Shown: one piece after another, positions 1-64,000 of the stretch
Numbering within the stretch: the stretch's first letter is position 1
How the letters are laid out: each line of letters opens with the position of its first letter
DNA from: Gemmatimonadota bacterium
GTDB lineage: Bacteria; Gemmatimonadota; Gemmatimonadetes; Longimicrobiales; Gaopeijiaceae
Assembly: GCA_028873845.1 (NCBI GenBank)
Contig: JAPPNO010000129.1
Coordinates: 1 to 64,000 of the forward strand
Direction of reading: 5' to 3'
Length of the DNA stretch: 64,000 bases
Notes under the pieces: model-generated
The model's input: only the letters and a program-made list of their open reading frames with translations
Told to the model about the DNA's origin: nothing
The model's database searches: none
Program-made: the position numbers and the translations under genes

Positions 1-96
1 GAAATCGAGACCGGCGGGAATCATTCAGCGGGAAACCGGGCTGTCGAACATGCAACCACATTCACCGCAACAAGATGCGAAACTACAACCAAATGT

Positions 97-152
97 CAGC
101 CCGGCGCCTCACCGCTCTCGGTGCTCGCGCGGCTTTATCCACGGACTTCTAG
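97..152 (-). repeat. Degenerate copy of dispersed CTAG-ended repeat at the mlaD 3' end
   Basis: Read on the minus strand, this stretch begins with CTAG, then a close variant of the left end of the 253-bp element at 57606 (AGTCCGTGGATAAAGCCGC, then GAGCACCGAGA, then GAGGCGCCGGGCTG). The TAG of CTAG is also the stop codon of mlaD. The remaining bases 1-96 hold no gene. They show weak similarity to the interior of the same element around GACATT..GTTG. It is probably a remnant of a mobile element end or a dispersed repeat, not a gene. Confidence 0.7.
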
Positions 153-1093
153 AAGACCTCGATCTTGATATACCGGCCCGGGTTGGCCTTGACGTCCTCC
201 AGGAGTTCCCTCAGGGTCCGGGCCGTCGCCTCCAGTTCCTCGTATAGCGAGTCGTCGGTGGAGAGCCTGCCCAGCGTGCCCTCGCCGCGCTCAAGGCGGC
301 CCAGGATCGTGTTCAGCGAAGCAACCGTTGTGGCCATTTCGCCGGAGGTGCGCTCGAGGCCGGTGAGCGCCGCGTCGGCGGAGGCGAGCGTCGCTTTCCA
401 CTCCTCGGCCCCCGTGATCCCTTCGACGTTCCCGGCCGACCGCTGCAGGCTCTCCACGAGGGAGCGGACTTCCGCGGCCTGACCTTCCGTGAGTTCGGAG
501 AGATCGCGGACGACATCGCGCAGATGGACCACCGCCTCCCCCGCCACCGCCACCGAGGAGTCGTTCAGCAGGGCGCGGATCTGCCCGAGGATGTCCTCGG
601 CGTCGACCGCGATGCCTCCCGCCGACGCGAGCAGATCCGGGGATGTCTCGCCGGGAATCAGCTCCATCGGCTCGACGAATCCCTCGCCCTGGCCCGGCAC
701 GATCGAGACGACCATACCCCCCAGAACGCCCTCGGAATACATCTCGATACGCGAACCGGCGGGGATTCTCCACTCACCCTCGATCTCCAGGGTGATCAGA
801 ACCCCGTCCCCGTCGAGCTGCGCGCGCTCCACGCTGCCGATGTTGATCCCCTTGATGCGCACCGGATCACCGTTGCGCACCCCCTGGGCGTCGTCCACGC
901 GGGTCAGGACGTTGTAGCGCCCCCGGAAGGTGCCGGGGTTGGTCATCAGGAAGAGAAAGGTGAAGAACCCCGCGATGCCCAGTATCACGAAGATTCCCAC
1001 CCGAAACTCGCGCAGCTTCGCGGTGGGGGGCACGGCGCGCAGGATTTCCTCGTCCGAGAGCCGCCGCCCCCGGGACTGTTCGCTCTTGTTCAT
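149..1093 (-). CDS. mlaD: MlaD-family (MCE domain) phospholipid transport protein
   Basis: This 314-residue protein is the substrate-binding subunit of an Mla-type ABC lipid transport system, anchored in the inner membrane and facing the periplasm. An N-terminal cytoplasmic tail of about 30 residues is followed by one membrane segment (about 31-50) and a single MCE domain (about 58-140, with the DPVRIKGINIGSV core). A long helical region without a recognisable domain fills the C-terminal half, which in this family can form a hydrophobic channel. Its ATG overlaps the mlaF stop (ATGA), so the two are translationally coupled. The stop codon lies inside a dispersed repeat. The family assignment is firm. 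Whether lipid moves inward or outward is not visible from sequence, and no mlaB or mlaC is present here. Confidence 0.9.
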   Translation of the reverse strand: MNKSEQSRGRRLSDEEILRAVPPTAKLREFRVGIFVILGIAGFFTFLFLMTNPGTFRGRYNVLTRVDDAQGVRNGDPVRIKGINIGSVERAQLDGDGVLITLEIEGEWRIPAGSRIEMYSEGVLGGMVVSIVPGQGEGFVEPMELIPGETSPDLLASAGGIAVDAEDILGQIRALLNDSSVAVAGEAVVHLRDVVRDLSELTEGQAAEVRSLVESLQRSAGNVEGITGAEEWKATLASADAALTGLERTSGEMATTVASLNTILGRLERGEGTLGRLSTDDSLYEELEATARTLRELLEDVKANPGRYIKIEVF

Positions 1094-1872
1094 GTCATCT
1101 CCACGACTTCAAGGGCGGCCTCGGCGGCCGCTCTGTCGACAAATGCCCTGACCACCGGGTCTGCGCAGACCCGGAATTCGTCCGGTGTACCACAGAACCG
1201 GATGCGTCCACCTTCCAGCATGGCCACCCGGTCGCACATCCAGAGCGCGCCCTCCACGTCATGGGTGACGAGAATGGACGTGACTCTCAGCTCGCCCGAG
1301 AGACGCTTGATCAATCGCTCCACGGCCGCCGTGTTGACCGGGTCCAGGCCCGTTGTGGGTTCGTCCCATAGGAGGATGCCGGGACGTCCGACGATCGCGC
1401 GCGCGATGCCGACCCGCTTCTTCATGCCGCCCGACAACTCCGACGGAATCAGCCGCAGCACCTCCCGCGGCTCGAGGTTCACCAGCTCGAGCGCCTCCCA
1501 GACCGCGCGCGCCGCCCGCCTGGCCCCGATTCGCCGGATCCGGGTCTCCGGAAGCCCCATCTCCACATTGCGGTACACGTTCATCGAGTCGAAGAGGGCC
1601 GCGTGCTGAAAGACGTAGCCCACCTGTTTGCGGACGTCGTCCATGTTCGCCCTGCCGCCGAAGAAGACGGACAGTCCGTTGACCTCCACGTCTCCCCGGT
1701 CGGGGACGATGAGGCCGATCGTCGTCTTGAGAAGCACGCTCTTGCCGGTGCCGGAAGGGCCGAAAAGGGCGAACATCTCGCCCTCGTGAATGTCCAGGTC
1801 CACGCCCGAGAGCACCGGGTGGCCGAACGCCTTCCAGGTGTTGCGGTAGCGGATGACGGGATCGGAGCTCAT
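1090..1872 (-). CDS. mlaF: MlaF-type ABC transporter ATP-binding protein
   Basis: The 260-residue ATPase powers the Mla lipid transporter on the cytoplasmic face of the inner membrane. Visible motifs are Walker A GPSGTGKS (38-45), a Q-loop Gln near 89 in the YVFQH context, the signature LSGGM (146-150), Walker B ILLWDEP (about 166-172) and the H-loop THD. Length and motif spacing match MlaF/Ttg2A proteins. It lies 9 bases after mlaE and overlaps mlaD by four bases, so permease, ATPase and MCE subunits come from one message. Nothing suggests loss of function. Confidence 0.93.
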   Translation of the reverse strand: MSSDPVIRYRNTWKAFGHPVLSGVDLDIHEGEMFALFGPSGTGKSVLLKTTIGLIVPDRGDVEVNGLSVFFGGRANMDDVRKQVGYVFQHAALFDSMNVYRNVEMGLPETRIRRIGARRAARAVWEALELVNLEPREVLRLIPSELSGGMKKRVGIARAIVGRPGILLWDEPTTGLDPVNTAAVERLIKRLSGELRVTSILVTHDVEGALWMCDRVAMLEGGRIRFCGTPDEFRVCADPVVRAFVDRAAAEAALEVVEMT

Positions 1873-1881
1873 GGTGGACCG

Positions 1882-2673
1882 CTACCCGAGGAAGAGCGAC
1901 GGGAACATCGCATCCAGGATGAACACCGTGAGCGTCTGGAACATGACCGAGGCCGTGGTGGTGCTCCCCACGCCCTCCGCGCCGCCCCTCGTCCGCAGTC
2001 CCATGTGGATTGCGATGATCGGAATCGCGAAGCCGAAGGCGATCGACTTCAGCAGCGAGTAGAGAAGGTCCCACGAGAACCAGAAGAGGCGGGCGCCGAA
2101 CAGGAAGGTCTCGAAGGAGAGTCCGAGCGAAAGCTTGGCGGAAACCATCCCGGCGAAGAGCCCCACGATGTTGGCGATGCCGACCAGGAGCGGCACGACC
2201 AACAGGCCGGCCAGGATGCGCGGCGCCCCGAGGACGATCAGCGGATCCCTACCCAGGGAGCGGTAGGCGTCGATCTGTTCGGAGACCATCATCGTGCCGA
2301 GCTCGGCGGTGATGCGGGCCCCCACCCTGCCCACGAGGACCACGGCCGTGAGGACAGGCGCCAGTTCGAGCGCCAGGCTCTTGGCGGTGACGCTGCCCAG
2401 CACGTAGAGGGGTACCGTCGCGGTGATCTGGTAGCCCCCCTGCTGCGACGTCACGATGCCGGAGAGGATGGCGGTGATGACCACGATGGGGATGCTCTGC
2501 ACGCCCATTACGTACAGCTGGTTGACGATGTCCCTGAAGGGGACCCGCATCCGGACGGTCGCCCGGGCCGTGGCCCAGAGGAGCAGGCCCAGTTGCCCGC
2601 CGTGTTCGGCCCACAATCCCCACCACCGGCCAACCGCCCTTACGGGACGCTCGTAGAGGGCGGTTCCCGTCAC
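1882..2673 (-). CDS. mlaE: MlaE-type permease of phospholipid ABC transporter
   Basis: This 263-residue inner-membrane permease is the transmembrane subunit of the Mla system. It has an amphipathic N-terminus, then about five hydrophobic segments, and the family core around residues 105-165 with the ELGTMMVSEQIDA coupling motif that contacts the ATPase. The length is typical for MlaE. The start codon overlaps the stop of the upstream outer-membrane protein gene (ATGA, 2670-2673), so that gene is probably part of the same operon. Family assignment is firm; substrate direction is unknown. Confidence 0.92.
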   Translation of the reverse strand: MTGTALYERPVRAVGRWWGLWAEHGGQLGLLLWATARATVRMRVPFRDIVNQLYVMGVQSIPIVVITAILSGIVTSQQGGYQITATVPLYVLGSVTAKSLALELAPVLTAVVLVGRVGARITAELGTMMVSEQIDAYRSLGRDPLIVLGAPRILAGLLVVPLLVGIANIVGLFAGMVSAKLSLGLSFETFLFGARLFWFSWDLLYSLLKSIAFGFAIPIIAIHMGLRTRGGAEGVGSTTTASVMFQTLTVFILDAMFPSLFLG

Positions 2674-3242
2674 CTGTTCCTGCGCGCGGAGGCGCGGGGG
2701 CCGGGACTATCGATGTAGGGGCCCAGAAGGATGCCCAGCGAGAGCGTCTGGCTGTTCAGGATACCCTCGCCCAACTCGTTGCGGATTTCGAAGAAGGGCG
2801 TGATCAACCCCTTCAGCGGGTACCGAATACCCCCAATGAGGGCGAAAATCCAGTCGTCCTCGATCGTCGGCAGTCCCCCCGGGGCGGTATTCTCGAATCG
2901 GGAGAAAGACAGGCCCAGACCCAGATGACCGACTCCGGAGTATACGCCGACCTGTCCCCCGGCCTCCCAATAGTCGCACTCGGCTTCGCACTCCGGCCAG
3001 AGACGCTCGTAGGAACCACTGACCATCATGTACTCGACGAGGAAGCCGAGATCGATCTCGGCGCGGCCGCCATAACCGAAGGTCCCGTTCAACACCTCGT
3101 TCTTGTACAGCATGTGTCCGCCGGCGCGCACCTGCGCAGCCGCCGGCGAAACGGCGATCACGGAGGCCGCGACCAGCGCCGCAACCGCTGCAACCCGCCG
3201 GAAAACCCGTTGCGGGTCGATTCCGTTCACGGTTGCGGCCAT
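2670..3242 (-). CDS. Small predicted outer-membrane protein, first gene of the mla operon
   Basis: I do not recognise a named family. From the ATG at 3242 the product has 190 residues, with an n-region containing RR, a hydrophobic stretch (VAAVAALVAASVIAV) and a signal peptidase site after AAAQ. The mature part alternates polar and hydrophobic residues and is rich in Gly and aromatic residues, as in small beta-barrels. A ATG at 3290 would add 16 residues before the signal. The four-base overlap with mlaE suggests an outer-membrane or periplasmic partner for lipid transport, but that role is inferred from position only. No strong ribosome-binding site precedes either start. Confidence 0.65.
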   Translation of the reverse strand: MAATVNGIDPQRVFRRVAAVAALVAASVIAVSPAAAQVRAGGHMLYKNEVLNGTFGYGGRAEIDLGFLVEYMMVSGSYERLWPECEAECDYWEAGGQVGVYSGVGHLGLGLSFSRFENTAPGGLPTIEDDWIFALIGGIRYPLKGLITPFFEIRNELGEGILNSQTLSLGILLGPYIDSPGPRASARRNR

Positions 3243-3385
3243 GGAGTATGGTCGAGCCACAATACCCTCCCCGGGTTGATTCGGTGACATGGGTGGCAAC
3301 AGCTTTCCAGGGCGACGGCCGGAGCTTTCGGGATCCCGGGCCCGGGCGGCCCCGGCACGGCGCATGAAACCACCGGAGGCGAACG

Positions 3386-3394
3386 TGGTACAAT
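3386..3394 (+). promoter_or_regulatory. Candidate extended -10 promoter (TGG-TACAAT)
   Basis: The hexamer TACAAT (3389-3394) preceded directly by TGG has the form of an extended -10 element. It lies 22 bases before the GTG at 3417 and 31 bases before the ATG at 3426 of the DUF6702 gene. No convincing -35 is visible. It is the only AT-rich spot in the divergent gap between the mla operon and this gene. Confidence 0.35.
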
Positions 3395-3416
3395 TCACTG
3401 GACAGCCCATCTCGTC

Positions 3417-3986
3417 GTGAGGCATATGGAAATGTATCGCAATCGACCCGGTTCCGTCGTCCGTACCGTTCGATCTGCCGCCGTGGCCGCGATTTGCGTG
3501 TCGGCCACCGGGGCCTCCGGCGGACATGACCGCCTTCACCCCTTTCGTCTTACCGTTACCGATGCGGGCGTGTTCCAATCGTCCATCGAGGCCCGTATCC
3601 GCTTTTTCTGGGACGACCTGCAGCTCGCGGTGATGGAACACACCTCGAACATGGACTTCGAGCTCGCGGAGACCGAGGAGGTGGACTCGGTGATCGAAGC
3701 CTACATCAACGAGATGCTGGTGGTGGAAGCCGGCGAAGCGGTGGTCCGGGGGAAGGTGACCGCAAGGGGCATCGAGGACGCGGTAAGAATCGACGAGGTG
3801 ATGTGGTGGTACCGGCTGGAGTACCCGCTCCCGGCGGGCACGGAACGCATCGCGATGCGCAACCGGCTGCTCTTCAACATGTTCGAGGACCAGCGCAACC
3901 TCCTCAATCTCAAGACGCGCAGCGGCAGAGAGCGGACCTACTACTTTTCCTGGGACGAGGACAACATCACGGTACCGGTCGGCTGA
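3417..3986 (+). CDS. DUF6702-like exported protein
   Basis: The 189-residue product has an N-terminal signal (about 18-35, AAVAAICVSATGASG) and then a HPFRLTVTDAGV segment followed by the RIRFFWDDLQLAV stretch. This matches the pattern of DUF6702 proteins, where a mature protein starting near HPF.(V/L)S/T.. is followed by an FxDDL motif. The function of that family is unknown. GTG (3417) and ATG (3426) are both possible starts; neither changes the signal much. The last 46 bases overlap the convergent propeller gene, so the two messages are antisense to each other at their 3' ends. The family call is from memory of the motif pattern and is moderately sure. Confidence 0.65.
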   Translation: MRHMEMYRNRPGSVVRTVRSAAVAAICVSATGASGGHDRLHPFRLTVTDAGVFQSSIEARIRFFWDDLQLAVMEHTSNMDFELAETEEVDSVIEAYINEMLVVEAGEAVVRGKVTARGIEDAVRIDEVMWWYRLEYPLPAGTERIAMRNRLLFNMFEDQRNLLNLKTRSGRERTYYFSWDEDNITVPVG

Positions 3987-5164
3987 GCCGCCGGCCCACG
4001 TTCATGATCGGCGCCGCCCTCCATCTTCCAGAAGACGATTCCCCCGGCTTGCTGCCCCACCTCCACCTCCGCCACCCGGGAGAAGTCCCCCAGGTCGAAG
4101 ACGTCCACCTTCCCCGGTTCGGCCCCCACTCCCTCCGAGGACACGAAGGCGTAGCGTCCGTCCGGGCTCACCGCCACGCCGTGGGTTACCGTCGTGGAGG
4201 AACGCGCGACCGCCAGCGTCCGGCCTGTCCGCAGGTCGAAGAACTGCACCCCGGCACCCTGTTTGAGGGTCGCGACCAGGACCGCATCGTCGGGGGTGAG
4301 CGCGAGATTGTACGGGCCGCGCCCCGTCTCGAGGATGCGCTCCAGCGACCAGGTGCCGCGGTCGATCTCCAGGATGCGGTCGCCCCGGTTGCACGCCACC
4401 AGGAGCGAACGGCCGCTCCGCGCCGGCACGACCCAGGTGGGCGAACAGGTGGGGGGCCGGTGCGCGGAAGGGGCGTTCGCGGCGGAAGCGTGGGCGTGGC
4501 CGCCGTCTGGATCGGCCGCGACGGGAAGCGGTCCCTCCCGGTCCACCGCGACCGAAAACCGGCGCGAGACCGCAAAGGAGCGCGTGTCGATCTCGACGAC
4601 CTGGTCGTCCATCATGCACGCCGAGTACAGAAAGGTCCCCGCGGCGTCCATGCGCGCGCCGTGCGGCATGGTGCACGTCTCGATCCTCTCGACCTCGATC
4701 ATGTCGGGGGTGTACACGACCGATACCGACGACGGCACCATTTCGCCATGAAGGTTGAAGTTGGCCACGAAGGCGTAGAGCCCGTCGGGCGTCAGGTCGA
4801 GGGTGGCCGGGAAGTACCCGAGAAGGATGGGATCGGCGACCAGGGTGTCGGGACCGGCGTGGAACTTCCACAGTTTGCCGTCGGGTACGCCGTGCCCCGT
4901 GGTCATGAAGAGGAAGCGGCCGTCCGGCGAGATGTTGAGGCCGTGCGGCCCCTCGGTTTCCACCGCGATTTCGCCCACCGGGATGGTGCGGTCGAGCACC
5001 GCGCCCGCCGGTCCGAAGCGGATTCGATGGAGCAGATCCTCCGATTCGGCCCCGACGTAGATGTAGTAGTCCGCGCGCGGGGGCTCCTGGGTGGCCGCGG
5101 GACCGGCGATTCCCCACGAACCCGCAATCATCCACACGCAGACGGCATATGACCGCAAGTTCAA
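3941..5164 (-). CDS. Secreted YncE-like beta-propeller protein
   Basis: From the TTG start at 5164 the protein has 407 residues: a short signal peptide (LRSYAVCVWMIAGSWGIAG, cleavage near PAATQ) and then repeated blades of the form ..PHGLNISPDGRFLFM.., ..LDLTPDGLYAFVAN.., ..YNLALTPDDAVLVA.., ..THGVAVSPDGRYAFVSS... These are characteristic of lactonase/YVTN (YncE-type) propellers acting in the periplasm or outside the cell. I prefer the TTG start because GGAGGA lies 6 bases upstream and the reading then begins directly with a signal peptide. An ATG at 5254 would add 30 residues without sense. The middle (about 235-265) has a Pro/Ala/His-rich insertion. The substrate is unknown. It overlaps the convergent DUF6702-like gene by 46 bases. 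Confidence 0.8.
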   Translation of the reverse strand: MNLRSYAVCVWMIAGSWGIAGPAATQEPPRADYYIYVGAESEDLLHRIRFGPAGAVLDRTIPVGEIAVETEGPHGLNISPDGRFLFMTTGHGVPDGKLWKFHAGPDTLVADPILLGYFPATLDLTPDGLYAFVANFNLHGEMVPSSVSVVYTPDMIEVERIETCTMPHGARMDAAGTFLYSACMMDDQVVEIDTRSFAVSRRFSVAVDREGPLPVAADPDGGHAHASAANAPSAHRPPTCSPTWVVPARSGRSLLVACNRGDRILEIDRGTWSLERILETGRGPYNLALTPDDAVLVATLKQGAGVQFFDLRTGRTLAVARSSTTVTHGVAVSPDGRYAFVSSEGVGAEPGKVDVFDLGDFSRVAEVEVGQQAGGIVFWKMEGGADHERGPAAQPTGTVMLSSSQEK

Positions 5165-5170
5165 GTGCAA

Positions 5171-5176
5171 TCCTCC
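5171..5176 (-). promoter_or_regulatory. Ribosome-binding site deciding a TTG start
   Basis: GGAGGA (read on the minus strand) sits 6 bases before TTG at 5164, giving a propeller protein that begins directly with its signal peptide. It is the main reason to reject the upstream ATG at 5254. Confidence 0.6.
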
Positions 5177-5287
5177 ATCAGCGGTTGCGGCGACGGGTCG
5201 TTGCCGGTGAGCAACGGTAGGGAGGACCTTTCCGTGAAGGCAAGGGGACGACATCGATGACGATCACAACCCGGGAACACGCCCCGG

Positions 5288-5359
5288 TGCAGTGCGTGGA
5301 CAGGACCCCGCAAGCACCGGGCGCGGCGAGGCACCGGGCCGGCAGCAGGGCGCGACCTG
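5288..5359 (+). repeat. Degenerate copy of the dispersed repeat
   Basis: The sequence GTGCGTGGACAGGACCCCGC, then AAGCACCGGGCGCGGCGAGG, then CACCGGGCCGGCAGCAGGGC aligns along its length with the left part of the element at 57606 (CCCGTGGATAAAGCCGCCC, GAGCACCGAGAACGGCGAGG, CGCCGGGCTGGCAAGGCG). It fills most of the gap between the propeller gene and the CorC-like gene. No gene is seen in 5177-5405. Confidence 0.6.
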
Positions 5360-5405
5360 TTCCCCGAGCCGGTGACCGGGCACGGCAGCGACAGGGCGGT
5401 TCGCC

Positions 5406-6647
5406 ATGATCGATCTGCTTCTCGTCGTGGGGGCAGCGCTTGCGGGCTCATTCATGTGCTCCATCCTCGAAGCCGTGCTCCTTTCGGTCAGCCACTCCTA
5501 CATCGCGCTGCTGCAGAGCCGCGGGAACCGGGCGGGCGACGTCCTGAACCGGATGAAGCGGGAGATCGACGAGCCGATTGCGGCGATCCTCACCCTTAAC
5601 ACCATCGCGCACACGGTGGGCTCGGCCTGGGGCGGCGCTATCGTGAACCGTGTCTACGGCGACTTCTGGCTCGGCGTCTTCGTGGCGGTGCTCACCTTCG
5701 CGGTGCTCGTGCTGTCGGAGATCATTCCCAAGACGCTCGGGGCGACCTTTTGCAACCAGCTGGCGGCGCCGACGGCCCATCTGCTGCGCTTCCTGGTGAT
5801 CGCGATGAAGCCGGTGCTCGTTCCGCTCGCGGTCCTGAGCCGCTGGATCAGGCCCGGCGGCGCGTCCCAGGCCGCCATCAGCCGCGCCGAGATCGGGGCC
5901 CTGGCGGAGCTGGGGCACCGGGAGGGAGCGATCGACGAGGAAGAGTTCCAGGTGATGTCCAACGTCATGCAGCTCGACGAGATCGCGGTTGGCGAGGTGA
6001 TGACGCCCCGCATCGACATGGTAGCCGTTTCGGCCGATGCCTCGGTGCGGGAGGCCATGGACGTCATGCTCGACCATGGCAAGCTCCGCCTCCCGGTCTA
6101 CGAGGGGAACCTGGACCGAATCGTGGGAATCCTGCTCGCACGGGACCTGTGGCGCGCCGCCCGCGAAGGGCGCGAAGCGGTGCGGGAGATCGCGCGCCCG
6201 GTCCGGTTCGCCCCCGATTCCAAGCCCGTCGAGGAGCTGATCCGGGAAATGCGGGCCCGGCGCACCAAGATGGTCATCGTGCTGGACGAGTTCGGCGGGA
6301 CCGCCGGCCTGGTCACCCTGGAGGACCTGATCGAGGAGATCGTCGGGGAGATACGGGACGAACACGAAGCCGACGAGCCCCGCGACTTCCAGGAGACCGA
6401 CGAGGGGCGCATCCTGATCCGTGGCGGCACCTCGGTCAAGGACGTGGAAGACCGGCTGGGCGTCACGCTCGGCGAAGGGTTCGACACCATCGGCGGCTAC
6501 GTGTTCGGCGCCCTGGAGGGCCTCGGCAAGGACGGAGACTCGGTCGAAACGCCCGCCGGACACTTCCGCGTGCTCAAAGTGCGCCGGAGGCGAATCGAGT
6601 TGGTGCTCTTCGATCCGCGACGGGATCCCCCGCGAACCCGCGCATGA
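5406..6647 (+). CDS. HlyC/CorC-family membrane protein (CNNM, CBS pair, CorC domain)
   Basis: The 413-residue protein has an N-terminal CNNM domain (about 1-150) with three or four membrane segments and the LSEIIPKTLGATF motif. A cytoplasmic CBS pair follows (about 195-320, starting VMTPRIDMVAV, with the second CBS ending in FGGTAGLVTLEDLIEEIVGEIRDE). The C-terminal CorC/HlyC FAD-PCMH-like domain spans about 335-405 (GGYVFG.LEGL). This architecture is known for CNNM/CorC-type cation transport, often Mg2+ or Co2+ efflux; the older haemolysin name is not supported. It stands alone on the plus strand, convergent with lspA. No clear ribosome-binding site precedes the ATG. Confidence 0.88.
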   Translation: MIDLLLVVGAALAGSFMCSILEAVLLSVSHSYIALLQSRGNRAGDVLNRMKREIDEPIAAILTLNTIAHTVGSAWGGAIVNRVYGDFWLGVFVAVLTFAVLVLSEIIPKTLGATFCNQLAAPTAHLLRFLVIAMKPVLVPLAVLSRWIRPGGASQAAISRAEIGALAELGHREGAIDEEEFQVMSNVMQLDEIAVGEVMTPRIDMVAVSADASVREAMDVMLDHGKLRLPVYEGNLDRIVGILLARDLWRAAREGREAVREIARPVRFAPDSKPVEELIREMRARRTKMVIVLDEFGGTAGLVTLEDLIEEIVGEIRDEHEADEPRDFQETDEGRILIRGGTSVKDVEDRLGVTLGEGFDTIGGYVFGALEGLGKDGDSVETPAGHFRVLKVRRRRIELVLFDPRRDPPRTRA

Positions 6648-6720
6648 CTCCATGGGGGACTTCCGTCCTCCGAGGGAAGGCGGGACGCCGCAGCGGACGC
6701 CGCCGGCCATCGGCTCGGCG

Positions 6721-7272
6721 TCAGCCCTCCGTGGGCTCCGGCGCGGGCATGGCTTCGGAAGCCCCGTCGGCGGGGGCTTCCTCCCTTGCCCTCTTCAGCG
6801 CCCGCTCCTCCTGCCAGAACGAGAGCGCGAGCATGACCGCACCGCAGGAAATGGCCATGTCCGCAACATTGAAGATCGGCCAGTGCGTGATCCCCAGGTC
6901 GATGGGCCCGATGAAGTCCACGACTCCCCGGTCCCACCGTACGCGGTCGATCAGGTTGCCCAGCGCCCCGGCAATCACCAGCGACAGCGCCGCGAGGCGC
7001 AGGTGGTCTCGATCGTGCGCCCGCACCAGCAGCGCCACCATGAGGCCCAGCGCCAGGAGCGACACGGGAATGAAGAACCAGCGCGAGTCGTTTCCGACCG
7101 AGATGCCGAAAGCGGCGCCCGTGTTGTGGGCCAGCGTGAGCGGTACGTAGCCGCCGAGGAAGTCGGGCCGGGGCGCACCCTCAAGGGCAGCCTCCGCCCA
7201 GCGCTTGGTGAGGACGTCGGTAAGGAGGATGATCGGCAGAACGGTGCCGAGAAATGTCAGCTTTCGCTTCAC
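6721..7272 (-). CDS. lspA: Lipoprotein signal peptidase (signal peptidase II)
   Basis: LspA cleaves the signal peptide of diacylated prolipoproteins in the inner membrane. From the GTG at 7272 the protein has 183 residues and four membrane segments. The two catalytic aspartates are in the expected motifs, GALGNLIDR (about 115-123) and the WPIFNVADM motif (about 138-146), and the HNTGAAFG motif is also present. A C-terminal tail of about 30 residues (rich in Glu, Ala, Pro) extends beyond the usual family end. Several lipoproteins in this window have lipoboxes that this enzyme would process. The gene lies directly after the tmRNA gene on the same strand. Confidence 0.93.
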   Translation of the reverse strand: MKRKLTFLGTVLPIILLTDVLTKRWAEAALEGAPRPDFLGGYVPLTLAHNTGAAFGISVGNDSRWFFIPVSLLALGLMVALLVRAHDRDHLRLAALSLVIAGALGNLIDRVRWDRGVVDFIGPIDLGITHWPIFNVADMAISCGAVMLALSFWQEERALKRAREEAPADGASEAMPAPEPTEG

Positions 7273-7366
7273 GTTACATGGAGTCCCGGGTGGTGAGGCC
7301 GGCTCGAGGCCGGCACCGGCCCTTGCGTCGGGGCGGGCCGCATGGTCCCGACGATGACCGGAGGAG

Positions 7367-7719
7367 TGGAGGCGGCGGGAGTCGAACCCGCGTCCGCGAA
7401 TGAGTCCTTCCAAGCTTCTACGTGCGTAGAACGCCGTTCGGATTCGCCTTCGGCGCGGGCCGGCGAACCGCCCGCACCGGGCTAGCTACCTGAAATCTCG
7501 TTCTCCCGTCCGGTAGCCCAAACCGGAGAACCAGCCCGAATCGTCGACGCTTCCGCGGCCCGCCTCGGGCGGGCAGACCGGGAAACGGGCTGCTTGTCTA
7601 AGCGGCCAGAGCCAAGTCGGAGTTGGCAGTTGTGTGATTCCCGAGGAGGATTAGCGAGGCCCCCGGACCTCGGCACGCAGCTTCGAGTTTCCCAGACACG
7701 TCGAAGCCGTGTCGCCCCC
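7367..7719 (-). ncRNA. ssrA: Transfer-messenger RNA (tmRNA)
   Basis: Read on the minus strand, the RNA begins GGGGGCGACACGGCTTCGAC at 7719 and ends CGCCTCC plus discriminator A at 7367. The two ends form a 7-bp acceptor stem with one G-U pair, and GGGTTCGACTCCC forms the T arm. CCA is not encoded. The tag frame runs from 7627 to 7598 and reads ANSDLALAA before TAG, so with the charged alanine the tag is AANSDLALAA, ending in the protease signal ALAA. It begins 11 bases after the dusB stop codon, so it may be co-transcribed and processed or use a promoter inside dusB. Confidence 0.95.
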
Positions 7720-7730
7720 AGTAGTGTCAA

Positions 7731-8828
7731 TCAGCGGCCCGTCGGCGGACCCCGGAGCGGATCCGGATTCGCCCGCGAACCTGTAACGATAAAGCCACCC
7801 GCAAGTGTCGAAAACCCCTGGTCTCCCGAGTTGTCTCCGGAGTTGTCTCCGGAATCTTCCAGATACCGCTGCAACACCTCTCTGACTTCACGCAGGTCGC
7901 GGACCTGGAAGAGGCGCTGCCGGAGCCGGCGCCCGCCGGCCAGTCCCCTGGTGTACCAGCCAAGGTGCTTGCGGAACTCGCGGATGGCCTTGTCCCCGTC
8001 AAGCTCGAAGGCGACCGCGTTTTCGGCGTGTCGGATACAGATCACGAACCGGGTGCGCGCGTCGGGCTCCCCCGGAACGGGCTTTCCGTCCAGGGCGGCG
8101 CGGGCCTGGTGGAAGAGCCAGGGCGCACCGTGGCTTCCCCTCGCGATCATGACGCCGTGACACCCGGTCCGCGCCTTCATCCGGAGCGCGTCTTCGCCGC
8201 GGCGCACATCGCCGTTGCCGATCACCGGCACGTCCAGCGCGTCGACCAGAGCCGCGATCTCCTCCCAGCGCGCCTGTCCGGAGTACATGTCGGCGCGGGT
8301 GCGGGGGTGGAGTGTCACCATTCGGGCGCCGGCGTCCCGGCAGGTCCTCCCGATCGCGACCGGGTCGCGGCTGGACTCGTCGAAACCGGACCGGATCTTG
8401 GCGGTGACGGGGAGCGGGGTGGCGGCAACGACCGCGCGCACGATCCGACCCACGAGCCCGAGGTCGCGCAGGCACCCCGATCCGCCGTTGCGCCTGACGA
8501 CCTTCTTCACCGGACATCCGAAGTTGATGTCGACAAAGTCCGGTTCGTACACCTCCGTCACCAGTGCCGCCGCCTCGGCCATCGTGCCGGGATCGGCCCC
8601 GAAGATCTGGATGCCTATCGGTCGCTCGTCGTCGTCGAAGCGCAGATAGTGGGCGGTCCGTCCGCTGCCACGCACGATCCCCTCGGCACTCACGAACTCG
8701 GTGAGCACGACATCCGCGCCGAAGCTCCGGCACAACCGCCGGAAAGGAGACTCGGAGACTCCCGCCTGCGGGGCCAGCAACAGAGGCGTCGCGGGGGGCG
8801 TCGGCAGCTTGAAGGGAAGTGGCGTCAT
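7731..8828 (-). CDS. dusB: tRNA-dihydrouridine synthase (DusB type)
   Basis: The enzyme reduces uridine to dihydrouridine in tRNA using FMN and NADPH. The TIM-barrel domain fills residues 10 to about 250, with the APQAGVSESPFR start, the catalytic Cys at about 105 in INFGCPVKKV, and the RTR.DMYSG segment and GDV flavin-binding motif. The C-terminal helical domain follows. The last 40 residues are unusual: a 12-bp tandem repeat (7828-7851) encodes GDNSGDNSGDQ and is followed by an unstructured Gly/Arg/Pro tail not typical of the family. The ATG at 8828 gives the normal N-terminus. The stop lies 11 bases before the tmRNA. Confidence 0.92.
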   Translation of the reverse strand: MTPLPFKLPTPPATPLLLAPQAGVSESPFRRLCRSFGADVVLTEFVSAEGIVRGSGRTAHYLRFDDDERPIGIQIFGADPGTMAEAAALVTEVYEPDFVDINFGCPVKKVVRRNGGSGCLRDLGLVGRIVRAVVAATPLPVTAKIRSGFDESSRDPVAIGRTCRDAGARMVTLHPRTRADMYSGQARWEEIAALVDALDVPVIGNGDVRRGEDALRMKARTGCHGVMIARGSHGAPWLFHQARAALDGKPVPGEPDARTRFVICIRHAENAVAFELDGDKAIREFRKHLGWYTRGLAGGRRLRQRLFQVRDLREVREVLQRYLEDSGDNSGDNSGDQGFSTLAGGFIVTGSRANPDPLRGPPTGR

Positions 8829-9048
8829 GCTCCGAAGCTAACCGGGAGCGTCCGGCGCAGGAATGCGCGGCCGGCCGGCGTGACCTCGACACGGGATTCT
8901 GCGGGGAATCCGTGGGTCTGATCGAGACGCTCGACGTGCCGAGTCCACGGTGCCCGCTGGCCTTCCGCTCCCGAGCCGAATATGTTGCGGCCCCCGACGT
9001 CAGAGCCGCTCCTCCCCTTTCGAGAGATTCCCGCCCGGCCCCAACGCC

Positions 9049-9501
9049 ATGTACCTTCGCGAATTCTTCACACCGGAACGAGTCGACCTGCACCTGGCCG
9101 GAGGTTCCCGGAACGAGGTCCTGGAAGCGCTGATCGCGCTCCTGGAACTGGACGACCGTGCGCGCAACGTCCTTCTGCGAACGGTGCGCCGACGCGAGAA
9201 TCTGGGCTCGACGGGCATCGGCCGGGGAATTGCGATCCCTCATTGCCGTTCGCTCGTCGTGTCGCGCCTGCACATGGCGTATGGGCGGCACCCGGGCGGT
9301 GTGGACTTCCGCTCCATCGACAACCGTCCCGCGCACCACTTCTTCCTGATCGTGGCGCCGCCCCTGGAGGTCTCCGGCCGGTACCTGCCGGTGCTGGGCA
9401 AGGTCGCGCAGTTCGCGAAGGAACCGGATGTGCCTGGCAGGCTCGCCGCGCTGGAGTCCACGCGGGAGTTCTTCGAACTGCTTGATTCGAAGGGGGTCTA
9501 G
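9049..9501 (+). CDS. ptsN: PTS EIIA(Ntr)-like phosphotransfer protein
   Basis: This 150-residue cytoplasmic protein is an EIIA domain of the fructose/nitrogen-regulatory type. The phospho-accepting His is His65 in GIGRGIAIPHC, matching the family motif, and the fold covers the whole protein. It accepts phosphate from HPr and normally acts by binding target proteins rather than moving sugar. EI, HPr and HPr kinase are encoded at 16-19 kb, and no EIIB or EIIC is seen, which supports a regulatory role. I chose the ATG at 9049 because the EIIA fold starts there. Confidence 0.82.
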   Translation: MYLREFFTPERVDLHLAGGSRNEVLEALIALLELDDRARNVLLRTVRRRENLGSTGIGRGIAIPHCRSLVVSRLHMAYGRHPGGVDFRSIDNRPAHHFFLIVAPPLEVSGRYLPVLGKVAQFAKEPDVPGRLAALESTREFFELLDSKGV

Positions 9502-9524
9502 CCCGCGGAAAACCGCCGGCAGTC

Positions 9525-9968
9525 CTACCTGCTGACGAACATCCTCAGCGGCGAGGCCGAGCCGCGGCCCTCGATCTGCATCTGAACGAAATAGACGCCG
9601 GAAACGACCGGTTTGCCGTTGCGATCCTGGCCGTTCCACAAAGCCTCGTAACGGCCGGGTCTGCGGTACTCGAGTTGAAGGAGGGGCAATCTGTCGCCAC
9701 CGGGATACCGCAGGGCCACCGGAGCGGCGACGAACTGCCACACGATGTTGTACACGCGCAAGGATACCGTGACCGTCTCCCCCTCTTCGAACAGCGTTTC
9801 TTCGAGCACGAACGGAATCCGTGTCTCCGAACGGAAGGGATTCGGGTAGTTCTGTTCCAGCTTGAAGTCAGGATCCCTCTCGGCAACGGGCGGAGGGCGT
9901 TCCTGGGCGGCCAGAGCGGTGAAGCCACCGGAACAGAGTAGAAACATGACGCAGAGAATGCGCCTCAC
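9525..9968 (-). CDS. Secreted protein with FlgD-like / T9SS-type sorting fold
   Basis: The 147-residue product has a signal peptide (ILCVMFLLCSGGFTALA, cleavage near AQE). The mature protein matches the FlgD Ig-like or C-terminal sorting domain pattern: NYPNPFRSETRIPF early, then LRVYNIV, and LWNGQDRNGKPVVSGVYF near the end. In longer proteins this fold is a C-terminal tail; here it makes up almost the entire protein. The function is not known. A good sigma-70-like promoter precedes it (10064-10093), leaving a leader of about 90 bases. It converges on ptsN with a 23-base gap. Confidence 0.7.
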   Translation of the reverse strand: MRRILCVMFLLCSGGFTALAAQERPPPVAERDPDFKLEQNYPNPFRSETRIPFVLEETLFEEGETVTVSLRVYNIVWQFVAAPVALRYPGGDRLPLLQLEYRRPGRYEALWNGQDRNGKPVVSGVYFVQMQIEGRGSASPLRMFVSR

Positions 9969-10063
9969 GATGTTATCCTGCTTTCGGTTCAGTAGCGTTG
10001 GTACGTTGGCCCTCCCGGGGCAGGGATCTCAATCGAGCCGTGAGCCTGGTTTCTTCCTCGTAT

Positions 10064-10093
10064 ATCATACCTATTGGGTACGCCAGAGGTCAA
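10064..10093 (-). promoter_or_regulatory. Sigma-70-like promoter, TTGACC-18-TATGAT
   Basis: On the minus strand TTGACC (10093-10088) and TATGAT (10069-10064) are separated by 18 bases. Both match the housekeeping consensus well and lie in an unusually AT-rich patch between selB and the small secreted protein. Transcription would begin near 10057. The rest of 9969-10135 holds no gene. Confidence 0.6.
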
Positions 10094-10135
10094 GGAAAGA
10101 TCCGAGAAAGATCCGGGACTACCGGCTGGTGGCGC

Positions 10136-12091
10136 TCAGGGCGGCGACCCCGAGACGCGGCGTCCGGCTTCCAGGCGCTGCGTGACGCCCCGCGCGTCGA
10201 AGTGCGCCAGAATCGGGATCAGGTGCTTGCGGGTGACGGGGAGGACCCGGCGAAAGTCGGCCGGACCGAGTCCCTCTTCACCGCCCAGTTCCGTCACGAC
10301 CCGGTTCGCCGCGTCATCGAGTGCCGCCGTCGTGACCCAATAGGCGTCGCCGAGAAGGCGGATCCGCCCCTCCGAGGCCAGGAACGAAAGCACCTCGCCG
10401 ATCCCCGGATGACCCGGCACCAGTTCCTCCAGTTCGCGCGTGGCGGGTCCCTGAAGACCGGCTTCCGCAAGGATTCCCAGCAGGCGGCGCGACAGCTCGT
10501 CCTCTTCCGGGGAGAGCGCGGCCCTGAACTCCGGGAGACGGGCGATCCTGCCCTCGATGACCAGGCGTCCCGCGCGCGCCAGGCGGGACGCGAGCCCGTC
10601 GGCCAGCCTGGAGTGCGCGTGCGCCGGCAGAGCCGTGCGGAGGAGCGCCAGGGGTGCGCCCCGGGCCAGCGAGTGGAGCTCGTGATAGCGCCGCACCGTC
10701 CGCAGCAGCCTGGCCTCGCCCTCGGAGACGATCCGCGTATCGAAGAGCACGCCGTCCATGCGCCAGAGCTCCTTTCCCGGGCCGGCGAACGCCCCCCCAC
10801 CCCACCCCGCCCGCACCCCGAGCATCTCCTCCTCCACCCCCTGCCATCCCGCAAGCACGGCCGCTCCGCGAAGGGCGGCGGTCCCGCCTCGCGCGAGGCC
10901 GTCGAGCGCATCACGCTCCGGGTCCGACAGCCGCTTCCGTTTGGGGGGCGCGGGTTCGAGGACCACGCCGCCCGCGATCGTGGTGACGGGGGAGTAGGAG
11001 CGGATCACGAAGCGGTCGCCGCAGCGTGCAACGACCGGAGCCTCCAACCTCAACTGGGCGGGCACCATGGCTCCCGGGTCCGCCTCCTCGATCCCGAAGA
11101 GGGCCACCCGGCTCATGACTTCGACGGTTCCGAGGTGTACGCGAACCCGCTGTCCGTGCTCGAGCCGCCACCCGCTCTTCTCCAGGTGGTGGAGTCTGAC
11201 CGTCAGCATCCACGAGGGCGACCAGCTCGCGTCCGTGACCAGGACGTCGCCGCGGGCCACCAGGCCACGCCTTACCGCCGCCCCCGTGAGGGCCAGAGCG
11301 GTCCGCTCGCCGGCGCTCGCACGCTCCACCTGCACGCCGTGCACCTGGACGGCGCGCACCCGGGCCTCGTCGCCCCGGGGCAGGATCCGCACCGTGGAAC
11401 CGCGCTTCACCGTTCCCGACCAGAGTGTGCCCGTCACGACGGTCCCCGCGCCCTCCATGGCGAAGACCCGGTCTACGGGCAGGCGCGCGAGATCGTCGGC
11501 GGAGGGTTCGCCGGCCAGCGCCGCACAGCGCACCAGGGCGTCGGCGAGTTCCCGCAGCCCCGCTCCGGTCCGCACCGAGGTGGGGATGACCTCCGCGTCC
11601 CGGTAATCCCTGTCGGCGAGTACTTCCCTCACTTCCTCGGTCACCAGTTCGAGCCACTCGGGTTCGACCAGGTCGGCCTTGGTGACGGCAACAACGAGGA
11701 CCTCGACGCCCAGCAGTCCCACGATGGCCAGGTGCTCGCGCGTCTGCGGCATCACCCCCTCGTCCGCGGCGACCACCAGCAGCACGATGTCCATGCCCGT
11801 GGCTCCCGCGACCATGGTGCGCACGAACCCCTCGTGACCGGGCACATCCACGATGCCGAACGAGTATCCCTCCGCGGGGGCGTAGCGCGCGAAGCCGAGT
11901 TCGATGGTGATTCCGCGCCGCTTCTCCTCCGCCAGCCGATCCGTGTCCACCCCGGTCAGGGCCTCCACCAGCGAGGTCTTTCCGTGGTCGATGTGGCCCG
12001 CGGTGCCGACGATGAGGCTGGTGGCGGGTGGATCGCCGCCCGACTGCCGAGTTGGTTGCCCGGACGGGCTGCTAGTCCGCCGGGAGCTCAT
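10136..12091 (-). CDS. selB: Selenocysteine-specific elongation factor SelB
   Basis: SelB is a GTPase that delivers selenocysteyl-tRNA to the ribosome at UGA codons marked by a SECIS hairpin. From the ATG at 12091 the protein has 651 residues. G-motifs are GHIDHGKTS (about 32-40), DVPGHEG and TKAD, followed by the EF-Tu-like beta-barrel domains (about 200-360). A long C-terminal half with winged-helix repeats binds the SECIS RNA. A 24-residue N-terminal extension precedes the usual SelB start. The gene begins 20 bases inside the end of recO. No selA, selC or selD is seen here, so the rest of the pathway must be elsewhere if it exists. Confidence 0.92.
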
Positions 12092-12842
12092 CGGGTGCGG
12101 TCCGAGCGGGTGGATCGAGGAAGCGGAAGGAGTCGAGGCGCCGTCCGCCCAGCATGTGGTAGGTCGCGAAGTCGTCCAGGAGCGACAGGTGGGCGCGCGT
12201 TCCACGAAGGCCGGGAGGGACCGTGCCACCGAGCAGACACCGGAGCTGGACGCGCGCCAGGGGACCGATCCTGCGGGAACCGCTCGGTGCCCGGCATTCC
12301 GGACCGCTTACTCCCCCGGCGGCCAGATCGAACCTTCCCATGTCGCCTTCCTCGAGCACTTCGCCGCACGCCGTGCACGAACGGAGTTCGGGACCGAACC
12401 CGAGGGCTTGAACCATCTTCCATCCCAGCGCGAGGATCTCGCCGTGCACGTCCGCCGGCGCGGCCGCCTCGAGCCGGTCCAGACCCTCCGAGAGGGCCTG
12501 GTAGAGCTGGGCGTGGGGGTCCTGGCCCGCATGCCGCAGCACGAGTTCGGCCGCGATCGACGCCCCGGCCAGACGCCGGAAGTCTCCAGCCAGTCCGAAT
12601 CGCGTCTTCACCGGAGTGAACTCGCGCAGCGTCTGGAGCTCCCTGCTTTCGCGCACGACGATCCGGGCAACCCCTTCTCCGAAGGTCCCCGGCGAGCCCC
12701 GGCCCTTCGAGGCGCCCTTTCGGACGCCCCGGGCCATCACCCCGACCAGCCCCAGCTCCTGCGTGTAGAACCTCAGTACGCGGCTGCTCTCGGAGTACGG
12801 GTGCGCCCGCAGCAGGATTGCCGATGTGGTTACCGGAAACAT
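12072..12842 (-). CDS. recO: DNA repair protein RecO
   Basis: RecO helps load RecA onto SSB-coated single-stranded DNA in the RecFOR pathway. The 256-residue protein starts at 12842 with an OB-fold domain (about 1-80, beginning [19 protein letters not shown]) followed by a helical domain. A zinc-finger-like region contains CTACGEV and a later GPEC; only three cysteines of the usual four are obvious. The C-terminus overlaps the start of selB by 20 bases. Length is normal for the family. Confidence 0.9.
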
Positions 12843-12930
12843 CGCCGGGGTCCGTTCGCGGTAAGGGCCCACGCGCCGGCGTTCGGGCCGTGCGACAGCC
12901 TCGTCGGCCGGGGATCGTGCGCAGGCGCGG

Positions 12931-14067
12931 TCACCTGTCCAACTCCGCGAGTAGCCGCGTTCGCCGCCGCGCGTGGTCGTCCTCCGGAATCCGGCCCTGC
13001 CGGCGTTCTTCGTCCAGCGCCGCGATCGCGACGAGCACTGCCCGTCTCGCTCTTCCGGCCGGGCTCCGGCGCCGTGCGCCCTGCGAGCGCGCCGCCACGA
13101 GGGCCCCGGCTCCCGCCAGCGCAAGGGTGAGGATGACAGCCGCGAGAGGTACCGAACCCAGGGGCCCTCCGGTTCCGCCGCGTGCGACCGTGACCACGGA
13201 CGGCGCGACGTCGCGACCCGCAAAGCGCCGATACCGGACTCCCTCGATCTCCACCTCCGGCACGTTCACCAGTCCGCTCACCGCGAGTTCGCCGGCCGGT
13301 TCGCGGATCAGCAGTTCCATGGAGCCCGTGAGTCCCTCCATGGGAACGCTGAACCGGTCCCCGGAGATCGAGTAGCGAAACAGATAGAGATGTTCGCCGG
13401 GCGGCATCGCCGCCGACACGTGCACGCGGCCGTCGGAAAAGCTCGCCGTTCCGGCCGAAAGCTCGCTCTGGCCGACCCGGAAGCCCGCCCCTTCGGGGGG
13501 CAGCGCGTGGGACCAGGTGGGCCCGTGCTCGCCGGCGACCAGGGTGGCCCGTGTGTCGTTGCCGACTTCGAAGTAGTCCGCGACGGCCCAGCCGGGCCCG
13601 GGATCCAGCGGCTCGACGAAGAGATTGCGGATCCGCACCCGGGCACTCGCGTCCGGCCCGGCGGGAATCGCCGGATACGCCTGGATCACGTACGGGCCTC
13701 CGGCCTCCGGTCGTGCGGTTACCGCCTCTCCGATGTAGAGCACTTCCTGGTAGCGGATCGTCGCGAAAAAGACTTCGTCCGTTTCGTCCCCGGAGGCTTC
13801 CGGGAGCCGTATCTCGAAGATCCCCCCCTCCCCTACCGCCACGCTGTCGATCTCGCCGGCCGACTGCGCCGATACGCGGTGCAGCACCACCGTGCCGCTG
13901 TCCGCCGGAAGATCGCCGATCAGCACCCGGCCGGACAGGACGGGGCCGCCGGGTTCCTGCGCACCCGCGGCCGGGGGTCGGCTATCCGCAGTCTCCCGGC
14001 AGTGGGCCCGCGCGAATTCGGCGGACGGAACGAACAGGCACGCCATCAGGATCGTCAGACGCCCCAT
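12931..14067 (-). CDS. Membrane-anchored exported protein of unknown function
   Basis: I do not recognise the family. From the ATG at 14067 the protein has 378 residues: a signal peptide ([21 protein letters not shown]), a long extracytoplasmic beta-rich region that begins like a carboxypeptidase-regulatory or transthyretin-like module ([21 protein letters not shown]), one membrane segment near the C-terminus (about 320-340), and a cytoplasmic tail of about 45 residues. The tail ends in a short helical motif, [21 protein letters not shown]. That tail resembles the end of some cytochrome c biogenesis proteins, where a (L)DE..G.(I/L)..E.Y..RR..LL motif occurs. No cytochrome genes are nearby, so the role stays open. 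It lies 88 bases upstream of recO in the same orientation. Confidence 0.6.
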
Positions 14068-14147
14068 GACCGCGGCCCATCCCGGCCCGGACCCCGTTGC
14101 CGCGCAGATTCGTGCCGGTGGGCGGACCGGCAAACGCGGACGCGCCC

Positions 14148-14666
14148 TCAGTGGTCGAACCGGCCGAGGTCTTCGGGACGGAGTCCGCGCAGGAGTTCCT
14201 CCAGTGCCTCGACGCTCATGGGGTCTTCGTCGCCCTCCCCCCCGCCACCGTCCTGGGCGTCGGCAACTTCCACCACCACCGTGCCCTGCACGAGCAGGGA
14301 GTCGTCGGCGAAGATGCGCGCCTTCATGCGCAGCGCGAGCGCGATCGAGTCGGAGGGCCGCGCGTCGACCGAGATGACTTCGCCGTCCCGATCGATGATG
14401 AGTTCGGCGAAGTAGGTGCTGTTCTCCACCCGCGTGATCAGTACGCGCTGCAGCTTGCCTCCCATTCCACCCACCACCGAGACCAGAAGATCGTGCGTGA
14501 GGGGACGCTGGAAGGCGACGCCGCCCATATGCATCGCGATCGCGCTCGCCTCGCCGGGACCGATCCAGATGGGGAGGATACGCTCGGTGCCGACCTCCTT
14601 GAGGATCACGACCGGCGTGTTCGAAGTGCGATCGAACGCGAGGCTCTTGACGCTGACCTCGATCAC
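14148..14666 (-). CDS. Bifunctional nuclease family protein (DUF151)
   Basis: The 172-residue protein matches the DUF151/bifunctional nuclease family over residues 1-135: an N-terminal EVSVKSLAFD strand, the LPIWIGPGEASAIA motif, TYFAELII and the SVDARPSDSIALALR signature. An acidic C-terminal tail with a Gly run follows. Plant and bacterial members are reported to have RNase and DNase activity; the biological role in bacteria is not settled. It follows metK with a gap of 28 bases. Confidence 0.85.
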   Translation of the reverse strand: MIEVSVKSLAFDRTSNTPVVILKEVGTERILPIWIGPGEASAIAMHMGGVAFQRPLTHDLLVSVVGGMGGKLQRVLITRVENSTYFAELIIDRDGEVISVDARPSDSIALALRMKARIFADDSLLVQGTVVVEVADAQDGGGGEGDEDPMSVEALEELLRGLRPEDLGRFDH

Positions 14667-14694
14667 CTGTGCACCTCGCTTCCGGTAGCCGTGC

Positions 14695-15885
14695 TCACAG
14701 TTGCAGCGCCGTTCTCACATCCTCCACCCGATCGGTCCGCTCCCACTCGAAGAGCCGCACCCGGCGCCCGCCTGCCAACACCGTACGCGGAGTGCGTCCG
14801 AAGTGTCCATAGGCGGCGGTGGGAAGGAAGACCGGATCCGTCAGCCCCAAAGCGGCGATGATGCCCCTGGGCGTAAGGTCGAAGACGCGTTCCACGGCGC
14901 GGGACAGGACCTGGTCGGGAACGACTCCGGTCCCGAACGAGTCCACCCATACCTGAACGGGATCCGCCCTGCCGATCGCGTAGGCGAGCCGCACCTCGCA
15001 CCGCGACGCGACCCCGGCGGCCACCAGGTTCTTCGCGGCCCAGCGCGCCGCATAGGCACCGGAACGGTCCACCTTCGTGGCGTCCTTCCCCGAGAAGGCG
15101 CCGCCGCCGTGCCGGCCCATGCCACCGTACGTGTCCACGATGATCTTGCGCCCCGTGAGCCCCGAGTCGGCCTCCGGTCCGCCTTTCGTGAAGCTGCCGC
15201 TCGGGTTGACGTGGCAGACGGTGGAGTCCGGGTCGAAGTGGCTCCCGGGCAGTGCCGGAGCGATCACCTTCGCGATCACCTCGTCGCGGATGTGGTCCTG
15301 GGTCAACTCCGCGCCGTTGTGTTCCGCCGCATGCTGCGTGCTCACCACCACGGTCGCGATGCGGGTGGGCGCGAGTCCGTCGTATTCGTACGTCACCTGC
15401 GACTTGCCGTCGGGGCGAAGCCAGGGAATCTCTCCCGACTTCCGCGCTTCCGTGAGACGCTTGGCCAGTGCGTGCGACGCGGCGATGGGCGCCGGCATCA
15501 GCTCCGGGGTTTCGTCGCAGGCGAATCCGAACATCATGCCCTGGTCCCCGGCACCGCCTTCCTTCACCCCGGCCGCGATCTCGTCCGATTGGCGGACGAG
15601 CGCCACATGGCACCCGGTTCCGTCGGACCCGTCGTAGAGCGGCCTCTCATATCCGACCTGACGGATCACCTTGCGGACGAGCGCGGGAACATCGGGAAGC
15701 TCGCCCTCGGTCCCGAATTCGCCGGCCACCAGCACCCGGTCGGCCGCCGCGAGCGTCTCACAGGCCACCCGTCCTCCGGGATCGTTTTCCAGAATTGCGT
15801 CGACCACGGCGTCCGAGATCTGGTCCGCGACCTTGTCCGGATGTCCTTCGGTGACTGACTCGGAGGTGAAGAGGCTCGGGCTCAA
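14695..15885 (-). CDS. metK: S-adenosylmethionine synthetase
   Basis: MetK makes S-adenosylmethionine from methionine and ATP as a cytoplasmic tetramer. The 396-residue protein shows the expected motifs: [17 protein letters not shown] near the N-terminus, [12 protein letters not shown] in the middle, and [16 protein letters not shown] towards the C-terminus. The start is TTG at 15885, preceded by AGGAG 9 bases upstream; no in-frame ATG would fit the family start better. A hairpin (15939-15968) lies in its leader, but I see no match to known SAM riboswitch cores. Confidence 0.95.
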
Positions 15886-15938
15886 GGTACTGATCTCCTG
15901 GAGGGGGATGGCGTGAGGCAGCGAGCGGTGAAGGGGGT

Positions 15939-15968
15939 GTCTCCGATACGGTTACCTCGGTGGGAGAC
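15939..15968 (-). promoter_or_regulatory. Inverted repeat in the metK leader
   Basis: GTCTCC and GGAGAC form a 6-bp perfect stem around an 18-base loop, between the ptsI stop (15998) and the metK start (15885). No U-run follows, so it is not a classical terminator. It might be a leader structure or chance in GC-rich DNA. Confidence 0.25.
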
Positions 15969-15997
15969 TGTCACGCAAGGAAGATTTCGCCGAATCG

Positions 15998-17770
15998 TCA
16001 AGTCCCCCGTGGAAACGAGCGTTCCAGCGTGGGCTGCAGCGAAGCCGCGAAATGCCGTTTGGCCTCCGCACCCGTGGGTGCTTCCAGGGCGGCCGCGGCC
16101 GCGGCACGGATTTCGTCGAGGCGGCAGTTGCGGACCATCCGCCCGATGCCCGGCAGCGAGCGCCAGGCAACGGAGAGCACGTCCACGCCAAGGCCGAGGA
16201 GGAGCAGCACGCCGAGTGGCCGGGTGGCCATCTCGCCGCAGGCGCTCACTTCCACGCCGGCGGCGCGACCGGCCTCGGCCACCAGCGAGATCTGCCGCAG
16301 CACGGCCGGGTGAAAGGGATCGAAGAGATGCGCCAGCCGCGTATTCGTGCGATCCACGGCCAGCGTGTACTGGACCAGGTCGTTGGTTCCGATGGAAAGG
16401 AAGTCGGCGTGGGTGGCCAGTCCCGGGGCGGCCAGGGCGGCGGCGGGTGTCTCGATCATCGCACCGACCTCGATCGAGCGTTCGAAAGGCAGGTCCTCGC
16501 TTTCAAGATGGTCCTGCGCCATTGCGAGCAGTTCGCGCACCGTTTCGATCTCGGTACCGGTGTTCACCAGCGGAACCATGATGCGCAGGTCGCCGTGGAC
16601 GGCGGCTCGCAGCATGGCGCGCAACTGGATCAGGAAGAGCTCGGGCTCGTCGGGACAGACGCGCACCCCGCGCCTGCCGAGGAACGGGTTGTCCTCGGCG
16701 GGTGTGCGGAGAAAGACGGGGAACTTGTCTCCGCCCAGGTCGAAGGTCCGGATGAGGACGGGATGGGAGGGGAAGGCTTCCGCCACTTCCCGGTACGCAC
16801 GGTACTGTTCTTCCTCTTCCGGGACCGTACTGCGGCCGACCACCAGGAATTCGGTCCGAAAGAGCCCGACCCCGCGGGCACCGAGCGCCCGGGCGCGGGC
16901 CGCTTCGCCCGGAAGGTCGAGGTTCACGCGCAGGGTAATGGCCTGGCGGTCAAGGGTGACCGCCTCCTCCCGCGCCATGGCCGGGGTCTCATGCCCCCAC
17001 CCGCGGATCGCGGCACGGCGCCGCTCGAACCGCTCCTCTTCCCCGGCGTCCGGTCCGATCACCACCCGGCCGGACCAGCCGTCCACGATGATGGCCTGAC
17101 CATCGGCGGTGCGATCGGTGACATCGCCCAGTCCCGCGGCTGCCGGGACTTCGAGCGAGCGGGCAAGGATGGCCCAGTGGGACGTGCGCGTTCCCCGGTC
17201 GGTGGCAAGGGCCACCACGCGCGACGGATCGAGGAGGGCCACGAAGCTGGGTGTGAGGTCCTTCGCCACGGCAACGATCTCGTGTTCACCGTCCCCGATC
17301 CCCCACGGATCCGGAAGGCCCAGCAAGCGGCCGAGAATCCGGACCTTGAGGTCGTCCAGGTCGTTCAGACGGTCCAGTACCATGGGATGCGATGTACGCG
17401 ACCAGCGGTCCTTCAGCTCAAGCATCCGCCAGTCGAAGGCGCGCGCGGCCGTGAGCCGGTTCTCCGAGATGTAGCGTCTCGTCCCCTCCACGACCTCGGG
17501 ATCGTCCAGCATCAGGATCTGCGGATCGAAGATGCGCGCCTCGATGGGACCCAGGCGGGCGGCGGTCTGCCGCTTGATCCCTTCCAGCTCCTGCCGTGCC
17601 CGCGCCCGTGCCCGCCGGAACCGCTCCAGTTCCCTCGCTCCGCCCTCCGGGGGAACCGTCACGCGCGGCACCTCGGGGACATCGCGGTCGATCCTGTGCA
17701 CGGGGCCCCTGGCGATCCCCTCCGAAGCGGAAAAGCCCTTGAGGACGACCGGGGCTGCCGTGTCATTCAC
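15998..17770 (-). CDS. ptsI: PTS enzyme I (phosphoenolpyruvate-protein phosphotransferase)
   Basis: Enzyme I takes phosphate from PEP and passes it to HPr. The 590-residue protein has the N-terminal HPr-binding and phosphohistidine domain, with the active His at about 198 in GTRTSHWAI, and a PEP-binding TIM barrel. The barrel contains GLFRTEFLV, the IMVPLV motif, the TNDLVQYTLAVDR motif and the catalytic Cys in VSACGEMA. The GTG start at 17770 overlaps the ptsH stop by 8 bases, so the two are coupled. A few residues follow the family end (LQPTLERSFPRGT). No sugar permease is nearby. Confidence 0.93.
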   Translation of the reverse strand: MNDTAAPVVLKGFSASEGIARGPVHRIDRDVPEVPRVTVPPEGGARELERFRRARARARQELEGIKRQTAARLGPIEARIFDPQILMLDDPEVVEGTRRYISENRLTAARAFDWRMLELKDRWSRTSHPMVLDRLNDLDDLKVRILGRLLGLPDPWGIGDGEHEIVAVAKDLTPSFVALLDPSRVVALATDRGTRTSHWAILARSLEVPAAAGLGDVTDRTADGQAIIVDGWSGRVVIGPDAGEEERFERRRAAIRGWGHETPAMAREEAVTLDRQAITLRVNLDLPGEAARARALGARGVGLFRTEFLVVGRSTVPEEEEQYRAYREVAEAFPSHPVLIRTFDLGGDKFPVFLRTPAEDNPFLGRRGVRVCPDEPELFLIQLRAMLRAAVHGDLRIMVPLVNTGTEIETVRELLAMAQDHLESEDLPFERSIEVGAMIETPAAALAAPGLATHADFLSIGTNDLVQYTLAVDRTNTRLAHLFDPFHPAVLRQISLVAEAGRAAGVEVSACGEMATRPLGVLLLLGLGVDVLSVAWRSLPGIGRMVRNCRLDEIRAAAAAALEAPTGAEAKRHFAASLQPTLERSFPRGT

Positions 17771-18071
17771 CGAAACCGCCCCTTACCAGGCGTGCCAGCT
17801 CCTTCACTGCCACGTCCGCATCGTCCCCCTCGGCCGTTATGGTCAGCGAACTCCCCTTTTCCGCGGCGAGCATCAGCACTCCCATGATGCTCTTCCCGTT
17901 GACGGCAAGCCGCTCCTTCCTGACCTGAATGGATGACCCGAAGCTGCCCGCGAGCTTCACGAACTCGGCGCATGGCCGCGCGTGCATTCCCAACCGGTTG
18001 GGAACCTCCACCTCCAGCGAACAGATTGCACCGCCGTCGTGGTCCGGAGCCGCGTGCCCCGATTCACTCAT
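17763..18071 (-). CDS. ptsH: Phosphocarrier protein HPr
   Basis: The 102-residue protein is HPr with a short N-terminal extension. The phospho-His is His30 in NRLGMHARP (His15 of standard numbering), and the regulatory serine is Ser61 in GKSIMGVLML (Ser46 standard), the residue phosphorylated by HPr kinase. Both sites are intact, so it can take part in both the PEP-driven and the ATP-driven reactions. It overlaps the end of hprK by 8 bases and the start of ptsI by 8 bases. Confidence 0.94.
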   Translation of the reverse strand: MSESGHAAPDHDGGAICSLEVEVPNRLGMHARPCAEFVKLAGSFGSSIQVRKERLAVNGKSIMGVLMLAAEKGSSLTITAEGDDADVAVKELARLVRGGFGE

Positions 18072-18714
18072 AGTCCTCGATCAGCGAATCGCGGGGGTTC
18101 ATCGCCCCGCGCAGGCCATCGTCGAACCGCCTCGGGACATCGACACCCGAGTAGGCGAGAAGCTGGTTCATCGCGATGACCTCGCTGATCGCGATCAGGT
18201 TCTTGCCCGGATTGAGCGGGATCGTGAGCCTCGGGAGTTCCACGCCCAGGATCCGCGTCATTTCCCTGTCCAGACCCGTCCGGTCGTACTCCTGTGCGTC
18301 GTCCCAGGCCTGCAGATCGACGATCACCTCCACCCGCTTGCGCTGCCGGGTGGCGCGCGTTCCGAACATGGACGCGATGTCTACGATGCCGATGCCCCGG
18401 ATCTCCATGTGGAACCCCTGGCGTTCGTGTCCCTTCCCCATCAGCACGTCGTTGCCTCGCCTCGAAACGAACACGAGGTCGTCGGCGACGAGCCGGTGGC
18501 CGCGCTGCACGAGTCCCAGAACGCATTCGGACTTGCCGATCCCGCTGGGCCCGGTGAAGAGAAGGCCGATCCCGTAGACATCGGCCAGCGATCCGTGTAC
18601 GGTGGTGACCGGGGCCAGCACCTCCTCCAGATACGGTTTCAGTGCACGGTAGAAATCCCCCGTTTCGATCCTGGTGCGGAAGACCGGCACACGGGCTCGC
18701 TCGGCGAGCCGCAA
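18064..18714 (-). CDS. hprK: HPr kinase/phosphorylase, catalytic domain (split from its N-terminus)
   Basis: This frame carries the complete catalytic domain of HPr kinase/phosphorylase, which phosphorylates or dephosphorylates HPr on the regulatory serine. Walker A is GPSGIGKS (55-62) and the HprK signature MEIRGIGIVDI is at about 103-113. The N-terminal domain lies in a different frame just upstream (18713-19024). Read from the TTG at 18714 the domain starts at RLAERARVPVFRT, which is the point where the intact family protein continues after VTRG..VP. An exact AGGAGGTG lies 13 bases before this TTG. The likely explanations are a one-base indel (natural or sequencing error), frameshifting, or a genuinely split gene. 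It overlaps ptsH by 8 bases. Confidence 0.8.
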   Translation of the reverse strand: MRLAERARVPVFRTRIETGDFYRALKPYLEEVLAPVTTVHGSLADVYGIGLLFTGPSGIGKSECVLGLVQRGHRLVADDLVFVSRRGNDVLMGKGHERQGFHMEIRGIGIVDIASMFGTRATRQRKRVEVIVDLQAWDDAQEYDRTGLDREMTRILGVELPRLTIPLNPGKNLIAISEVIAMNQLLAYSGVDVPRRFDDGLRGAMNPRDSLIEDYE

Positions 18715-19024
18715 GGAAGCAGGCCGGCACCTCCTGGCCCCGGGTCACGAAGACGGCCGGCACGTCATGGGCGAAGACGCCACCGAGACGCTCCTCCACC
18801 TCCCGGGGCTCGAGTGTCGACAGGTAGCTCATCTCGGTCTTGCCGAACACCTGCGCGCGTCCTTCGGGGAACCGGTCCGTGTATCCCGCCAGCGACAGAC
18901 CCGGACTCGACACGTCCGAATTGCCGATGCGTCCGTCGAGGGGGACGCGAGGGGTGAGGAGCTCCAGCTGCAGCGGCGCCTCCCTGGCATCGAAAAGCTG
19001 CCCGACCGTGACGAAGGCGGTCAC
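18713..19024 (-). pseudogene. hprK: HPr kinase N-terminal domain, out of frame with the catalytic domain
   Basis: From GTG at 19024 about 104 residues match the N-terminal domain of HprK: VTVGQLF, LELLTP, NSDVSSPGLSLAGY, QVFGKTEMSYL and VPAVFVTRGQEVP. Similarity stops at ACFL near 18713, while the family sequence resumes one frame away at 18714. This frame stays open beyond that point only because GC-rich shadow frames rarely contain stops, and the continued translation is nonsense. It starts 42 bases after the hpf stop. If the frame change is real, the intact enzyme can be made only by frameshifting or as two chains. Confidence 0.75.
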
Positions 19025-19066
19025 GACCCGGCCAGCGCCACGCTGGAGACACCCCTGCCCACCCGG

Positions 19067-19384
19067 TCACCCCGGGGAGCTGGAGGACGCGTGGCGGAAA
19101 TCCTTGCGCCGCGAACGGTCGCGCTTGAGCCGGCGTTTCACGTGTGTGTCCAGGTCGTCCAGCGCCACCCGGAAGTCCGGTCCCTCGCCACGGGCCACGA
19201 GCGGTTGGCGCCGGCTCCTGGAGACGATCGCTTCGACCGTGTGCGACCGGCCCTGAAGCCGGAATATCACGCTAATATCCATCACCGCGGGGTCGAAGCG
19301 GGGCCACCGTTGCGAGAGGGTCTCCACGCGGTCGCGCAGTGACGGGTTGACTTCACATCCGTGGGCTGTGATCCGTGTCGGCAT
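19067..19384 (-). CDS. hpf: Ribosome hibernation-promoting factor (HPF/RaiA)
   Basis: The 105-residue protein has the fold pattern of ribosome-associated inhibitors: PTRITAHGCEVNPSLRDRVETLSQRW, a central strand DISVIFRLQGRSHTVEA, then DFRVALDDLDTHVKRRLKRDR. It binds the 30S subunit and stops translation in slow growth. The short form is present, without the long-HPF C-terminal domain. The ATG at 19384 has GGAG 8 bases upstream. Position directly before hprK-ptsH-ptsI recalls the hpf-ptsN-hprK-ptsH cluster of Proteobacteria. The upstream gap 19385-19563 contains no gene. Confidence 0.85.
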   Translation of the reverse strand: MPTRITAHGCEVNPSLRDRVETLSQRWPRFDPAVMDISVIFRLQGRSHTVEAIVSRSRRQPLVARGEGPDFRVALDDLDTHVKRRLKRDRSRRKDFRHASSSSPG

Positions 19385-19563
19385 CCTGTCGTCTCCATGG
19401 TGGGAATTCGGGGTGAGGTCCAACCGTTGCGACTTCCGGTTCCGGCGTAACGCACTGCCCGCCCGCGGCCATCCGCGAAACGGAACCCGGCTGCATCGGG
19501 CGGGCGGCGCGCGCATTGCTAGTTTAGCACCCCGAGCCCACCGGGAAACCCCGAGGACCCCGT

Positions 19564-20700
19564 TCAGGCGGGTTGCCCACGCCTCGCGACCACCGAGAAG
19601 AGCAACGCCTCGAAGGCGTCGGCCACGCCTCTCCAGGTGTAGAGTTCCGCCATGGTTCGCGCGGCGCGTCCCATGCGATCACGGGTCTCCGGCTGCAGAA
19701 CCCGGCCCAGCGCCGCCGCCAGCGCGTCGACGTCGCCATGCGGCACCAGGAGGCCGGTCTCGCCGTGGCGGACGGTCTCACGCAGCCCCGGCGAGTCCGA
19801 GGCGACGGTGGGGGTCGCGCAAGCCGAGGCCTCGATGCTGGTGATCCCCCATCCCTCCTTGGGCGATGTGAGCGCGTGAACCCACGACCTGGACAGCAGT
19901 TCGCGCTTCCGCTCGTCCGGGACGAAGCCGGCGAAGTGCACGCTGTCCTCGATGCCGAGCCGGCGGGCGGTCTCCTCCAGGGCGGGACGGGCGTCTCCCT
20001 TCCCGGCAACGATCATCTTCACCCGGGTGCCCCCCCGGCGCAGCCGCGCCACCGCGCTCAGCACCAGGTCGACCCGCTTGTACCGCTTGAGCCGCCCCAG
20101 GTAGACCACGGTGGGGTCCGAGTAGCGCGTGGCGGCCGGACCCAGCCCCTCGAGTTCCACCCCGTTGCGGATGACGGCGATGCGGGACGGATCGAGGCCG
20201 CGCCGACCGAGGTCTTCGCGCGTGCTCCGCGAAACCGCGACGCACGGCAGTCCCCGGTACGCGGCCGGAATGATGCGCTCGAAGAGCCAGGTGGCGGTCG
20301 CGAGGAGCGGATTGGCCTCACGAAAGGCGGTCGCGCCGAAGAGGTGGTGCACCAGGAGAAGGTCGGCCCCGGCGCCGGCCCACATCGGGGCCAGCATGGG
20401 CACCTTGTTCAGGTCCTCGACGGCGACATCGTAGTCTTCCTCCGCGAGCTGGCGCTGGCGGTACAGCGGCGCCGCCAGGTTGAAGGTGTAGCGGCCGCCC
20501 GTGCGATGCACGTCGATTCCGTCGATCCGGGCGGTGCTCGCACAACCCTCCCAGCCGGAACAGAGGAGCGTCACCCGATGGCCCCGGCGGGCGAGCCTTC
20601 CGAAGACCTGGTGCAGGTGTTCCTCGGCACCCCCGGCGTTGGGATTCTCGCGGTCCTGCCAGTTGACGACCAGGATCCTGAGCGGCGCGCGGGCGGGCAT
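19564..20700 (-). CDS. Glycosyltransferase family 4 protein
   Basis: The 378-residue protein is a GT-B fold, retaining-type glycosyltransferase. The N-terminal acceptor domain begins LRILVVNWQDRENPNAGGAEEHLHQV, typical of GT4. The C-terminal nucleotide-sugar domain has VVYLGRLKRYKRVDLVLSA, KMIVAGKGD and the EGWGITSIEASACATPTVAS motif that carries the catalytic E-x7-E. The substrate is not predictable. The ATG at 20700 follows the nusB stop by 2 bases, so it is the last gene of the riboflavin-nusB operon. A role in envelope polysaccharide is likely but not shown. Confidence 0.85.
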   Translation of the reverse strand: MPARAPLRILVVNWQDRENPNAGGAEEHLHQVFGRLARRGHRVTLLCSGWEGCASTARIDGIDVHRTGGRYTFNLAAPLYRQRQLAEEDYDVAVEDLNKVPMLAPMWAGAGADLLLVHHLFGATAFREANPLLATATWLFERIIPAAYRGLPCVAVSRSTREDLGRRGLDPSRIAVIRNGVELEGLGPAATRYSDPTVVYLGRLKRYKRVDLVLSAVARLRRGGTRVKMIVAGKGDARPALEETARRLGIEDSVHFAGFVPDERKRELLSRSWVHALTSPKEGWGITSIEASACATPTVASDSPGLRETVRHGETGLLVPHGDVDALAAALGRVLQPETRDRMGRAARTMAELYTWRGVADAFEALLFSVVARRGQPA

Positions 20701-20702
20701 GG

Positions 20703-21161
20703 TCAGGCCGGGGGTGGTTCGCCGGACCGGCAGGACCGATACACCGCATCGAGGACGCCGTTGACGAAGCGCGGCGAGTCCGCCCCTCCGTACCTCTCCG
20801 CCAGGCGCACGGCCTCCTGGATCGCCACCTTGGCGGGCAGATCCGACAGGCACAGGATCTCGGTGGCACCCAGGCGCAGGATGCCGCGGTCCATGACGGA
20901 CAACCGGTCGAGCCGCCAGTTGTCCATGCACGCCGAAATCGTGTCCTCGATGCGGCCGCGGTCCTTCGCGAATGCGCTCACCAGCCTTTCCAGGTAGCGC
21001 CGCCTCGCCGGGGCCACCGTCCGCTCGACCATGGTGACTTCCAGCGCTTCCGGCATCGAGCCGCCCTCCCCCTCCGTCTCCCAGCGGTAATGCACCTGGA
21101 GGAACCAGGCCCGCGACCGGCTCCGGTCCCTCCGCCTCCGCGGCGCGGGCGAGCGGCTCAA
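20703..21161 (-). CDS. nusB: Transcription antitermination factor NusB
   Basis: The 152-residue protein binds boxA RNA with NusE/S10 and takes part in antitermination, mainly on rRNA operons. It begins with an Arg-rich segment and RSRAWFLQVHYRWE, then the helical bundle with SVMDRGILRLGATEIL and the AIQEAVRLAERYGGADSPRFVNGVLDAV motif, all typical of NusB. A long linker between helices carries an acidic and Gly run. It overlaps the ribH stop by four bases; the ribH-nusB pairing is common across bacteria. Confidence 0.92.
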   Translation of the reverse strand: MSRSPAPRRRRDRSRSRAWFLQVHYRWETEGEGGSMPEALEVTMVERTVAPARRRYLERLVSAFAKDRGRIEDTISACMDNWRLDRLSVMDRGILRLGATEILCLSDLPAKVAIQEAVRLAERYGGADSPRFVNGVLDAVYRSCRSGEPPPA

Positions 21162-21625
21162 GGGTCCGCCGGCCTCGCCGGATGAGACGCGTAGAGTGAC
21201 AGCATGTCCAGTGCGGACTGCGCAAACTCGCCGCCCTTGTCCGCGCCGTACACGTTGGCACGCAGCAGGGCCTGCTCGCCGGTGTCGGTGGTCAGTACGC
21301 CGAACACGACCGGAATGCCCGCGGCAAGGGCCACCTGTCCCAGCCCGTCGCTGGCGTGTCCGGCCACGTAGTCGAAGTGGGCGGTCTCGCCGCGAATCAC
21401 GCAGCCGATCGCCACGATGGCGTCGTACCTCCTCGATTCCGCGATTCTGCGCGCCGCCTGCGGCAGATCCCAGGCGCCCGGAACGTACAGGACCTCGATG
21501 TTCTCCGGCTCGTGTCCGTGTGCGAGCAACCGCTGGCGGGCCCCCTCCAGCAACTGTTCGGTGATCATGCTGTTGAAGCGCGCCACCAGGAGCGCTATCC
21601 GCAAGGACGCAGGTCCGGTCTCCAA
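21158..21625 (-). CDS. ribH: 6,7-dimethyl-8-ribityllumazine synthase
   Basis: RibH condenses the RibB product (dihydroxybutanone phosphate) with the ribityl-aminouracil to give lumazine, the penultimate step to riboflavin. The 155-residue protein shows ALLVARFNSMITEQLLEGA, VPGAWDLPQAA, AIGCVIRGETAHFDYV, and PVVFGVLTTDTGEQAL with the catalytic His in ETAHFD. It lies 2 bases downstream of ribBA and overlaps nusB by four bases. Confidence 0.95.
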   Translation of the reverse strand: METGPASLRIALLVARFNSMITEQLLEGARQRLLAHGHEPENIEVLYVPGAWDLPQAARRIAESRRYDAIVAIGCVIRGETAHFDYVAGHASDGLGQVALAAGIPVVFGVLTTDTGEQALLRANVYGADKGGEFAQSALDMLSLYASHPARPADP

Positions 21626-21627
21626 AA

Positions 21628-22824
21628 TCAGTCCCCCTCCTCCCTTTCCACCCCGGCGACGGATCCGGCGTCCGTCGCCATCACGTTCCCGTTGTCGATT
21701 CGTACCCCGTCGAAGGGCACCCGTCCCGCCACCCGCAGGGCGTAACCGTCGAGCCCGACGATGCGCCGCCGGCTGTTGGTCAGCAGCCTGATCGAGGTCA
21801 GTCCCAGGTCGAGGAGTATCTGCGCTCCGATTCCGTAGTCGCGCAGCACCTGCCTAGGGGCGGCAGAGTCGGCGTCGGACACCGCACTCCCCCCGAACCG
21901 GCGCAGCCGGTCGATCAGCCGGTCCCCGGCCCGGTCGCGATGGATGTAGACGACCACCCCCTCCCCCTCCCTCCGGATCCGCTGCATGGCGCCCGCCAGC
22001 AGGTTGCCCTGTCGCTCGTCCAGCGAATCGAAGGTCTCGGCCAGCGGGTTCTCGGCGTGCATGCGGACCAGCACGTCCTCCTTCCCCTCGACCCTCCCGC
22101 GCACCAGCGCAATGTGGACGCGGTCGTCGATCTGCGTCCGGTAGCCGATGAAGAGGAACTCGCCCCAGGCCGTGCGCAGCGTCGTCTCCACCACGCGCCT
22201 CACCAGCCGTTCCCGCGCCAGCCGGTACGCCACCAGCTGCTCGACCGTAATGAACCTGAGATCGTGTTGCCGGGCCATGACCTCGAGTTCGCGGCGGCGG
22301 GCCATCGTCCCGTCCTCGTTGAGGATCTCGCAGATCACGCCGGTGGGCGCCAGCCCCGCCAGCCGGGCCAGGTCGACGGCCGCTTCGGTCTGGCCCACGC
22401 GGCGCAGCACACCCCCCCGGCGGGCGCGCAGGGGAAAGATGTGCCCGGGGCGCCGGAGGTCGTCGGGGGTGGACCCGGGGTCGGCCAGCACCTTCACCGT
22501 CTTCGCACGGTCGTGGGCGGAGATTCCCGTCGTGACACCGTAACGGCGGTGGGCGTCCACCGAAATCGTGAACGCGGTCCCCTGGGGGTCGGTCCCCCGC
22601 TCGGTCATGAGCGGAAGCTCCAGGGCGTCCGCACGGTCCGCGGTCATGGAGACGCAGATGAGTCCCCGGCCGAACTTGGTCATGAAATTCACCAGGTCGG
22701 GGGTGATCCTCCCGGCCGCGCAGACCAGGTCGCCCTCGTTCTCCCGGTCTTCGTCGTCGGCGACGATCACCAGCCTGCCCGCGGCGATGTCGCGGATCGC
22801 GTCGGGAACGGAATCAAGTGGCAT
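21628..22824 (-). CDS. ribBA: Dihydroxybutanone phosphate synthase fused to a degenerate GTP cyclohydrolase II domain
   Basis: The RibB half (about 1-200) is intact: [57 protein letters not shown], and [16 protein letters not shown]. The RibA half (about 205-398) keeps the fold landmarks [21 protein letters not shown] and IRLLTN. It has lost the zinc site: the HSEC of active enzymes is HAEN here and the RCDCG segment is replaced by LDERQG. The RQEGRGIGL loop is also gone (HRDRAGDRL). GTP cyclohydrolase II activity is therefore unlikely. This recalls the RibBX proteins known from Proteobacteria. A functional ribA should then exist elsewhere. It overlaps ribE by 11 bases. Confidence 0.88.
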
Positions 22825-23443
22825 GGGTGCGGCCGAACCTCCCGGGAAGCGGTCCTCCGGCTTCCACGAAGCGCCTGACGTACCTGCCGATGAGGTCCGC
22901 CTCCACGTTCACCGGATCGCCGGGCTCGAGGGTGGGGAAGTTGGTGTGTTCCCAGGTGTAGGGGATGATGGCCACCTCGCAGCGCGCGCCCCCGCGAAGG
23001 CCGTTGACGGTAAGGCTGACTCCGTTGAGGGCGATGGAACCGTGCGGTATCGTGGTGGCAAGGACGTCTTCGGGCAACGCGAACTCCAGGAACGTCGTCG
23101 CGCCCCGGACCCGCCTTTCCAGAAGGGTGGCCAGGCCGTCCACATGGCCCTGGACCAGGTGCCCGTCGAGCCGGTCACCCGCCTTCACCGCACGTTCGAG
23201 GTTGACGGCTCGGCCGGCGCCGTACCGGGCCGCCAGGGTGCGTTCCAGCGTGGAAGCGCCCGCCTGCACGGAAAAGGTGCCGCCGCCGAGGGCGCGAACG
23301 GTCAGGCAGGCCCCGTCCACGGCGACGGACTGCCCCGGAACCAGCTCTCCGGCCACGTCGGCGGCGATCACGAGGGTGCGGCCGCCCTCCTCCTCGGCGA
23401 CCGCCACGATCTCGCCTACGGATTCGATAATCCCGGTAAACAA
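22814..23443 (-). CDS. ribE: Riboflavin synthase alpha chain
   Basis: RibE dismutates two lumazines to riboflavin. The 209-residue protein has two homologous barrels: the N-terminal one starts FTGIIESVGEI and contains the catalytic-site segment VDGACLTV, and the second contains LVQGHVDGLA and SIALNGVSLTVNG. The start is TTG at 23443 followed by FTGI, the family N-terminus. No good ribosome-binding site is seen, so coupling with ribD, whose stop is 7 bases upstream, is likely. Confidence 0.93.
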   Translation of the reverse strand: MFTGIIESVGEIVAVAEEEGGRTLVIAADVAGELVPGQSVAVDGACLTVRALGGGTFSVQAGASTLERTLAARYGAGRAVNLERAVKAGDRLDGHLVQGHVDGLATLLERRVRGATTFLEFALPEDVLATTIPHGSIALNGVSLTVNGLRGGARCEVAIIPYTWEHTNFPTLEPGDPVNVEADLIGRYVRRFVEAGGPLPGRFGRTHAT

Positions 23444-23450
23444 GGGGGAG

Positions 23451-24602
23451 TCAGCCTCCGCGATCCAGAACGATCAGCGTATCGTCCCCGAATCTCACCG
23501 GGTCGAGTCGCGGCTGCCACCCCTGCATGAGGGTCGCCACGTCCTCCGGCCGGTCGCCCGGAGTCACCGGAAAGGCCGGCACCCCACCCCCCCCCACCAC
23601 CACCGGCGCCACGAACAGATAGAGCCGGTCGGCCAGGCCCTCCGCCAGCAGCGATGCCGCCAGGACGCCTCCCCCCTCGCAGAAGACGCTGCCGACACCC
23701 CGGCCGGCCAGCGCCTCCATGAGGGCCGCCAGCTCCAGTCCACGCGTCCCGGCCGGCACCGCCACCACCTCCCCCCGCCCCCCCAACCGCTCCTCCACCC
23801 GTCCCGCCGCCCCGGGCGCGGTCACCACGATCGCCCGCCCCGCTCCGTCCCCGCGCAACGCGCGCAGATCCCGGACCGCTTCCCCGCGCCGGTCCAGCAA
23901 CACCGGCCTGGGGGGAACGCGGGGCGTCACCGCCCCCCGCGCGGTCAGCATCGGGTCGTCGGCCTTCCAGGTGCGGGTGCCCACCAGTATCGCGTCGAAC
24001 CCCGCGCGCAGGCGGTGCACCTCGGACCGCGCCTCCGGGCCCGTCAGCCACACCCGCCTGCCCCCACGCGGCGCGATGCGTCCGTCCAGACTCACGGCCA
24101 GCTTGAGGGCCACAAACGGCCTCTCGCTCCGCGCGGCGTGGAAGAACACGGGGTTCTCCGCGGCCCAGCCGGCCACGTCCCCGCACGGGCCGGCGACGCG
24201 CACACCCCGCCGGCGCAGCCACGCCCCGCCGCCCCCCTCCACCGCACCCGGCTCGGCCGCCCAGTACACCACGCGCTCGATCCCCGCCGCGCGGATGGCC
24301 TCGGCACATGGCGGCGTTTTCCCGGTGTGCGCGCACGGCTCCAGACTGCTGTACAGCGTGGCGCCGCGGGCACGCTCCCCCAGCTCCGCCAGTGCGGCCG
24401 CCTCGGCGTGGGGTCCACCGAACTCCGCGTGGTGCGCCTCGGCCAGGGTGACCCCCGCGCGCGCCACGACCGCACCGACCATCGGGTTGGGGTGCACCCG
24501 TCCCCACCCCTTCCGGCCCAGCTCGACGGATCGGCCCAGGAATGCGCGATCGGTGGCGCTCAGGCGATCGCCACCGGCTGCGCCGGCGAGAGGCGCGCTC
24601 AC
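23451..24602 (-). CDS. ribD: Bifunctional riboflavin deaminase/reductase
   Basis: RibD deaminates and then reduces the pyrimidine intermediate of riboflavin synthesis. From GTG at 24602 it has 383 residues. The zinc deaminase domain (about 10-150) has HPNPMVGAVV, GGPHAEAAAL, and the PCAHTGKTPPCAEA zinc ligands. The reductase domain (about 160-383) has KLAVSLDGRIA, AILVGTRTWKADDP and VFCEGGGVLAASLL. The Gly/Ala-rich sequence between them is long but intact. The GTG start overlaps the stop of the upstream outer-membrane protein gene (GTGA). Confidence 0.92.
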   Translation of the reverse strand: MSAPLAGAAGGDRLSATDRAFLGRSVELGRKGWGRVHPNPMVGAVVARAGVTLAEAHHAEFGGPHAEAAALAELGERARGATLYSSLEPCAHTGKTPPCAEAIRAAGIERVVYWAAEPGAVEGGGGAWLRRRGVRVAGPCGDVAGWAAENPVFFHAARSERPFVALKLAVSLDGRIAPRGGRRVWLTGPEARSEVHRLRAGFDAILVGTRTWKADDPMLTARGAVTPRVPPRPVLLDRRGEAVRDLRALRGDGAGRAIVVTAPGAAGRVEERLGGRGEVVAVPAGTRGLELAALMEALAGRGVGSVFCEGGGVLAASLLAEGLADRLYLFVAPVVVGGGGVPAFPVTPGDRPEDVATLMQGWQPRLDPVRFGDDTLIVLDRGG

Positions 24603-25597
24603 GGGGTGATGCGCACGGCGAGCGAGGCGAACCAGCTCCGGCCGGCGGGGTCGTACTCGCCGCCCCGGTCGTCGAAGGGATCGTCCACGCCCTCCGCCAC
24701 GCCGACCTCGAGCGACAGCTGCGAGATCAGGAAGTTGTACCACGCGCACGCGAAGTAGACCGTCCGCTCGCTCGCGATCCGGCCCGTGACCGCCCCGGAA
24801 TCGTCCACGCCTGCCGCCGCCGAAACGGTGGCCTCGCCCACGTAGCGGTCCCATCCGGCGCCGGCCATCAGTCCCACCACGAACCAGTTCTTCCCCAGCA
24901 TGGCCCGCAGCGACGTGACCTCGACATCGGTCTCCATCTCGCCCGGGTTCCCGTCACCTGCGTCGCCCGTCCCGACGGTCTCGTGCCAGTGCCGCGCGAT
25001 GGAGACGGAGAGGCCGGGCATCGTGAAGGACTCCCGCAGGATGCCCACCCGGGCACCCAGCCCCACCCCCGACGAGGGACCGCCGAACCCCTCTCCCTCC
25101 GGCAGCCACAGACGCGAATACGACGCGGCCAGGTCGGCCGAGAGGAACCCGCCGAAGCCCGGCCCGAACTGGAGCCCGTCCAGAACGCCCGCCGACACCA
25201 CGGCCCGCAGTCCCAGCACGGTCGGGTCCACCTCTTCCGCGAGGCCTTCCACGGTTCGGGCCGAGACCTGCGGCATCCCCATCCCGGTCCCGATCGCGGC
25301 CAGGGCGAACCCCAGCCGCGGGACGCTCCCCGTGCGGCGGCCGGACGTGCTGGGCGTCCCCGGAACGTCGCTGCCCAGCGCCGATGCCAGCCCCACCCCC
25401 CGCTGCACCGCCATCGCCGCCAGCACCAGCTCCCGGCACGTCGAGGTCCGGCCCGGATCGCCACCCGCGCAGAGCATGGCCAGCTCGGTCACTCCCTCGG
25501 CCGCGGTCCGGCCCCGCGGCAACTCCTGCGCGGAGACGGCAACCGATCCCCCGCCCGCCAGGGCCGCCAGCACGGCCGCGACCCCCATGTATCTCAT
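24599..25597 (-). CDS. Predicted outer-membrane beta-barrel protein, family not recognised
   Basis: From the ATG at 25597 the product has 332 residues with a signal peptide (YMGVAAVLAALAGGGSVAVSAQ). The mature part is rich in Gly, Ala and Ser and in alternating hydrophobic strands, and ends in a pattern (WFASLAVRITP) suggestive of a last barrel strand. A helical Cys-containing segment (LAMLCAGGDPGRTSTC) precedes the barrel-like part. Function is unknown. It sits between purM and ribD and overlaps ribD by four bases, so it is made from the same message. Confidence 0.55.
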   Translation of the reverse strand: MRYMGVAAVLAALAGGGSVAVSAQELPRGRTAAEGVTELAMLCAGGDPGRTSTCRELVLAAMAVQRGVGLASALGSDVPGTPSTSGRRTGSVPRLGFALAAIGTGMGMPQVSARTVEGLAEEVDPTVLGLRAVVSAGVLDGLQFGPGFGGFLSADLAASYSRLWLPEGEGFGGPSSGVGLGARVGILRESFTMPGLSVSIARHWHETVGTGDAGDGNPGEMETDVEVTSLRAMLGKNWFVVGLMAGAGWDRYVGEATVSAAAGVDDSGAVTGRIASERTVYFACAWYNFLISQLSLEVGVAEGVDDPFDDRGGEYDPAGRSWFASLAVRITP

Positions 25598-25607
25598 CAC
25601 ACCCACG

Positions 25608-26636
25608 CTACTCCCCTCCAAACAGTTCGACACCCTCACCGTTCACCACCTCGCCCATCCCCCACGCCTCGTCCCCGAGCTCCCCCAGCACCTCCGCCTC
25701 GTCCGCGGGCGACACGACCAGGATCATCCCCACCCCCATGTTGAAGACCCGGTACATCTCCGCGGGCGAGACGCCGCCCCCCTCCGCCAGCCGGCGGAAG
25801 ACGTTCGGCACCCTCCACGAACCACGGTCGACGCGCGCGCCCAGCCCCGCCGGCAGGACCCGCGGCAGATTCCCGGCGATCCCGCCCCCCGTTACGTGCG
25901 CCATCGCCCGGACCCGCCCCCGCTCGAGCAGAGGCCACACCGGCGCCAGGTAGGAGCGGTGGACCCGCAGCAGCACCTCGCCGGCCGACGCGTCCTCTCC
26001 CGGAAACCCGTCGTCCACGGACAGGCCCATGCGGTCGAAGACGATGGTGCGGGCCAGGGTGAACCCGTTGGTGTGCAGACCCGAGGAGCGGACCCCGACC
26101 AGCCGGTCGCCGGGACGCACGGCCGATCCGTCCACGAGCCGCGCGCGCTCGACCACGCCGACCACGAAGCCGGCCAGGTCGTACTCTCCCGGCGCGTAGA
26201 AGTCGGGCATCTGAGCGGTCTCGCCGCCGAGCAGCGCGCACGCGTTCCGGCGGCACGCCGCCGCCACCCCCCCGACCACCTGCGACACCACGCCCTCGTC
26301 CATCTCGCCGGTCGCCAGGTAGTCCAGGAAGAAGAGGGGACGGGCGCCCTGCACCAGGATGTCGTTCACGCAGTGGTTGACCAGGTCGCGCCCCACGGTG
26401 TCGTGCCGGCCGGTCAGAAAGGCCACCTTCAGCTTCGTGCCGACCCCGTCGGCGCTCGAGACGAGCACGGGTTCGGCCAGGTCGCGCGGCACGGCGTACA
26501 GCCCGCCGAAGGCGCCCAGCCCCGACAGCGTGTTCGCGTCCGCGGCGGCGTCCAGGAGCGGGCCGAGCGAGCGCTTGGCCCGGTCGGCCGCGTCCAGGTC
26601 GACGCCCGCGTCGCGGTAGGTCAGCGAGTCGTTCAA
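25608..26636 (-). CDS. purM: Phosphoribosylformylglycinamidine cyclo-ligase
   Basis: PurM closes the imidazole ring in purine synthesis to give AIR, using ATP. From the TTG at 26636 (with GGGGGA about 7 bases upstream) the protein has 342 residues. Family motifs are LTYRDAGVDLDA, VSSADGVGTKLKVA, HCVNDILVQGARPLFFLDY, GGETAQMPDFY and HVTGGGIAGNLPRVLP. Length and order are normal. It lies 13 bases after the pfkB-family gene. Confidence 0.94.
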   Translation of the reverse strand: MNDSLTYRDAGVDLDAADRAKRSLGPLLDAAADANTLSGLGAFGGLYAVPRDLAEPVLVSSADGVGTKLKVAFLTGRHDTVGRDLVNHCVNDILVQGARPLFFLDYLATGEMDEGVVSQVVGGVAAACRRNACALLGGETAQMPDFYAPGEYDLAGFVVGVVERARLVDGSAVRPGDRLVGVRSSGLHTNGFTLARTIVFDRMGLSVDDGFPGEDASAGEVLLRVHRSYLAPVWPLLERGRVRAMAHVTGGGIAGNLPRVLPAGLGARVDRGSWRVPNVFRRLAEGGGVSPAEMYRVFNMGVGMILVVSPADEAEVLGELGDEAWGMGEVVNGEGVELFGGE

Positions 26637-26649
26637 GGCGGTCCCCCGA

Positions 26650-27576
26650 TCATCGGCGTGCCCCCGCGAGCCGGGGCTCGGTGGCGACCGCCGCCTCCAG
26701 GTGGCGCACGCGGGCCTCGAGTTCCGCCAGCGACAGCGTCCGGAAACGGTCCACCGAGAACGCCTCGACGGCAAAGGAGCCGGTTGCCGTCCCGTACAGC
26801 GTGGCCTTGCGCAGCGCCGCCCGGCCGCTCGACCCCGTGCGGGCCAGGTGGCCGAGGAATCCGCCGGCGAAGGCATCGCCCGCGCCGGTGGGATCGGTGA
26901 TCCGCTCCGGAGCGTGGGCGGGGCAGGAATGGCTCCAGCCGTCGGCGAAGACGACGGCGCCGTCCTCGCCCTGCTTGACCACCACCAGGGTCGGGCCGTG
27001 CCGCCGGATCCGGCGGGCGGCCGCGGCGAGGTCGTCCTCGCCCGCGAGCTGGCGGGCCTCCTCGTCGTTCACGAGCAGGATGTCCAGCCGCGAGAGCACC
27101 CGCATGAGCGAGTCGGGGGTGCGTTCGATCCAGTAGTTCATGGTGTCGGCCGCGACCACCCGGGGCGACCGCACCTGGTCCAGCACGCCCAGCTGCAGCT
27201 CCGGGTCGATGTTTCCCAGGAAGACGATCCCGGAGTCGCGCCAGGCGGGCGGGACCACCGGGTCGAAGTCCGCGAAGACACCCAGGCGGGTCACGGTGGT
27301 CTCGCGGCTGCGGAAATCGTCGCTGTAGCGGCCGGCCCAGAAGAAGCTCTCGCCGCCGCGACGGGCCAGGCCCGTGAAGTCCACGCCCCGGTCGCGCAGG
27401 AAGCGGAGTTGCGCGAGCGGGTAGTCGCCGCCGACCACACCGACGACGCGGACCGGCGCGAGCAGCGAAGCGGCTGCGCTGAAGAAGACCGCGGAGCCCC
27501 CGATCACACCGTCCACGCTGGCCGCGGAGGTCTCCACCGCGTCGAGCGCCACACTGCCCACGGACAGAATCTGCAT
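26650..27576 (-). CDS. PfkB-family carbohydrate or nucleoside kinase
   Basis: The 308-residue protein is a ribokinase-fold enzyme. It begins MQILSVGSVALDAVET and carries the VIGGSAVFF N-terminal motif. The ATP site and catalytic base are in ITDPTGAGDAFAGGFL near residue 240. Such kinases phosphorylate sugars or nucleosides; the substrate cannot be read from sequence. The C-terminal 25 residues form a helix-rich tail. It lies directly before purM and after a terminator-bearing gap following argS. Confidence 0.82.
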   Translation of the reverse strand: MQILSVGSVALDAVETSAASVDGVIGGSAVFFSAAASLLAPVRVVGVVGGDYPLAQLRFLRDRGVDFTGLARRGGESFFWAGRYSDDFRSRETTVTRLGVFADFDPVVPPAWRDSGIVFLGNIDPELQLGVLDQVRSPRVVAADTMNYWIERTPDSLMRVLSRLDILLVNDEEARQLAGEDDLAAAARRIRRHGPTLVVVKQGEDGAVVFADGWSHSCPAHAPERITDPTGAGDAFAGGFLGHLARTGSSGRAALRKATLYGTATGSFAVEAFSVDRFRTLSLAELEARVRHLEAAVATEPRLAGARR

Positions 27577-27621
27577 ACTATCTGTCCGCGTCGGGGGTTG
27601 GGAAGGGGGTCGCGAGACGCC

Positions 27622-27643
27622 AAAAGGGCCATCCGAAGGCCCT
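27622..27643 (-). terminator. Intrinsic terminator downstream of argS
   Basis: On the minus strand AGGGCC-TTCGGAT-GGCCCT followed by TTTT forms a classic stem-loop with a U-run, about 65 bases after the argS stop. It separates the argS transcription unit from the pfkB-family gene. Confidence 0.7.
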
Positions 27644-27657
27644 GTGACAGATTCCGT

Positions 27658-27681
27658 GACAGATTCGGGGGGGAATCTGTC
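27658..27681. terminator. Perfect 9-bp hairpin in the argS-pfkB gap
   Basis: GACAGATTC and GAATCTGTC pair around a six-G loop, and a further partial copy, GACAGATTC, precedes at about 27646. No U-run follows, so it could be a processing or protein-binding site or an auxiliary terminator. The gap 27577-27709 holds no gene. Confidence 0.4.
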
Positions 27682-27709
27682 CAACAGTCGTTGTGTCACG
27701 CATCCCGTA

Positions 27710-29386
27710 TCACATCTCCTCCGGTGCCCTGATTCCGAGCACCTTCAGTCCGTTGCACAGCACGATTCGCGCCGCCACCGCGAGCGTCAGCCGCGCGTTC
27801 CTGAGCGGCTCGTCGTCCACCAGCGCCGCGAGTTCGGGCTTCCGGGCGGGGTGTCCGGTCTGATACCAGGTGTTCACCAGCCCCGCCGTCCTCTCCAGGT
27901 AGTCGCACATCACATGCGGCGCCCGGTCGCGCGCCGCGCGCCGCAGAAAGCCCGGGAACTCGGCCAGCCGGTTGATCAGCTCCCGCTCCGCCGGGGCCAC
28001 GAGAAGCGCGGTGTCCGCCCGGGGCGCCCGGGGTCCGTCCATGCCGTCCCATCCCCTTTCGAGCGCCAGCCGCGACAGCCGGCAGAGACGCGCGTGCGCG
28101 TACTTGACCTTGTACACCGGATTCTTGTCGGACTGGTCCAGCGCCAGATCCAGGTCGAAGGTGAGGTGGGCTTCGGGGCGGCGCATGAGGAAGAAGTAGC
28201 GGGCGACGTCCGCTCCGACCTCGGCGACCAGGTCCGCGAGCGTCGTGTACGAGCCGGCCCGCTTCGAGAAGCGCACCTCCTCCCCGCCCCGCTCGACGGT
28301 GACCATCTGGTGCAGCAGGTACTCGGGATACCCGGGGGGGCGTCCCAGCGCCTGCAGTCCCGCGCGCACCCGGTCGACGGTCCCGTGATGGTCCGACCCC
28401 TGCACGTTGATCACGTCGTGGAAGCCCCGCTCCCACTTGCCCATGTGGTAGGCCACGTCGGGAAGGAAATAGGTCGCGGAACCGTCGCTCTTGACCATGA
28501 CCCGGTCCTTCTGGTCCCCGAATTCGGTGGTGCGGAGCCAGAGCGCGCCCTCGTGGCGGTAGGTGAGACCGGTCTCGCCGAGCGTCCGGATCGTGTCCGC
28601 GACGAGGCCGTCGGAATAGAGGCTTCTCTCCGAGTAGTACTCGTCGAAGTGGACGTTGAAGGTGGCCAGGTCACGTTTCTGCTCGTCGCGCAGGGTGCTC
28701 ACCGCGAAGCGGCGCATGGCCTCCAGCGCGGCCTCGCTCCGGTCGTGCTCGTAGATGGCGCCGTCGCGTTCCAGGAAGGCGCGGGCGATCTCGACGACGT
28801 ACTCGCCGTGGTAGCCGCCCTCGGCGACCGGCTCGTCGTGGCCGAGTCCCTGCCGGTAGCGCGCCCACACGGTTTCGGCCAGGCGGGTGATCTGGAGCCC
28901 GGCGTCGTTGAAGTAGAATTCGCGGTGGACATCCCAGCCGGACCACTCCAGCAGCCGGGCGATCACGTCGCCCAGCGCGGCCTGGCGGCCGTGCCCCAGG
29001 TGGAGGGGCCCGGTCGGGTTGGCCGAAACGAACTCAACCATGATCCTCCGGCCGCCTCCGTCCTCGTTGGCGCCGTACCGGTCGCGCGCCTCCAGAATCC
29101 GGTGCAGCGTCCCACCGACCGCGGCGGACTCCAGGAAGAAGTTCAGGAATCCGGGTCCGGCGACTTCGATCCTCTCGATCCCCCCGATGCCGCCGAGCCG
29201 TGACTTCAGGTCCCCCGCGATGTCGCGCGGCGGGCGCCGCAGGCGCGAGGCGAGTGCCAGCGCGATATTCGACGCCAGGTCCCCGTGCGAGGTGTCCTTC
29301 GGCCGGTCCAGACGGAAACGGACGTCATCGACTCCCCACCCGGACGCGACCTCGCGCAGCGCGTCGGAAATGCGTTCGGCGTGCAT
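27710..29386 (-). CDS. argS: Arginyl-tRNA synthetase
   Basis: This class I synthetase of 558 residues charges tRNA-Arg. It has the N-terminal Add-1 domain (about 1-85), the HIGH-like motif NPTGPLHLGHGR near 124-135, FYFNDAGLQ, and INVQGSDHHG in the catalytic domain. The KMSKS position reads RFSKRAG. The anticodon-binding helical domain starts near 435 (DQSDKNPVYKVKYAHARLCRL). Length and order are normal. It starts 5 bases after the FmdB-family stop, so the two are likely co-transcribed. Confidence 0.95.
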   Translation of the reverse strand: MHAERISDALREVASGWGVDDVRFRLDRPKDTSHGDLASNIALALASRLRRPPRDIAGDLKSRLGGIGGIERIEVAGPGFLNFFLESAAVGGTLHRILEARDRYGANEDGGGRRIMVEFVSANPTGPLHLGHGRQAALGDVIARLLEWSGWDVHREFYFNDAGLQITRLAETVWARYRQGLGHDEPVAEGGYHGEYVVEIARAFLERDGAIYEHDRSEAALEAMRRFAVSTLRDEQKRDLATFNVHFDEYYSERSLYSDGLVADTIRTLGETGLTYRHEGALWLRTTEFGDQKDRVMVKSDGSATYFLPDVAYHMGKWERGFHDVINVQGSDHHGTVDRVRAGLQALGRPPGYPEYLLHQMVTVERGGEEVRFSKRAGSYTTLADLVAEVGADVARYFFLMRRPEAHLTFDLDLALDQSDKNPVYKVKYAHARLCRLSRLALERGWDGMDGPRAPRADTALLVAPAERELINRLAEFPGFLRRAARDRAPHVMCDYLERTAGLVNTWYQTGHPARKPELAALVDDEPLRNARLTLAVAARIVLCNGLKVLGIRAPEEM

Positions 29387-29391
29387 CCCCG

Positions 29392-29781
29392 TCAGGCGCC
29401 CTTCCCCCCCGTCGACCCTTTGCTCGAGCCCGTCCCGGATCCCGACGACACCTTGTCACCGCCCTTGCCGCTCCCGTTCGCGCCGGCGGACCCGGCCGTG
29501 TCCCCCACCGACCCGGATCCGTCCTTCGCACCGGCCTTGTCCTCCGCCTTCTTTTCCACCCCCGCCCCGGCTTCCTCGCGCGCCTTCTTCCGGTAGTCGT
29601 CCGACCGGTAGTCGGTGATGTAGAAACCGTCCCCCTTGAAGAGGAATCCCGCTCCGCCGGAGATCAGCCGTTCGGCCGCATTCCCGCAGCCGGGACACGA
29701 GGCCCCCGGCTTGTCGCTCATGCGCTGGAAGACTTCGAAGTCGCGGCCGCACTCGCGGCATCTGTAGTCGTAGGTGGGCAT
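29392..29781 (-). CDS. FmdB-family zinc-ribbon protein with low-complexity tail
   Basis: The 129-residue protein starts with the FmdB zinc ribbon, PTYDYRCRECGRDFEVFQ and CPGCG (four Cys), then GFLFKGDGFYITDY, all typical of the family. About 70 residues rich in Gly, Ala, Ser, Lys and Glu follow and form a disordered tail. The function of FmdB proteins is not established. It is the first gene of the argS unit. Confidence 0.82.
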   Translation of the reverse strand: MPTYDYRCRECGRDFEVFQRMSDKPGASCPGCGNAAERLISGGAGFLFKGDGFYITDYRSDDYRKKAREEAGAGVEKKAEDKAGAKDGSGSVGDTAGSAGANGSGKGGDKVSSGSGTGSSKGSTGGKGA

Positions 29782-29895
29782 CCGGTGCCGGTCCGGCCTC
29801 CTCCTGGGGGACGGTCGAGAACTGGGCAACCAGGAAAAATAACACGGGCGGGTCGTCGCCCCCCACTTTCGATGCCCCACGGGGTGAAGACGGGG

Positions 29896-31128
29896 TCAGG
29901 ACCTGGGCACCAGCCTCCTCCCCACCACGTAGTTGATGTCCAGCTCGTCCCTCCGGACGCCCCAGACGTGGGTGTCCGTCATGTCCCAGAAGATGATCGA
30001 CTCGGGCAGGAGGACCCGGCGCGGAGGAGACTCGTTGTCCTTCCGGTCGATGGAATACCACACTCGCAGGGTGTCCACGCGCTCATGGCTCTTCAGCCAG
30101 ATGTGCCGACCCGACGACGCCAGGAGGAAATAGTCGACCGCGGGCAGGTACTCGGGCGCGTGGAGCGCGTCCTCGATCAACTCGCGCGCCGAACGCCCCC
30201 GCCGGTCCTCCGGGCTCGAGCTCCGATCCAGTATCTCCGCATCCTCGCCGATGGCCTCATCCAGCATGGGCCGCGTCAGTCGTACCGGATCGAAGCTCAG
30301 CCGGCGCCGCCAGATCGTGTCGCCTCCGGCGGCTATCTCCAGGAACTCCGCCTCGCCCGGCTCCAGGTAGTCGCGGGACTTGCGCACGAGCACCACCGTG
30401 CCGGCGCCCGGATCCGGCCGGTAGTGGTCCGCCGCCCCGAACGGCTGGCCCACTATGTAGAACCCGTTCTCCAAAACGGCCCCCAGCGTCCCGTTCCTGT
30501 TGTTCAGCCACGCCAGGGTCTCCTGCGACCAGCCGGCGTCGGATTCCCATATCCGCAGGATCGGCTCGCGATCGATCGGATCATCGCCCCACAAACCCAG
30601 TTCCAGGCTGGCCGGAATGCCGGGATCGCCCAGGAAACTGCCGTCTTCAAGGATGGCTCCCGCGTGGATCGGGAATCCCTGGTAGCTGACCAGGGTGGGC
30701 GGGCTGGGCACCGTTCGGAGCAGCGTGCCGTCGTACGAGAAGAATGTGAAGCGTGACTGGCAGCGGACCTAGTACCCGGACTCGCCGGCGTGAACCCGAT
30801 AGGGAAGCATGAAGTCACCGGGGCCCTCGCCGGCCCTTCCCAGATCCAGCAGCAGCCGCCCGTCGGGCGTCCACACCGAAACGCGGGCCCGGTTGGGCTC
30901 GATCACAAAGACGCGCTCCCCGTCCGGGCCGACCCTCACCTGACCCACCAATCCGAAAGCGGCGTTGCCCGTCATGGCGTCGCCGATCTCGAACTCGGGT
31001 TCGGAAAGCCACTCCGGCCGGGCGTCGCCCCCGGGTCCGGGCGAGGGGCGGTCGGCGCAAGCGAACGACAGGCCGAGCGCCAGGAACGCCGAACGCCTTG
31101 CGTACGGGATGGGACTAGCCGCCGACAA
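29896..31128 (-). pseudogene. Six-bladed propeller lipoprotein interrupted by an in-frame TAG
   Basis: One reading frame runs through this whole stretch and is interrupted only by TAG at 30771-30769. Upstream of it is a lipoprotein signal (FLALGLSFAC lipobox) and the blade sequence QVRVGPDGERVFVIEPNRARVSVW..., FMLPYRVHAGESGY. Directly after the stop the same frame continues with VRCQSRFTFFSYDGTLL and then blade-like sequence to 29896. Together the parts make one exported propeller of about 400 residues, like the 6-bladed beta-propeller lipoproteins common in soil bacteria. A GTG at 30711 could restart the second half, but it would lack a signal. The exact start is uncertain (TTG near 31128 or farther upstream). 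It is a nonsense pseudogene or a sequencing error. Confidence 0.7.
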
Positions 31129-31160
31129 CCGCGGGACCCCGGGCGACCTCGGCAACGCTC

Positions 31161-32719
<1,559 letters not shown>

Positions 32720-32723
<4 letters not shown>

Positions 32724-33297
32724 GCTTCCTCCGCCTCCGCGAACTCCACCAGCAGCTGTCCCTTCTCGACCGCGTCCCCCGGTGCCGCGCGCAGGCGGCT
32801 CACCGTCGCGGCGGCGGGTGCGCTCAGCTCGTTCTCCATTTTCATGGCCTCCACGATCAGCAACGTGTCTCCCGCCTCGACCACCTGGCCCTCTTCGACC
32901 GGCACCTGCACCACCAGCCCCGGCATGGGCGCCTTGAGGGGCGCCAGCTTCGCACCGGTCCCGGCCTTCGCCGACAGTTGCCGCATCCGGTGCGCGCGCG
33001 GGTCCAGAACCTCGGCCTCAACGGCGCGGCCATCGAGCTCCAGCCGCCACTCGCCGCCGTGGCCGCCGCGGGCCCGCAGGGCGAAGGAAGTCCCGTCCAG
33101 CAATAGGGAATAGCCTTCCCCGCTGAGCGGCGGCCGCGATGCGGCGGTGTGCGGGGGGCCGGTGGGAGCGAGCGAGGCGTGGAGGCGGAAGCCGTCGATG
33201 ACGATGGTTCCGTCGGAGCGCACCTCGACGTCGTGCCGTTCGCCGAGCAGGGAGACGACGTACCGCGTGCCGGGGTGCGAGGTTGCGTTCGACCGGG

Positions 33298-33301
<4 letters not shown>
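32720..33301 (-). CDS. Biotin carboxyl carrier protein of acyl-CoA carboxylase
   Basis: The 193-residue protein corresponds to the C-terminal part of acyl-CoA carboxylase alpha chains. A beta-rich linker (BT-like, about 1-115) is followed by a biotinyl domain (about 120-190) with the biotinylated Lys in VEAMKMENE. Biotin carboxylase is encoded by the preceding gene, overlapping by four bases (33298-33301), so the usual fused alpha chain is split into two proteins. The next gene, mutA, also overlaps by four bases. Confidence 0.88.
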
Positions 33302-34812
<1,511 letters not shown>

Positions 34813-34933
34813 ACAGGACTCCGGGGCGCCGGTGAACGATCAGCCGGCCGGCGGCCCTGCAGAGGCAGGTCCACGGACTTGCGGTCTCCGCTCCCCGCGG
34901 GACGCGGACGATTCCGCAGCCGGCTGTTGGGTA

Positions 34934-35908
34934 TCAGTTAATGGTACCCGTCACCGTGGTCTGAGCGCCATCTCTGAAGATGCGGAACGCGATCTCCTCG
35001 TCGTCCTCGTAGGAACGGAGAATCCGGCGCAGCTCGTCGATGTCGTCGACGACGCGCCCGTCGACCGCGACCACGACATCACCCGGCTGGAGGCCCAGCG
35101 AGGCATCGTCCTCGACGTCCGCGATCAGGACTCCCTCCTCCGTGCCGAAGTAGGCGCCGAGACCGGGATTGAGTTCGACCAGATCGAGCCCGTGTGTGCC
35201 GCGGCCACCGAACCGGGTCCCGTCCCAGAACACTTCCAGACCTCTGGAGGGGCGCGTGTCCCCTCGGAAGCGCAAGTTGCCCGGGAGGCTCCACCTGGCC
35301 GTGTCCCGCTCAAGTGTGCGGTACTGGTCGCGGAACCCCTCCGCCAGCTCCCGGATGCGTTCGAGCGTCTCCTGCCTCGTGGATTCGTCCGACCACCACT
35401 CGCTCAGGTCGCGGAGCGCTTCGACGGACGGCCCCAGCGAATAGCGCGGCATGATCTCCGGCACCACGACAAAGGTGAGCCGCTCGCCATCCCGATCGAT
35501 CTCGAGGGTCACGCCCTCCCCGTCGGACGCCTCGATCACCAGCGCGCGAACCCGCTCCTCGGGCAGGTCCGGGTCCTCTTCGTCCTCGCCCTCCAGGGGT
35601 TCGGAGAGGTCGTGGCCGTTGACCGACAGGATGACATCTCCGTCGATGATTCCCGCCCTTTCCGCCGGACTGTCCCTCAACACGTCCGCCACCACGACCC
35701 TGTTCTCGTCGTTTTCGTCGCGCCTGAGCAGGACGCCGAGCATCGGCTGCGTGCCCGACCCCACGAGATCGACCCCGAAACGCCAGCTCGGCCGCTCCTC
35801 CTCCTTCTCCTGGGCCACGGCGCCCGGTACCGGCGCCAGGGTGAAGGCCAGCACCCCGAGTCCCGCCAGTCCCGCGGCCCGTCCTGCCTGAATCTTGCTC
35901 AACATCAT
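34934..35908 (-). CDS. Exported PDZ-domain protein
   Basis: The 324-residue protein starts at 35908 with AGGAGG 5 bases upstream and a signal peptide (LGVLAFTLAPVPGAVAQ). Two PDZ-like domains are visible, one near 45-150 (VVVADVLRDSPAERAGIIDGDVILSVNG) and one near 240-310 (VLIADVEDDASLGLQPGDVVVAVDGR). There is no protease domain such as HtrA before them, and the part between is helical and charged. It lies between the carboxyltransferase and the biotin carboxylase genes, which is unexpected for an envelope protein. It may be an adaptor for an envelope protease, but that is inference. Confidence 0.8.
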   Translation of the reverse strand: MMLSKIQAGRAAGLAGLGVLAFTLAPVPGAVAQEKEEERPSWRFGVDLVGSGTQPMLGVLLRRDENDENRVVVADVLRDSPAERAGIIDGDVILSVNGHDLSEPLEGEDEEDPDLPEERVRALVIEASDGEGVTLEIDRDGERLTFVVVPEIMPRYSLGPSVEALRDLSEWWSDESTRQETLERIRELAEGFRDQYRTLERDTARWSLPGNLRFRGDTRPSRGLEVFWDGTRFGGRGTHGLDLVELNPGLGAYFGTEEGVLIADVEDDASLGLQPGDVVVAVDGRVVDDIDELRRILRSYEDDEEIAFRIFRDGAQTTVTGTIN

Positions 35909-36089
35909 CCTGCCTCCTTGATGGGTTTCACGGTTATGCTCGCGACGCGAAAAGACCGCACGCCACTTCCCGTCAGATGTCGCGGCGGGGCCGAGAGGTT
36001 GCCCGGGCAGGGGCGTGCGCCTCATTCAGCGGAGAGGTGCGGCTCCACGACTCCCCCATGGCCGGTCCGGACGAACCGGGCCACCCCCG

Positions 36090-37640
36090 TCAGAGCGGGA
36101 TGTTCCCGTGCTTCTTCGGGGGGTTCGCGTCGCGCTTGTCCACCAGCATGTCGAGCGCGCTGACCAGCCGCGGACGGGTGTCGCGCGGGTCGATCACGTC
36201 GTCCACGTACCCGCGCGAGGCGGCGATGTAGGGGTGCGCGAACTTCTCGCGGTACTCCACCCTCCTTGCCTCCGCCTCCGCTTCGGGATCCTCCGATGCG
36301 GCGATCTCCTTGCGGAAGAGCACCTCGACCGCACCCTTCGGCCCCATGACCGCGATCTCGGCCGTGGGCCACGCCAGGTTGATGTCACCACGGATGTGCT
36401 TCGAATTCATGACGTCGTAGGCGCCGCCGTAGGCTTTTCTGGTGATCACGGTGACCTTGGGGACGGTCGCCTCGCAGAACGCGTAGAGGAGCTTGGCTCC
36501 GTGCCGGATGATGCCCCCGTGCTCCTGGCCGACGCCGGGCAGAAAGCCGGGCACGTCCTCGAAGACGACGAGCGGAATGTTGAAGGCGTCGCAGAACCGC
36601 ACGAAGCGGGCCCCCTTGTCGGAGGCGTCGATGTCCAGCACCCCCGCCAGCACGGCGGGCTGGTTGGCCACGATCCCGACGGCGTGCCCCCCGAGATGCG
36701 CGAATCCCGTCACCAGGTTGCGCGCGAATCCGGCGTGCACCTCGTAGAAGTCGCCGTCGTCGACAACCTCGTGGATGACATCCAGCATATCGTAGGGACG
36801 ATTGGGTTTGTCTGGAAACAGTTCGAGTATTTTCTCGCTACGCCGATCGTGTGGATCGGCGTCCGCGCCGCCGGGAGGGCGCTCGGAGTTGTTCTGCGGG
36901 ACGAACCGGAAGAGGGCGCGGACGCCGGCCAGGCACTCCGCCTCGCTGTCGTGCGCGAAGTGCGCGACGCCCGAGGTCTCGGCGTGCACATCGGCGCCCC
37001 CCAGCCCCTCCATGTCGATATCCTCCTGGGTCACCGTCTTCACCACCCCCGGCCCCGTCACGAACATGAAACTCGTTCCCCGAACCATGTAGACGAAGTC
37101 GGTGATGGCCGGAGAATACACCGCCCCGCCCGCGCACGGCCCCAGGATCACGCTGATCTGCGGAATCACCCCCGACGCCAGCGTGTTGCGCAGGAAGATG
37201 TCCGCGTACCCGCCCAGCGACACCACGCCCTCCTGAATCCGCGCCCCGCCCGAATCGTTGAGCCCGATCAGCGGCGCCCCGTTCCTGAGGGCCATCTCCT
37301 GCACCTTGACGATCTTCTCCGCGTGGGCCTCGCTGAGCGATCCGCCGAAGACGGTGAAGTCCTGCGAGAAGACATAGACCAGGCGGCCCCGGATCGTTCC
37401 GTAGCCGGTGACGACACCGTCGCCCAGGAACTTCCTGGAATCGAGCCCGAAATCGGTCGAGCGGTGGGTAACGAAGCGGTCCAGTTCGACGAACGACCCC
37501 TCGTCGAGGAGGAGGTTCAGCCGTTCCCGGGCCCCGAGCTTGCCCCGGTCGTGCTGGGCCTGGAGGCGCGCCTCTCCTCCTCCCAGCGATGCTTCCCGCC
37601 GGAGCGCCGCCAGCCTTTCCAGCGCCGCCTTCATGGTCAT
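36090..37640 (-). CDS. pccB: Acyl-CoA carboxylase carboxyltransferase (propionyl-CoA carboxylase beta type)
   Basis: This 516-residue carboxyltransferase moves CO2 from biotin to acyl-CoA. It shows the family order: [56 protein letters not shown] split by glycine-rich CoA-binding turns, [12 protein letters not shown]-like [35 protein letters not shown] and the C-terminal half with [11 protein letters not shown]. Length and context with the mutase support propionyl-CoA (or methylmalonyl) use. The PDZ gene and a gap of about 180 bases separate it from the biotin carboxylase; that gap has no gene. Confidence 0.9.
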
Positions 37641-37664
37641 CGGAGGTCCGTCATGCGGGGGCGC

Positions 37665-39035
37665 TCACCGAAACGCCGGGATCGGGGTGGAATCCCCGTT
37701 GAGCGGATGGAGGGCGCCCTGGAGGATTCGGACCGGGTAGTACCGTCGCGTCAGGCGGCCGTCGGCGGTAAAGGAATAGGTACCGGTGACGCCTTCGAAG
37801 AGGTCCAGCCGCTCCAGGACGGCCATCACATCCCGGGGGTTGCGGGCGCCCGCACGGTGCGCATCCAGCGCCATCCGCAGCAGGTCGTAACCGGCCGCGG
37901 GGACCATGCTGTTGAGAGATCGCCGGAAGAGCGCTTCATACGCCTCGACGAACTCCGGCGGCGGTTGCCGCACCTCACCCGGAGGGGTGGTGCTCACGGC
38001 GATCACGCTGTCGGTGTGACGCCGGGCCACACCGTCCACCACGAGTGGATCCGTCCACCCGGCCGTGCCCGCGATCTGCAACTCCATCTCGTCCAGGCCG
38101 AAAAAGGCGATCTGGGGGGCGAGCAGCTCCAGATCGGCGGGGGGAGCCGCGACGACGAGCACGGAGAGCTCCGGTGACTTCGCCTGGGTGAGGTAGTCGC
38201 CGAAGGTCGTGGTACCGGACGGATACCGTATTCGACGGCTCACAAAGCCGCCCAGCGACAGGAAGGCTCGCTGGAAGGCGTCCATTTCGACGCTCTCACG
38301 CGAACTGCGCGGGTGCACGATGGCGGCATCCGCGTAGCCGAGATCCCACAGGGTCTGCGCCAGCGTTCGCCCGGCTTCCGGGTCGCCGGCGGCCAGACTG
38401 TACACTCCCATCCGCCCGTACGGAAGCTGACTGGCCGTGGGGGAAAAGAAGGCCAGATTGCGCGGTGCGGCTCCGGCCGCCGCGCGCACGTTCTCCGCAT
38501 CGAGAGGACCGATGATGGCCAGCACGCCCCGGTCCAGGAGGGCGTCCACCCCCCGAGCGCTGCCGGACGCGGTACCCAGGTTGTCCTCGATCAGGACCTC
38601 GACGTCGACACCGTTCCGGCGGGCCAGCAGGACTCCCACCTCCAGTCCCTCAATGAAGAGACGCGCATACCGCCGGTTGGACGGCGAACCCGAGACAGGC
38701 AGCACGGCCCCGATGAGCACATCGCGCGAGGGCGTTTCGTCCGCAACCGGGTCAGCCACCTCCGGATCCCCGGCCGCAACCGCTTCGGCCTGTCCCGAAT
38801 CCGCCCCGGCCTCGTCAATCCCGGCGGCGATTCCGGGAAGCATCTCATCGGCTGCCGATGAATTGCGCACACCTGCCGTGCACGCATGGAACGAGAAAAC
38901 CAACGCCGAGGCCAGCAGTCCCTGGATGAATCCGCGCGCGCAGCGCGAGCGCCCGGAGCCGGCGGGAGGCGGATCGCACACACCTGCAACGGATGCCACA
39001 CTGGACCGATTCACCGCTGCGCCGGGGTCTGCCAC
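37665..39035 (-). CDS. Periplasmic ligand-binding lipoprotein (LppC/amino-acid-binding type)
   Basis: From the GTG at 39035 the protein has 456 residues. A lipoprotein signal ends in FSFHAC. A linker rich in Ala, Glu and Asp follows, then a type I periplasmic binding fold: VLIGAVLPVSGSPSNRRYARLFIEGLEVGVLLA, GVLAIIGPLDAENVRAAA, and FGDYLTQ. Such proteins bind amino acids or activate penicillin-binding proteins; no transporter genes lie nearby, so the LppC-type role is more likely. Its signal peptide (CARGFIQGLL) is encoded within a degenerate copy of the dispersed repeat (38912-38980). It begins 6 bases after the rpsA stop. Confidence 0.75.
   Translation of the reverse strand: MADPGAAVNRSSVASVAGVCDPPPAGSGRSRCARGFIQGLLASALVFSFHACTAGVRNSSAADEMLPGIAAGIDEAGADSGQAEAVAAGDPEVADPVADETPSRDVLIGAVLPVSGSPSNRRYARLFIEGLEVGVLLARRNGVDVEVLIEDNLGTASGSARGVDALLDRGVLAIIGPLDAENVRAAAGAAPRNLAFFSPTASQLPYGRMGVYSLAAGDPEAGRTLAQTLWDLGYADAAIVHPRSSRESVEMDAFQRAFLSLGGFVSRRIRYPSGTTTFGDYLTQAKSPELSVLVVAAPPADLELLAPQIAFFGLDEMELQIAGTAGWTDPLVVDGVARRHTDSVIAVSTTPPGEVRQPPPEFVEAYEALFRRSLNSMVPAAGYDLLRMALDAHRAGARNPRDVMAVLERLDLFEGVTGTYSFTADGRLTRRYYPVRILQGALHPLNGDSTPIPAFR
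38912..38980 (-). repeat. Degenerate dispersed repeat inside a coding sequence
   Basis: On the plus strand CCAGCAGTCCCTGGATGAAT, then CCGCGCGCGC, then GCGAGCGCCCGGAG aligns with the repeat at 97-152 (CTAGAAGTCCGTGGATAAAG, CCGCGCGAGCACCGAG). Here it is translated on the minus strand as the lipoprotein signal sequence (RSRCARGFIQGLL), the same frame that appears as RSRCSRGFIHGLL in the first copy. Confidence 0.45.
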
Positions 39036-39041
39036 AGGCTG

Positions 39042-41177
39042 CTACCCGTCTGTCGGATCCTTGTCTTCTTCCGCCGCTTCCGGCGCCGCCTCGGCGTCGT
39101 CAGCCGCGGTCTCCGGCTCCTCCGCTGCGGCCTCGGGCTCTTCCGCCGCCGCTTCAGCCTCGTGCTGCGTGGCCTCCGGCTCTTCCGCTGCCGCTTCAGC
39201 CTCGTCCGCTGTGGCTTCGGGCTCTTCCGCTGCCGCTTCAGCCTCGTCCGCTGTGGCCTCGGGCTCTTCCGCTGCGGCTTCCGGCTCGTCCTGCGCCGCC
39301 TCGGCCTCATCAGCCGCGGTCTCCGGCTCCTCCGCTACAGCTTCAGCCTCTTCCGCCTCGGCTTCGGGCTCGTCCGCCGCTTCAACCTCGTCCGCCGCGG
39401 ACAGGGATTCCTCCTCAGGCTCCGCAGCTTCGTCGGTGGCGTCGTCCGGCGACTCGTCCGCCTTCCGCCGCCGCTCCGGTGCGCTCACGACTTCCAGCAC
39501 GATGCGCCGGTCCGAGGCGTCGGAGGCGATCACGCGCAAAGGCACGGTGTCGCCGGGCTGGAAGTAGTCCTCCAGGGAATCAGCGGGAACAGCCGCGTGC
39601 GAACCGGGGACGAAACCCTCCACCCCATCTTCCAGCTCCATGACCACACCCTTGTCCTGCAGCCGCGCGACGCGCCCGTCGACCTCGTGGCCCTTCGTGA
39701 ACCGGGTCACAAGCTCCGGCCAGGGATCGTCGTGCAGCTGCTTGATCCCGAGCGAGATCCGCTTGTTGTCCGCATCCACGTCCAGGACCATGACTTCGAC
39801 CTCCAGCCCCTTCTGAACCACCTCGGACGGATGTTCCACACGGCGGGTCCAGCTCATGTCCGAGACGTGGACGAGGCCGTCGATCCCCGACTCGATCTCG
39901 ACGAAGGCGCCGAAGGAGGTCAGGTTGCGCACGGTCCCTTCGAGCCGGGTTCCCGTGGGATACTTCAGCGGCAGTGCAAGCCAGGGATCCTCCTCGATCT
40001 GCTTCATGCCGAGGGAGATCTTCTCGTCGGCCGGGTCGACCTTGAGGACCACGGTCTCGATCTCGTCGCCGATGGACACGATCTTCGACGGGTGGCGAAC
40101 GTTGCGGGTCCACGACATCTCGGAGATGTGGACCAGTCCCTCGACCCCCTTCTGCAGCTCCACGAAGGCCCCGTAGTTGGTGATCGACACGACCTTGCCG
40201 CGAACCCTCGCGCCGACCGGGTAGCGGTCCTCGATGTCCGTCCAGGGATACGGCAGAAGCTGCTTGAGTCCCAGCGAGATGCGTTCCCGGTCCCAGTCGA
40301 TGTCCAGCACCTTGACGTCGAGCCGGCTTCCGATGGTGACCACCTCCGAGGGGTGTCCTACACGGCCCCACGACATGTCGGTGATGTGGAGGAGTCCGTC
40401 CAGGCCGCCCAGATCGATGAAGGCGCCGAAGTCGGTGATGTTCTTCACCACGCCCTCGCGGACCTGTCCGTTGAGAAGCTCCTTCACCAGCGTGCTGCGC
40501 TTCTTCTGCCGTTCGCGTTCGAGAATCACCCTCCGCGACACCACGATGTTGCGGCGCCGCTTGTTGAGCTTGATGATCATGAACTCGTAGCTCTCGCCGA
40601 TCAGGTCCTCGATGTTGGGGACCCGCCGGAGCGCGATCTGCGATCCCGGAAGGAAGGCGTCGACGCCCATGATGTCGACGGTCACGCCACCCTTGATCTT
40701 GCGGGTCAGCAGCCCCTTCACGGGCCGGTCGCTCTCGTAGGCGTCCTTGATCAGCTCCCAGACGCGCAGGAAGTCCGCCTTCTTCTTGGACAGGACCACC
40801 ACGCCGTCTTCGTCCTCGAGGCTCTCCAGGAGGACTTCCACCTCCTGGCCGACCTCGATCTCGCCGGGATCCTTGAATTCCTCGAGCGGGACGGCGCCCT
40901 CGCTCTTGAAGCCGAACTCGAGGATGACGGTGGCCTCGGTGATTCGCAGCACCCGGGCCTGGACGATCTGTCCCTCGCGGATATCGCCGCCGGCGGTGCG
41001 GTGGTCATCGAGCATGGCCTCGAAGTCGTCCCGCGAGACATCCAGCACTTCTTCGCCGAAGGGATCGTGGAGCAGTTCCGGCGAGATTTCGCCGGCGGGG
41101 GCCTGTTTCGAGGGCGGGGGATCTGTTGCCAGAAGCGGGCCGTCGTCGCCCGGCTGGGGTTCCTGATTCTCGTTCAT
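39042..41177 (-). CDS. rpsA: 30S ribosomal protein S1 with long acidic repeat tail
   Basis: S1 binds mRNA and helps load it on the 30S subunit. The 711-residue protein has an acidic N-terminal extension of about 60 residues and six S1 domains to about residue 560; examples are LLNGQVREGVVKNITDFGAFIDLGGLDG split over domain 3 and RLEGTVRNLTSFGAFVEIES. The last 140 residues are an Ala/Glu/Asp tail built from 14-residue units such as EATADEAEAAAEEP (DNA period 42 bases, 39138-39305). Acidic S1 tails occur in some phyla, but this repeat form is unusual. Its neighbour cmk (here fused to aroA) is conserved next to rpsA in many bacteria. Confidence 0.92.
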   Translation of the reverse strand: MNENQEPQPGDDGPLLATDPPPSKQAPAGEISPELLHDPFGEEVLDVSRDDFEAMLDDHRTAGGDIREGQIVQARVLRITEATVILEFGFKSEGAVPLEEFKDPGEIEVGQEVEVLLESLEDEDGVVVLSKKKADFLRVWELIKDAYESDRPVKGLLTRKIKGGVTVDIMGVDAFLPGSQIALRRVPNIEDLIGESYEFMIIKLNKRRRNIVVSRRVILERERQKKRSTLVKELLNGQVREGVVKNITDFGAFIDLGGLDGLLHITDMSWGRVGHPSEVVTIGSRLDVKVLDIDWDRERISLGLKQLLPYPWTDIEDRYPVGARVRGKVVSITNYGAFVELQKGVEGLVHISEMSWTRNVRHPSKIVSIGDEIETVVLKVDPADEKISLGMKQIEEDPWLALPLKYPTGTRLEGTVRNLTSFGAFVEIESGIDGLVHVSDMSWTRRVEHPSEVVQKGLEVEVMVLDVDADNKRISLGIKQLHDDPWPELVTRFTKGHEVDGRVARLQDKGVVMELEDGVEGFVPGSHAAVPADSLEDYFQPGDTVPLRVIASDASDRRIVLEVVSAPERRRKADESPDDATDEAAEPEEESLSAADEVEAADEPEAEAEEAEAVAEEPETAADEAEAAQDEPEAAAEEPEATADEAEAAAEEPEATADEAEAAAEEPEATQHEAEAAAEEPEAAAEEPETAADDAEAAPEAAEEDKDPTDG
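39138..39305. repeat. Four 42-bp tandem units in the rpsA tail
   Basis: Units start at 39138, 39180, 39222 and 39264, each beginning CTCTTCCGC; the second and third are nearly identical. They encode the repeated 14-residue unit of the S1 tail and stay in frame, so copy-number change would alter tail length without breaking the gene. Confidence 0.8.
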
Positions 41178-41515
41178 TGCAACTTCACCAGCGCTTTTGC
41201 TGGCGCTCCGGGAAAACCGTTCCGGCCTGGCGGGCACTGCGCGGGAAGACCGGGTTGAGTGGGATCATGGTCGCCGGGTGCGCCCGCGGGTGACCCGGTA
41301 CCGTTTGACGTACAGTCTTCAATATTAATCAAATTCGAAGGAAAACGGGAAACCCGGTCGATTCCGGGCGTCGAATCCCGGTCGATTCCGACGGCGGATG
41401 ATCCCGAACGCGGATCCGGTTCCCAGCGGGGGATGAGCCCCTGGAGTCCGTGCACAAACCAGCGAGCACCCGGAGCGGTCCGCGGGTGCCTGGTGCGGAC
41501 CCGATGCCCGCGCCA
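41178..41515. other. Gap between aroA-cmk and rpsA with candidate regulatory signals
   Basis: No gene is seen in this 338-base gap. It contains an AT-rich patch (41317-41336, with TAATAT on the minus strand) that may carry the rpsA promoter. A 14-bp direct repeat, CCCGGTCGATTCCG, occurs at 41353-41366 and 41377-41390, spaced 24 bases. A degenerate copy of the dispersed repeat lies at 41441-41492. No clear -35/-10 pair could be placed. Confidence 0.5.
41441..41492 (+). repeat. Degenerate copy of the dispersed repeat
   Basis: CTGGAGTCCGTGCACAAACC, then AGCGAGCACCCGGAGCGGTC aligns with the left end CTAGAAGTCCGTGGATAAAG, CCGCGCGAGCACCGAGAGCGG of the copy at 97-152. It lies just before the 3' end of aroA-cmk in an untranslated gap. 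Confidence 0.55.
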
Positions 41516-43576
41516 TCAGGAGCGTCCGCCCCGGACGGCGCGTATGCGACGCACGATCGCTTCGGTCTGGGCCGCCGGATCGAGATCGGTGGTATCGAGC
41601 AACTCGGCGTCTCCCGCGCGCAGGAGGGGTGCGATGGTGCGGGAGGCATCGAGTCGATCGCGCCGGGTGAGCCGGGCTGTCTCGGCCTTGATCTCCGAGG
41701 CTTGCGGCCGGATGCCCCGCTGCAGCAGGCGCCTGCGGGCGCGTTCCTCCGGATGGGCGTCGAGAAAGACCTTCACGTCGGCCCGGGGGAAGACGACCGT
41801 GCCCATGTCCCGGCCCTCGGCGACGAGCCCGGGGCCGCGGGCGGCGGAACGCTGAAGCTCCAGGAGATGGGCGCGCACCGCGGGAACGGCCGCGACCTGG
41901 GACACCATGGCGGTGACCCGCTCCGTGCGCAGAGCCTCCTCCGGGACGGCGCGGCCGCCGCACCATACCTTCATCCTCCCGGCGCGCCACCGCACATCGA
42001 TTGCCAGGTCCGAGAGCTCCTCCGGGGTCACGCTCTCCAATGCGCCGCTCCGTCCGGACTCCAGGAGTTGCAGCGTGACAGCCCGATAGATCGCGCCGGA
42101 GTCGAGGTGGCGAAACCCCAGACGGGAAGCCACCGCCACCGCCGTGGTGGACTTTCCCGAACCCGCCGACCCGTCGATCGCGACGACCAGACAGCCGCCG
42201 GCGCCTGCGTCGCCGCGGTCCCCACGCCCTCCGGCCGACGACGCGCCGACGCGCCCGCCACCACCCCCGGCCCCTCCGTCCTTCAGCTGCCCCAACAGCT
42301 CCCAGAAACCCGGAAAGCTCACCTCCGTCACCGATGGGGCGTCCACGGGCACGTCGCACCCGGGCGTCGCGGACAGCACGCCGAAGGCCATCGCAATGCG
42401 GTGGTCGTGGAAAGACCTCACGAACCCCGACAGAGGCCGCTGGGTCCCTTCGATCTCCAGCCCGTCGGGCAGCTCTTCGGCGGCCACGCCGACCCGGCGC
42501 AGGTTCGTGGCGAGCGCCGCCAGCCGGTCCGACTCCTTGACCCGGAGCTCCGCGGCCCCGGTGATCCGGGTGACCCCCTCGGCCCGGGCCGCCAGCACCG
42601 CCAGGATCGGCACCTCGTCGATCATGCCCGGAATCTCGTCCCCACCGACCTCGACCGCCTTCAGCCGGGCCGCCCGGGCTGCCACGCGCAGATCGCCCGT
42701 GTGTTCGCCTCCCGCGGTCCCGCGCCCCGTCACCCCGACTTCCGCCCCCATGCGCGCCAGCACCGGCAGCAGGCCGGTCCGGGTCCCGTTCAGGCCGACC
42801 CCACGCACCGTGAGCGGGGCCCGGCGCCCGGCAAGCACAGCCCAGGCCACGACGAAGGCCGCGGACGAGAAATCCCCCGGCACCTCCATGTCCAACGGTT
42901 CCAGACGGTCCGGCGGCGACGGAATCCGCACGCTCCAGCTTCCGTCCACCCTCCCCTCCACCACCCCGGCGCCCATCGCTTCCAGCATCCGCTCGCTGTG
43001 ATCGCGCGACCGCCGGGGCTCCCGCACCTCGACCACCACACCCGCCCCCACCCCCGCCAGCAGAACCGCGCTCTTCACCTGCGCGCTCGCCGCCGCGCTC
43101 TCGTGGCGCAGCGGGGACAGGGCGCCGCCCGTCACGCGCATCGGGAGGTGTCCGTCGCGCTCCAGGTAGTCGACGGCCGCACCCATTCGCGTGAGCGGCT
43201 CGGCGACCCTTCGCATGGGGCGGCCGGACAGCGACGCATCGCCCTTGAGCACGGCCGTCAGCGGCTGCGCGGCCAGGGCACCGGCAAGGAGACGGGCGCC
43301 GGTGCCGCTGTTGCACAGGTCGAGCGCCTCCTCCGGCTCCTGCCAGTCGCGAAGTCCGCGGCCGCGGATCCGGACCTCTTCGTCCCCGGGTCCCCCGATG
43401 CCGACGATTTCGACCCCGAGCGCGCGCAACGCCCGGCCCGTCGCCAGCGGGTCGGCTCCCCGCAGGATACACCGAATCCGGCTCTCGCCGTCGGCCAGGC
43501 CACCCAGGATCAGCGCGCGCTGGGTGATCGACTTGTCGCCCGGGACGCGGATGGTCAGGGGTTGGCCGCGGCCCAC
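41516..43576 (-). CDS. aroA-cmk: EPSP synthase fused to cytidylate kinase
   Basis: The 686-residue protein joins two complete enzymes. The AroA part (about 1-430) has IRVPGDKSITQRALILGGLA, CNSGTGARLL, GDFSSAAFVVAWA and LRVKESDRLAALATNLR, and makes EPSP in the shikimate route. A Gly-rich linker (about 435-455) follows. The Cmk part (about 458-686) has the P-loop AIDGSAGSGKSTTA, HLDSGAIYRA, GPGLVAEGRDMGTVVFP and DASRTIAPL. Aro-cmk fusions or neighbours are known in bacteria. I chose GTG at 43576, preceded by GGGGGAA and overlapping the tyrA end by 22 bases, because the AroA N-terminus starts there. Confidence 0.9.
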   Translation of the reverse strand: MGRGQPLTIRVPGDKSITQRALILGGLADGESRIRCILRGADPLATGRALRALGVEIVGIGGPGDEEVRIRGRGLRDWQEPEEALDLCNSGTGARLLAGALAAQPLTAVLKGDASLSGRPMRRVAEPLTRMGAAVDYLERDGHLPMRVTGGALSPLRHESAAASAQVKSAVLLAGVGAGVVVEVREPRRSRDHSERMLEAMGAGVVEGRVDGSWSVRIPSPPDRLEPLDMEVPGDFSSAAFVVAWAVLAGRRAPLTVRGVGLNGTRTGLLPVLARMGAEVGVTGRGTAGGEHTGDLRVAARAARLKAVEVGGDEIPGMIDEVPILAVLAARAEGVTRITGAAELRVKESDRLAALATNLRRVGVAAEELPDGLEIEGTQRPLSGFVRSFHDHRIAMAFGVLSATPGCDVPVDAPSVTEVSFPGFWELLGQLKDGGAGGGGGRVGASSAGGRGDRGDAGAGGCLVVAIDGSAGSGKSTTAVAVASRLGFRHLDSGAIYRAVTLQLLESGRSGALESVTPEELSDLAIDVRWRAGRMKVWCGGRAVPEEALRTERVTAMVSQVAAVPAVRAHLLELQRSAARGPGLVAEGRDMGTVVFPRADVKVFLDAHPEERARRRLLQRGIRPQASEIKAETARLTRRDRLDASRTIAPLLRAGDAELLDTTDLDPAAQTEAIVRRIRAVRGGRS

Positions 43577-44451
43577 CGGTTCCCCCGTGTCATGATGCGC
43601 TCGACCGCCGTCATGTCTCCCGCCTCGAGCGCCCGCCGAATCGTGGCGATATGAGCCTCCGCGGATCGCAGCGCCCGGACGTCCTCCGCGCGCGCGGCTT
43701 CCAAAAGCGGCGTCCAGACATCCGGACTGGAACCGGCGAGGCGGGTCATGTCGCTGCCACCCGGGCCGAGCGCTCCGTGACCGATGCCCGCCTCGTCCAG
43801 CGCCGCCGCCAGTCCATTCGCGAGCAGTTGCGGGAGGTGGCTCGCCCACGCCATCAGCCGATCGTGGCGCGCGGCGGCGATCGTCCTGGGCCTGGCGCCG
43901 AGCAGCTTCCAGAAGGCCGCGGCGCGGTCGGTGGCGCATTCCTGCGCAGCCTTCCCGGCACCGTCCCCGCCACCCGCCCCATCCCCGGGGCAAAGCCACA
44001 CATCGGCACCCTCGAAGAGGTCCGCGCGCGCCGCCGCGTACCCCGAACGCTCCGATCCGCACATGGGGTGCGCCCCCACGAAGACGCCGCGCGCGCCGAC
44101 CCGGGCCGCCTCCAGCACGGGCGCCTTCAGGCCCCCGACATCGGTGGCGAGAGCAGCCCTGCTCCACACGGCGGCCGTGGCGCGCACCAGGGCGACCGTA
44201 ATGTCCAGGGGAGCCGCGAAGACCACCACACCCCCTTCCGGATCGCACTCTCCCAGGTCCCTCACCAGGCGGACGCCGTCCCGCACCGCGCCCCTCGCGT
44301 TCTCGTCATCGGGCTCGATACCGGAGACCGGCACGGACGGCGCCCTGCGCGCCAGCGCCTTCACCACCGAGCCACCCATGACGCCGAGTCCCACGACGGC
44401 CACCGAGCGGACCCGGTCGGCGGCATTGCAGGTGCTGACGGGCTCAGTCAC
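43555..44451 (-). CDS. tyrA: Prephenate dehydrogenase
   Basis: TyrA converts prephenate to 4-hydroxyphenylpyruvate for tyrosine synthesis with NAD(P). From GTG at 44451 the protein has 298 residues: a Rossmann motif SVAVVGLGVMGGSVVKALA (about 17-35), VFAAPLDITVAL, the GAHPMCGSERSGYAAA motif with the catalytic His, and the HDRLMAWASHLPQLLANGLA helix. It overlaps the rnz stop by 8 bases and the aroA-cmk start by 22, so the aromatic genes are translated as a coupled set. Confidence 0.9.
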   Translation of the reverse strand: MTEPVSTCNAADRVRSVAVVGLGVMGGSVVKALARRAPSVPVSGIEPDDENARGAVRDGVRLVRDLGECDPEGGVVVFAAPLDITVALVRATAAVWSRAALATDVGGLKAPVLEAARVGARGVFVGAHPMCGSERSGYAAARADLFEGADVWLCPGDGAGGGDGAGKAAQECATDRAAAFWKLLGARPRTIAAARHDRLMAWASHLPQLLANGLAAALDEAGIGHGALGPGGSDMTRLAGSSPDVWTPLLEAARAEDVRALRSAEAHIATIRRALEAGDMTAVERIMTRGNRWAAANP

Positions 44452-45355
44452 GGTAGCCGATCTCCACCTCGAGACCGTCCCGGGCGACGCGCGCACCGGG
44501 GAAGATCGCGCGCGCCTCCTTCTCGAGCCGTGCGGGAGCTTCCGCGTAGCGTGCGGACACATGGGTCAGCACCAGGTCCCGCACCTTCGCGCGCGCCGCC
44601 ACCGAGGCAGCCTCGGCGGCGGTGCAGTGGCGCGTCTCGCGTGCCCGCCTCGCCTCCTCGTTCCCGAAGGTGGCCTCATGGATGAGGAGATCGGCGCCCA
44701 TCGACATCACGACGGCTTCGCCGGTGGGCCGGCTGTCGCCGCTGTAGACGACCTTGCGCCCGGTTCGGGGCGGTCCCACCAGATCGTCCGGCCGGATGGC
44801 CCTCCCCTCGACTTCAATCGTCTCGCCGCGATGCAGCCGTCCGAACAGCGGGCCCTCCGGAATCCCCAGATTGCGGGCGGCCTCCACGTCGAAGCGGCCG
44901 GGGCGGGCTTCCTCGATGAGCGCGTACCCGAGCGCGGAGACGCCATGGTCGGCGCGGAAGGCATGCACGGCCCAGTCACCGAAGTCCACCCTTTCGCCCG
45001 GAGCGAGCCCCCTGACTTCGACGGGGAAGGCGAGCCGCTCCACCCCGAGCCGCACCGCCGCGCCCAGAACTCTCTCGGTCCCGGCGGGGCCGTAGATGTT
45101 CATCCCCTCCTCCCTGCCCTGCAGGCTCATGGTTCTGAGCAGGCCCGGCAGCCCCAGGAAGTGGTCGGCGTGGGTGTGGGTGATGAAGATGTGGGAGAAG
45201 GAGAACCCGGTCCCGAACCGCATGATCTGTCTCTGGGTTCCCTCGCCGCAGTCCCACAGCAGCGACCGGCCCTCCCGCTGCACCGCGATCGCGGACACAC
45301 TCCGGCTCACGGTCGGACGGGCCGCGGCGGTGCCCAGGAATCGGACTCTGATCAT
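44444..45355 (-). CDS. rnz: Ribonuclease Z
   Basis: RNase Z trims the 3' trailer of tRNA precursors, which matters here because the tRNA-Leu in the window lacks an encoded CCA. The 303-residue metallo-beta-lactamase protein starts MIRVRFLGTAAARPT and has ITHTHADHFLGLPGLL (about 58-73), the SGDSRPT motif and EATFGNEEARRARETRHCTAAEAA, all typical of the family. No purine-rich ribosome-binding site precedes the ATG, so leaderless or unusual initiation is possible. Confidence 0.92.
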   Translation of the reverse strand: MIRVRFLGTAAARPTVSRSVSAIAVQREGRSLLWDCGEGTQRQIMRFGTGFSFSHIFITHTHADHFLGLPGLLRTMSLQGREEGMNIYGPAGTERVLGAAVRLGVERLAFPVEVRGLAPGERVDFGDWAVHAFRADHGVSALGYALIEEARPGRFDVEAARNLGIPEGPLFGRLHRGETIEVEGRAIRPDDLVGPPRTGRKVVYSGDSRPTGEAVVMSMGADLLIHEATFGNEEARRARETRHCTAAEAASVAARAKVRDLVLTHVSARYAEAPARLEKEARAIFPGARVARDGLEVEIGYRD

Positions 45356-45641
45356 GGAGGGGAGAAGCTGTGGGGGAGATGGGTGACGCGGCCGGGTGTG
45401 CGGGGAAGGCGTCGCCGCCGCCCCTGCACGGCCAACCGGCACGGGCGGCAGGTGCAGGCCCCCTAAACTGTAGCACGGGACGCCCTCGGGGGAGTCCCCA
45501 CGCCTGCGCTTGCCGGTCCCCGCGGGCCCGCGCTACGATGAAACGCACGATGCACACTCGGACGGCACCCCTGGCCGGAGCCGAAACGACGCGAACCGCG
45601 CCGCCCGCACACGAGCCGCCAGGCCCACACCGGAGCACACG
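45356..45641. other. Divergent intergenic region, rnz and aminotransferase
   Basis: These 286 bases separate rnz (minus) from the Tat-exported aminotransferase (plus). No gene is supported. The only AT-rich spot is CCTAAACTGTAGCACG near 45462-45477. It could act as a -10 region on either strand; read on the minus strand it gives TGC-TACAGT. Confidence 0.45.
45467..45475 (-). promoter_or_regulatory. Candidate extended -10 for the rnz-tyrA-aroA-cmk operon
   Basis: On the minus strand TGC directly precedes TACAGT, the form of an extended -10 element, about 112 bases before the rnz ATG. No -35 is convincing. Confidence 0.3.
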
Positions 45642-46976
45642 ATGCGCCCCAACAAATCCACACCCCGCACCCGCGCGCGAACCCACAGCCGCCGCGACTT
45701 CCTCGGCTCGGCCGCGGCCGTTGTCGGTGTGTCCCGGCTGCCCGCATTCAATTCGCGCGCCGTGGACATCTCGCGCGATCTCGCCGGCCATCCCGGATCG
45801 CCCGCCGAGACCGCCGCGGACGAGAACTTCTGGGCCGAGGTGGCCCGCGCCTTCACCGTGGACCGGACGCTGGTCAACCTCAACAACGGCGGCGTCAGCC
45901 CCTCGCCCTCGTTCGTGCAGGACGCCATGAAGCGTCACCTGGACTACTCCAACGAGGCGCCGACCTACACCATGTGGAAGATCCTCGGGCCGCAGCGGGA
46001 AGGGGTCCGGGCCCGCATGGCGCGAGAGTGGGGGGTGGACACCGAGGAGGTGGCCTTCACCCGCAATGCCTCCGAGGGGCTGCAGACCTGCCAGTTCGGC
46101 TACGACCTCGAACCCGGCGACGAAGTGCTCACGACCACCCAGGACTACGGCCGCATGCTCACCACCTTCCGGCAGCGGGAACGCCGCGAGGGGATCAGGA
46201 TGGTCCAGATCAAGGTCCCCGTCCCGGCCGAGGATCCCGCCGAGGTGGTGCGCCGCTTCGAGGAGGCGATCACGGAGCGGACCCGCCTCATCCTCATGTG
46301 CCACATGATCAACCTGACGGGGCAGATCCTGCCGGTCCGCGAGGTCGTGCGGATGGCGCGCAGGCACGGAATCCCCGTGATCGTGGACGGCGCCCACGCG
46401 ATGGCCCACTTCCCCTTCAAGCTGTCCGACCTGGACTGCGACAACTACTCCACCAGCCTGCACAAGTGGCTCTTCGCGCCCCACGGAACGGGGCTGCTTT
46501 ACGTCCGCCGCGAGAAGATTCCCGAAATCTGGCCGCTCATGGCCGCGCCCGACCGCATGGACGGCGACATCCGCAAGTACGAGGAGATCGGCACCCACCC
46601 CGCGGCCAACTACCTGGCGATCGGCGAGGCGCTGACCTTCCACCAGGGAATCGGCGCCGAGCGCAAGGCGGAGCGGCTGATCTACCTGCGCGACTACTGG
46701 GCGAACCGTCTCCTGGAAAACGACCGCGTCAGCCTCAATACCAGCCAGAAGCCCGGCTTCGCCTGCGGGATCGGCAACGTGCACGTCGAGGGGCTCGACA
46801 CGGCGGCGCTGAGCAACTGGCTCTGGGACAAGCACCGCATCATCAACGTCCCGATCGGTCACGAGGAGTGCACCGGGCTGCGCATCTCGCCGAGCGTGTA
46901 CACGACGCTGGAGGAGATCGACCGCTTCAGCGAGGCGATGGAGTGGGCGATGGAGCACGGGTTGCCGGAGGCGTGA
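45642..46976 (+). CDS. Tat-exported class V aminotransferase-fold PLP enzyme
   Basis: The 444-residue protein has a twin-arginine signal (RTHSRRDFLGSAAAVVGV) and a class V aminotransferase fold: LVNLNNGGVSPSPSFVQDAM, AFTRNASEGLQTCQFG, LILMCHMINLTGQILPV, VIVDGAHAMAHFPF, and the PLP lysine in YSTSLHKWLFAPHGTG. It is close to isopenicillin-N epimerase or cysteine desulfurase-like proteins, but the reaction is not predictable. Export of a PLP enzyme to the periplasm is a known but uncommon arrangement. The ATG at 45642 has GGAG 7 bases upstream. Two later methionines would remove the signal. Confidence 0.85.
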   Translation: MRPNKSTPRTRARTHSRRDFLGSAAAVVGVSRLPAFNSRAVDISRDLAGHPGSPAETAADENFWAEVARAFTVDRTLVNLNNGGVSPSPSFVQDAMKRHLDYSNEAPTYTMWKILGPQREGVRARMAREWGVDTEEVAFTRNASEGLQTCQFGYDLEPGDEVLTTTQDYGRMLTTFRQRERREGIRMVQIKVPVPAEDPAEVVRRFEEAITERTRLILMCHMINLTGQILPVREVVRMARRHGIPVIVDGAHAMAHFPFKLSDLDCDNYSTSLHKWLFAPHGTGLLYVRREKIPEIWPLMAAPDRMDGDIRKYEEIGTHPAANYLAIGEALTFHQGIGAERKAERLIYLRDYWANRLLENDRVSLNTSQKPGFACGIGNVHVEGLDTAALSNWLWDKHRIINVPIGHEECTGLRISPSVYTTLEEIDRFSEAMEWAMEHGLPEA

Positions 46977-46983
46977 GGGGCAT

Positions 46984-48531
46984 TTGACGGGAGCACGTCC
47001 TGAAGCCGGCCGGCGGATCCGGCGTCGCGGGCTTCGGGCTGTGGCCGCCGGAGGCCCGCTGCGGCCGCGCGGCCTGCGCTGGCGCTTGCGGCGTTGTCTC
47101 CGCGAGAGGCTCCCGAATCCTGCCCGGGCCGGTGGACTGCTTGCGGCGCTGACGCTGCCCGCGCTCCTCGGGCTCGGCTGCCTCCACACCGAACTCAAGG
47201 AGTCCGATCCTGCCGAAGACGCGGTTCTGTCCGAGTCTCCGGCCCGGATCACGCTCACCTACACGACCGAGGTGCAGCTGGCTCTCAGCACGGTGGAGGT
47301 GCGCGCGGCATCGCCCGGCGCAACGCCTGTGCAGGCCGGGAAGCCGGCCTACCTGGCGGACGGCCGGCACGACGTCATTGTCCTGCCGCTGAGCGGGCCG
47401 CTGGGGACGGGTGGGTACGTCGTATCGTGGACCACCGCCGGGCCGGATGGCCACAAGCTTTCCGGGGACTTCGGGTTCCGGGTGGAGCTGCCCGCTTCGG
47501 CCGAGCCGGGAGAGGGCGCTGCCATGCCGGAGGTGGACCCGGCGACGCCGCCGGACGCTGCCGAAGCGCCTCGTTCAGGCGAGGCACGGAGGGGCGACGT
47601 TTCGCCGGACGGCGGCAGCCGCGCGATCAGCCTCGGCACGGGGATCGGCTTCTTCTTCTACCTGGGAATCGTCGGAATCATTGGGGGCCTGGTCTTTCGG
47701 TCGCTCGTAATCGGCCAGTGCGCCCGCGGCGGTGCACCCGGGGAGTGGATCGACTCGGCAACCAGCGCGACAGCGTCGTTCATGGCCATTCCGCTTGGGC
47801 TCCTGTGTATCACGCTGTTCTTCCGCGTCTGGGACCGGACGGCAGCATTCTTCCCGGACGATGTGGCCGGCAACTTCCTCACGGTCGCCACCGGTACTGT
47901 CTGGGCGGCGGGTTGGTGGCTTCATCTTGTGAGTGTTGTCGTGGTCGCCGTGTCAGTCCCGTTCCGCGGGGAGAACCAGGTCCGCCCCGCCGGGTGGAAG
48001 GTCCTCGCCCTGGGCGCTTTTCTTCTCCCTGTCGTGCCGGTGCTTTCAGGGCATGGGTGGTCGGACGCCCCGCGCGCGGTATCCGCCATCGCGACCTACC
48101 TGCACGTGGTGGCGGCCGCGGGGTGGATGGGAGCGCTTGCATGCCTTCTCTGGGTCAACGCCCGCCTCGGCAACGAGCTCGGAAACGGGACCGCTGACGC
48201 GCCGGACGGGCCGGGACTCGCCGAAATGGTGGCCGCGTTCTCGCGGGTCGCCCAGGTCGCGGTGGCCGTGCTGCTGGTCACCGGCGCCCTGAAGATCTGG
48301 ACGCACATCGACGCCGCTTCGGAGCTGTGGACGACGCCGTGGGGAAGGTCGCTCCTGGTCAAGGCCGGAGTCGTGGCCGGGGTGATGGCGCTCGGCTTCT
48401 ACAACTGGCGCGTGGTTCGACCGCGCCTGGAACGCGGCGGCGGCGGCACCCTCCCCGCGTGCCTCGAACTGCTGCTTGGCGTGGCGGCGGTCGCGGTCAC
48501 CTCCTTCCTGGTGACGCAGCCGCTGGACTGA
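46984..48531 (+). CDS. CopC-CopD fusion, lipoprotein-type signal
   Basis: The 515-residue protein has a CopC-like copper-binding domain (about 65-160, with HTELKESDPAEDAVL and DGHKLSGDFGFRV), a Pro/Ala/Glu linker and a CopD-like membrane domain of about eight segments (about 210-510). CopC/D proteins take part in copper uptake or handling. The N-terminal segment ends in a lipobox-like LGLGC just before the CopC domain. The start is uncertain: TTG at 46984 gives about 50 Arg-rich residues before the signal, which is unusual. It begins 7 bases after the aminotransferase stop. Confidence 0.8.
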   Translation: MTGARPEAGRRIRRRGLRAVAAGGPLRPRGLRWRLRRCLRERLPNPARAGGLLAALTLPALLGLGCLHTELKESDPAEDAVLSESPARITLTYTTEVQLALSTVEVRAASPGATPVQAGKPAYLADGRHDVIVLPLSGPLGTGGYVVSWTTAGPDGHKLSGDFGFRVELPASAEPGEGAAMPEVDPATPPDAAEAPRSGEARRGDVSPDGGSRAISLGTGIGFFFYLGIVGIIGGLVFRSLVIGQCARGGAPGEWIDSATSATASFMAIPLGLLCITLFFRVWDRTAAFFPDDVAGNFLTVATGTVWAAGWWLHLVSVVVVAVSVPFRGENQVRPAGWKVLALGAFLLPVVPVLSGHGWSDAPRAVSAIATYLHVVAAAGWMGALACLLWVNARLGNELGNGTADAPDGPGLAEMVAAFSRVAQVAVAVLLVTGALKIWTHIDAASELWTTPWGRSLLVKAGVVAGVMALGFYNWRVVRPRLERGGGGTLPACLELLLGVAAVAVTSFLVTQPLD

Positions 48532-48546
48532 GCGCAGCGCGGCGAA

Positions 48547-48564
48547 TGTAAATCGTACTTTACA
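48547..48564. promoter_or_regulatory. AT-rich palindrome TGTAAA-6-TTTACA
   Basis: A 6-bp inverted repeat with a 6-base spacer lies in the convergent gap between the copC-copD gene and the mscS-like gene (48532-48653). It stands out in GC-rich DNA. It could be a protein-binding site or a weak hairpin; there is no U-run to make it a standard terminator. Confidence 0.3.
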
Positions 48565-48653
48565 ATATGTTGGGGTTGCGAACCCTCTCCTCCACACGCC
48601 GTTCCCGCCACCCTTCGGGAATAGGATTGGATCGTACGGGACCTCGCCGCCCC

Positions 48654-49916
48654 CTACGCCCCCCTCGCCAACGCCTTCCTGAAGTCACTCCCCCCCGGCG
48701 CCTGGAAGGCCCTCAGCCCGAACTCGGGGAGCGTCGCGATCAGGTGGTCGAAGATGTCCCCCTGGAACCCCTCGTAGTTGGCCCACGCCGTGTCGTTGGA
48801 GAAGCAGTACACCTCGATCGGCACCCCTTCCGGCCCGGGCGCCAGCTGCCGGGTCAGCAGGGTCATGTCCTTGTGGGTCTTCGGATGCGCTTCGAGGTAC
48901 TTCTGCACGTAGACCCGGAAGGTCCCCAGGTTGGTGAGCCGCCGGATTTCCGGAATCACCCCCGGGTTGCCGGCGGCCTTCTCCTCGTTGTAACGGGTGA
49001 TCGCGGCGACGCTCTCGCGCATGTAGTCCCGCAGCAGCTCGCGGCGGGAAAGCTCCCCGATCTCGTCCTCGGTCAGGAACCGCACCGAGTTCATGTCGAG
49101 CCTCAGCGACCGCTTGATGCGCCGCCCCCCCGACTCCGACATCCCGCGCCAGTTCTTGAACGACTCCGTGATGAACTTGTTGGTCGGGATCGTGGAGATC
49201 GTCTTGTCCCAGTTCTGCACCTTGACCGTGTGCAGCGCGATGTCGATGACCTCGCCGTCGGAGCCCGCCTGCGGCACGCTCACCCAGTCCCCGATCCGGA
49301 TCATGTCGTTCGACGCGATCTGTATGCTGGCGACCAGCGACAGGATCGTGTCTCGGAAGACCAGCATGAGCACGGCCGCCAGCGCGCCGAGTCCCGACAG
49401 GTAGACGACCGGCGACTGTCCGGTCAGCGCCGCCACGATCACCACCCCGGCGGCCAGATAGGCCACCAGCGCCGCCACCTGGAGATACCCCTTGATCGGC
49501 CGGGACTTGGCCTCGGCGTAGCCCTCGTTGTAGATGTCGTTGACGGCGTCCAGGAACGCCTGGAAGGCGCGCACCACGGTGAAGGCGATGTAGGCGGCCG
49601 CCACGCGCCGTACGAAGGTCGCCGCCAGCGCCAGAGCCTCCCCGGTCAGGTCCGAAGGGGCGAGTTCGAGGGCGCGCCCGATTCCGAGGTAGACCACGAC
49701 CGCCGGCACCACGCCCGCCAGCCGCCTGAACACCCCGCGCTCGATGAGGCGGTCGTCCCAGGTCGAGCGCGTGCGCGAGGTCACGCCGCTGATCACCCGG
49801 TGCAGGATGCGCGTGGCCACCCAGCCGGCGCCCCACGCCACAACCGCGAGGATGGCCACGGCGGCCATCACCGACGGCCAGCCTTGGGGAAGTTGCGGGA
49901 TCATGCCTTGCGTCAC
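48654..49916 (-). CDS. MscS-family mechanosensitive channel (YbdG-like)
   Basis: The 420-residue protein starts at GTG 49916, preceded by GGGAG. Five membrane segments lie in residues 1-170, the last forming the pore helix (LSGLGALAAVLMLVFRDTILS). An MscS beta domain follows (DMIRIGDWVSVPQAGSDGEVIDIALHTVKVQNWDKTISTIPT spread over about 180-225). A C-terminal extension of about 150 residues, with RIKRSLRLDMNSVRFLTEDE, resembles YbdG-type channels rather than the minimal MscS. It probably protects cells under hypo-osmotic stress. The start overlaps the beta-lactamase gene end by four bases. Confidence 0.88.
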   Translation of the reverse strand: MTQGMIPQLPQGWPSVMAAVAILAVVAWGAGWVATRILHRVISGVTSRTRSTWDDRLIERGVFRRLAGVVPAVVVYLGIGRALELAPSDLTGEALALAATFVRRVAAAYIAFTVVRAFQAFLDAVNDIYNEGYAEAKSRPIKGYLQVAALVAYLAAGVVIVAALTGQSPVVYLSGLGALAAVLMLVFRDTILSLVASIQIASNDMIRIGDWVSVPQAGSDGEVIDIALHTVKVQNWDKTISTIPTNKFITESFKNWRGMSESGGRRIKRSLRLDMNSVRFLTEDEIGELSRRELLRDYMRESVAAITRYNEEKAAGNPGVIPEIRRLTNLGTFRVYVQKYLEAHPKTHKDMTLLTRQLAPGPEGVPIEVYCFSNDTAWANYEGFQGDIFDHLIATLPEFGLRAFQAPGGSDFRKALARGA

Positions 49917-51121
49917 CTCGATTCTCCCAGTTCCTCGGCCAGCAGGTCGAGCGCCAGCCGCGTAAGTCGCACCAGGTGGGGGTGGGCCCGGTGTCCGTTC
50001 GTCAGGAAGGCCACCCCGAACCCGCGCGTCCGGTTCCCGGAGGCGAAGGCCGTGTAACCCGGAACGCTGCCCGAATGGGCGAAGAAGCGCTCGCCGCCCC
50101 GCGCGGACACCCACCACGTCAGCCCGTATCCGGGGTTCTCGTACCCCCAGCCACCGCCCATCGGTTCACCCGCGAACTGCTCGTACTGCAGCGTGTGCAT
50201 CTCGTCGAGCGTCTCCTCGCGGAGCAGCCGCCGGCCGCCCCGGCTCCCGTCGCCCAGGTTGAAGCGCACCCACGCGGCCTGGTCGTGGACCGTCCCGTAG
50301 ACGATCCCCGCCGGCCACACGTTGGCCTTCAGCCGCTGGGTCGGCGTGTTGCGCCGCGTCTCCTCGTGCGGAACGTAGGGGACAGCCAGGCGCTCGGCCG
50401 TCGCGGGCGAAGGGTTGAACTCGGTCGCGGTCATGCCCAGCCGGCCCCACACCTCGTCGCGGATGTACTGCCTGTAGGGGATGCCCGAAAACTGCTCGAT
50501 CAGCTGGCCGACCAGCGAATACGCCATGTTCGAGTAGACCACCCCGGCCAGCGGCACCGTGTCCACGCGAAGCGAGTCGCGCAGGTACTCCTCCAGCGGC
50601 AGGGGTGCCGTGTCGCCCCATACCGTGTGGGGCCCGAAGGCGACGGGCATCCCCGAGGTGTGGGTGAGGAGATGCCGGAAGGTGACGGGATGGGCCGGGT
50701 CCTCGCCGCGGATGACCAAATCGTCGAGGTGGTCGGAGACCGGGTCGTCCAGGGCGAACTTCCCCTGCTCCATCTGCTGCAGCAGCGCCACGGTGGACTG
50801 GGCCTTGAAGGTCGAGCCGATGAGGTAGACGGTGCGGGTCGACGCGGGGGTGCGCGCCCACAGGTTCGACTGGCCGTACGCGCCGCTCCACAGCTCGCCC
50901 CGCCGGTCGGTGAGTGCGATCGTCAGCGAGGGGATGTTGCCGTCCAGCATGGCCCGCCGGATCTCGGGCTCCAGGCGCGCGGCCACGGCGGCGACTTCCT
51001 GCGACCGGGCGTCCGCCGGGAGGACCCATGGGGCCGCCAGCGCCGCAACAACCCGGAACATCGTGGTGGACGCCCGGCGGGGACGAGGAACCACCCTGGC
51101 GAGTCCATGGCACTGCAACAT
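49913..51121 (-). CDS. Exported serine hydrolase of the beta-lactamase/class C fold
   Basis: The 402-residue protein has the three motifs of class C serine hydrolases: the nucleophile Ser in GSTFK (about 92-96), YSNMAYSL and HSGSVPGY (KTG-box equivalent). Such proteins hydrolyse beta-lactams or act as esterases or D-aminopeptidases; true beta-lactamase activity is not shown. The N-terminal 35 residues hold a signal (MFRVVAALAAPWVLPADARSQ) preceded by 20 residues with RPRR. I keep the ATG at 51121 because GGAG lies 7 bases upstream; 51061 is an alternative. Confidence 0.83.
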   Translation of the reverse strand: MLQCHGLARVVPRPRRASTTMFRVVAALAAPWVLPADARSQEVAAVAARLEPEIRRAMLDGNIPSLTIALTDRRGELWSGAYGQSNLWARTPASTRTVYLIGSTFKAQSTVALLQQMEQGKFALDDPVSDHLDDLVIRGEDPAHPVTFRHLLTHTSGMPVAFGPHTVWGDTAPLPLEEYLRDSLRVDTVPLAGVVYSNMAYSLVGQLIEQFSGIPYRQYIRDEVWGRLGMTATEFNPSPATAERLAVPYVPHEETRRNTPTQRLKANVWPAGIVYGTVHDQAAWVRFNLGDGSRGGRRLLREETLDEMHTLQYEQFAGEPMGGGWGYENPGYGLTWWVSARGGERFFAHSGSVPGYTAFASGNRTRGFGVAFLTNGHRAHPHLVRLTRLALDLLAEELGESR

Positions 51122-51391
51122 TCAGCAACTCCGTTTTCTTCCGAGCGTGTCCGAACCATCCGCCAACTCCCGGGACCGTGCCACCCGTCACCCGTCCATT
51201 CGCGACCTTGCGGCGGGACACACGCGCGGGTCACCTTCGCACCACGGCGGCCTGGACCGGAATCGGCGGACTTGGCGGCGGACTTCGCCGGAGGCCGGGG
51301 GACGGGAGAACGACTCCCGCCAGCCGGGGGAACCTTCCCCGCAGACCGCTACTATTGTACAGCTTTACGACCACAAGTCCACGGTAAACCC

Positions 51392-51817
51392 ATGATCCGA
51401 CTCGCCCGCGACCCCACCCCCGAGCCCCCGATCCTCCCGGACCGGATGCGGATCAGCGTCCGGCCCGCCTATTCGTCCGGCCATTCGCTGCCTCCGGAGC
51501 GCTACGTCTTCGTCTACTTCATCCGCATCGAGAACATCGGCGACGAGACCGCGCAGCTCTTCTGGCGCCACTGGAAGATCCACGACGAGGCAGCCGGCGA
51601 CCACGAGGTCAGCGGCGAGGGCGTGGTCGGCGAATGTCCCACGCTGGCTCCCGGCGACGTCCACGAATACAACAGCTTCTGCGTGCTCGAGGGGTCGAAC
51701 GGGTTCATGGAGGGATACTATCACTTCCGGCGCGCGGACGGATCGGTCTTCCGCGCCGAGATTCCACGCTTCCTGCTCCGGGCGCCGTCGCAGGGGGGGA
51801 CGACCCACTACGCCTGA
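51392..51817 (+). CDS. apaG: ApaG-family protein
   Basis: The 141-residue protein is an ApaG domain of the fibronectin III type: RMRISVRPAYSSGHSLPPERYVFVYFIRIEN, WRHWKIHDEAAGDHEVSGEGVVGECPTLAPGD split over strands 3-5, and a C-terminal GSMEGYYHF-like GFMEGYYHFRRADGSVFRAEIPRF. ApaG proteins are linked to Mg2+/Co2+ resistance, with unclear mechanism. It starts at ATG 51392, 270 bases after the divergent serine hydrolase start; no gene is seen in that gap. Confidence 0.87.
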   Translation: MIRLARDPTPEPPILPDRMRISVRPAYSSGHSLPPERYVFVYFIRIENIGDETAQLFWRHWKIHDEAAGDHEVSGEGVVGECPTLAPGDVHEYNSFCVLEGSNGFMEGYYHFRRADGSVFRAEIPRFLLRAPSQGGTTHYA

Positions 51818-51832
51818 AGAGGCCGGCCGGGT

Positions 51833-52363
51833 CTACTCGATCCGCCGGTACACCGCGTGGCTCACGCTCTCGGTCCCGTCCTCGCGGGTCCGCCGGTATT
51901 CGTTGTCGATCGTGTTGCCGTCCTCGGAGAGAACGTTGATGATCACCTGGTAGACCTCGCCGTCGCGGGCGTTGAGGATCCGGTTTGTGCGGTCGTCCAC
52001 GACCTCGACCGCCGTGGTGGCACCCTCGCCCCCACCCTCCACCGGGTGAAACTCGCCGTCGAACATGGTCACGTAGCCCCACGAGGAGGTCTCGCCCTCG
52101 GTGTTGGTGGTCGCGACCGTGATCTTCATGCCGCCGTCCCCGTACGGCTCGTAGGTCATGACGTTCCTGTACGGGGGCGGGCGGTCGCTCTCGAGCTGCC
52201 AGACGCCGAAGCGGGGGTTTTCGAGGGTCTCGGCGGCGGTCTGCGCGGCTTCGGCGCCGGCTGTGGCCTCGTCGGCTCCTTCCCCGTCGCCCGATCCGCA
52301 GGCAAGCCCTCCGGCAGCGGTTGCCAGGACCAGCGGGATCGACAGCAGCTTACGTATGTTCAT
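51833..52363 (-). CDS. Lipoprotein of unknown function
   Basis: The 176-residue product has a lipoprotein signal ending in GGLAC and a Gly/Ala/Glu linker. About 120 residues of beta-rich sequence follow, with the motifs NPRFGVWQLESDRPPPYRNVMTYE and VYQVIINVLSEDGNTIDNEY. I do not recognise a family; the pattern (observed strand, then TYEPYGDGGMK) recalls small exported proteins of unknown role in related bacteria. ATG 52363 has AGGAG 9 bases upstream. It converges on apaG with a 15-base gap. Confidence 0.7.
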   Translation of the reverse strand: MNIRKLLSIPLVLATAAGGLACGSGDGEGADEATAGAEAAQTAAETLENPRFGVWQLESDRPPPYRNVMTYEPYGDGGMKITVATTNTEGETSSWGYVTMFDGEFHPVEGGGEGATTAVEVVDDRTNRILNARDGEVYQVIINVLSEDGNTIDNEYRRTREDGTESVSHAVYRRIE

Positions 52364-52480
52364 CGTTGCGCACTCCTGAGCAGGGGGTTCACGGGACCGC
52401 AAAGGTACGGCGGCGTGGTATCTTTCCGAAACCCGCGCTGTCGTCGGCGCGTACCACTTGAGAGGTCGACCCAGTCCCCG

Positions 52481-53872
52481 ATGCCAGCCAACCGCATGCC
52501 CCTGCCCCACCCGCGCGTTCCGGTTGCGGCACTGCTCCTGTTGTGTGCCGCCCCTCTACAGGCCCAGTACGACGACCGCATCTGGGGACGCGTTTTCACC
52601 AACGGCGGCGAGGTCCACGAGGGGTTCATCCGTCTGGTCCGGTGGCGGGCCGCCGCGAGCTGGACCGATGTCCTCTCGGCATCGAAGAAGATCCCGGAGG
52701 AGCACTACCAGGACTGGCTCGATGCGACGCGCGACGGCGAGCCCCACGTAGGCACCGTCGAGCTGAAGGGCTACCGGATCACCTGGGATTCGAAGCACCC
52801 GTCCTTCGCACGCCCCCAGCTCTCGGGGATCCGTTTCGGTCACGTCGCCGTGCTTGCGGTCGGTGAGGAGGGCGAAATCCGGGTTGTGACCCGATCCCGG
52901 CAGGGAACGGAGCTGGGACTCAGTCCCGAGGCCTATCGCGCAATCACGGTCGGTGAGGGCGCTGAAGGCTTCATCATGGTGCGAACCTCAAACGACATGC
53001 AGCTGCGGGTCGAGAGCGAGGGCCGCTCCGTCCAGGTGCGGGGGCGTGACCTGGAGCGCATCGAGTTCGGAGCCTCTCCATCCGGCGCGGCGCCCCCGTC
53101 GGGCCGACTGTACGGGACCGTCGAGGACCGGACCGGGCGTTCGTTCACGGGATTCGTAACCTGGGACCGCCGCCGGATCCTGGAGTCCGGGTCCCTGGAG
53201 ACCTATTGGGAGGACGTTCCCCAGCTGGCCAATCCGTGGGAATCCGACAAGTACAAGCGGTCGATCCGCTTCTCCGAGATCCGTTCGCTGGAGCGCACTC
53301 CGTGCTTCGCCAAAGTGACCCTGAAATCGGATTCGGTCGTGGAGCTCTGCGACGAGCCGTTCGAAGGGGATCCGTGGGTCCGGATTTCCGACCCGGCGCT
53401 GGGATACGTCGAGGTGAAGTGGGACGCGGTCCGGACTCTTCGCTTCGAGCCCTCGCCCGGCCTGCAGGGCTACGACGCCTTCGACGGTGGCCGCCCACTC
53501 TCGGGCACAGTGGTCACCGTGGACGGTGATGAGATCACCGGACGGATCCGCTGGGACGCCGACGAGGAGTGGTCGTGGGAGCTGCTGCAGGGGAGCTCGG
53601 ACGATGTCGAGTTTTCGATCGAATTCGGGAACGTCGCGCACATCGAGCGCGAGGGGGCCGATAGCGCGCGCGTGTCGTTGCAAGACGGGCGATTGTTCCA
53701 CCTGACGGGCGGATACGACGTCGGCAGGGACAACCGGGGAATCTTCATCTTCCCCGCCCCGGCCGACGGAGCGCCGGCGGGCGCGTCCGCCGCGAAATGG
53801 CGCTACGTCGCATGGGAGGAATTTCGCGAGGTGCGCTTCCACCCCATCGAAGACCAGGGGGCCGGATCGTGA
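52481..53872 (+). CDS. Exported protein of unknown function, partner of the D15-type barrel
   Basis: From ATG 52481 the protein has 463 residues with a signal (VAALLLLCAAPLQAQ). The mature part repeats short beta units of the form GRVFTNGGEVHEGFIRL, YGTVEDRTGRSFTGFVTWD and LSGTVVTVDGDEITGRIRWD, each starting with a (G/S)-x-V turn. This suggests several copies of an SH3-like or OB-like module. No known domain is certain. It overlaps the next gene by four bases (GTGA), so the two are coupled and may act together at the outer membrane. Confidence 0.65.
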   Translation: MPANRMPLPHPRVPVAALLLLCAAPLQAQYDDRIWGRVFTNGGEVHEGFIRLVRWRAAASWTDVLSASKKIPEEHYQDWLDATRDGEPHVGTVELKGYRITWDSKHPSFARPQLSGIRFGHVAVLAVGEEGEIRVVTRSRQGTELGLSPEAYRAITVGEGAEGFIMVRTSNDMQLRVESEGRSVQVRGRDLERIEFGASPSGAAPPSGRLYGTVEDRTGRSFTGFVTWDRRRILESGSLETYWEDVPQLANPWESDKYKRSIRFSEIRSLERTPCFAKVTLKSDSVVELCDEPFEGDPWVRISDPALGYVEVKWDAVRTLRFEPSPGLQGYDAFDGGRPLSGTVVTVDGDEITGRIRWDADEEWSWELLQGSSDDVEFSIEFGNVAHIEREGADSARVSLQDGRLFHLTGGYDVGRDNRGIFIFPAPADGAPAGASAAKWRYVAWEEFREVRFHPIEDQGAGS

Positions 53873-56175
53873 GGGCGCTCCCGCCAGTGGTCACCCTTTC
53901 CGCTGTCCTGGCGACCGTCATCCCCGCCCCCGCGCGCGCCCAGTCGGACTACGCCCCCGACACCTTCGAGGACTCGGTGGCCCGGCAACTCTACACGGCG
54001 GCCCGGGCCGGCTGGAGGTCCCTCGACGAGTCGATCCTGCGGTATACGGCGCTGATCCGGCAGAGGTCGGCATCGGCAATCCGGGCCCTTTTCAGGGATC
54101 GCACACTCTACCACAACGAGAGCGTGGTGCGGGCCTTCTGGGAGCGGGACCGCCAGCCCGTCGTGCAGGTCCTCGGCACCCGGTCCGAGTATCCGGGACG
54201 CGAGATGGCGATTCGCGCGGGCGATCTTGACTTTCTCGAGGACCTCCCCTTCGACGGACCCTTCGAACCGGGGAGCGACCGCCTCGTCTTCGGAATGGGC
54301 AACATGGGCGACCCACCCTTCGAGCCTTCCGACAGCGAATACTGGCTCGCGCACCCCCTGGGCGAGGGAGCCGACTCTCTCTACCGCTTTCGGAGCGGCG
54401 ACACCCTGACGCTGTCGCTCCCCGACGGACGCCGGCTGAGGGCGATTCAGCTGGACATCCTCCCCCGGGAGGCGGATGCCCACCGGATCAGCGGCGCCCT
54501 GTGGATCGAACCCGAGTCGGGCGCGCTGGTGCGGGCGGTCTACCGGTTGAGCCGGGAGTTCGACGCGGTGCGCGACATTCCCGACCTCAGGAGGGAGGAG
54601 GTACGCGGTACTCTCCGGTTCGTGCTCGGGCTCGTCAGGCCGTTTACCTTCGACCTCACCCTGATCGCGGTGGACTACTCGCTCTGGGACCTGAAGGCGT
54701 GGCTCCCCCGCAGCATGCGCGTAGAGGGCGAAGCGGCGGCGGGCATCATCAAGATCCCGGTCACCATGGACATCTCCTACCAGATCGAATCGGTGACGCT
54801 GGAGGAGGACGAGGACCCGGATCCCGCCGCGGAGCCGGAGCGACCCGCCGGACCCCCGCTCAAGCACGTGCACTTCGAGACCCGCGCCGAGGCGATGGCG
54901 TTTATCGCCGAGCTTCTGTCGGGTGAAGAGGGTGTGGCCTACGAGGCCCTCGGGGCCGATGAACCGGGGTTGGTCAACTCTTCCTGGATGATCGCCCCGA
55001 AGGAGCGTCACCTCGTCGCCGAGAGCCCCGAACTGCCTCCCCCGATCTGGAAGGACGCGGTCGGGTTTCCGTCGGACGCCGAACTGGAGAGGATGATCGA
55101 GAAGCTGGCCGGCCTCCCGGCCCCTTCCGTGGCGCAGGCGGCTCTCGGCTTCCACTGGGGGTGGGCTCGCCCGGATCTCATCCGCTACAACCGGGTTGAG
55201 GGTCCCGCCTTCGGGGGACGCGTGGAATCCGCCCTGGGAAGGAACTTCTCGCTGGGCGCCTCGGGGTTCTTCGGGCTGGCCGACCTCAGGCCCAAGGTGC
55301 GCCTCGACCTGCAACGCTCGACCATGCTGCGCAGGCTGACGCTGGGAGCCTTTCACGAGCTTCGCCCGACCGATCCCGACGGGAGGTATCTCGACTTCGG
55401 CAACTCGCTGAACGCCTTCTTCTTCGGCCGCGACAACGGGGAGTACTACCGGGCCACCGGGGCCGACTTCACCTGGCGTTCTCCCGACGGTGCCCGCGAG
55501 TCGTTCACCTTCCGCGCCTACGCGGAGCGGCAGAGCGCGGTCGGCAACGAAATCGATTTCGCGCTCTTCCGCGCCTTCGACGGTGATGGGACGTTCCGGC
55601 CGAACATCGAGGCGGACCACGTCGAGGAGGCGGGGGCGGAACTGCGGCTCGCGCCATGGTGGGGGAAGGATCCCGGGAGCGTACAGCTCGGCGTCGAGTT
55701 GCAGGGCCGCTGGGCGATGTGGCGCGTGCCGGGAGAGGAACACCGGACCGACTACCAACAGGCCGGCGCAACGCTGCGGAGCATCATTCCCGTGGCCGGC
55801 GACGGCTGGCGGCGGTGGAACCTCGGCTTCGAGGCGGCAGCCGGAACCACCTGGGGCGACGCGCCCCTGCAGCGCTCCTGGTTCCTCGGGGGAGGAAGTT
55901 CGCTTCGCGGATACTCGGCGTCGGTCGTCTCCGGCATGTCCTTCGCGCGGGGTCGGATCGAAGTGTCGCGCCTTTTCGAGGCCGGTTCCGCAATCCTCTT
56001 CGGCGATGTCGGCTGGGCCGGGGACCGCAGCGACTTCGACTCCGACGACATCCTCTACGGGATCGGGGTAGGGGGAAGCGTCCTGGACGGCCTCATCCGC
56101 CTCGACTTCTCGCATGGGCTCAAGGGGCCGCACAAGGGATTCCGCGTCGACCTGTACCTGGACGCAATTCTGTAG
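53869..56175 (+). CDS. Outer-membrane protein with C-terminal Omp85/D15-type barrel
   Basis: From GTG 53869 the product has 768 residues: a signal peptide (VTLSAVLATVIPAPARAQ), an exported beta-rich region (about 50-400), and a barrel from about 450. The barrel ends in RSWFLGGGSSLRGYSASVVSG, SRLFEAGSAILFGDVGWAGD and GVGGSVLDGLIRLDFSHGL, the surface-antigen (D15) pattern with the conserved RGY loop. No POTRA repeats are evident, so it differs from BamA; it resembles DUF5686-like or patatin-associated barrels. The role is unknown. It is coupled to the preceding exported protein. Confidence 0.78.
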   Translation: MRALPPVVTLSAVLATVIPAPARAQSDYAPDTFEDSVARQLYTAARAGWRSLDESILRYTALIRQRSASAIRALFRDRTLYHNESVVRAFWERDRQPVVQVLGTRSEYPGREMAIRAGDLDFLEDLPFDGPFEPGSDRLVFGMGNMGDPPFEPSDSEYWLAHPLGEGADSLYRFRSGDTLTLSLPDGRRLRAIQLDILPREADAHRISGALWIEPESGALVRAVYRLSREFDAVRDIPDLRREEVRGTLRFVLGLVRPFTFDLTLIAVDYSLWDLKAWLPRSMRVEGEAAAGIIKIPVTMDISYQIESVTLEEDEDPDPAAEPERPAGPPLKHVHFETRAEAMAFIAELLSGEEGVAYEALGADEPGLVNSSWMIAPKERHLVAESPELPPPIWKDAVGFPSDAELERMIEKLAGLPAPSVAQAALGFHWGWARPDLIRYNRVEGPAFGGRVESALGRNFSLGASGFFGLADLRPKVRLDLQRSTMLRRLTLGAFHELRPTDPDGRYLDFGNSLNAFFFGRDNGEYYRATGADFTWRSPDGARESFTFRAYAERQSAVGNEIDFALFRAFDGDGTFRPNIEADHVEEAGAELRLAPWWGKDPGSVQLGVELQGRWAMWRVPGEEHRTDYQQAGATLRSIIPVAGDGWRRWNLGFEAAAGTTWGDAPLQRSWFLGGGSSLRGYSASVVSGMSFARGRIEVSRLFEAGSAILFGDVGWAGDRSDFDSDDILYGIGVGGSVLDGLIRLDFSHGLKGPHKGFRVDLYLDAIL

Positions 56176-56195
56176 CAGGGGCGCATCCGCCCCTG
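56176..56195 (+). terminator. Perfect 8-bp hairpin after the D15-type gene
   Basis: CAGGGGCG-CATC-CGCCCCTG follows the TAG of the barrel gene directly. The stem is strong but there is no U-run, so it may aid termination or message stability rather than act as a full intrinsic terminator. Confidence 0.5.
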
Positions 56196-56301
56196 TGCGG
56201 GTCGGCGCACGGGGGCTGTCGGTTCGGGTCGGCTTGCGCATCCTGCGCCCATCGCTGACCGTGATGTCGACACCCCGCCCCACCTCATACGGGACCGCAT
56301 C

Positions 56302-57492
56302 ATGACCATGCCCCACCCCACCGTCCCCCTCCCCGCATCCCTTCTCCCGCTGGCAGTTCTGCCCGCCTTCGCGGCGCTCGCCGTCTCCCCCCTCCCCGCC
56401 CAGACCCCCGCGCGCCCCGACATCGCCGAACCCTTCAAGGTCGGCACCTTCGAGATCGACGGCGAAGCCCGGGTCGGCATGGTGCTCCGCGACGCCCTCA
56501 TCGTCGACATCAGCGCGGCCAACCGGTCTCTCGAACGCGACCCCGCATACCCCCGCGTCCCCATGCCCGACGACATGCAGGACCTGATCGCGCGCTACGA
56601 GTACGGCGTGAAGCCGCGCCTGTACGAGATCGTCAACCACCTCGCCGCGCACGACATGATCGACGGCGGCGCCCGTCCCGGCTTCATCCGCGCGGTGAAC
56701 GAAGTCCGCACCCTCCCCCCCATCATGTACCCCGGCAAGATCCTCAACGCGGCGGTCAACTTCTACAGCCACGTGAACGAGACCGGCACCCCCGAGGAGC
56801 GAGCCGAGGCCCGCCGCCAGCGCCGCGAGAACCGGGGCGTCCCCTACCTCTTCCTGAAGCCCAGCCGCGGCGCGGTCATCGGCGACGACGACGAGGTGGT
56901 GATCCCCTGGGGACGCGACCGCACCGATTGGGAGGTGGAGCTCGGGACGGTGATCGGCCGCGCCGCCAAGTATGTCTCGGCCGAGAACGCGCGGGACTAC
57001 GTCTTCGGGTACACGGTCACCATCGACATCTCCGACCGGGGCGGGCGCCCTCCGGGGGGCAATCCCCTCACCTCGGACTGGTTCGTGGGCAAGGGTCACG
57101 ACACCTTCGCCCCCATGGGACCGTGGATCGTGCCGAAGGAGTTCTACGGCGACCCGATGGAGAACCTGCACCAGACCCTCAGCGTGGGCGGCGAGCAGAT
57201 GCAGGAGGCGCGCGCGGGCGACATGATCCACACTCTCTACGAACTGATCGAGTACGGCTCGTCGATCATCACGCTCTTCCCGGGCGACGTGATCAACAAC
57301 GGGACGTCGGGGGGTGTGGGGATGGGGACGGCGGTGCGCGGCGAACAGCGCTTCCTGCAGCCGGGCGACGTGATCGAGGCGACGATCGAGGGGATCGGGA
57401 CGCTCACGATTCCGGTCGTGGGCGAGGCGGAGCCGGCTGGGGGGACGGGGGCCAGGCTGCCGCCGGTGAGGTCGTACCGGGGGCGCGGGTAG
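56302..57492 (+). CDS. Exported fumarylacetoacetate hydrolase-family protein
   Basis: The 396-residue protein has a signal peptide (LPLAVLPAFAALAVSPLPAQ) and an FAH domain from about 140: PGKILNAAVNFYSHV, YLFLKPSRGAVIG, TDWEVELGTVIG and VFGYTVTIDISDRGG with the metal-binding E-x-E and later Asp. FAH-family enzymes hydrolyse or decarboxylate beta-dicarbonyl acids and are normally cytoplasmic, so an exported form is unusual. The catalytic residues appear intact. It runs into tRNA-Leu on the other strand. Confidence 0.82.
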   Translation: MTMPHPTVPLPASLLPLAVLPAFAALAVSPLPAQTPARPDIAEPFKVGTFEIDGEARVGMVLRDALIVDISAANRSLERDPAYPRVPMPDDMQDLIARYEYGVKPRLYEIVNHLAAHDMIDGGARPGFIRAVNEVRTLPPIMYPGKILNAAVNFYSHVNETGTPEERAEARRQRRENRGVPYLFLKPSRGAVIGDDDEVVIPWGRDRTDWEVELGTVIGRAAKYVSAENARDYVFGYTVTIDISDRGGRPPGGNPLTSDWFVGKGHDTFAPMGPWIVPKEFYGDPMENLHQTLSVGGEQMQEARAGDMIHTLYELIEYGSSIITLFPGDVINNGTSGGVGMGTAVRGEQRFLQPGDVIEATIEGIGTLTIPVVGEAEPAGGTGARLPPVRSYRGRG

Positions 57493-57506
57493 CGGCCGCG
57501 ACGGAG

Positions 57507-57592
57507 TGCCGGGGGCGGGACTCGAACCCGCATGGGAGTATGCTCCCGGGGGATTTTAAGTCCCCTGTGTATACCGATTTCACCACCCCGGC
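57507..57592 (-). tRNA. tRNA-Leu (anticodon UAA)
   Basis: On the minus strand GCCGGGG (5') pairs with CCCCGGC (3') before discriminator A. The anticodon arm is GGGGA-CTTAAAA-TCCCC, giving anticodon TAA. A long variable arm (GGGAGCATACTCCC), typical of leucine tRNAs, precedes GGGTTCGAGTCCC. CCA is not encoded. The mobile-element-like sequence at 57606 begins 14 bases upstream of its 5' end. Confidence 0.95.
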
Positions 57593-57605
57593 GGGGGGAT
57601 GAAAC

Positions 57606-57858
57606 CTAGCAGCCCGTGGATAAAGCCGCCCGAGCACCGAGAACGGCGAGGCGCCGGGCTGGCAAGGCGCGACGAGGGGCCAATAGCCGAGCTATTGGGC
57701 TGAGGAGCAACGCAGAGCGGAGCATTGGAGGCGTCAAATGTATACCGGACATGACATTGTGTGAAGTTGTCTTTACGTTGTCGAAGGATGAGGCGAAGCG
57801 CCCAGGCCGGATGCATCGCCGCTCAAATGCCGGGGGGATTTTGTCCACGGGCTGTTAG
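57606..57858. mobile_element. 253-bp non-autonomous element with inverted ends
   Basis: The left end CTAGCAGCCCGTGGATAAAG is mirrored by the right end, which on the minus strand reads CTAACAGCCCGTGGACAAAA. Both ends begin with a YTAR tetranucleotide (CTAG left, TTAG right on the plus strand). Inside there is a perfect hairpin CCAATAGC-CGA-GCTATTGG (57680-57698). Left-end sequence recurs, decayed, at 97, 5288, 38912 and 41441. There is no transposase frame. IS701-type transposases use YTAR targets, so such an element could move it, but this is inference. The gap 57593-57892 otherwise holds no gene. Confidence 0.65.
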
Positions 57859-57892
57859 CAGGGAAGGTGCCCGCGGGTGAGGGCGAAGCGGG

Positions 57893-58723
57893 CTACAGCT
57901 TCAGCGGCCGCCTCTCCATCCGGCGCAGGCCCAGCCACGCGATGGCGGTCCACACCGCGAAGTGGTAGAGCACCATCCCGGTGGCCCCCCAATCCCACGC
58001 GGCTTCGGACGCGAACCCGCGGGTGAGGTCATCGATGCCGCTCACCGGGAAGAGGACGAACGGAAGAACGCCCCGCGCCAGCCCCGCAATCGCCGAGGTC
58101 GACTGTTCGGCAAGCGGCAGGACCCCGGACGATACGCCCGAGGCCAGGTAGAACACCATGCCGAAGAACGCCGCCCTGCGAATCCCGTGCGCGGTAATGG
58201 CGAAGCTGACCGCGCAGGCGAGCACGCCTTCCAGACAGACGCTCACGAGGTTCCCGACCCCGGTGGCGGAAGCGGTCTCGCCCGGCAGCACCGACACAGC
58301 GGCAACCAGACCGAAGACGAGCATCGCGGCCAGGGCGACGGCCTGCACGCCCAGGTAGCGCCACATGTAGAAGGAGCTGAGCGGCATCGGGTGCTGCGCC
58401 CACAGCATGATCGCGGTGCTTTCGCGCTCGTTCGCCACCATCCCGCCGGGCAGGAGGAATGCGAACAGGATGGAGCCGAAGGCGAAGAAGAGGCCCAGCG
58501 TGCCGAAGAGGAAGATCATGGCGCCGCTGCGCGCCACCTCACCGAGTTGCTCGTCCGACGGCGGTTCCTCACCTCCGAACGCCGCGTCCATCCTCTCCGC
58601 CGCCCCCACCACGTCGTACACGTTGGTCAGCACCGCCAACCCCACGCCGAACAGGAACACCACCAGCGCGAACTTCCACTTCCGCCGCACCGCATTCCGG
58701 ATACTCGCCTTGATGATGTTCAT
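57893..58723 (-). CDS. ABC-2 type transporter permease
   Basis: The 276-residue protein has six membrane segments (about 17-36, 70-90, 125-150, 160-180, 195-215, 245-265) and a cytoplasmic N-terminus. The pattern FKSSIRNAVRRKWKFALVVFLFGVGLAVLTN-like start (here IIKASIRNAVRRKWKFALVV) followed by a large periplasmic loop is that of ABC-2 permeases without a separate extracytoplasmic domain. The substrate is unknown. It overlaps the ATPase gene by four bases (58720-58723). Confidence 0.78.
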   Translation of the reverse strand: MNIIKASIRNAVRRKWKFALVVFLFGVGLAVLTNVYDVVGAAERMDAAFGGEEPPSDEQLGEVARSGAMIFLFGTLGLFFAFGSILFAFLLPGGMVANERESTAIMLWAQHPMPLSSFYMWRYLGVQAVALAAMLVFGLVAAVSVLPGETASATGVGNLVSVCLEGVLACAVSFAITAHGIRRAAFFGMVFYLASGVSSGVLPLAEQSTSAIAGLARGVLPFVLFPVSGIDDLTRGFASEAAWDWGATGMVLYHFAVWTAIAWLGLRRMERRPLKL

Positions 58724-59445
58724 GACACCGCTCCCTCCAGCCCGAGGAACTCCGCTTCCAGGAACTCGCGCGTGAAGCCCCCTTCCGGCTGCTCCACCAC
58801 ACGCCCGCGCGCATCGTCGATCAGCAGCACCCGGTCGCTCATCATGGCCAGTTCGCCGAGGTCATGGCTGGCGACCAGGATGGTCATGCCACCGCGAATC
58901 TCCTCGACCTGTCTGCGGAGGCGGATGCGCTGTCCCGGATCGAGTCCCGACTCGGGTTCGTCCAGGAAGAGGAGGCCGGTCGGCCGCATCAGGGCCATGG
59001 CGAGAGCCAGCCGGCGCCGCATTCCCTTGGAGAGTTTGTCGACGAGGACACCCGTGTCGTAGTCCACCCCCGCCAGGCGGCAGGCGCGATCGACATCGGC
59101 GCCGGGGCCGGCCGCGGACGCCGCCATCGTGAGCAGGGCGTCGCAGACCCAGCCGGCGGGCAACGCGGTGTCCTCCGCCAGGTAGCCCACGCCGTGGCGG
59201 CGCCGGTAGTCCGCGGGAGCGACGCCGGCTACCGCCGCCTGGCCCCCGACCGCCGCCAGCACGCCCAGCAGGGTCCGGAAGAGGGTGGTCTTGCCGGAGC
59301 CGTTGGGGCCGACCACCGCGAGCACCTCGCCGGGCACCACATCGAGGGTGAGTCCGCCCAGGACCGGCCGTCCCTTCCGATAGCCGACGTCCAGGTCGAG
59401 GAGTTTGAGTTCGGCGGGGCCGCCGTTCAACGTCGTGGTTGGCAT
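58720..59445 (-). CDS. ABC transporter ATP-binding protein
   Basis: The 241-residue ATPase partners the permease. Walker A is GPNGSGKT (about 46-53), the signature LSKGMRRRLALAMALM is at about 140-155, Walker B LLFLDEPESG and the switch His in ASHD follow. It resembles the ATPases of ABC-2 export systems of unknown substrate. The start codon overlaps nothing upstream; a 45-base gap separates it from arginase. Confidence 0.88.
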   Translation of the reverse strand: MPTTTLNGGPAELKLLDLDVGYRKGRPVLGGLTLDVVPGEVLAVVGPNGSGKTTLFRTLLGVLAAVGGQAAVAGVAPADYRRRHGVGYLAEDTALPAGWVCDALLTMAASAAGPGADVDRACRLAGVDYDTGVLVDKLSKGMRRRLALAMALMRPTGLLFLDEPESGLDPGQRIRLRRQVEEIRGGMTILVASHDLGELAMMSDRVLLIDDARGRVVEQPEGGFTREFLEAEFLGLEGAVS

Positions 59446-59490
59446 GGATTCCCTTCGGTTCGATGGCGTGCAGGAAGCGCGAGCGTCGCG

Positions 59491-60420
59491 TCAGAGGATT
59501 GTCTTGCCGAGCGCGGAGGCCACCAGGCCCACGGCCAGCGCCGCCGTGTGGTTGCGGTCGTCCAGGACGGGATTGAGCTCGACGACCTCCAGGCTGAGCA
59601 GCCGTCCCGAGCGCGCCGCCTTCTCGCATACGAGGTGACCCTCGCGATACGTCAAACCGCCCTGGACCGGCGTGCCCACACCCGGCGCGACGCGCGGGTC
59701 GAGCGCGTCGAGGTCGAGGGACAGGTGGAAACCGGCGGTTCCGGCGTTGGCGCGTTCGAGCGCCTCGTCCATGCAGGTGGCGACTCCCCGTTCGTCGATC
59801 TCCGACATGGTGAACACCCGTACGCCGAGCTCGGAGATGAGTCTCTTTTCGCCCGCGTCCAGCTCGCGCGCGCCCAGCACGCTCGCGTTCGCCGGCTTGA
59901 CGCTGGGGACCCGGTGGGTCAGACGCGGGTGGCCGCGCCCAAGCAGCACCGCCAGCGACATGCCGTGGATGTTGCCGCTCGGAGTGGTCTCGGGACGGTT
60001 CATGTCCGCGTGGGCGTCCACCCAGATCACGCCGATGGACCGGTTGCGCTGCCGGTAGTGCTCCGCCACCGCGGCCACCGAGCCGATCGAGAGCGAGTGA
60101 TCGCCGCCCAGGACGAGCGGGAAACAACCGCCTTCGAGGCCCGCCCTGACCGCTTCCCGCGTCCGCCCGACCACATTGGCGATCTCGTCGAGGAAGCGAA
60201 GGGCGCTCTCGCCGGCCTCGGTCGTCTCCAGTCCGCCCGCCGTGATGGTGCCGAACTCGGTCACGTGATGGCCGATGGATTCCAGCTCCCGCGTGATCCC
60301 CGCGATCCGCAGCGCCGAGGGCCCCATGTCGACCCCTCGGCGGCCCGCCCCCAGGTCGATCGAGACGGAAACCAGGGCGATGTCGCGGACGGCGGGCTCT
60401 TTGCTGGCAACTGTTCGCAC
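59491..60420 (-). CDS. rocF: Arginase
   Basis: Arginase hydrolyses arginine to ornithine and urea. From GTG at 60420 the protein has 309 residues with the binuclear Mn site motifs GGDHSLSIGS, VDAHADMNRPETT and SLDLDALDP, and GPSALRIAGI and GNIHGMSL typical of the family. The ornithine/urea pathway genes are not near. Other possibilities in the family (agmatinase, formiminoglutamase) are less likely because of the arginase-type GNIHGM and THRVPSVKP context. No good ribosome-binding site precedes the start. Confidence 0.82.
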   Translation of the reverse strand: MRTVASKEPAVRDIALVSVSIDLGAGRRGVDMGPSALRIAGITRELESIGHHVTEFGTITAGGLETTEAGESALRFLDEIANVVGRTREAVRAGLEGGCFPLVLGGDHSLSIGSVAAVAEHYRQRNRSIGVIWVDAHADMNRPETTPSGNIHGMSLAVLLGRGHPRLTHRVPSVKPANASVLGARELDAGEKRLISELGVRVFTMSEIDERGVATCMDEALERANAGTAGFHLSLDLDALDPRVAPGVGTPVQGGLTYREGHLVCEKAARSGRLLSLEVVELNPVLDDRNHTAALAVGLVASALGKTIL

Positions 60421-60524
60421 TACTATACTCGTCGTTCGCCTTGAGGTCGTTGCGGTAGGGTGCCGGGAGGGGCGCTCCGGCAGCACCGCGGAAGATAGTC
60501 CCTTTAAAGATATGGAGTCGGCGC

Positions 60525-63500
60525 ATGCGCTACCTCAGGAGCGGCCCATGGACGGCCGCGCTGCTGCTCCTCGCTCCCCTGGCGCTCCTGGCCCAGGAGG
60601 AAGAGAAACTGGACCCCGACCGGGGTCTCCCCCTCGAACCCGCCCGCTGGGCGCGCTTCACCACAAGCGAGGGGACGTGGATCTCGCTGGACGTGAGCCC
60701 CGACGGGCAGACGATCGTCTTCGACCTGGTGGGCGACCTCTACTCGATGCCCATCACCGGTGGCGAGGCCACGCGGCTGACCGGCGGCATGGGCTACGAC
60801 ATGCAGCCCCGCTTCAGCCCCGACGGAGAGCAGATCGTCTTCGTCTCGGACCGGAGCGGCGACAACAACGTCTGGCTGATGCCGTCCGCCGGAGGCGAGC
60901 CGCGGCAACTCAGCAAGGGGGTCGGGAGCTACTTCCTTTCGCCCGACTGGATGCCGGACGGCAAGTACGTGATCGTTTCGAGGGCCGTGGGCCTCGGTCC
61001 GTTCGGGGGGCTCGAGAAGCTCTGGCTCTATCACATCGACGGCGGTACCGGACTGGAGATGGTCGGCGGAAGCGCGGGACAGCGGATGCTCGGCGCCGCC
61101 GTCGACGCCGAGGGACGCTACATCTGGTACGCGCAGCGCATCGGCACATGGCAGTACAACGCAATCTTCCCGCAGTACCAGATCTGGATGTACGACCGGA
61201 AGACGGGCACCCGGACGCCGATGACCGCCCGCTACGGCTCGGCGTTCCGGCCCGTGCTCTCGCCGGACGGGCGGCTCCTGGCCTACGGCAGCCGCGACGA
61301 CGCCGACACGGGACTCCGGCTCCGCGAACTCGACTCCGGGAAGGAGCGGTGGCTCGCCTACCCGATCCAGCGCGACGACATGGAGTCGACGGCGTCGATG
61401 GACGTGCTTCCCGGCTACTCGTTCACCCCCGATTCGGAGGCGCTCGTGATCTCCTACGGCGGGGGGATCTGGCGGGTCCCGGTGGACGGAAGCGACCCCG
61501 TGGAGATCCCCTTCACGGCGAACGCCGAGATCGCGATCGGCCCCGAGGTGGAGTTCGAGTATCCCATCGAGGACACGCCCACCTTCACGGTCAAGCAGAT
61601 CCGGGATGCGCGTGCCTCGCCGGATGGGAGCAGGATGGTCTTCACCGCGCTGGACCGGCTGTACGTCGCGGACCTGCCCGCTGGGGAACCGCGCCGCCTG
61701 ACCGGCGAAGAGGTGGGCGAGTTCCAGCCCATCTGGTCGCCCGACGGGCAGGATATCGCCTACGTGACCTGGGACCAGGACGCCGGGGAGGGACACATCA
61801 GGCGGATCTCCGCCAGCGGTGGCTCCCCCAGGAACCTGACCACCGTCCCGGCCTACTATCAGCAGCCGGCATGGTCGCCGGACGGCGAGCGAATCGTCGC
61901 GGTCCGCTCGACGGCACGGACGGTACGGGAGTCGCTCGGCACCAACGCCTCCGCCCAGGCGGCGGAGTTCATCTGGATTCCCGCCACCGGCGGCGACGAG
62001 ACCGTGATCGGGCCAACCCTCGGCCGGCGCGCGCCGCACTTCACCCAGGACCCGGACCGCATCTACTACTACGGCAGTCTGCGCGCGGACCCGATCCCCG
62101 GGTCTCCACCCTCTCCCGGGGGCTTCGGCACCGCACTCTCGTCGGCGCGCTGGGACGACACCGACAAGCGGGGACACCTGCGCGTGACGGCCCGCGCCAA
62201 CATCTCCGCGGGCAGCTTCCGCACGGGTTCCAGGCGCTCCGAGACCTCCGATCTCGTGTTGCCGCAGGAGGATTTCGAAGAGAAGGAGCCCGCCGAGATC
62301 GACTTCCGCCTCGGCGCGGGGTTGGTCCAGATGGCCCCGCGGGGAGATTGGGCGCTTGCGGCGGTGGGCGACGACCTGTACGCGGTGCTGGTTCCCGACG
62401 TGGGACCGTCCGTGCCCACCATCGAGGTCGGCAAGCCGGACTCGGCCGCGGTCCCCGCCTACAAGCTCAACGACCTCGGCGTGGAATTCCCTTCCTGGGG
62501 AGCGGACGGGCACACCGTCCACTGGTGGCTGGGCAACGCGCTCTTCACCTACGACATGGACGCGGCCGCGGAGGACCCCGACTACGTCCCGTCCGAACAG
62601 CAGTTCGAGGTGATCGCCGACCGCGACATCCCGCAGGGCACGGTCGTACTGCGTGGCGCGCGCGCGATCACCATGAACGGCGACGAGATCGTCGAGAACG
62701 CCGATGTCGTGGTCACGAACAACCGGATCGTGTCGGTGGCCGCGGGGCCGGGCGAAGTGCCCGAGGGCGCGACCGTCATCGATGTCGCGGGCAAGACCAT
62801 CGTCCCGGGTTTCGTGGACACGCACGCGCACATGTGGAACCTGTGGACCTTCCACTGGGCGCGCTCCTGGATCTACGAGGCCAACCTGGCGTACGGCGTA
62901 ACCACGACCCGCGACCCCCAGACCGCCACCACCGACGTGCTCTCGTACGAGGACCTGGTGCGGGCGGGACGCATGGTCGGGCCGCGCGTCTACTCGACCG
63001 GTCCGGGGGTCTTCTCCCAGGACTTCATCAGCAGTTACGAGCACGCGCTGGACGTGCTCACCAAGTACAGCCGCTACTACGACACCAAGACCTTCAAGAT
63101 GTACATGACCGGCAACCGCCGGCAGCGCCAGTGGCTGATCATGGCCTCCCGCGAACTCGGGCTCATGCCCACCACCGAGGGCGGTCTGGAGTACCGCCTC
63201 AACCTGACCCACGCGATCGACGGCTACCCCGGCATCGAACACTCGCTCCCGATCGTGCCCGCCTACAACGATGTGGTGGAGCTCTTCGCGGAATCGGGAA
63301 CCGTGAACTCGCCCACGCTGCTGGTCACCTACGGCGGCCCCTGGGTCGAGAACTACTTCTACACGCGCTGGGACGTCTTCGGCGACGAGAAGCTGACCCA
63401 CTTCACGCCCCGCCGCGAACTGGACAACAAGGCGCGGCGCCTCCAGACCGAAGGGCCCGGGGCGGGCGCCTGGTTCATGGAGGACGAATATGCGCACCCG

Positions 63501-63917
63501 AAGCATGCGGGCTGGCTGGCCGAACTCGTCGAGGGCGGCGGCCGCACGGGCGTGGGCAGCCACGGCCAGCTGCAGGGTCTGGGCTTCCACTGGGAGCTGT
63601 GGGCCATGCAGAGCGGCGGGATGGACGAACACGACGCGCTCCGCGCGGCCACGCTGATGGGCGCCGAGGCGATCGGACTCGGCGGCGACCTGGGTTCGAT
63701 CGAGCCGGGGAAGCTGGCCGACCTGGTGATCCTCGACGCGAACCCGCTCGACGACATCCGCAACACGAACACGGTGCACCAGGTGATGATGAACGGACGA
63801 CTCTACGACGGTGATACGCTCGACGAGCTCTGGCCCCGGCAGCGATCCGCGCCGTACGAGGCGTGGAGGCATGTCGCCCCGAACGTCCGCGCCGGGATGA
63901 AGGGAGGTGAGAAATGA
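60525..63917 (+). CDS. Exported TolB-propeller / amidohydrolase fusion
   Basis: The 1130-residue protein has a signal peptide (AALLLLAPLALLAQ). About 650 residues of TolB-like WD40 blades follow (SPDGQTIVFD, FSPDGEQIVFVSDRSGDNNVWLM, ASPDGSRMVFTALDRLYV, and others). The amidohydrolase domain starts near 700, with the metal motif GFVDTHAHMWN and TTTRDPQTATTD, and the late segment IEPGKLADLVILDANPLD. Members of this fusion family are common in Gemmatimonadota and related phyla; the substrate is unknown, and peptidase or imidazolonepropionase-like activity is possible. The ATG has GGAG 8 bases upstream. It overlaps the next gene by four bases. Confidence 0.85.
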   Translation: MRYLRSGPWTAALLLLAPLALLAQEEEKLDPDRGLPLEPARWARFTTSEGTWISLDVSPDGQTIVFDLVGDLYSMPITGGEATRLTGGMGYDMQPRFSPDGEQIVFVSDRSGDNNVWLMPSAGGEPRQLSKGVGSYFLSPDWMPDGKYVIVSRAVGLGPFGGLEKLWLYHIDGGTGLEMVGGSAGQRMLGAAVDAEGRYIWYAQRIGTWQYNAIFPQYQIWMYDRKTGTRTPMTARYGSAFRPVLSPDGRLLAYGSRDDADTGLRLRELDSGKERWLAYPIQRDDMESTASMDVLPGYSFTPDSEALVISYGGGIWRVPVDGSDPVEIPFTANAEIAIGPEVEFEYPIEDTPTFTVKQIRDARASPDGSRMVFTALDRLYVADLPAGEPRRLTGEEVGEFQPIWSPDGQDIAYVTWDQDAGEGHIRRISASGGSPRNLTTVPAYYQQPAWSPDGERIVAVRSTARTVRESLGTNASAQAAEFIWIPATGGDETVIGPTLGRRAPHFTQDPDRIYYYGSLRADPIPGSPPSPGGFGTALSSARWDDTDKRGHLRVTARANISAGSFRTGSRRSETSDLVLPQEDFEEKEPAEIDFRLGAGLVQMAPRGDWALAAVGDDLYAVLVPDVGPSVPTIEVGKPDSAAVPAYKLNDLGVEFPSWGADGHTVHWWLGNALFTYDMDAAAEDPDYVPSEQQFEVIADRDIPQGTVVLRGARAITMNGDEIVENADVVVTNNRIVSVAAGPGEVPEGATVIDVAGKTIVPGFVDTHAHMWNLWTFHWARSWIYEANLAYGVTTTRDPQTATTDVLSYEDLVRAGRMVGPRVYSTGPGVFSQDFISSYEHALDVLTKYSRYYDTKTFKMYMTGNRRQRQWLIMASRELGLMPTTEGGLEYRLNLTHAIDGYPGIEHSLPIVPAYNDVVELFAESGTVNSPTLLVTYGGPWVENYFYTRWDVFGDEKLTHFTPRRELDNKARRLQTEGPGAGAWFMEDEYAHPKHAGWLAELVEGGGRTGVGSHGQLQGLGFHWELWAMQSGGMDEHDALRAATLMGAEAIGLGGDLGSIEPGKLADLVILDANPLDDIRNTNTVHQVMMNGRLYDGDTLDELWPRQRSAPYEAWRHVAPNVRAGMKGGEK

Positions 63918-64000
63918 GCCCCCGTACGAGGTTCCTCGGATCGGCGGCGCTGGCGGCGCTCGCGCTCGCAGTCCTGGATGCGCCGGCGGAGGCCCAGCGG
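63914..64000 (+). CDS. Start of an exported protein, cut by the window edge
   Basis: Twenty-nine codons are visible: a signal peptide (RFLGSAALAALALAVLDAPAEA, cleavage near EAQ) and nothing more. GGAGGTGA lies 3 bases before the ATG, and the ATG overlaps the previous stop, so it is co-translated with the amidohydrolase. It may be a related hydrolase, as tandem pairs of such genes occur, but that cannot be seen here. Confidence 0.65.
   Translation, partial: MSPRTRFLGSAALAALALAVLDAPAEAQR

Follow-up and report, generated by a model that had tools for sequence, protein, structure and literature searches.

The described systems closest to the locus analyzed here are other HPr kinases (HprK) and, for a change of reading frame within a gene, prfB. 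The N domain is naturally absent from the HprK of alpha-proteobacteria, and an artificially truncated L. casei HprK that is missing 127 residues keeps its activities (PMC2937029; PMC2405797). In prfB, the frame changes at CUU UGA, where the tRNA re-pairs on UUU; AGGGGG stands one codon ahead of this site (PMC13245932). The hprK gene in our window (the whole stretch of 64,000 nucleotides that was analyzed) resembles two-domain HprK in having both Pfam domains, the Walker A motif, and the gene order hpf-hprK-ptsH-ptsI; it differs by a single extra base between the domains. Taken alone, its C-terminal fragment is like the C-terminal-only HprK of alpha-proteobacteria in domain content; however, the alpha-proteobacterial enzyme is encoded by a gene that evolved as such and has a start of its own, whereas the fragment forms the end of a two-domain gene in which the N-terminal part is still conserved. 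The likeness to prfB consists of a +1 shift and an upstream Shine-Dalgarno (SD)-like string; the shifty stop, the re-pairing, the right spacing and the conservation that belong to prfB are missing.

The draft genome to which the window belongs is 96.5% complete and has 137 contigs, of which the window is number 81. The cluster lies on the minus strand, in the order hpf (19067–19516; ribosome hibernation factor family, PF02482, E 1.1e-8), hprK, ptsH (17763–18071; HPr, PF00381, E 1.9e-27) and ptsI (15998–17770; enzyme I, PF02896, PF05524 and PF00391). The sequence-only reading had described hprK as interrupted within an otherwise intact cluster whose HPr keeps its regulatory serine; the Pfam searches bear this out, that is, hpf, ptsH and ptsI are all intact, and HPr retains the Ser-46-type motif NGKSIMGV.

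The frame break in hprK is confirmed: the window sequence contains it close to the place where it had first been noticed. The N-terminal frame (codon starts at 1 mod 3) runs from GTG 19024 and contains no stop codon near the junction, remaining open to the stop at 18068–18070; the C-terminal frame, one base ahead, runs from TTG 18714 to the stop at 18064–18066. When each frame was searched separately, both domains were found, Hpr_kinase_N at 18718–19024 (PF02603, E 1.3e-22; query residues 1–109) and Hpr_kinase_C at 18064–18714 (PF07475, E 9.5e-56), so the claim that the N-terminal and catalytic domains are one base apart in frame holds. The C-terminal part retains the whole Pfam catalytic domain; the further claim that its catalytic motifs are intact stands for Walker A (GPSGIGKS). 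Plain translation of hprK would give a protein of 318 residues in which the C-terminal two thirds is not HprK.

Using the two frames joined as one read-through protein (as a search query only), we obtained an hprK match in 53 of the 59 genomes searched, including the window's own; 20 of these are other genomes of the same genus. The closest named records are metagenome-assembled genomes (MAGs) of Longimicrobiales/Gemmatimonadota, and the best protein identity to an intact HprK of the same genus is 94% (G021, the Longimicrobiales MAG OX639991.1). Aligning the locus across close relatives, a check proposed with the sequence-only reading, gives a single intact frame for every one of the 20 other same-genus genomes that have the gene, unlike the window, in which hprK has no single continuous frame. 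Across the class, 347 of the 394 genomes searched have hprK; among the matches listed, it is interrupted only in the genome of the window.

The alignments also locate the extra base. Exactly one base of the window is missing in all intact relatives that align there (27/27), and MAFFT places it at 18707 on the minus strand; from MAFFT and blastn comparisons with same-genus and same-family loci, the placement is uncertain within about 18714–18703. The shift had at first been assigned to TTC-CTT-G; homology instead puts the extra base near 18707, within GCGGCTCGCCG and approximately 7 nt downstream, with the homologous N-terminal frame extending some three codons beyond TTC, to approximately 18708. 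Across the break point, the sequence in close relatives is Phe-Leu-Ala-(Ala or Thr)-Ala. From these comparisons, we consider it highly probable (about 0.9) that the locus is an ordinary hprK with one extra base near 18707 that is private to the draft genome, and that it is neither an evolved recoding site nor a split gene. A sequencing error or a recent indel, as had been proposed among other explanations, is thus supported, because the base is private to the assembly and the close relatives are single-frame.

The substitutions bear on the age of the break. Relative to the closest relative, the changes at first, second and third codon positions number 6/4/16 in the N-terminal half and 7/2/53 in the C-terminal half; changes in the C-terminal part that are confined to the branch of the window are distributed 3/0/21. 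Both halves are therefore conserved, as first described, and their third-position divergence means that the break is either an artifact or very recent. Neither half shows a sign of decay under relaxed selection in its substitution pattern, which we rejected as an explanation; judged by these counts, ordinary constraint on hprK either still holds or ended only very recently.

Between an error and a mutation we infer, at close to even odds and with a slight preference, that the extra base is a consensus or assembly error; if so, the cell would make a normal single-chain HPr kinase. We compared the window with its syntenic counterpart in G021, a complete genome, and within the 64 kb a clear change of phase inside a gene occurs only in hprK. 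A window riddled with errors was accordingly rejected, the remaining candidate (51826) being intergenic. When the comparison with G021 was extended to about 205 kb of the draft genome for an estimate of the error rate, two more private in-gene frame breaks were found. A well-conserved S9-peptidase-like gene (L080:17055) lacks one base where seven G stand in a row, and a subtilase-like gene (L083:2708) lacks four bases in a GTGG-type repeat; the names of both genes come from reading their translations, not from a family search. A rate of about one private frame break in 70 kb fits errors scattered through the consensus, although it does not prove them. As it stands, the break is of little weight: it is likely that the draft genome has either an assembly error here or a mutation of its own.

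The explanation that survives next best, with odds somewhat short of even, is that the base is a real and recent insertion that knocks out hprK, as the first step to a loss that has been completed in a relative of the same genus. Beyond the insertion, ribosomes would then read out of frame as far as 18068, and the product of 318 residues would lack the catalytic domain, leaving the enzyme inactivated or truncated. Consensus indels are commonest in homopolymers; the extra base is outside any homopolymer, which favors a real insertion. The relative in question (G018) favors it as well: HprK was found neither at its usual place nor elsewhere in that genome, which has the order hpf-ptsH-ptsI-metK in the interior of a 327-kb contig, with ptsH beginning 82 bases after hpf (L151:6332-7084, G018:C22) and its HPr keeping GKSIMGV. 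Since G018 cleanly lacks hprK between hpf and ptsH, the gene appears to be dispensable in the genus, and its real loss in the genome of the window is plausible. However, full constraint is still visible in both halves, and the assembly's other private frame breaks, one of which falls in a run of G, point to background errors. If the insertion is real, it would add to the signs of an ongoing loss of HPr serine kinase, with retention of HPr and enzyme I, in this Longimicrobiales genus, and it would bear on the roles that remain for HPr and enzyme I in these bacteria.

In G030, which was considered as a second case of hprK loss, the end of a contig adjoins ptsH. G011 has no hprK, ptsH or ptsI match; in G011, G033 and G097, searched as whole genomes, neither HPr nor HPr kinase nor enzyme I has a family match, which suggests that the cluster as a whole has been lost repeatedly in this family.

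Functional readings of the break, that is, a split enzyme and recoding, are improbable even when taken jointly. The less improbable of them, which we still regard as very unlikely, is that translation starting at TTG 18714, or reinitiation, yields the catalytic half as a product of its own, a short HPr kinase that acts alone or with the N-terminal half. In its favor, the C-terminal part holds the whole Pfam domain, the truncated L. casei enzyme and the alpha-proteobacterial enzymes without the N domain provide precedents (PMC2937029, PMC2405797), and an SD-like string, AGGAGGTG, is located upstream of TTG 18714. The string is at 18735–18728, 13 nt ahead of the TTG (15 from AGGAGG), as had been stated, and 12 nt from CTT. 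It encodes Gln-Glu-Val in frame, and four intact genes (L002, L003, L012 and L013) have the identical string in the corresponding position, so it is not specific to a split gene. Nor is it a special mark of the break, because the window contains seven copies (3676, 18619, 18728, 28274, 40839, 46045 and 48498; 1.8 expected from dinucleotide shuffles), a second of them within hprK itself (18626–18619); the string is ordinary coding sequence that is untied to the break. The usual SD spacing is 5–9 nt, shorter than that found here. TTG is rare in the genes of this genome (2.6 per 1000 codons), and the codon at the place of TTG 18714 is TTG in none of the same-genus relatives, so this TTG arose from another triplet and is without a conserved counterpart. 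The N-terminal frame has no nearby stop that would permit reinitiation, and among the matches listed no other genome is split at the same place. Internal ribosome entry yielding a two-chain enzyme, which had been offered as one explanation, is thus not supported, the string being common to intact genes and the spacing being wrong. A narrower form, in which a real and recent insertion would have made a functional C-terminal-only kinase that starts at TTG 18714 and follows an SD-like coding stretch already in place, is less probable still; if true, it would be a snapshot of how a short HprK could arise.

Programmed +1 frameshifting at TTC-CTT-G in the manner of prfB, which would yield the full-length enzyme, is the least probable explanation, and we rejected it because the site has the wrong chemistry and spacing and is not conserved: although a +1 shift is what is required and there is an SD-like string upstream, CTT is followed by GCG instead of a stop, with the N-terminal frame open to 18068; +1 re-pairing would fall on TTG and not on TTT, so CTT-G cannot re-pair as CTT-T does; the 12 nt between AGGAGGTG and CTT is not the one-codon spacing of prfB; homology sets the frame change approximately 7 nt further on; and neither the frame change nor the site is kept in the same-genus, aligned or class-wide relatives, which need no shift and mostly have CTG where the window has CTT.

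In the class-wide set, hprK gives two matches each, with places partly listed, in a few genomes that are more distant and for the most part poorer. One of these, of low completeness (G034; L169:2502-2514, G034:C125), has an hprK that is frame-broken elsewhere in the gene, at about residue 205–209.
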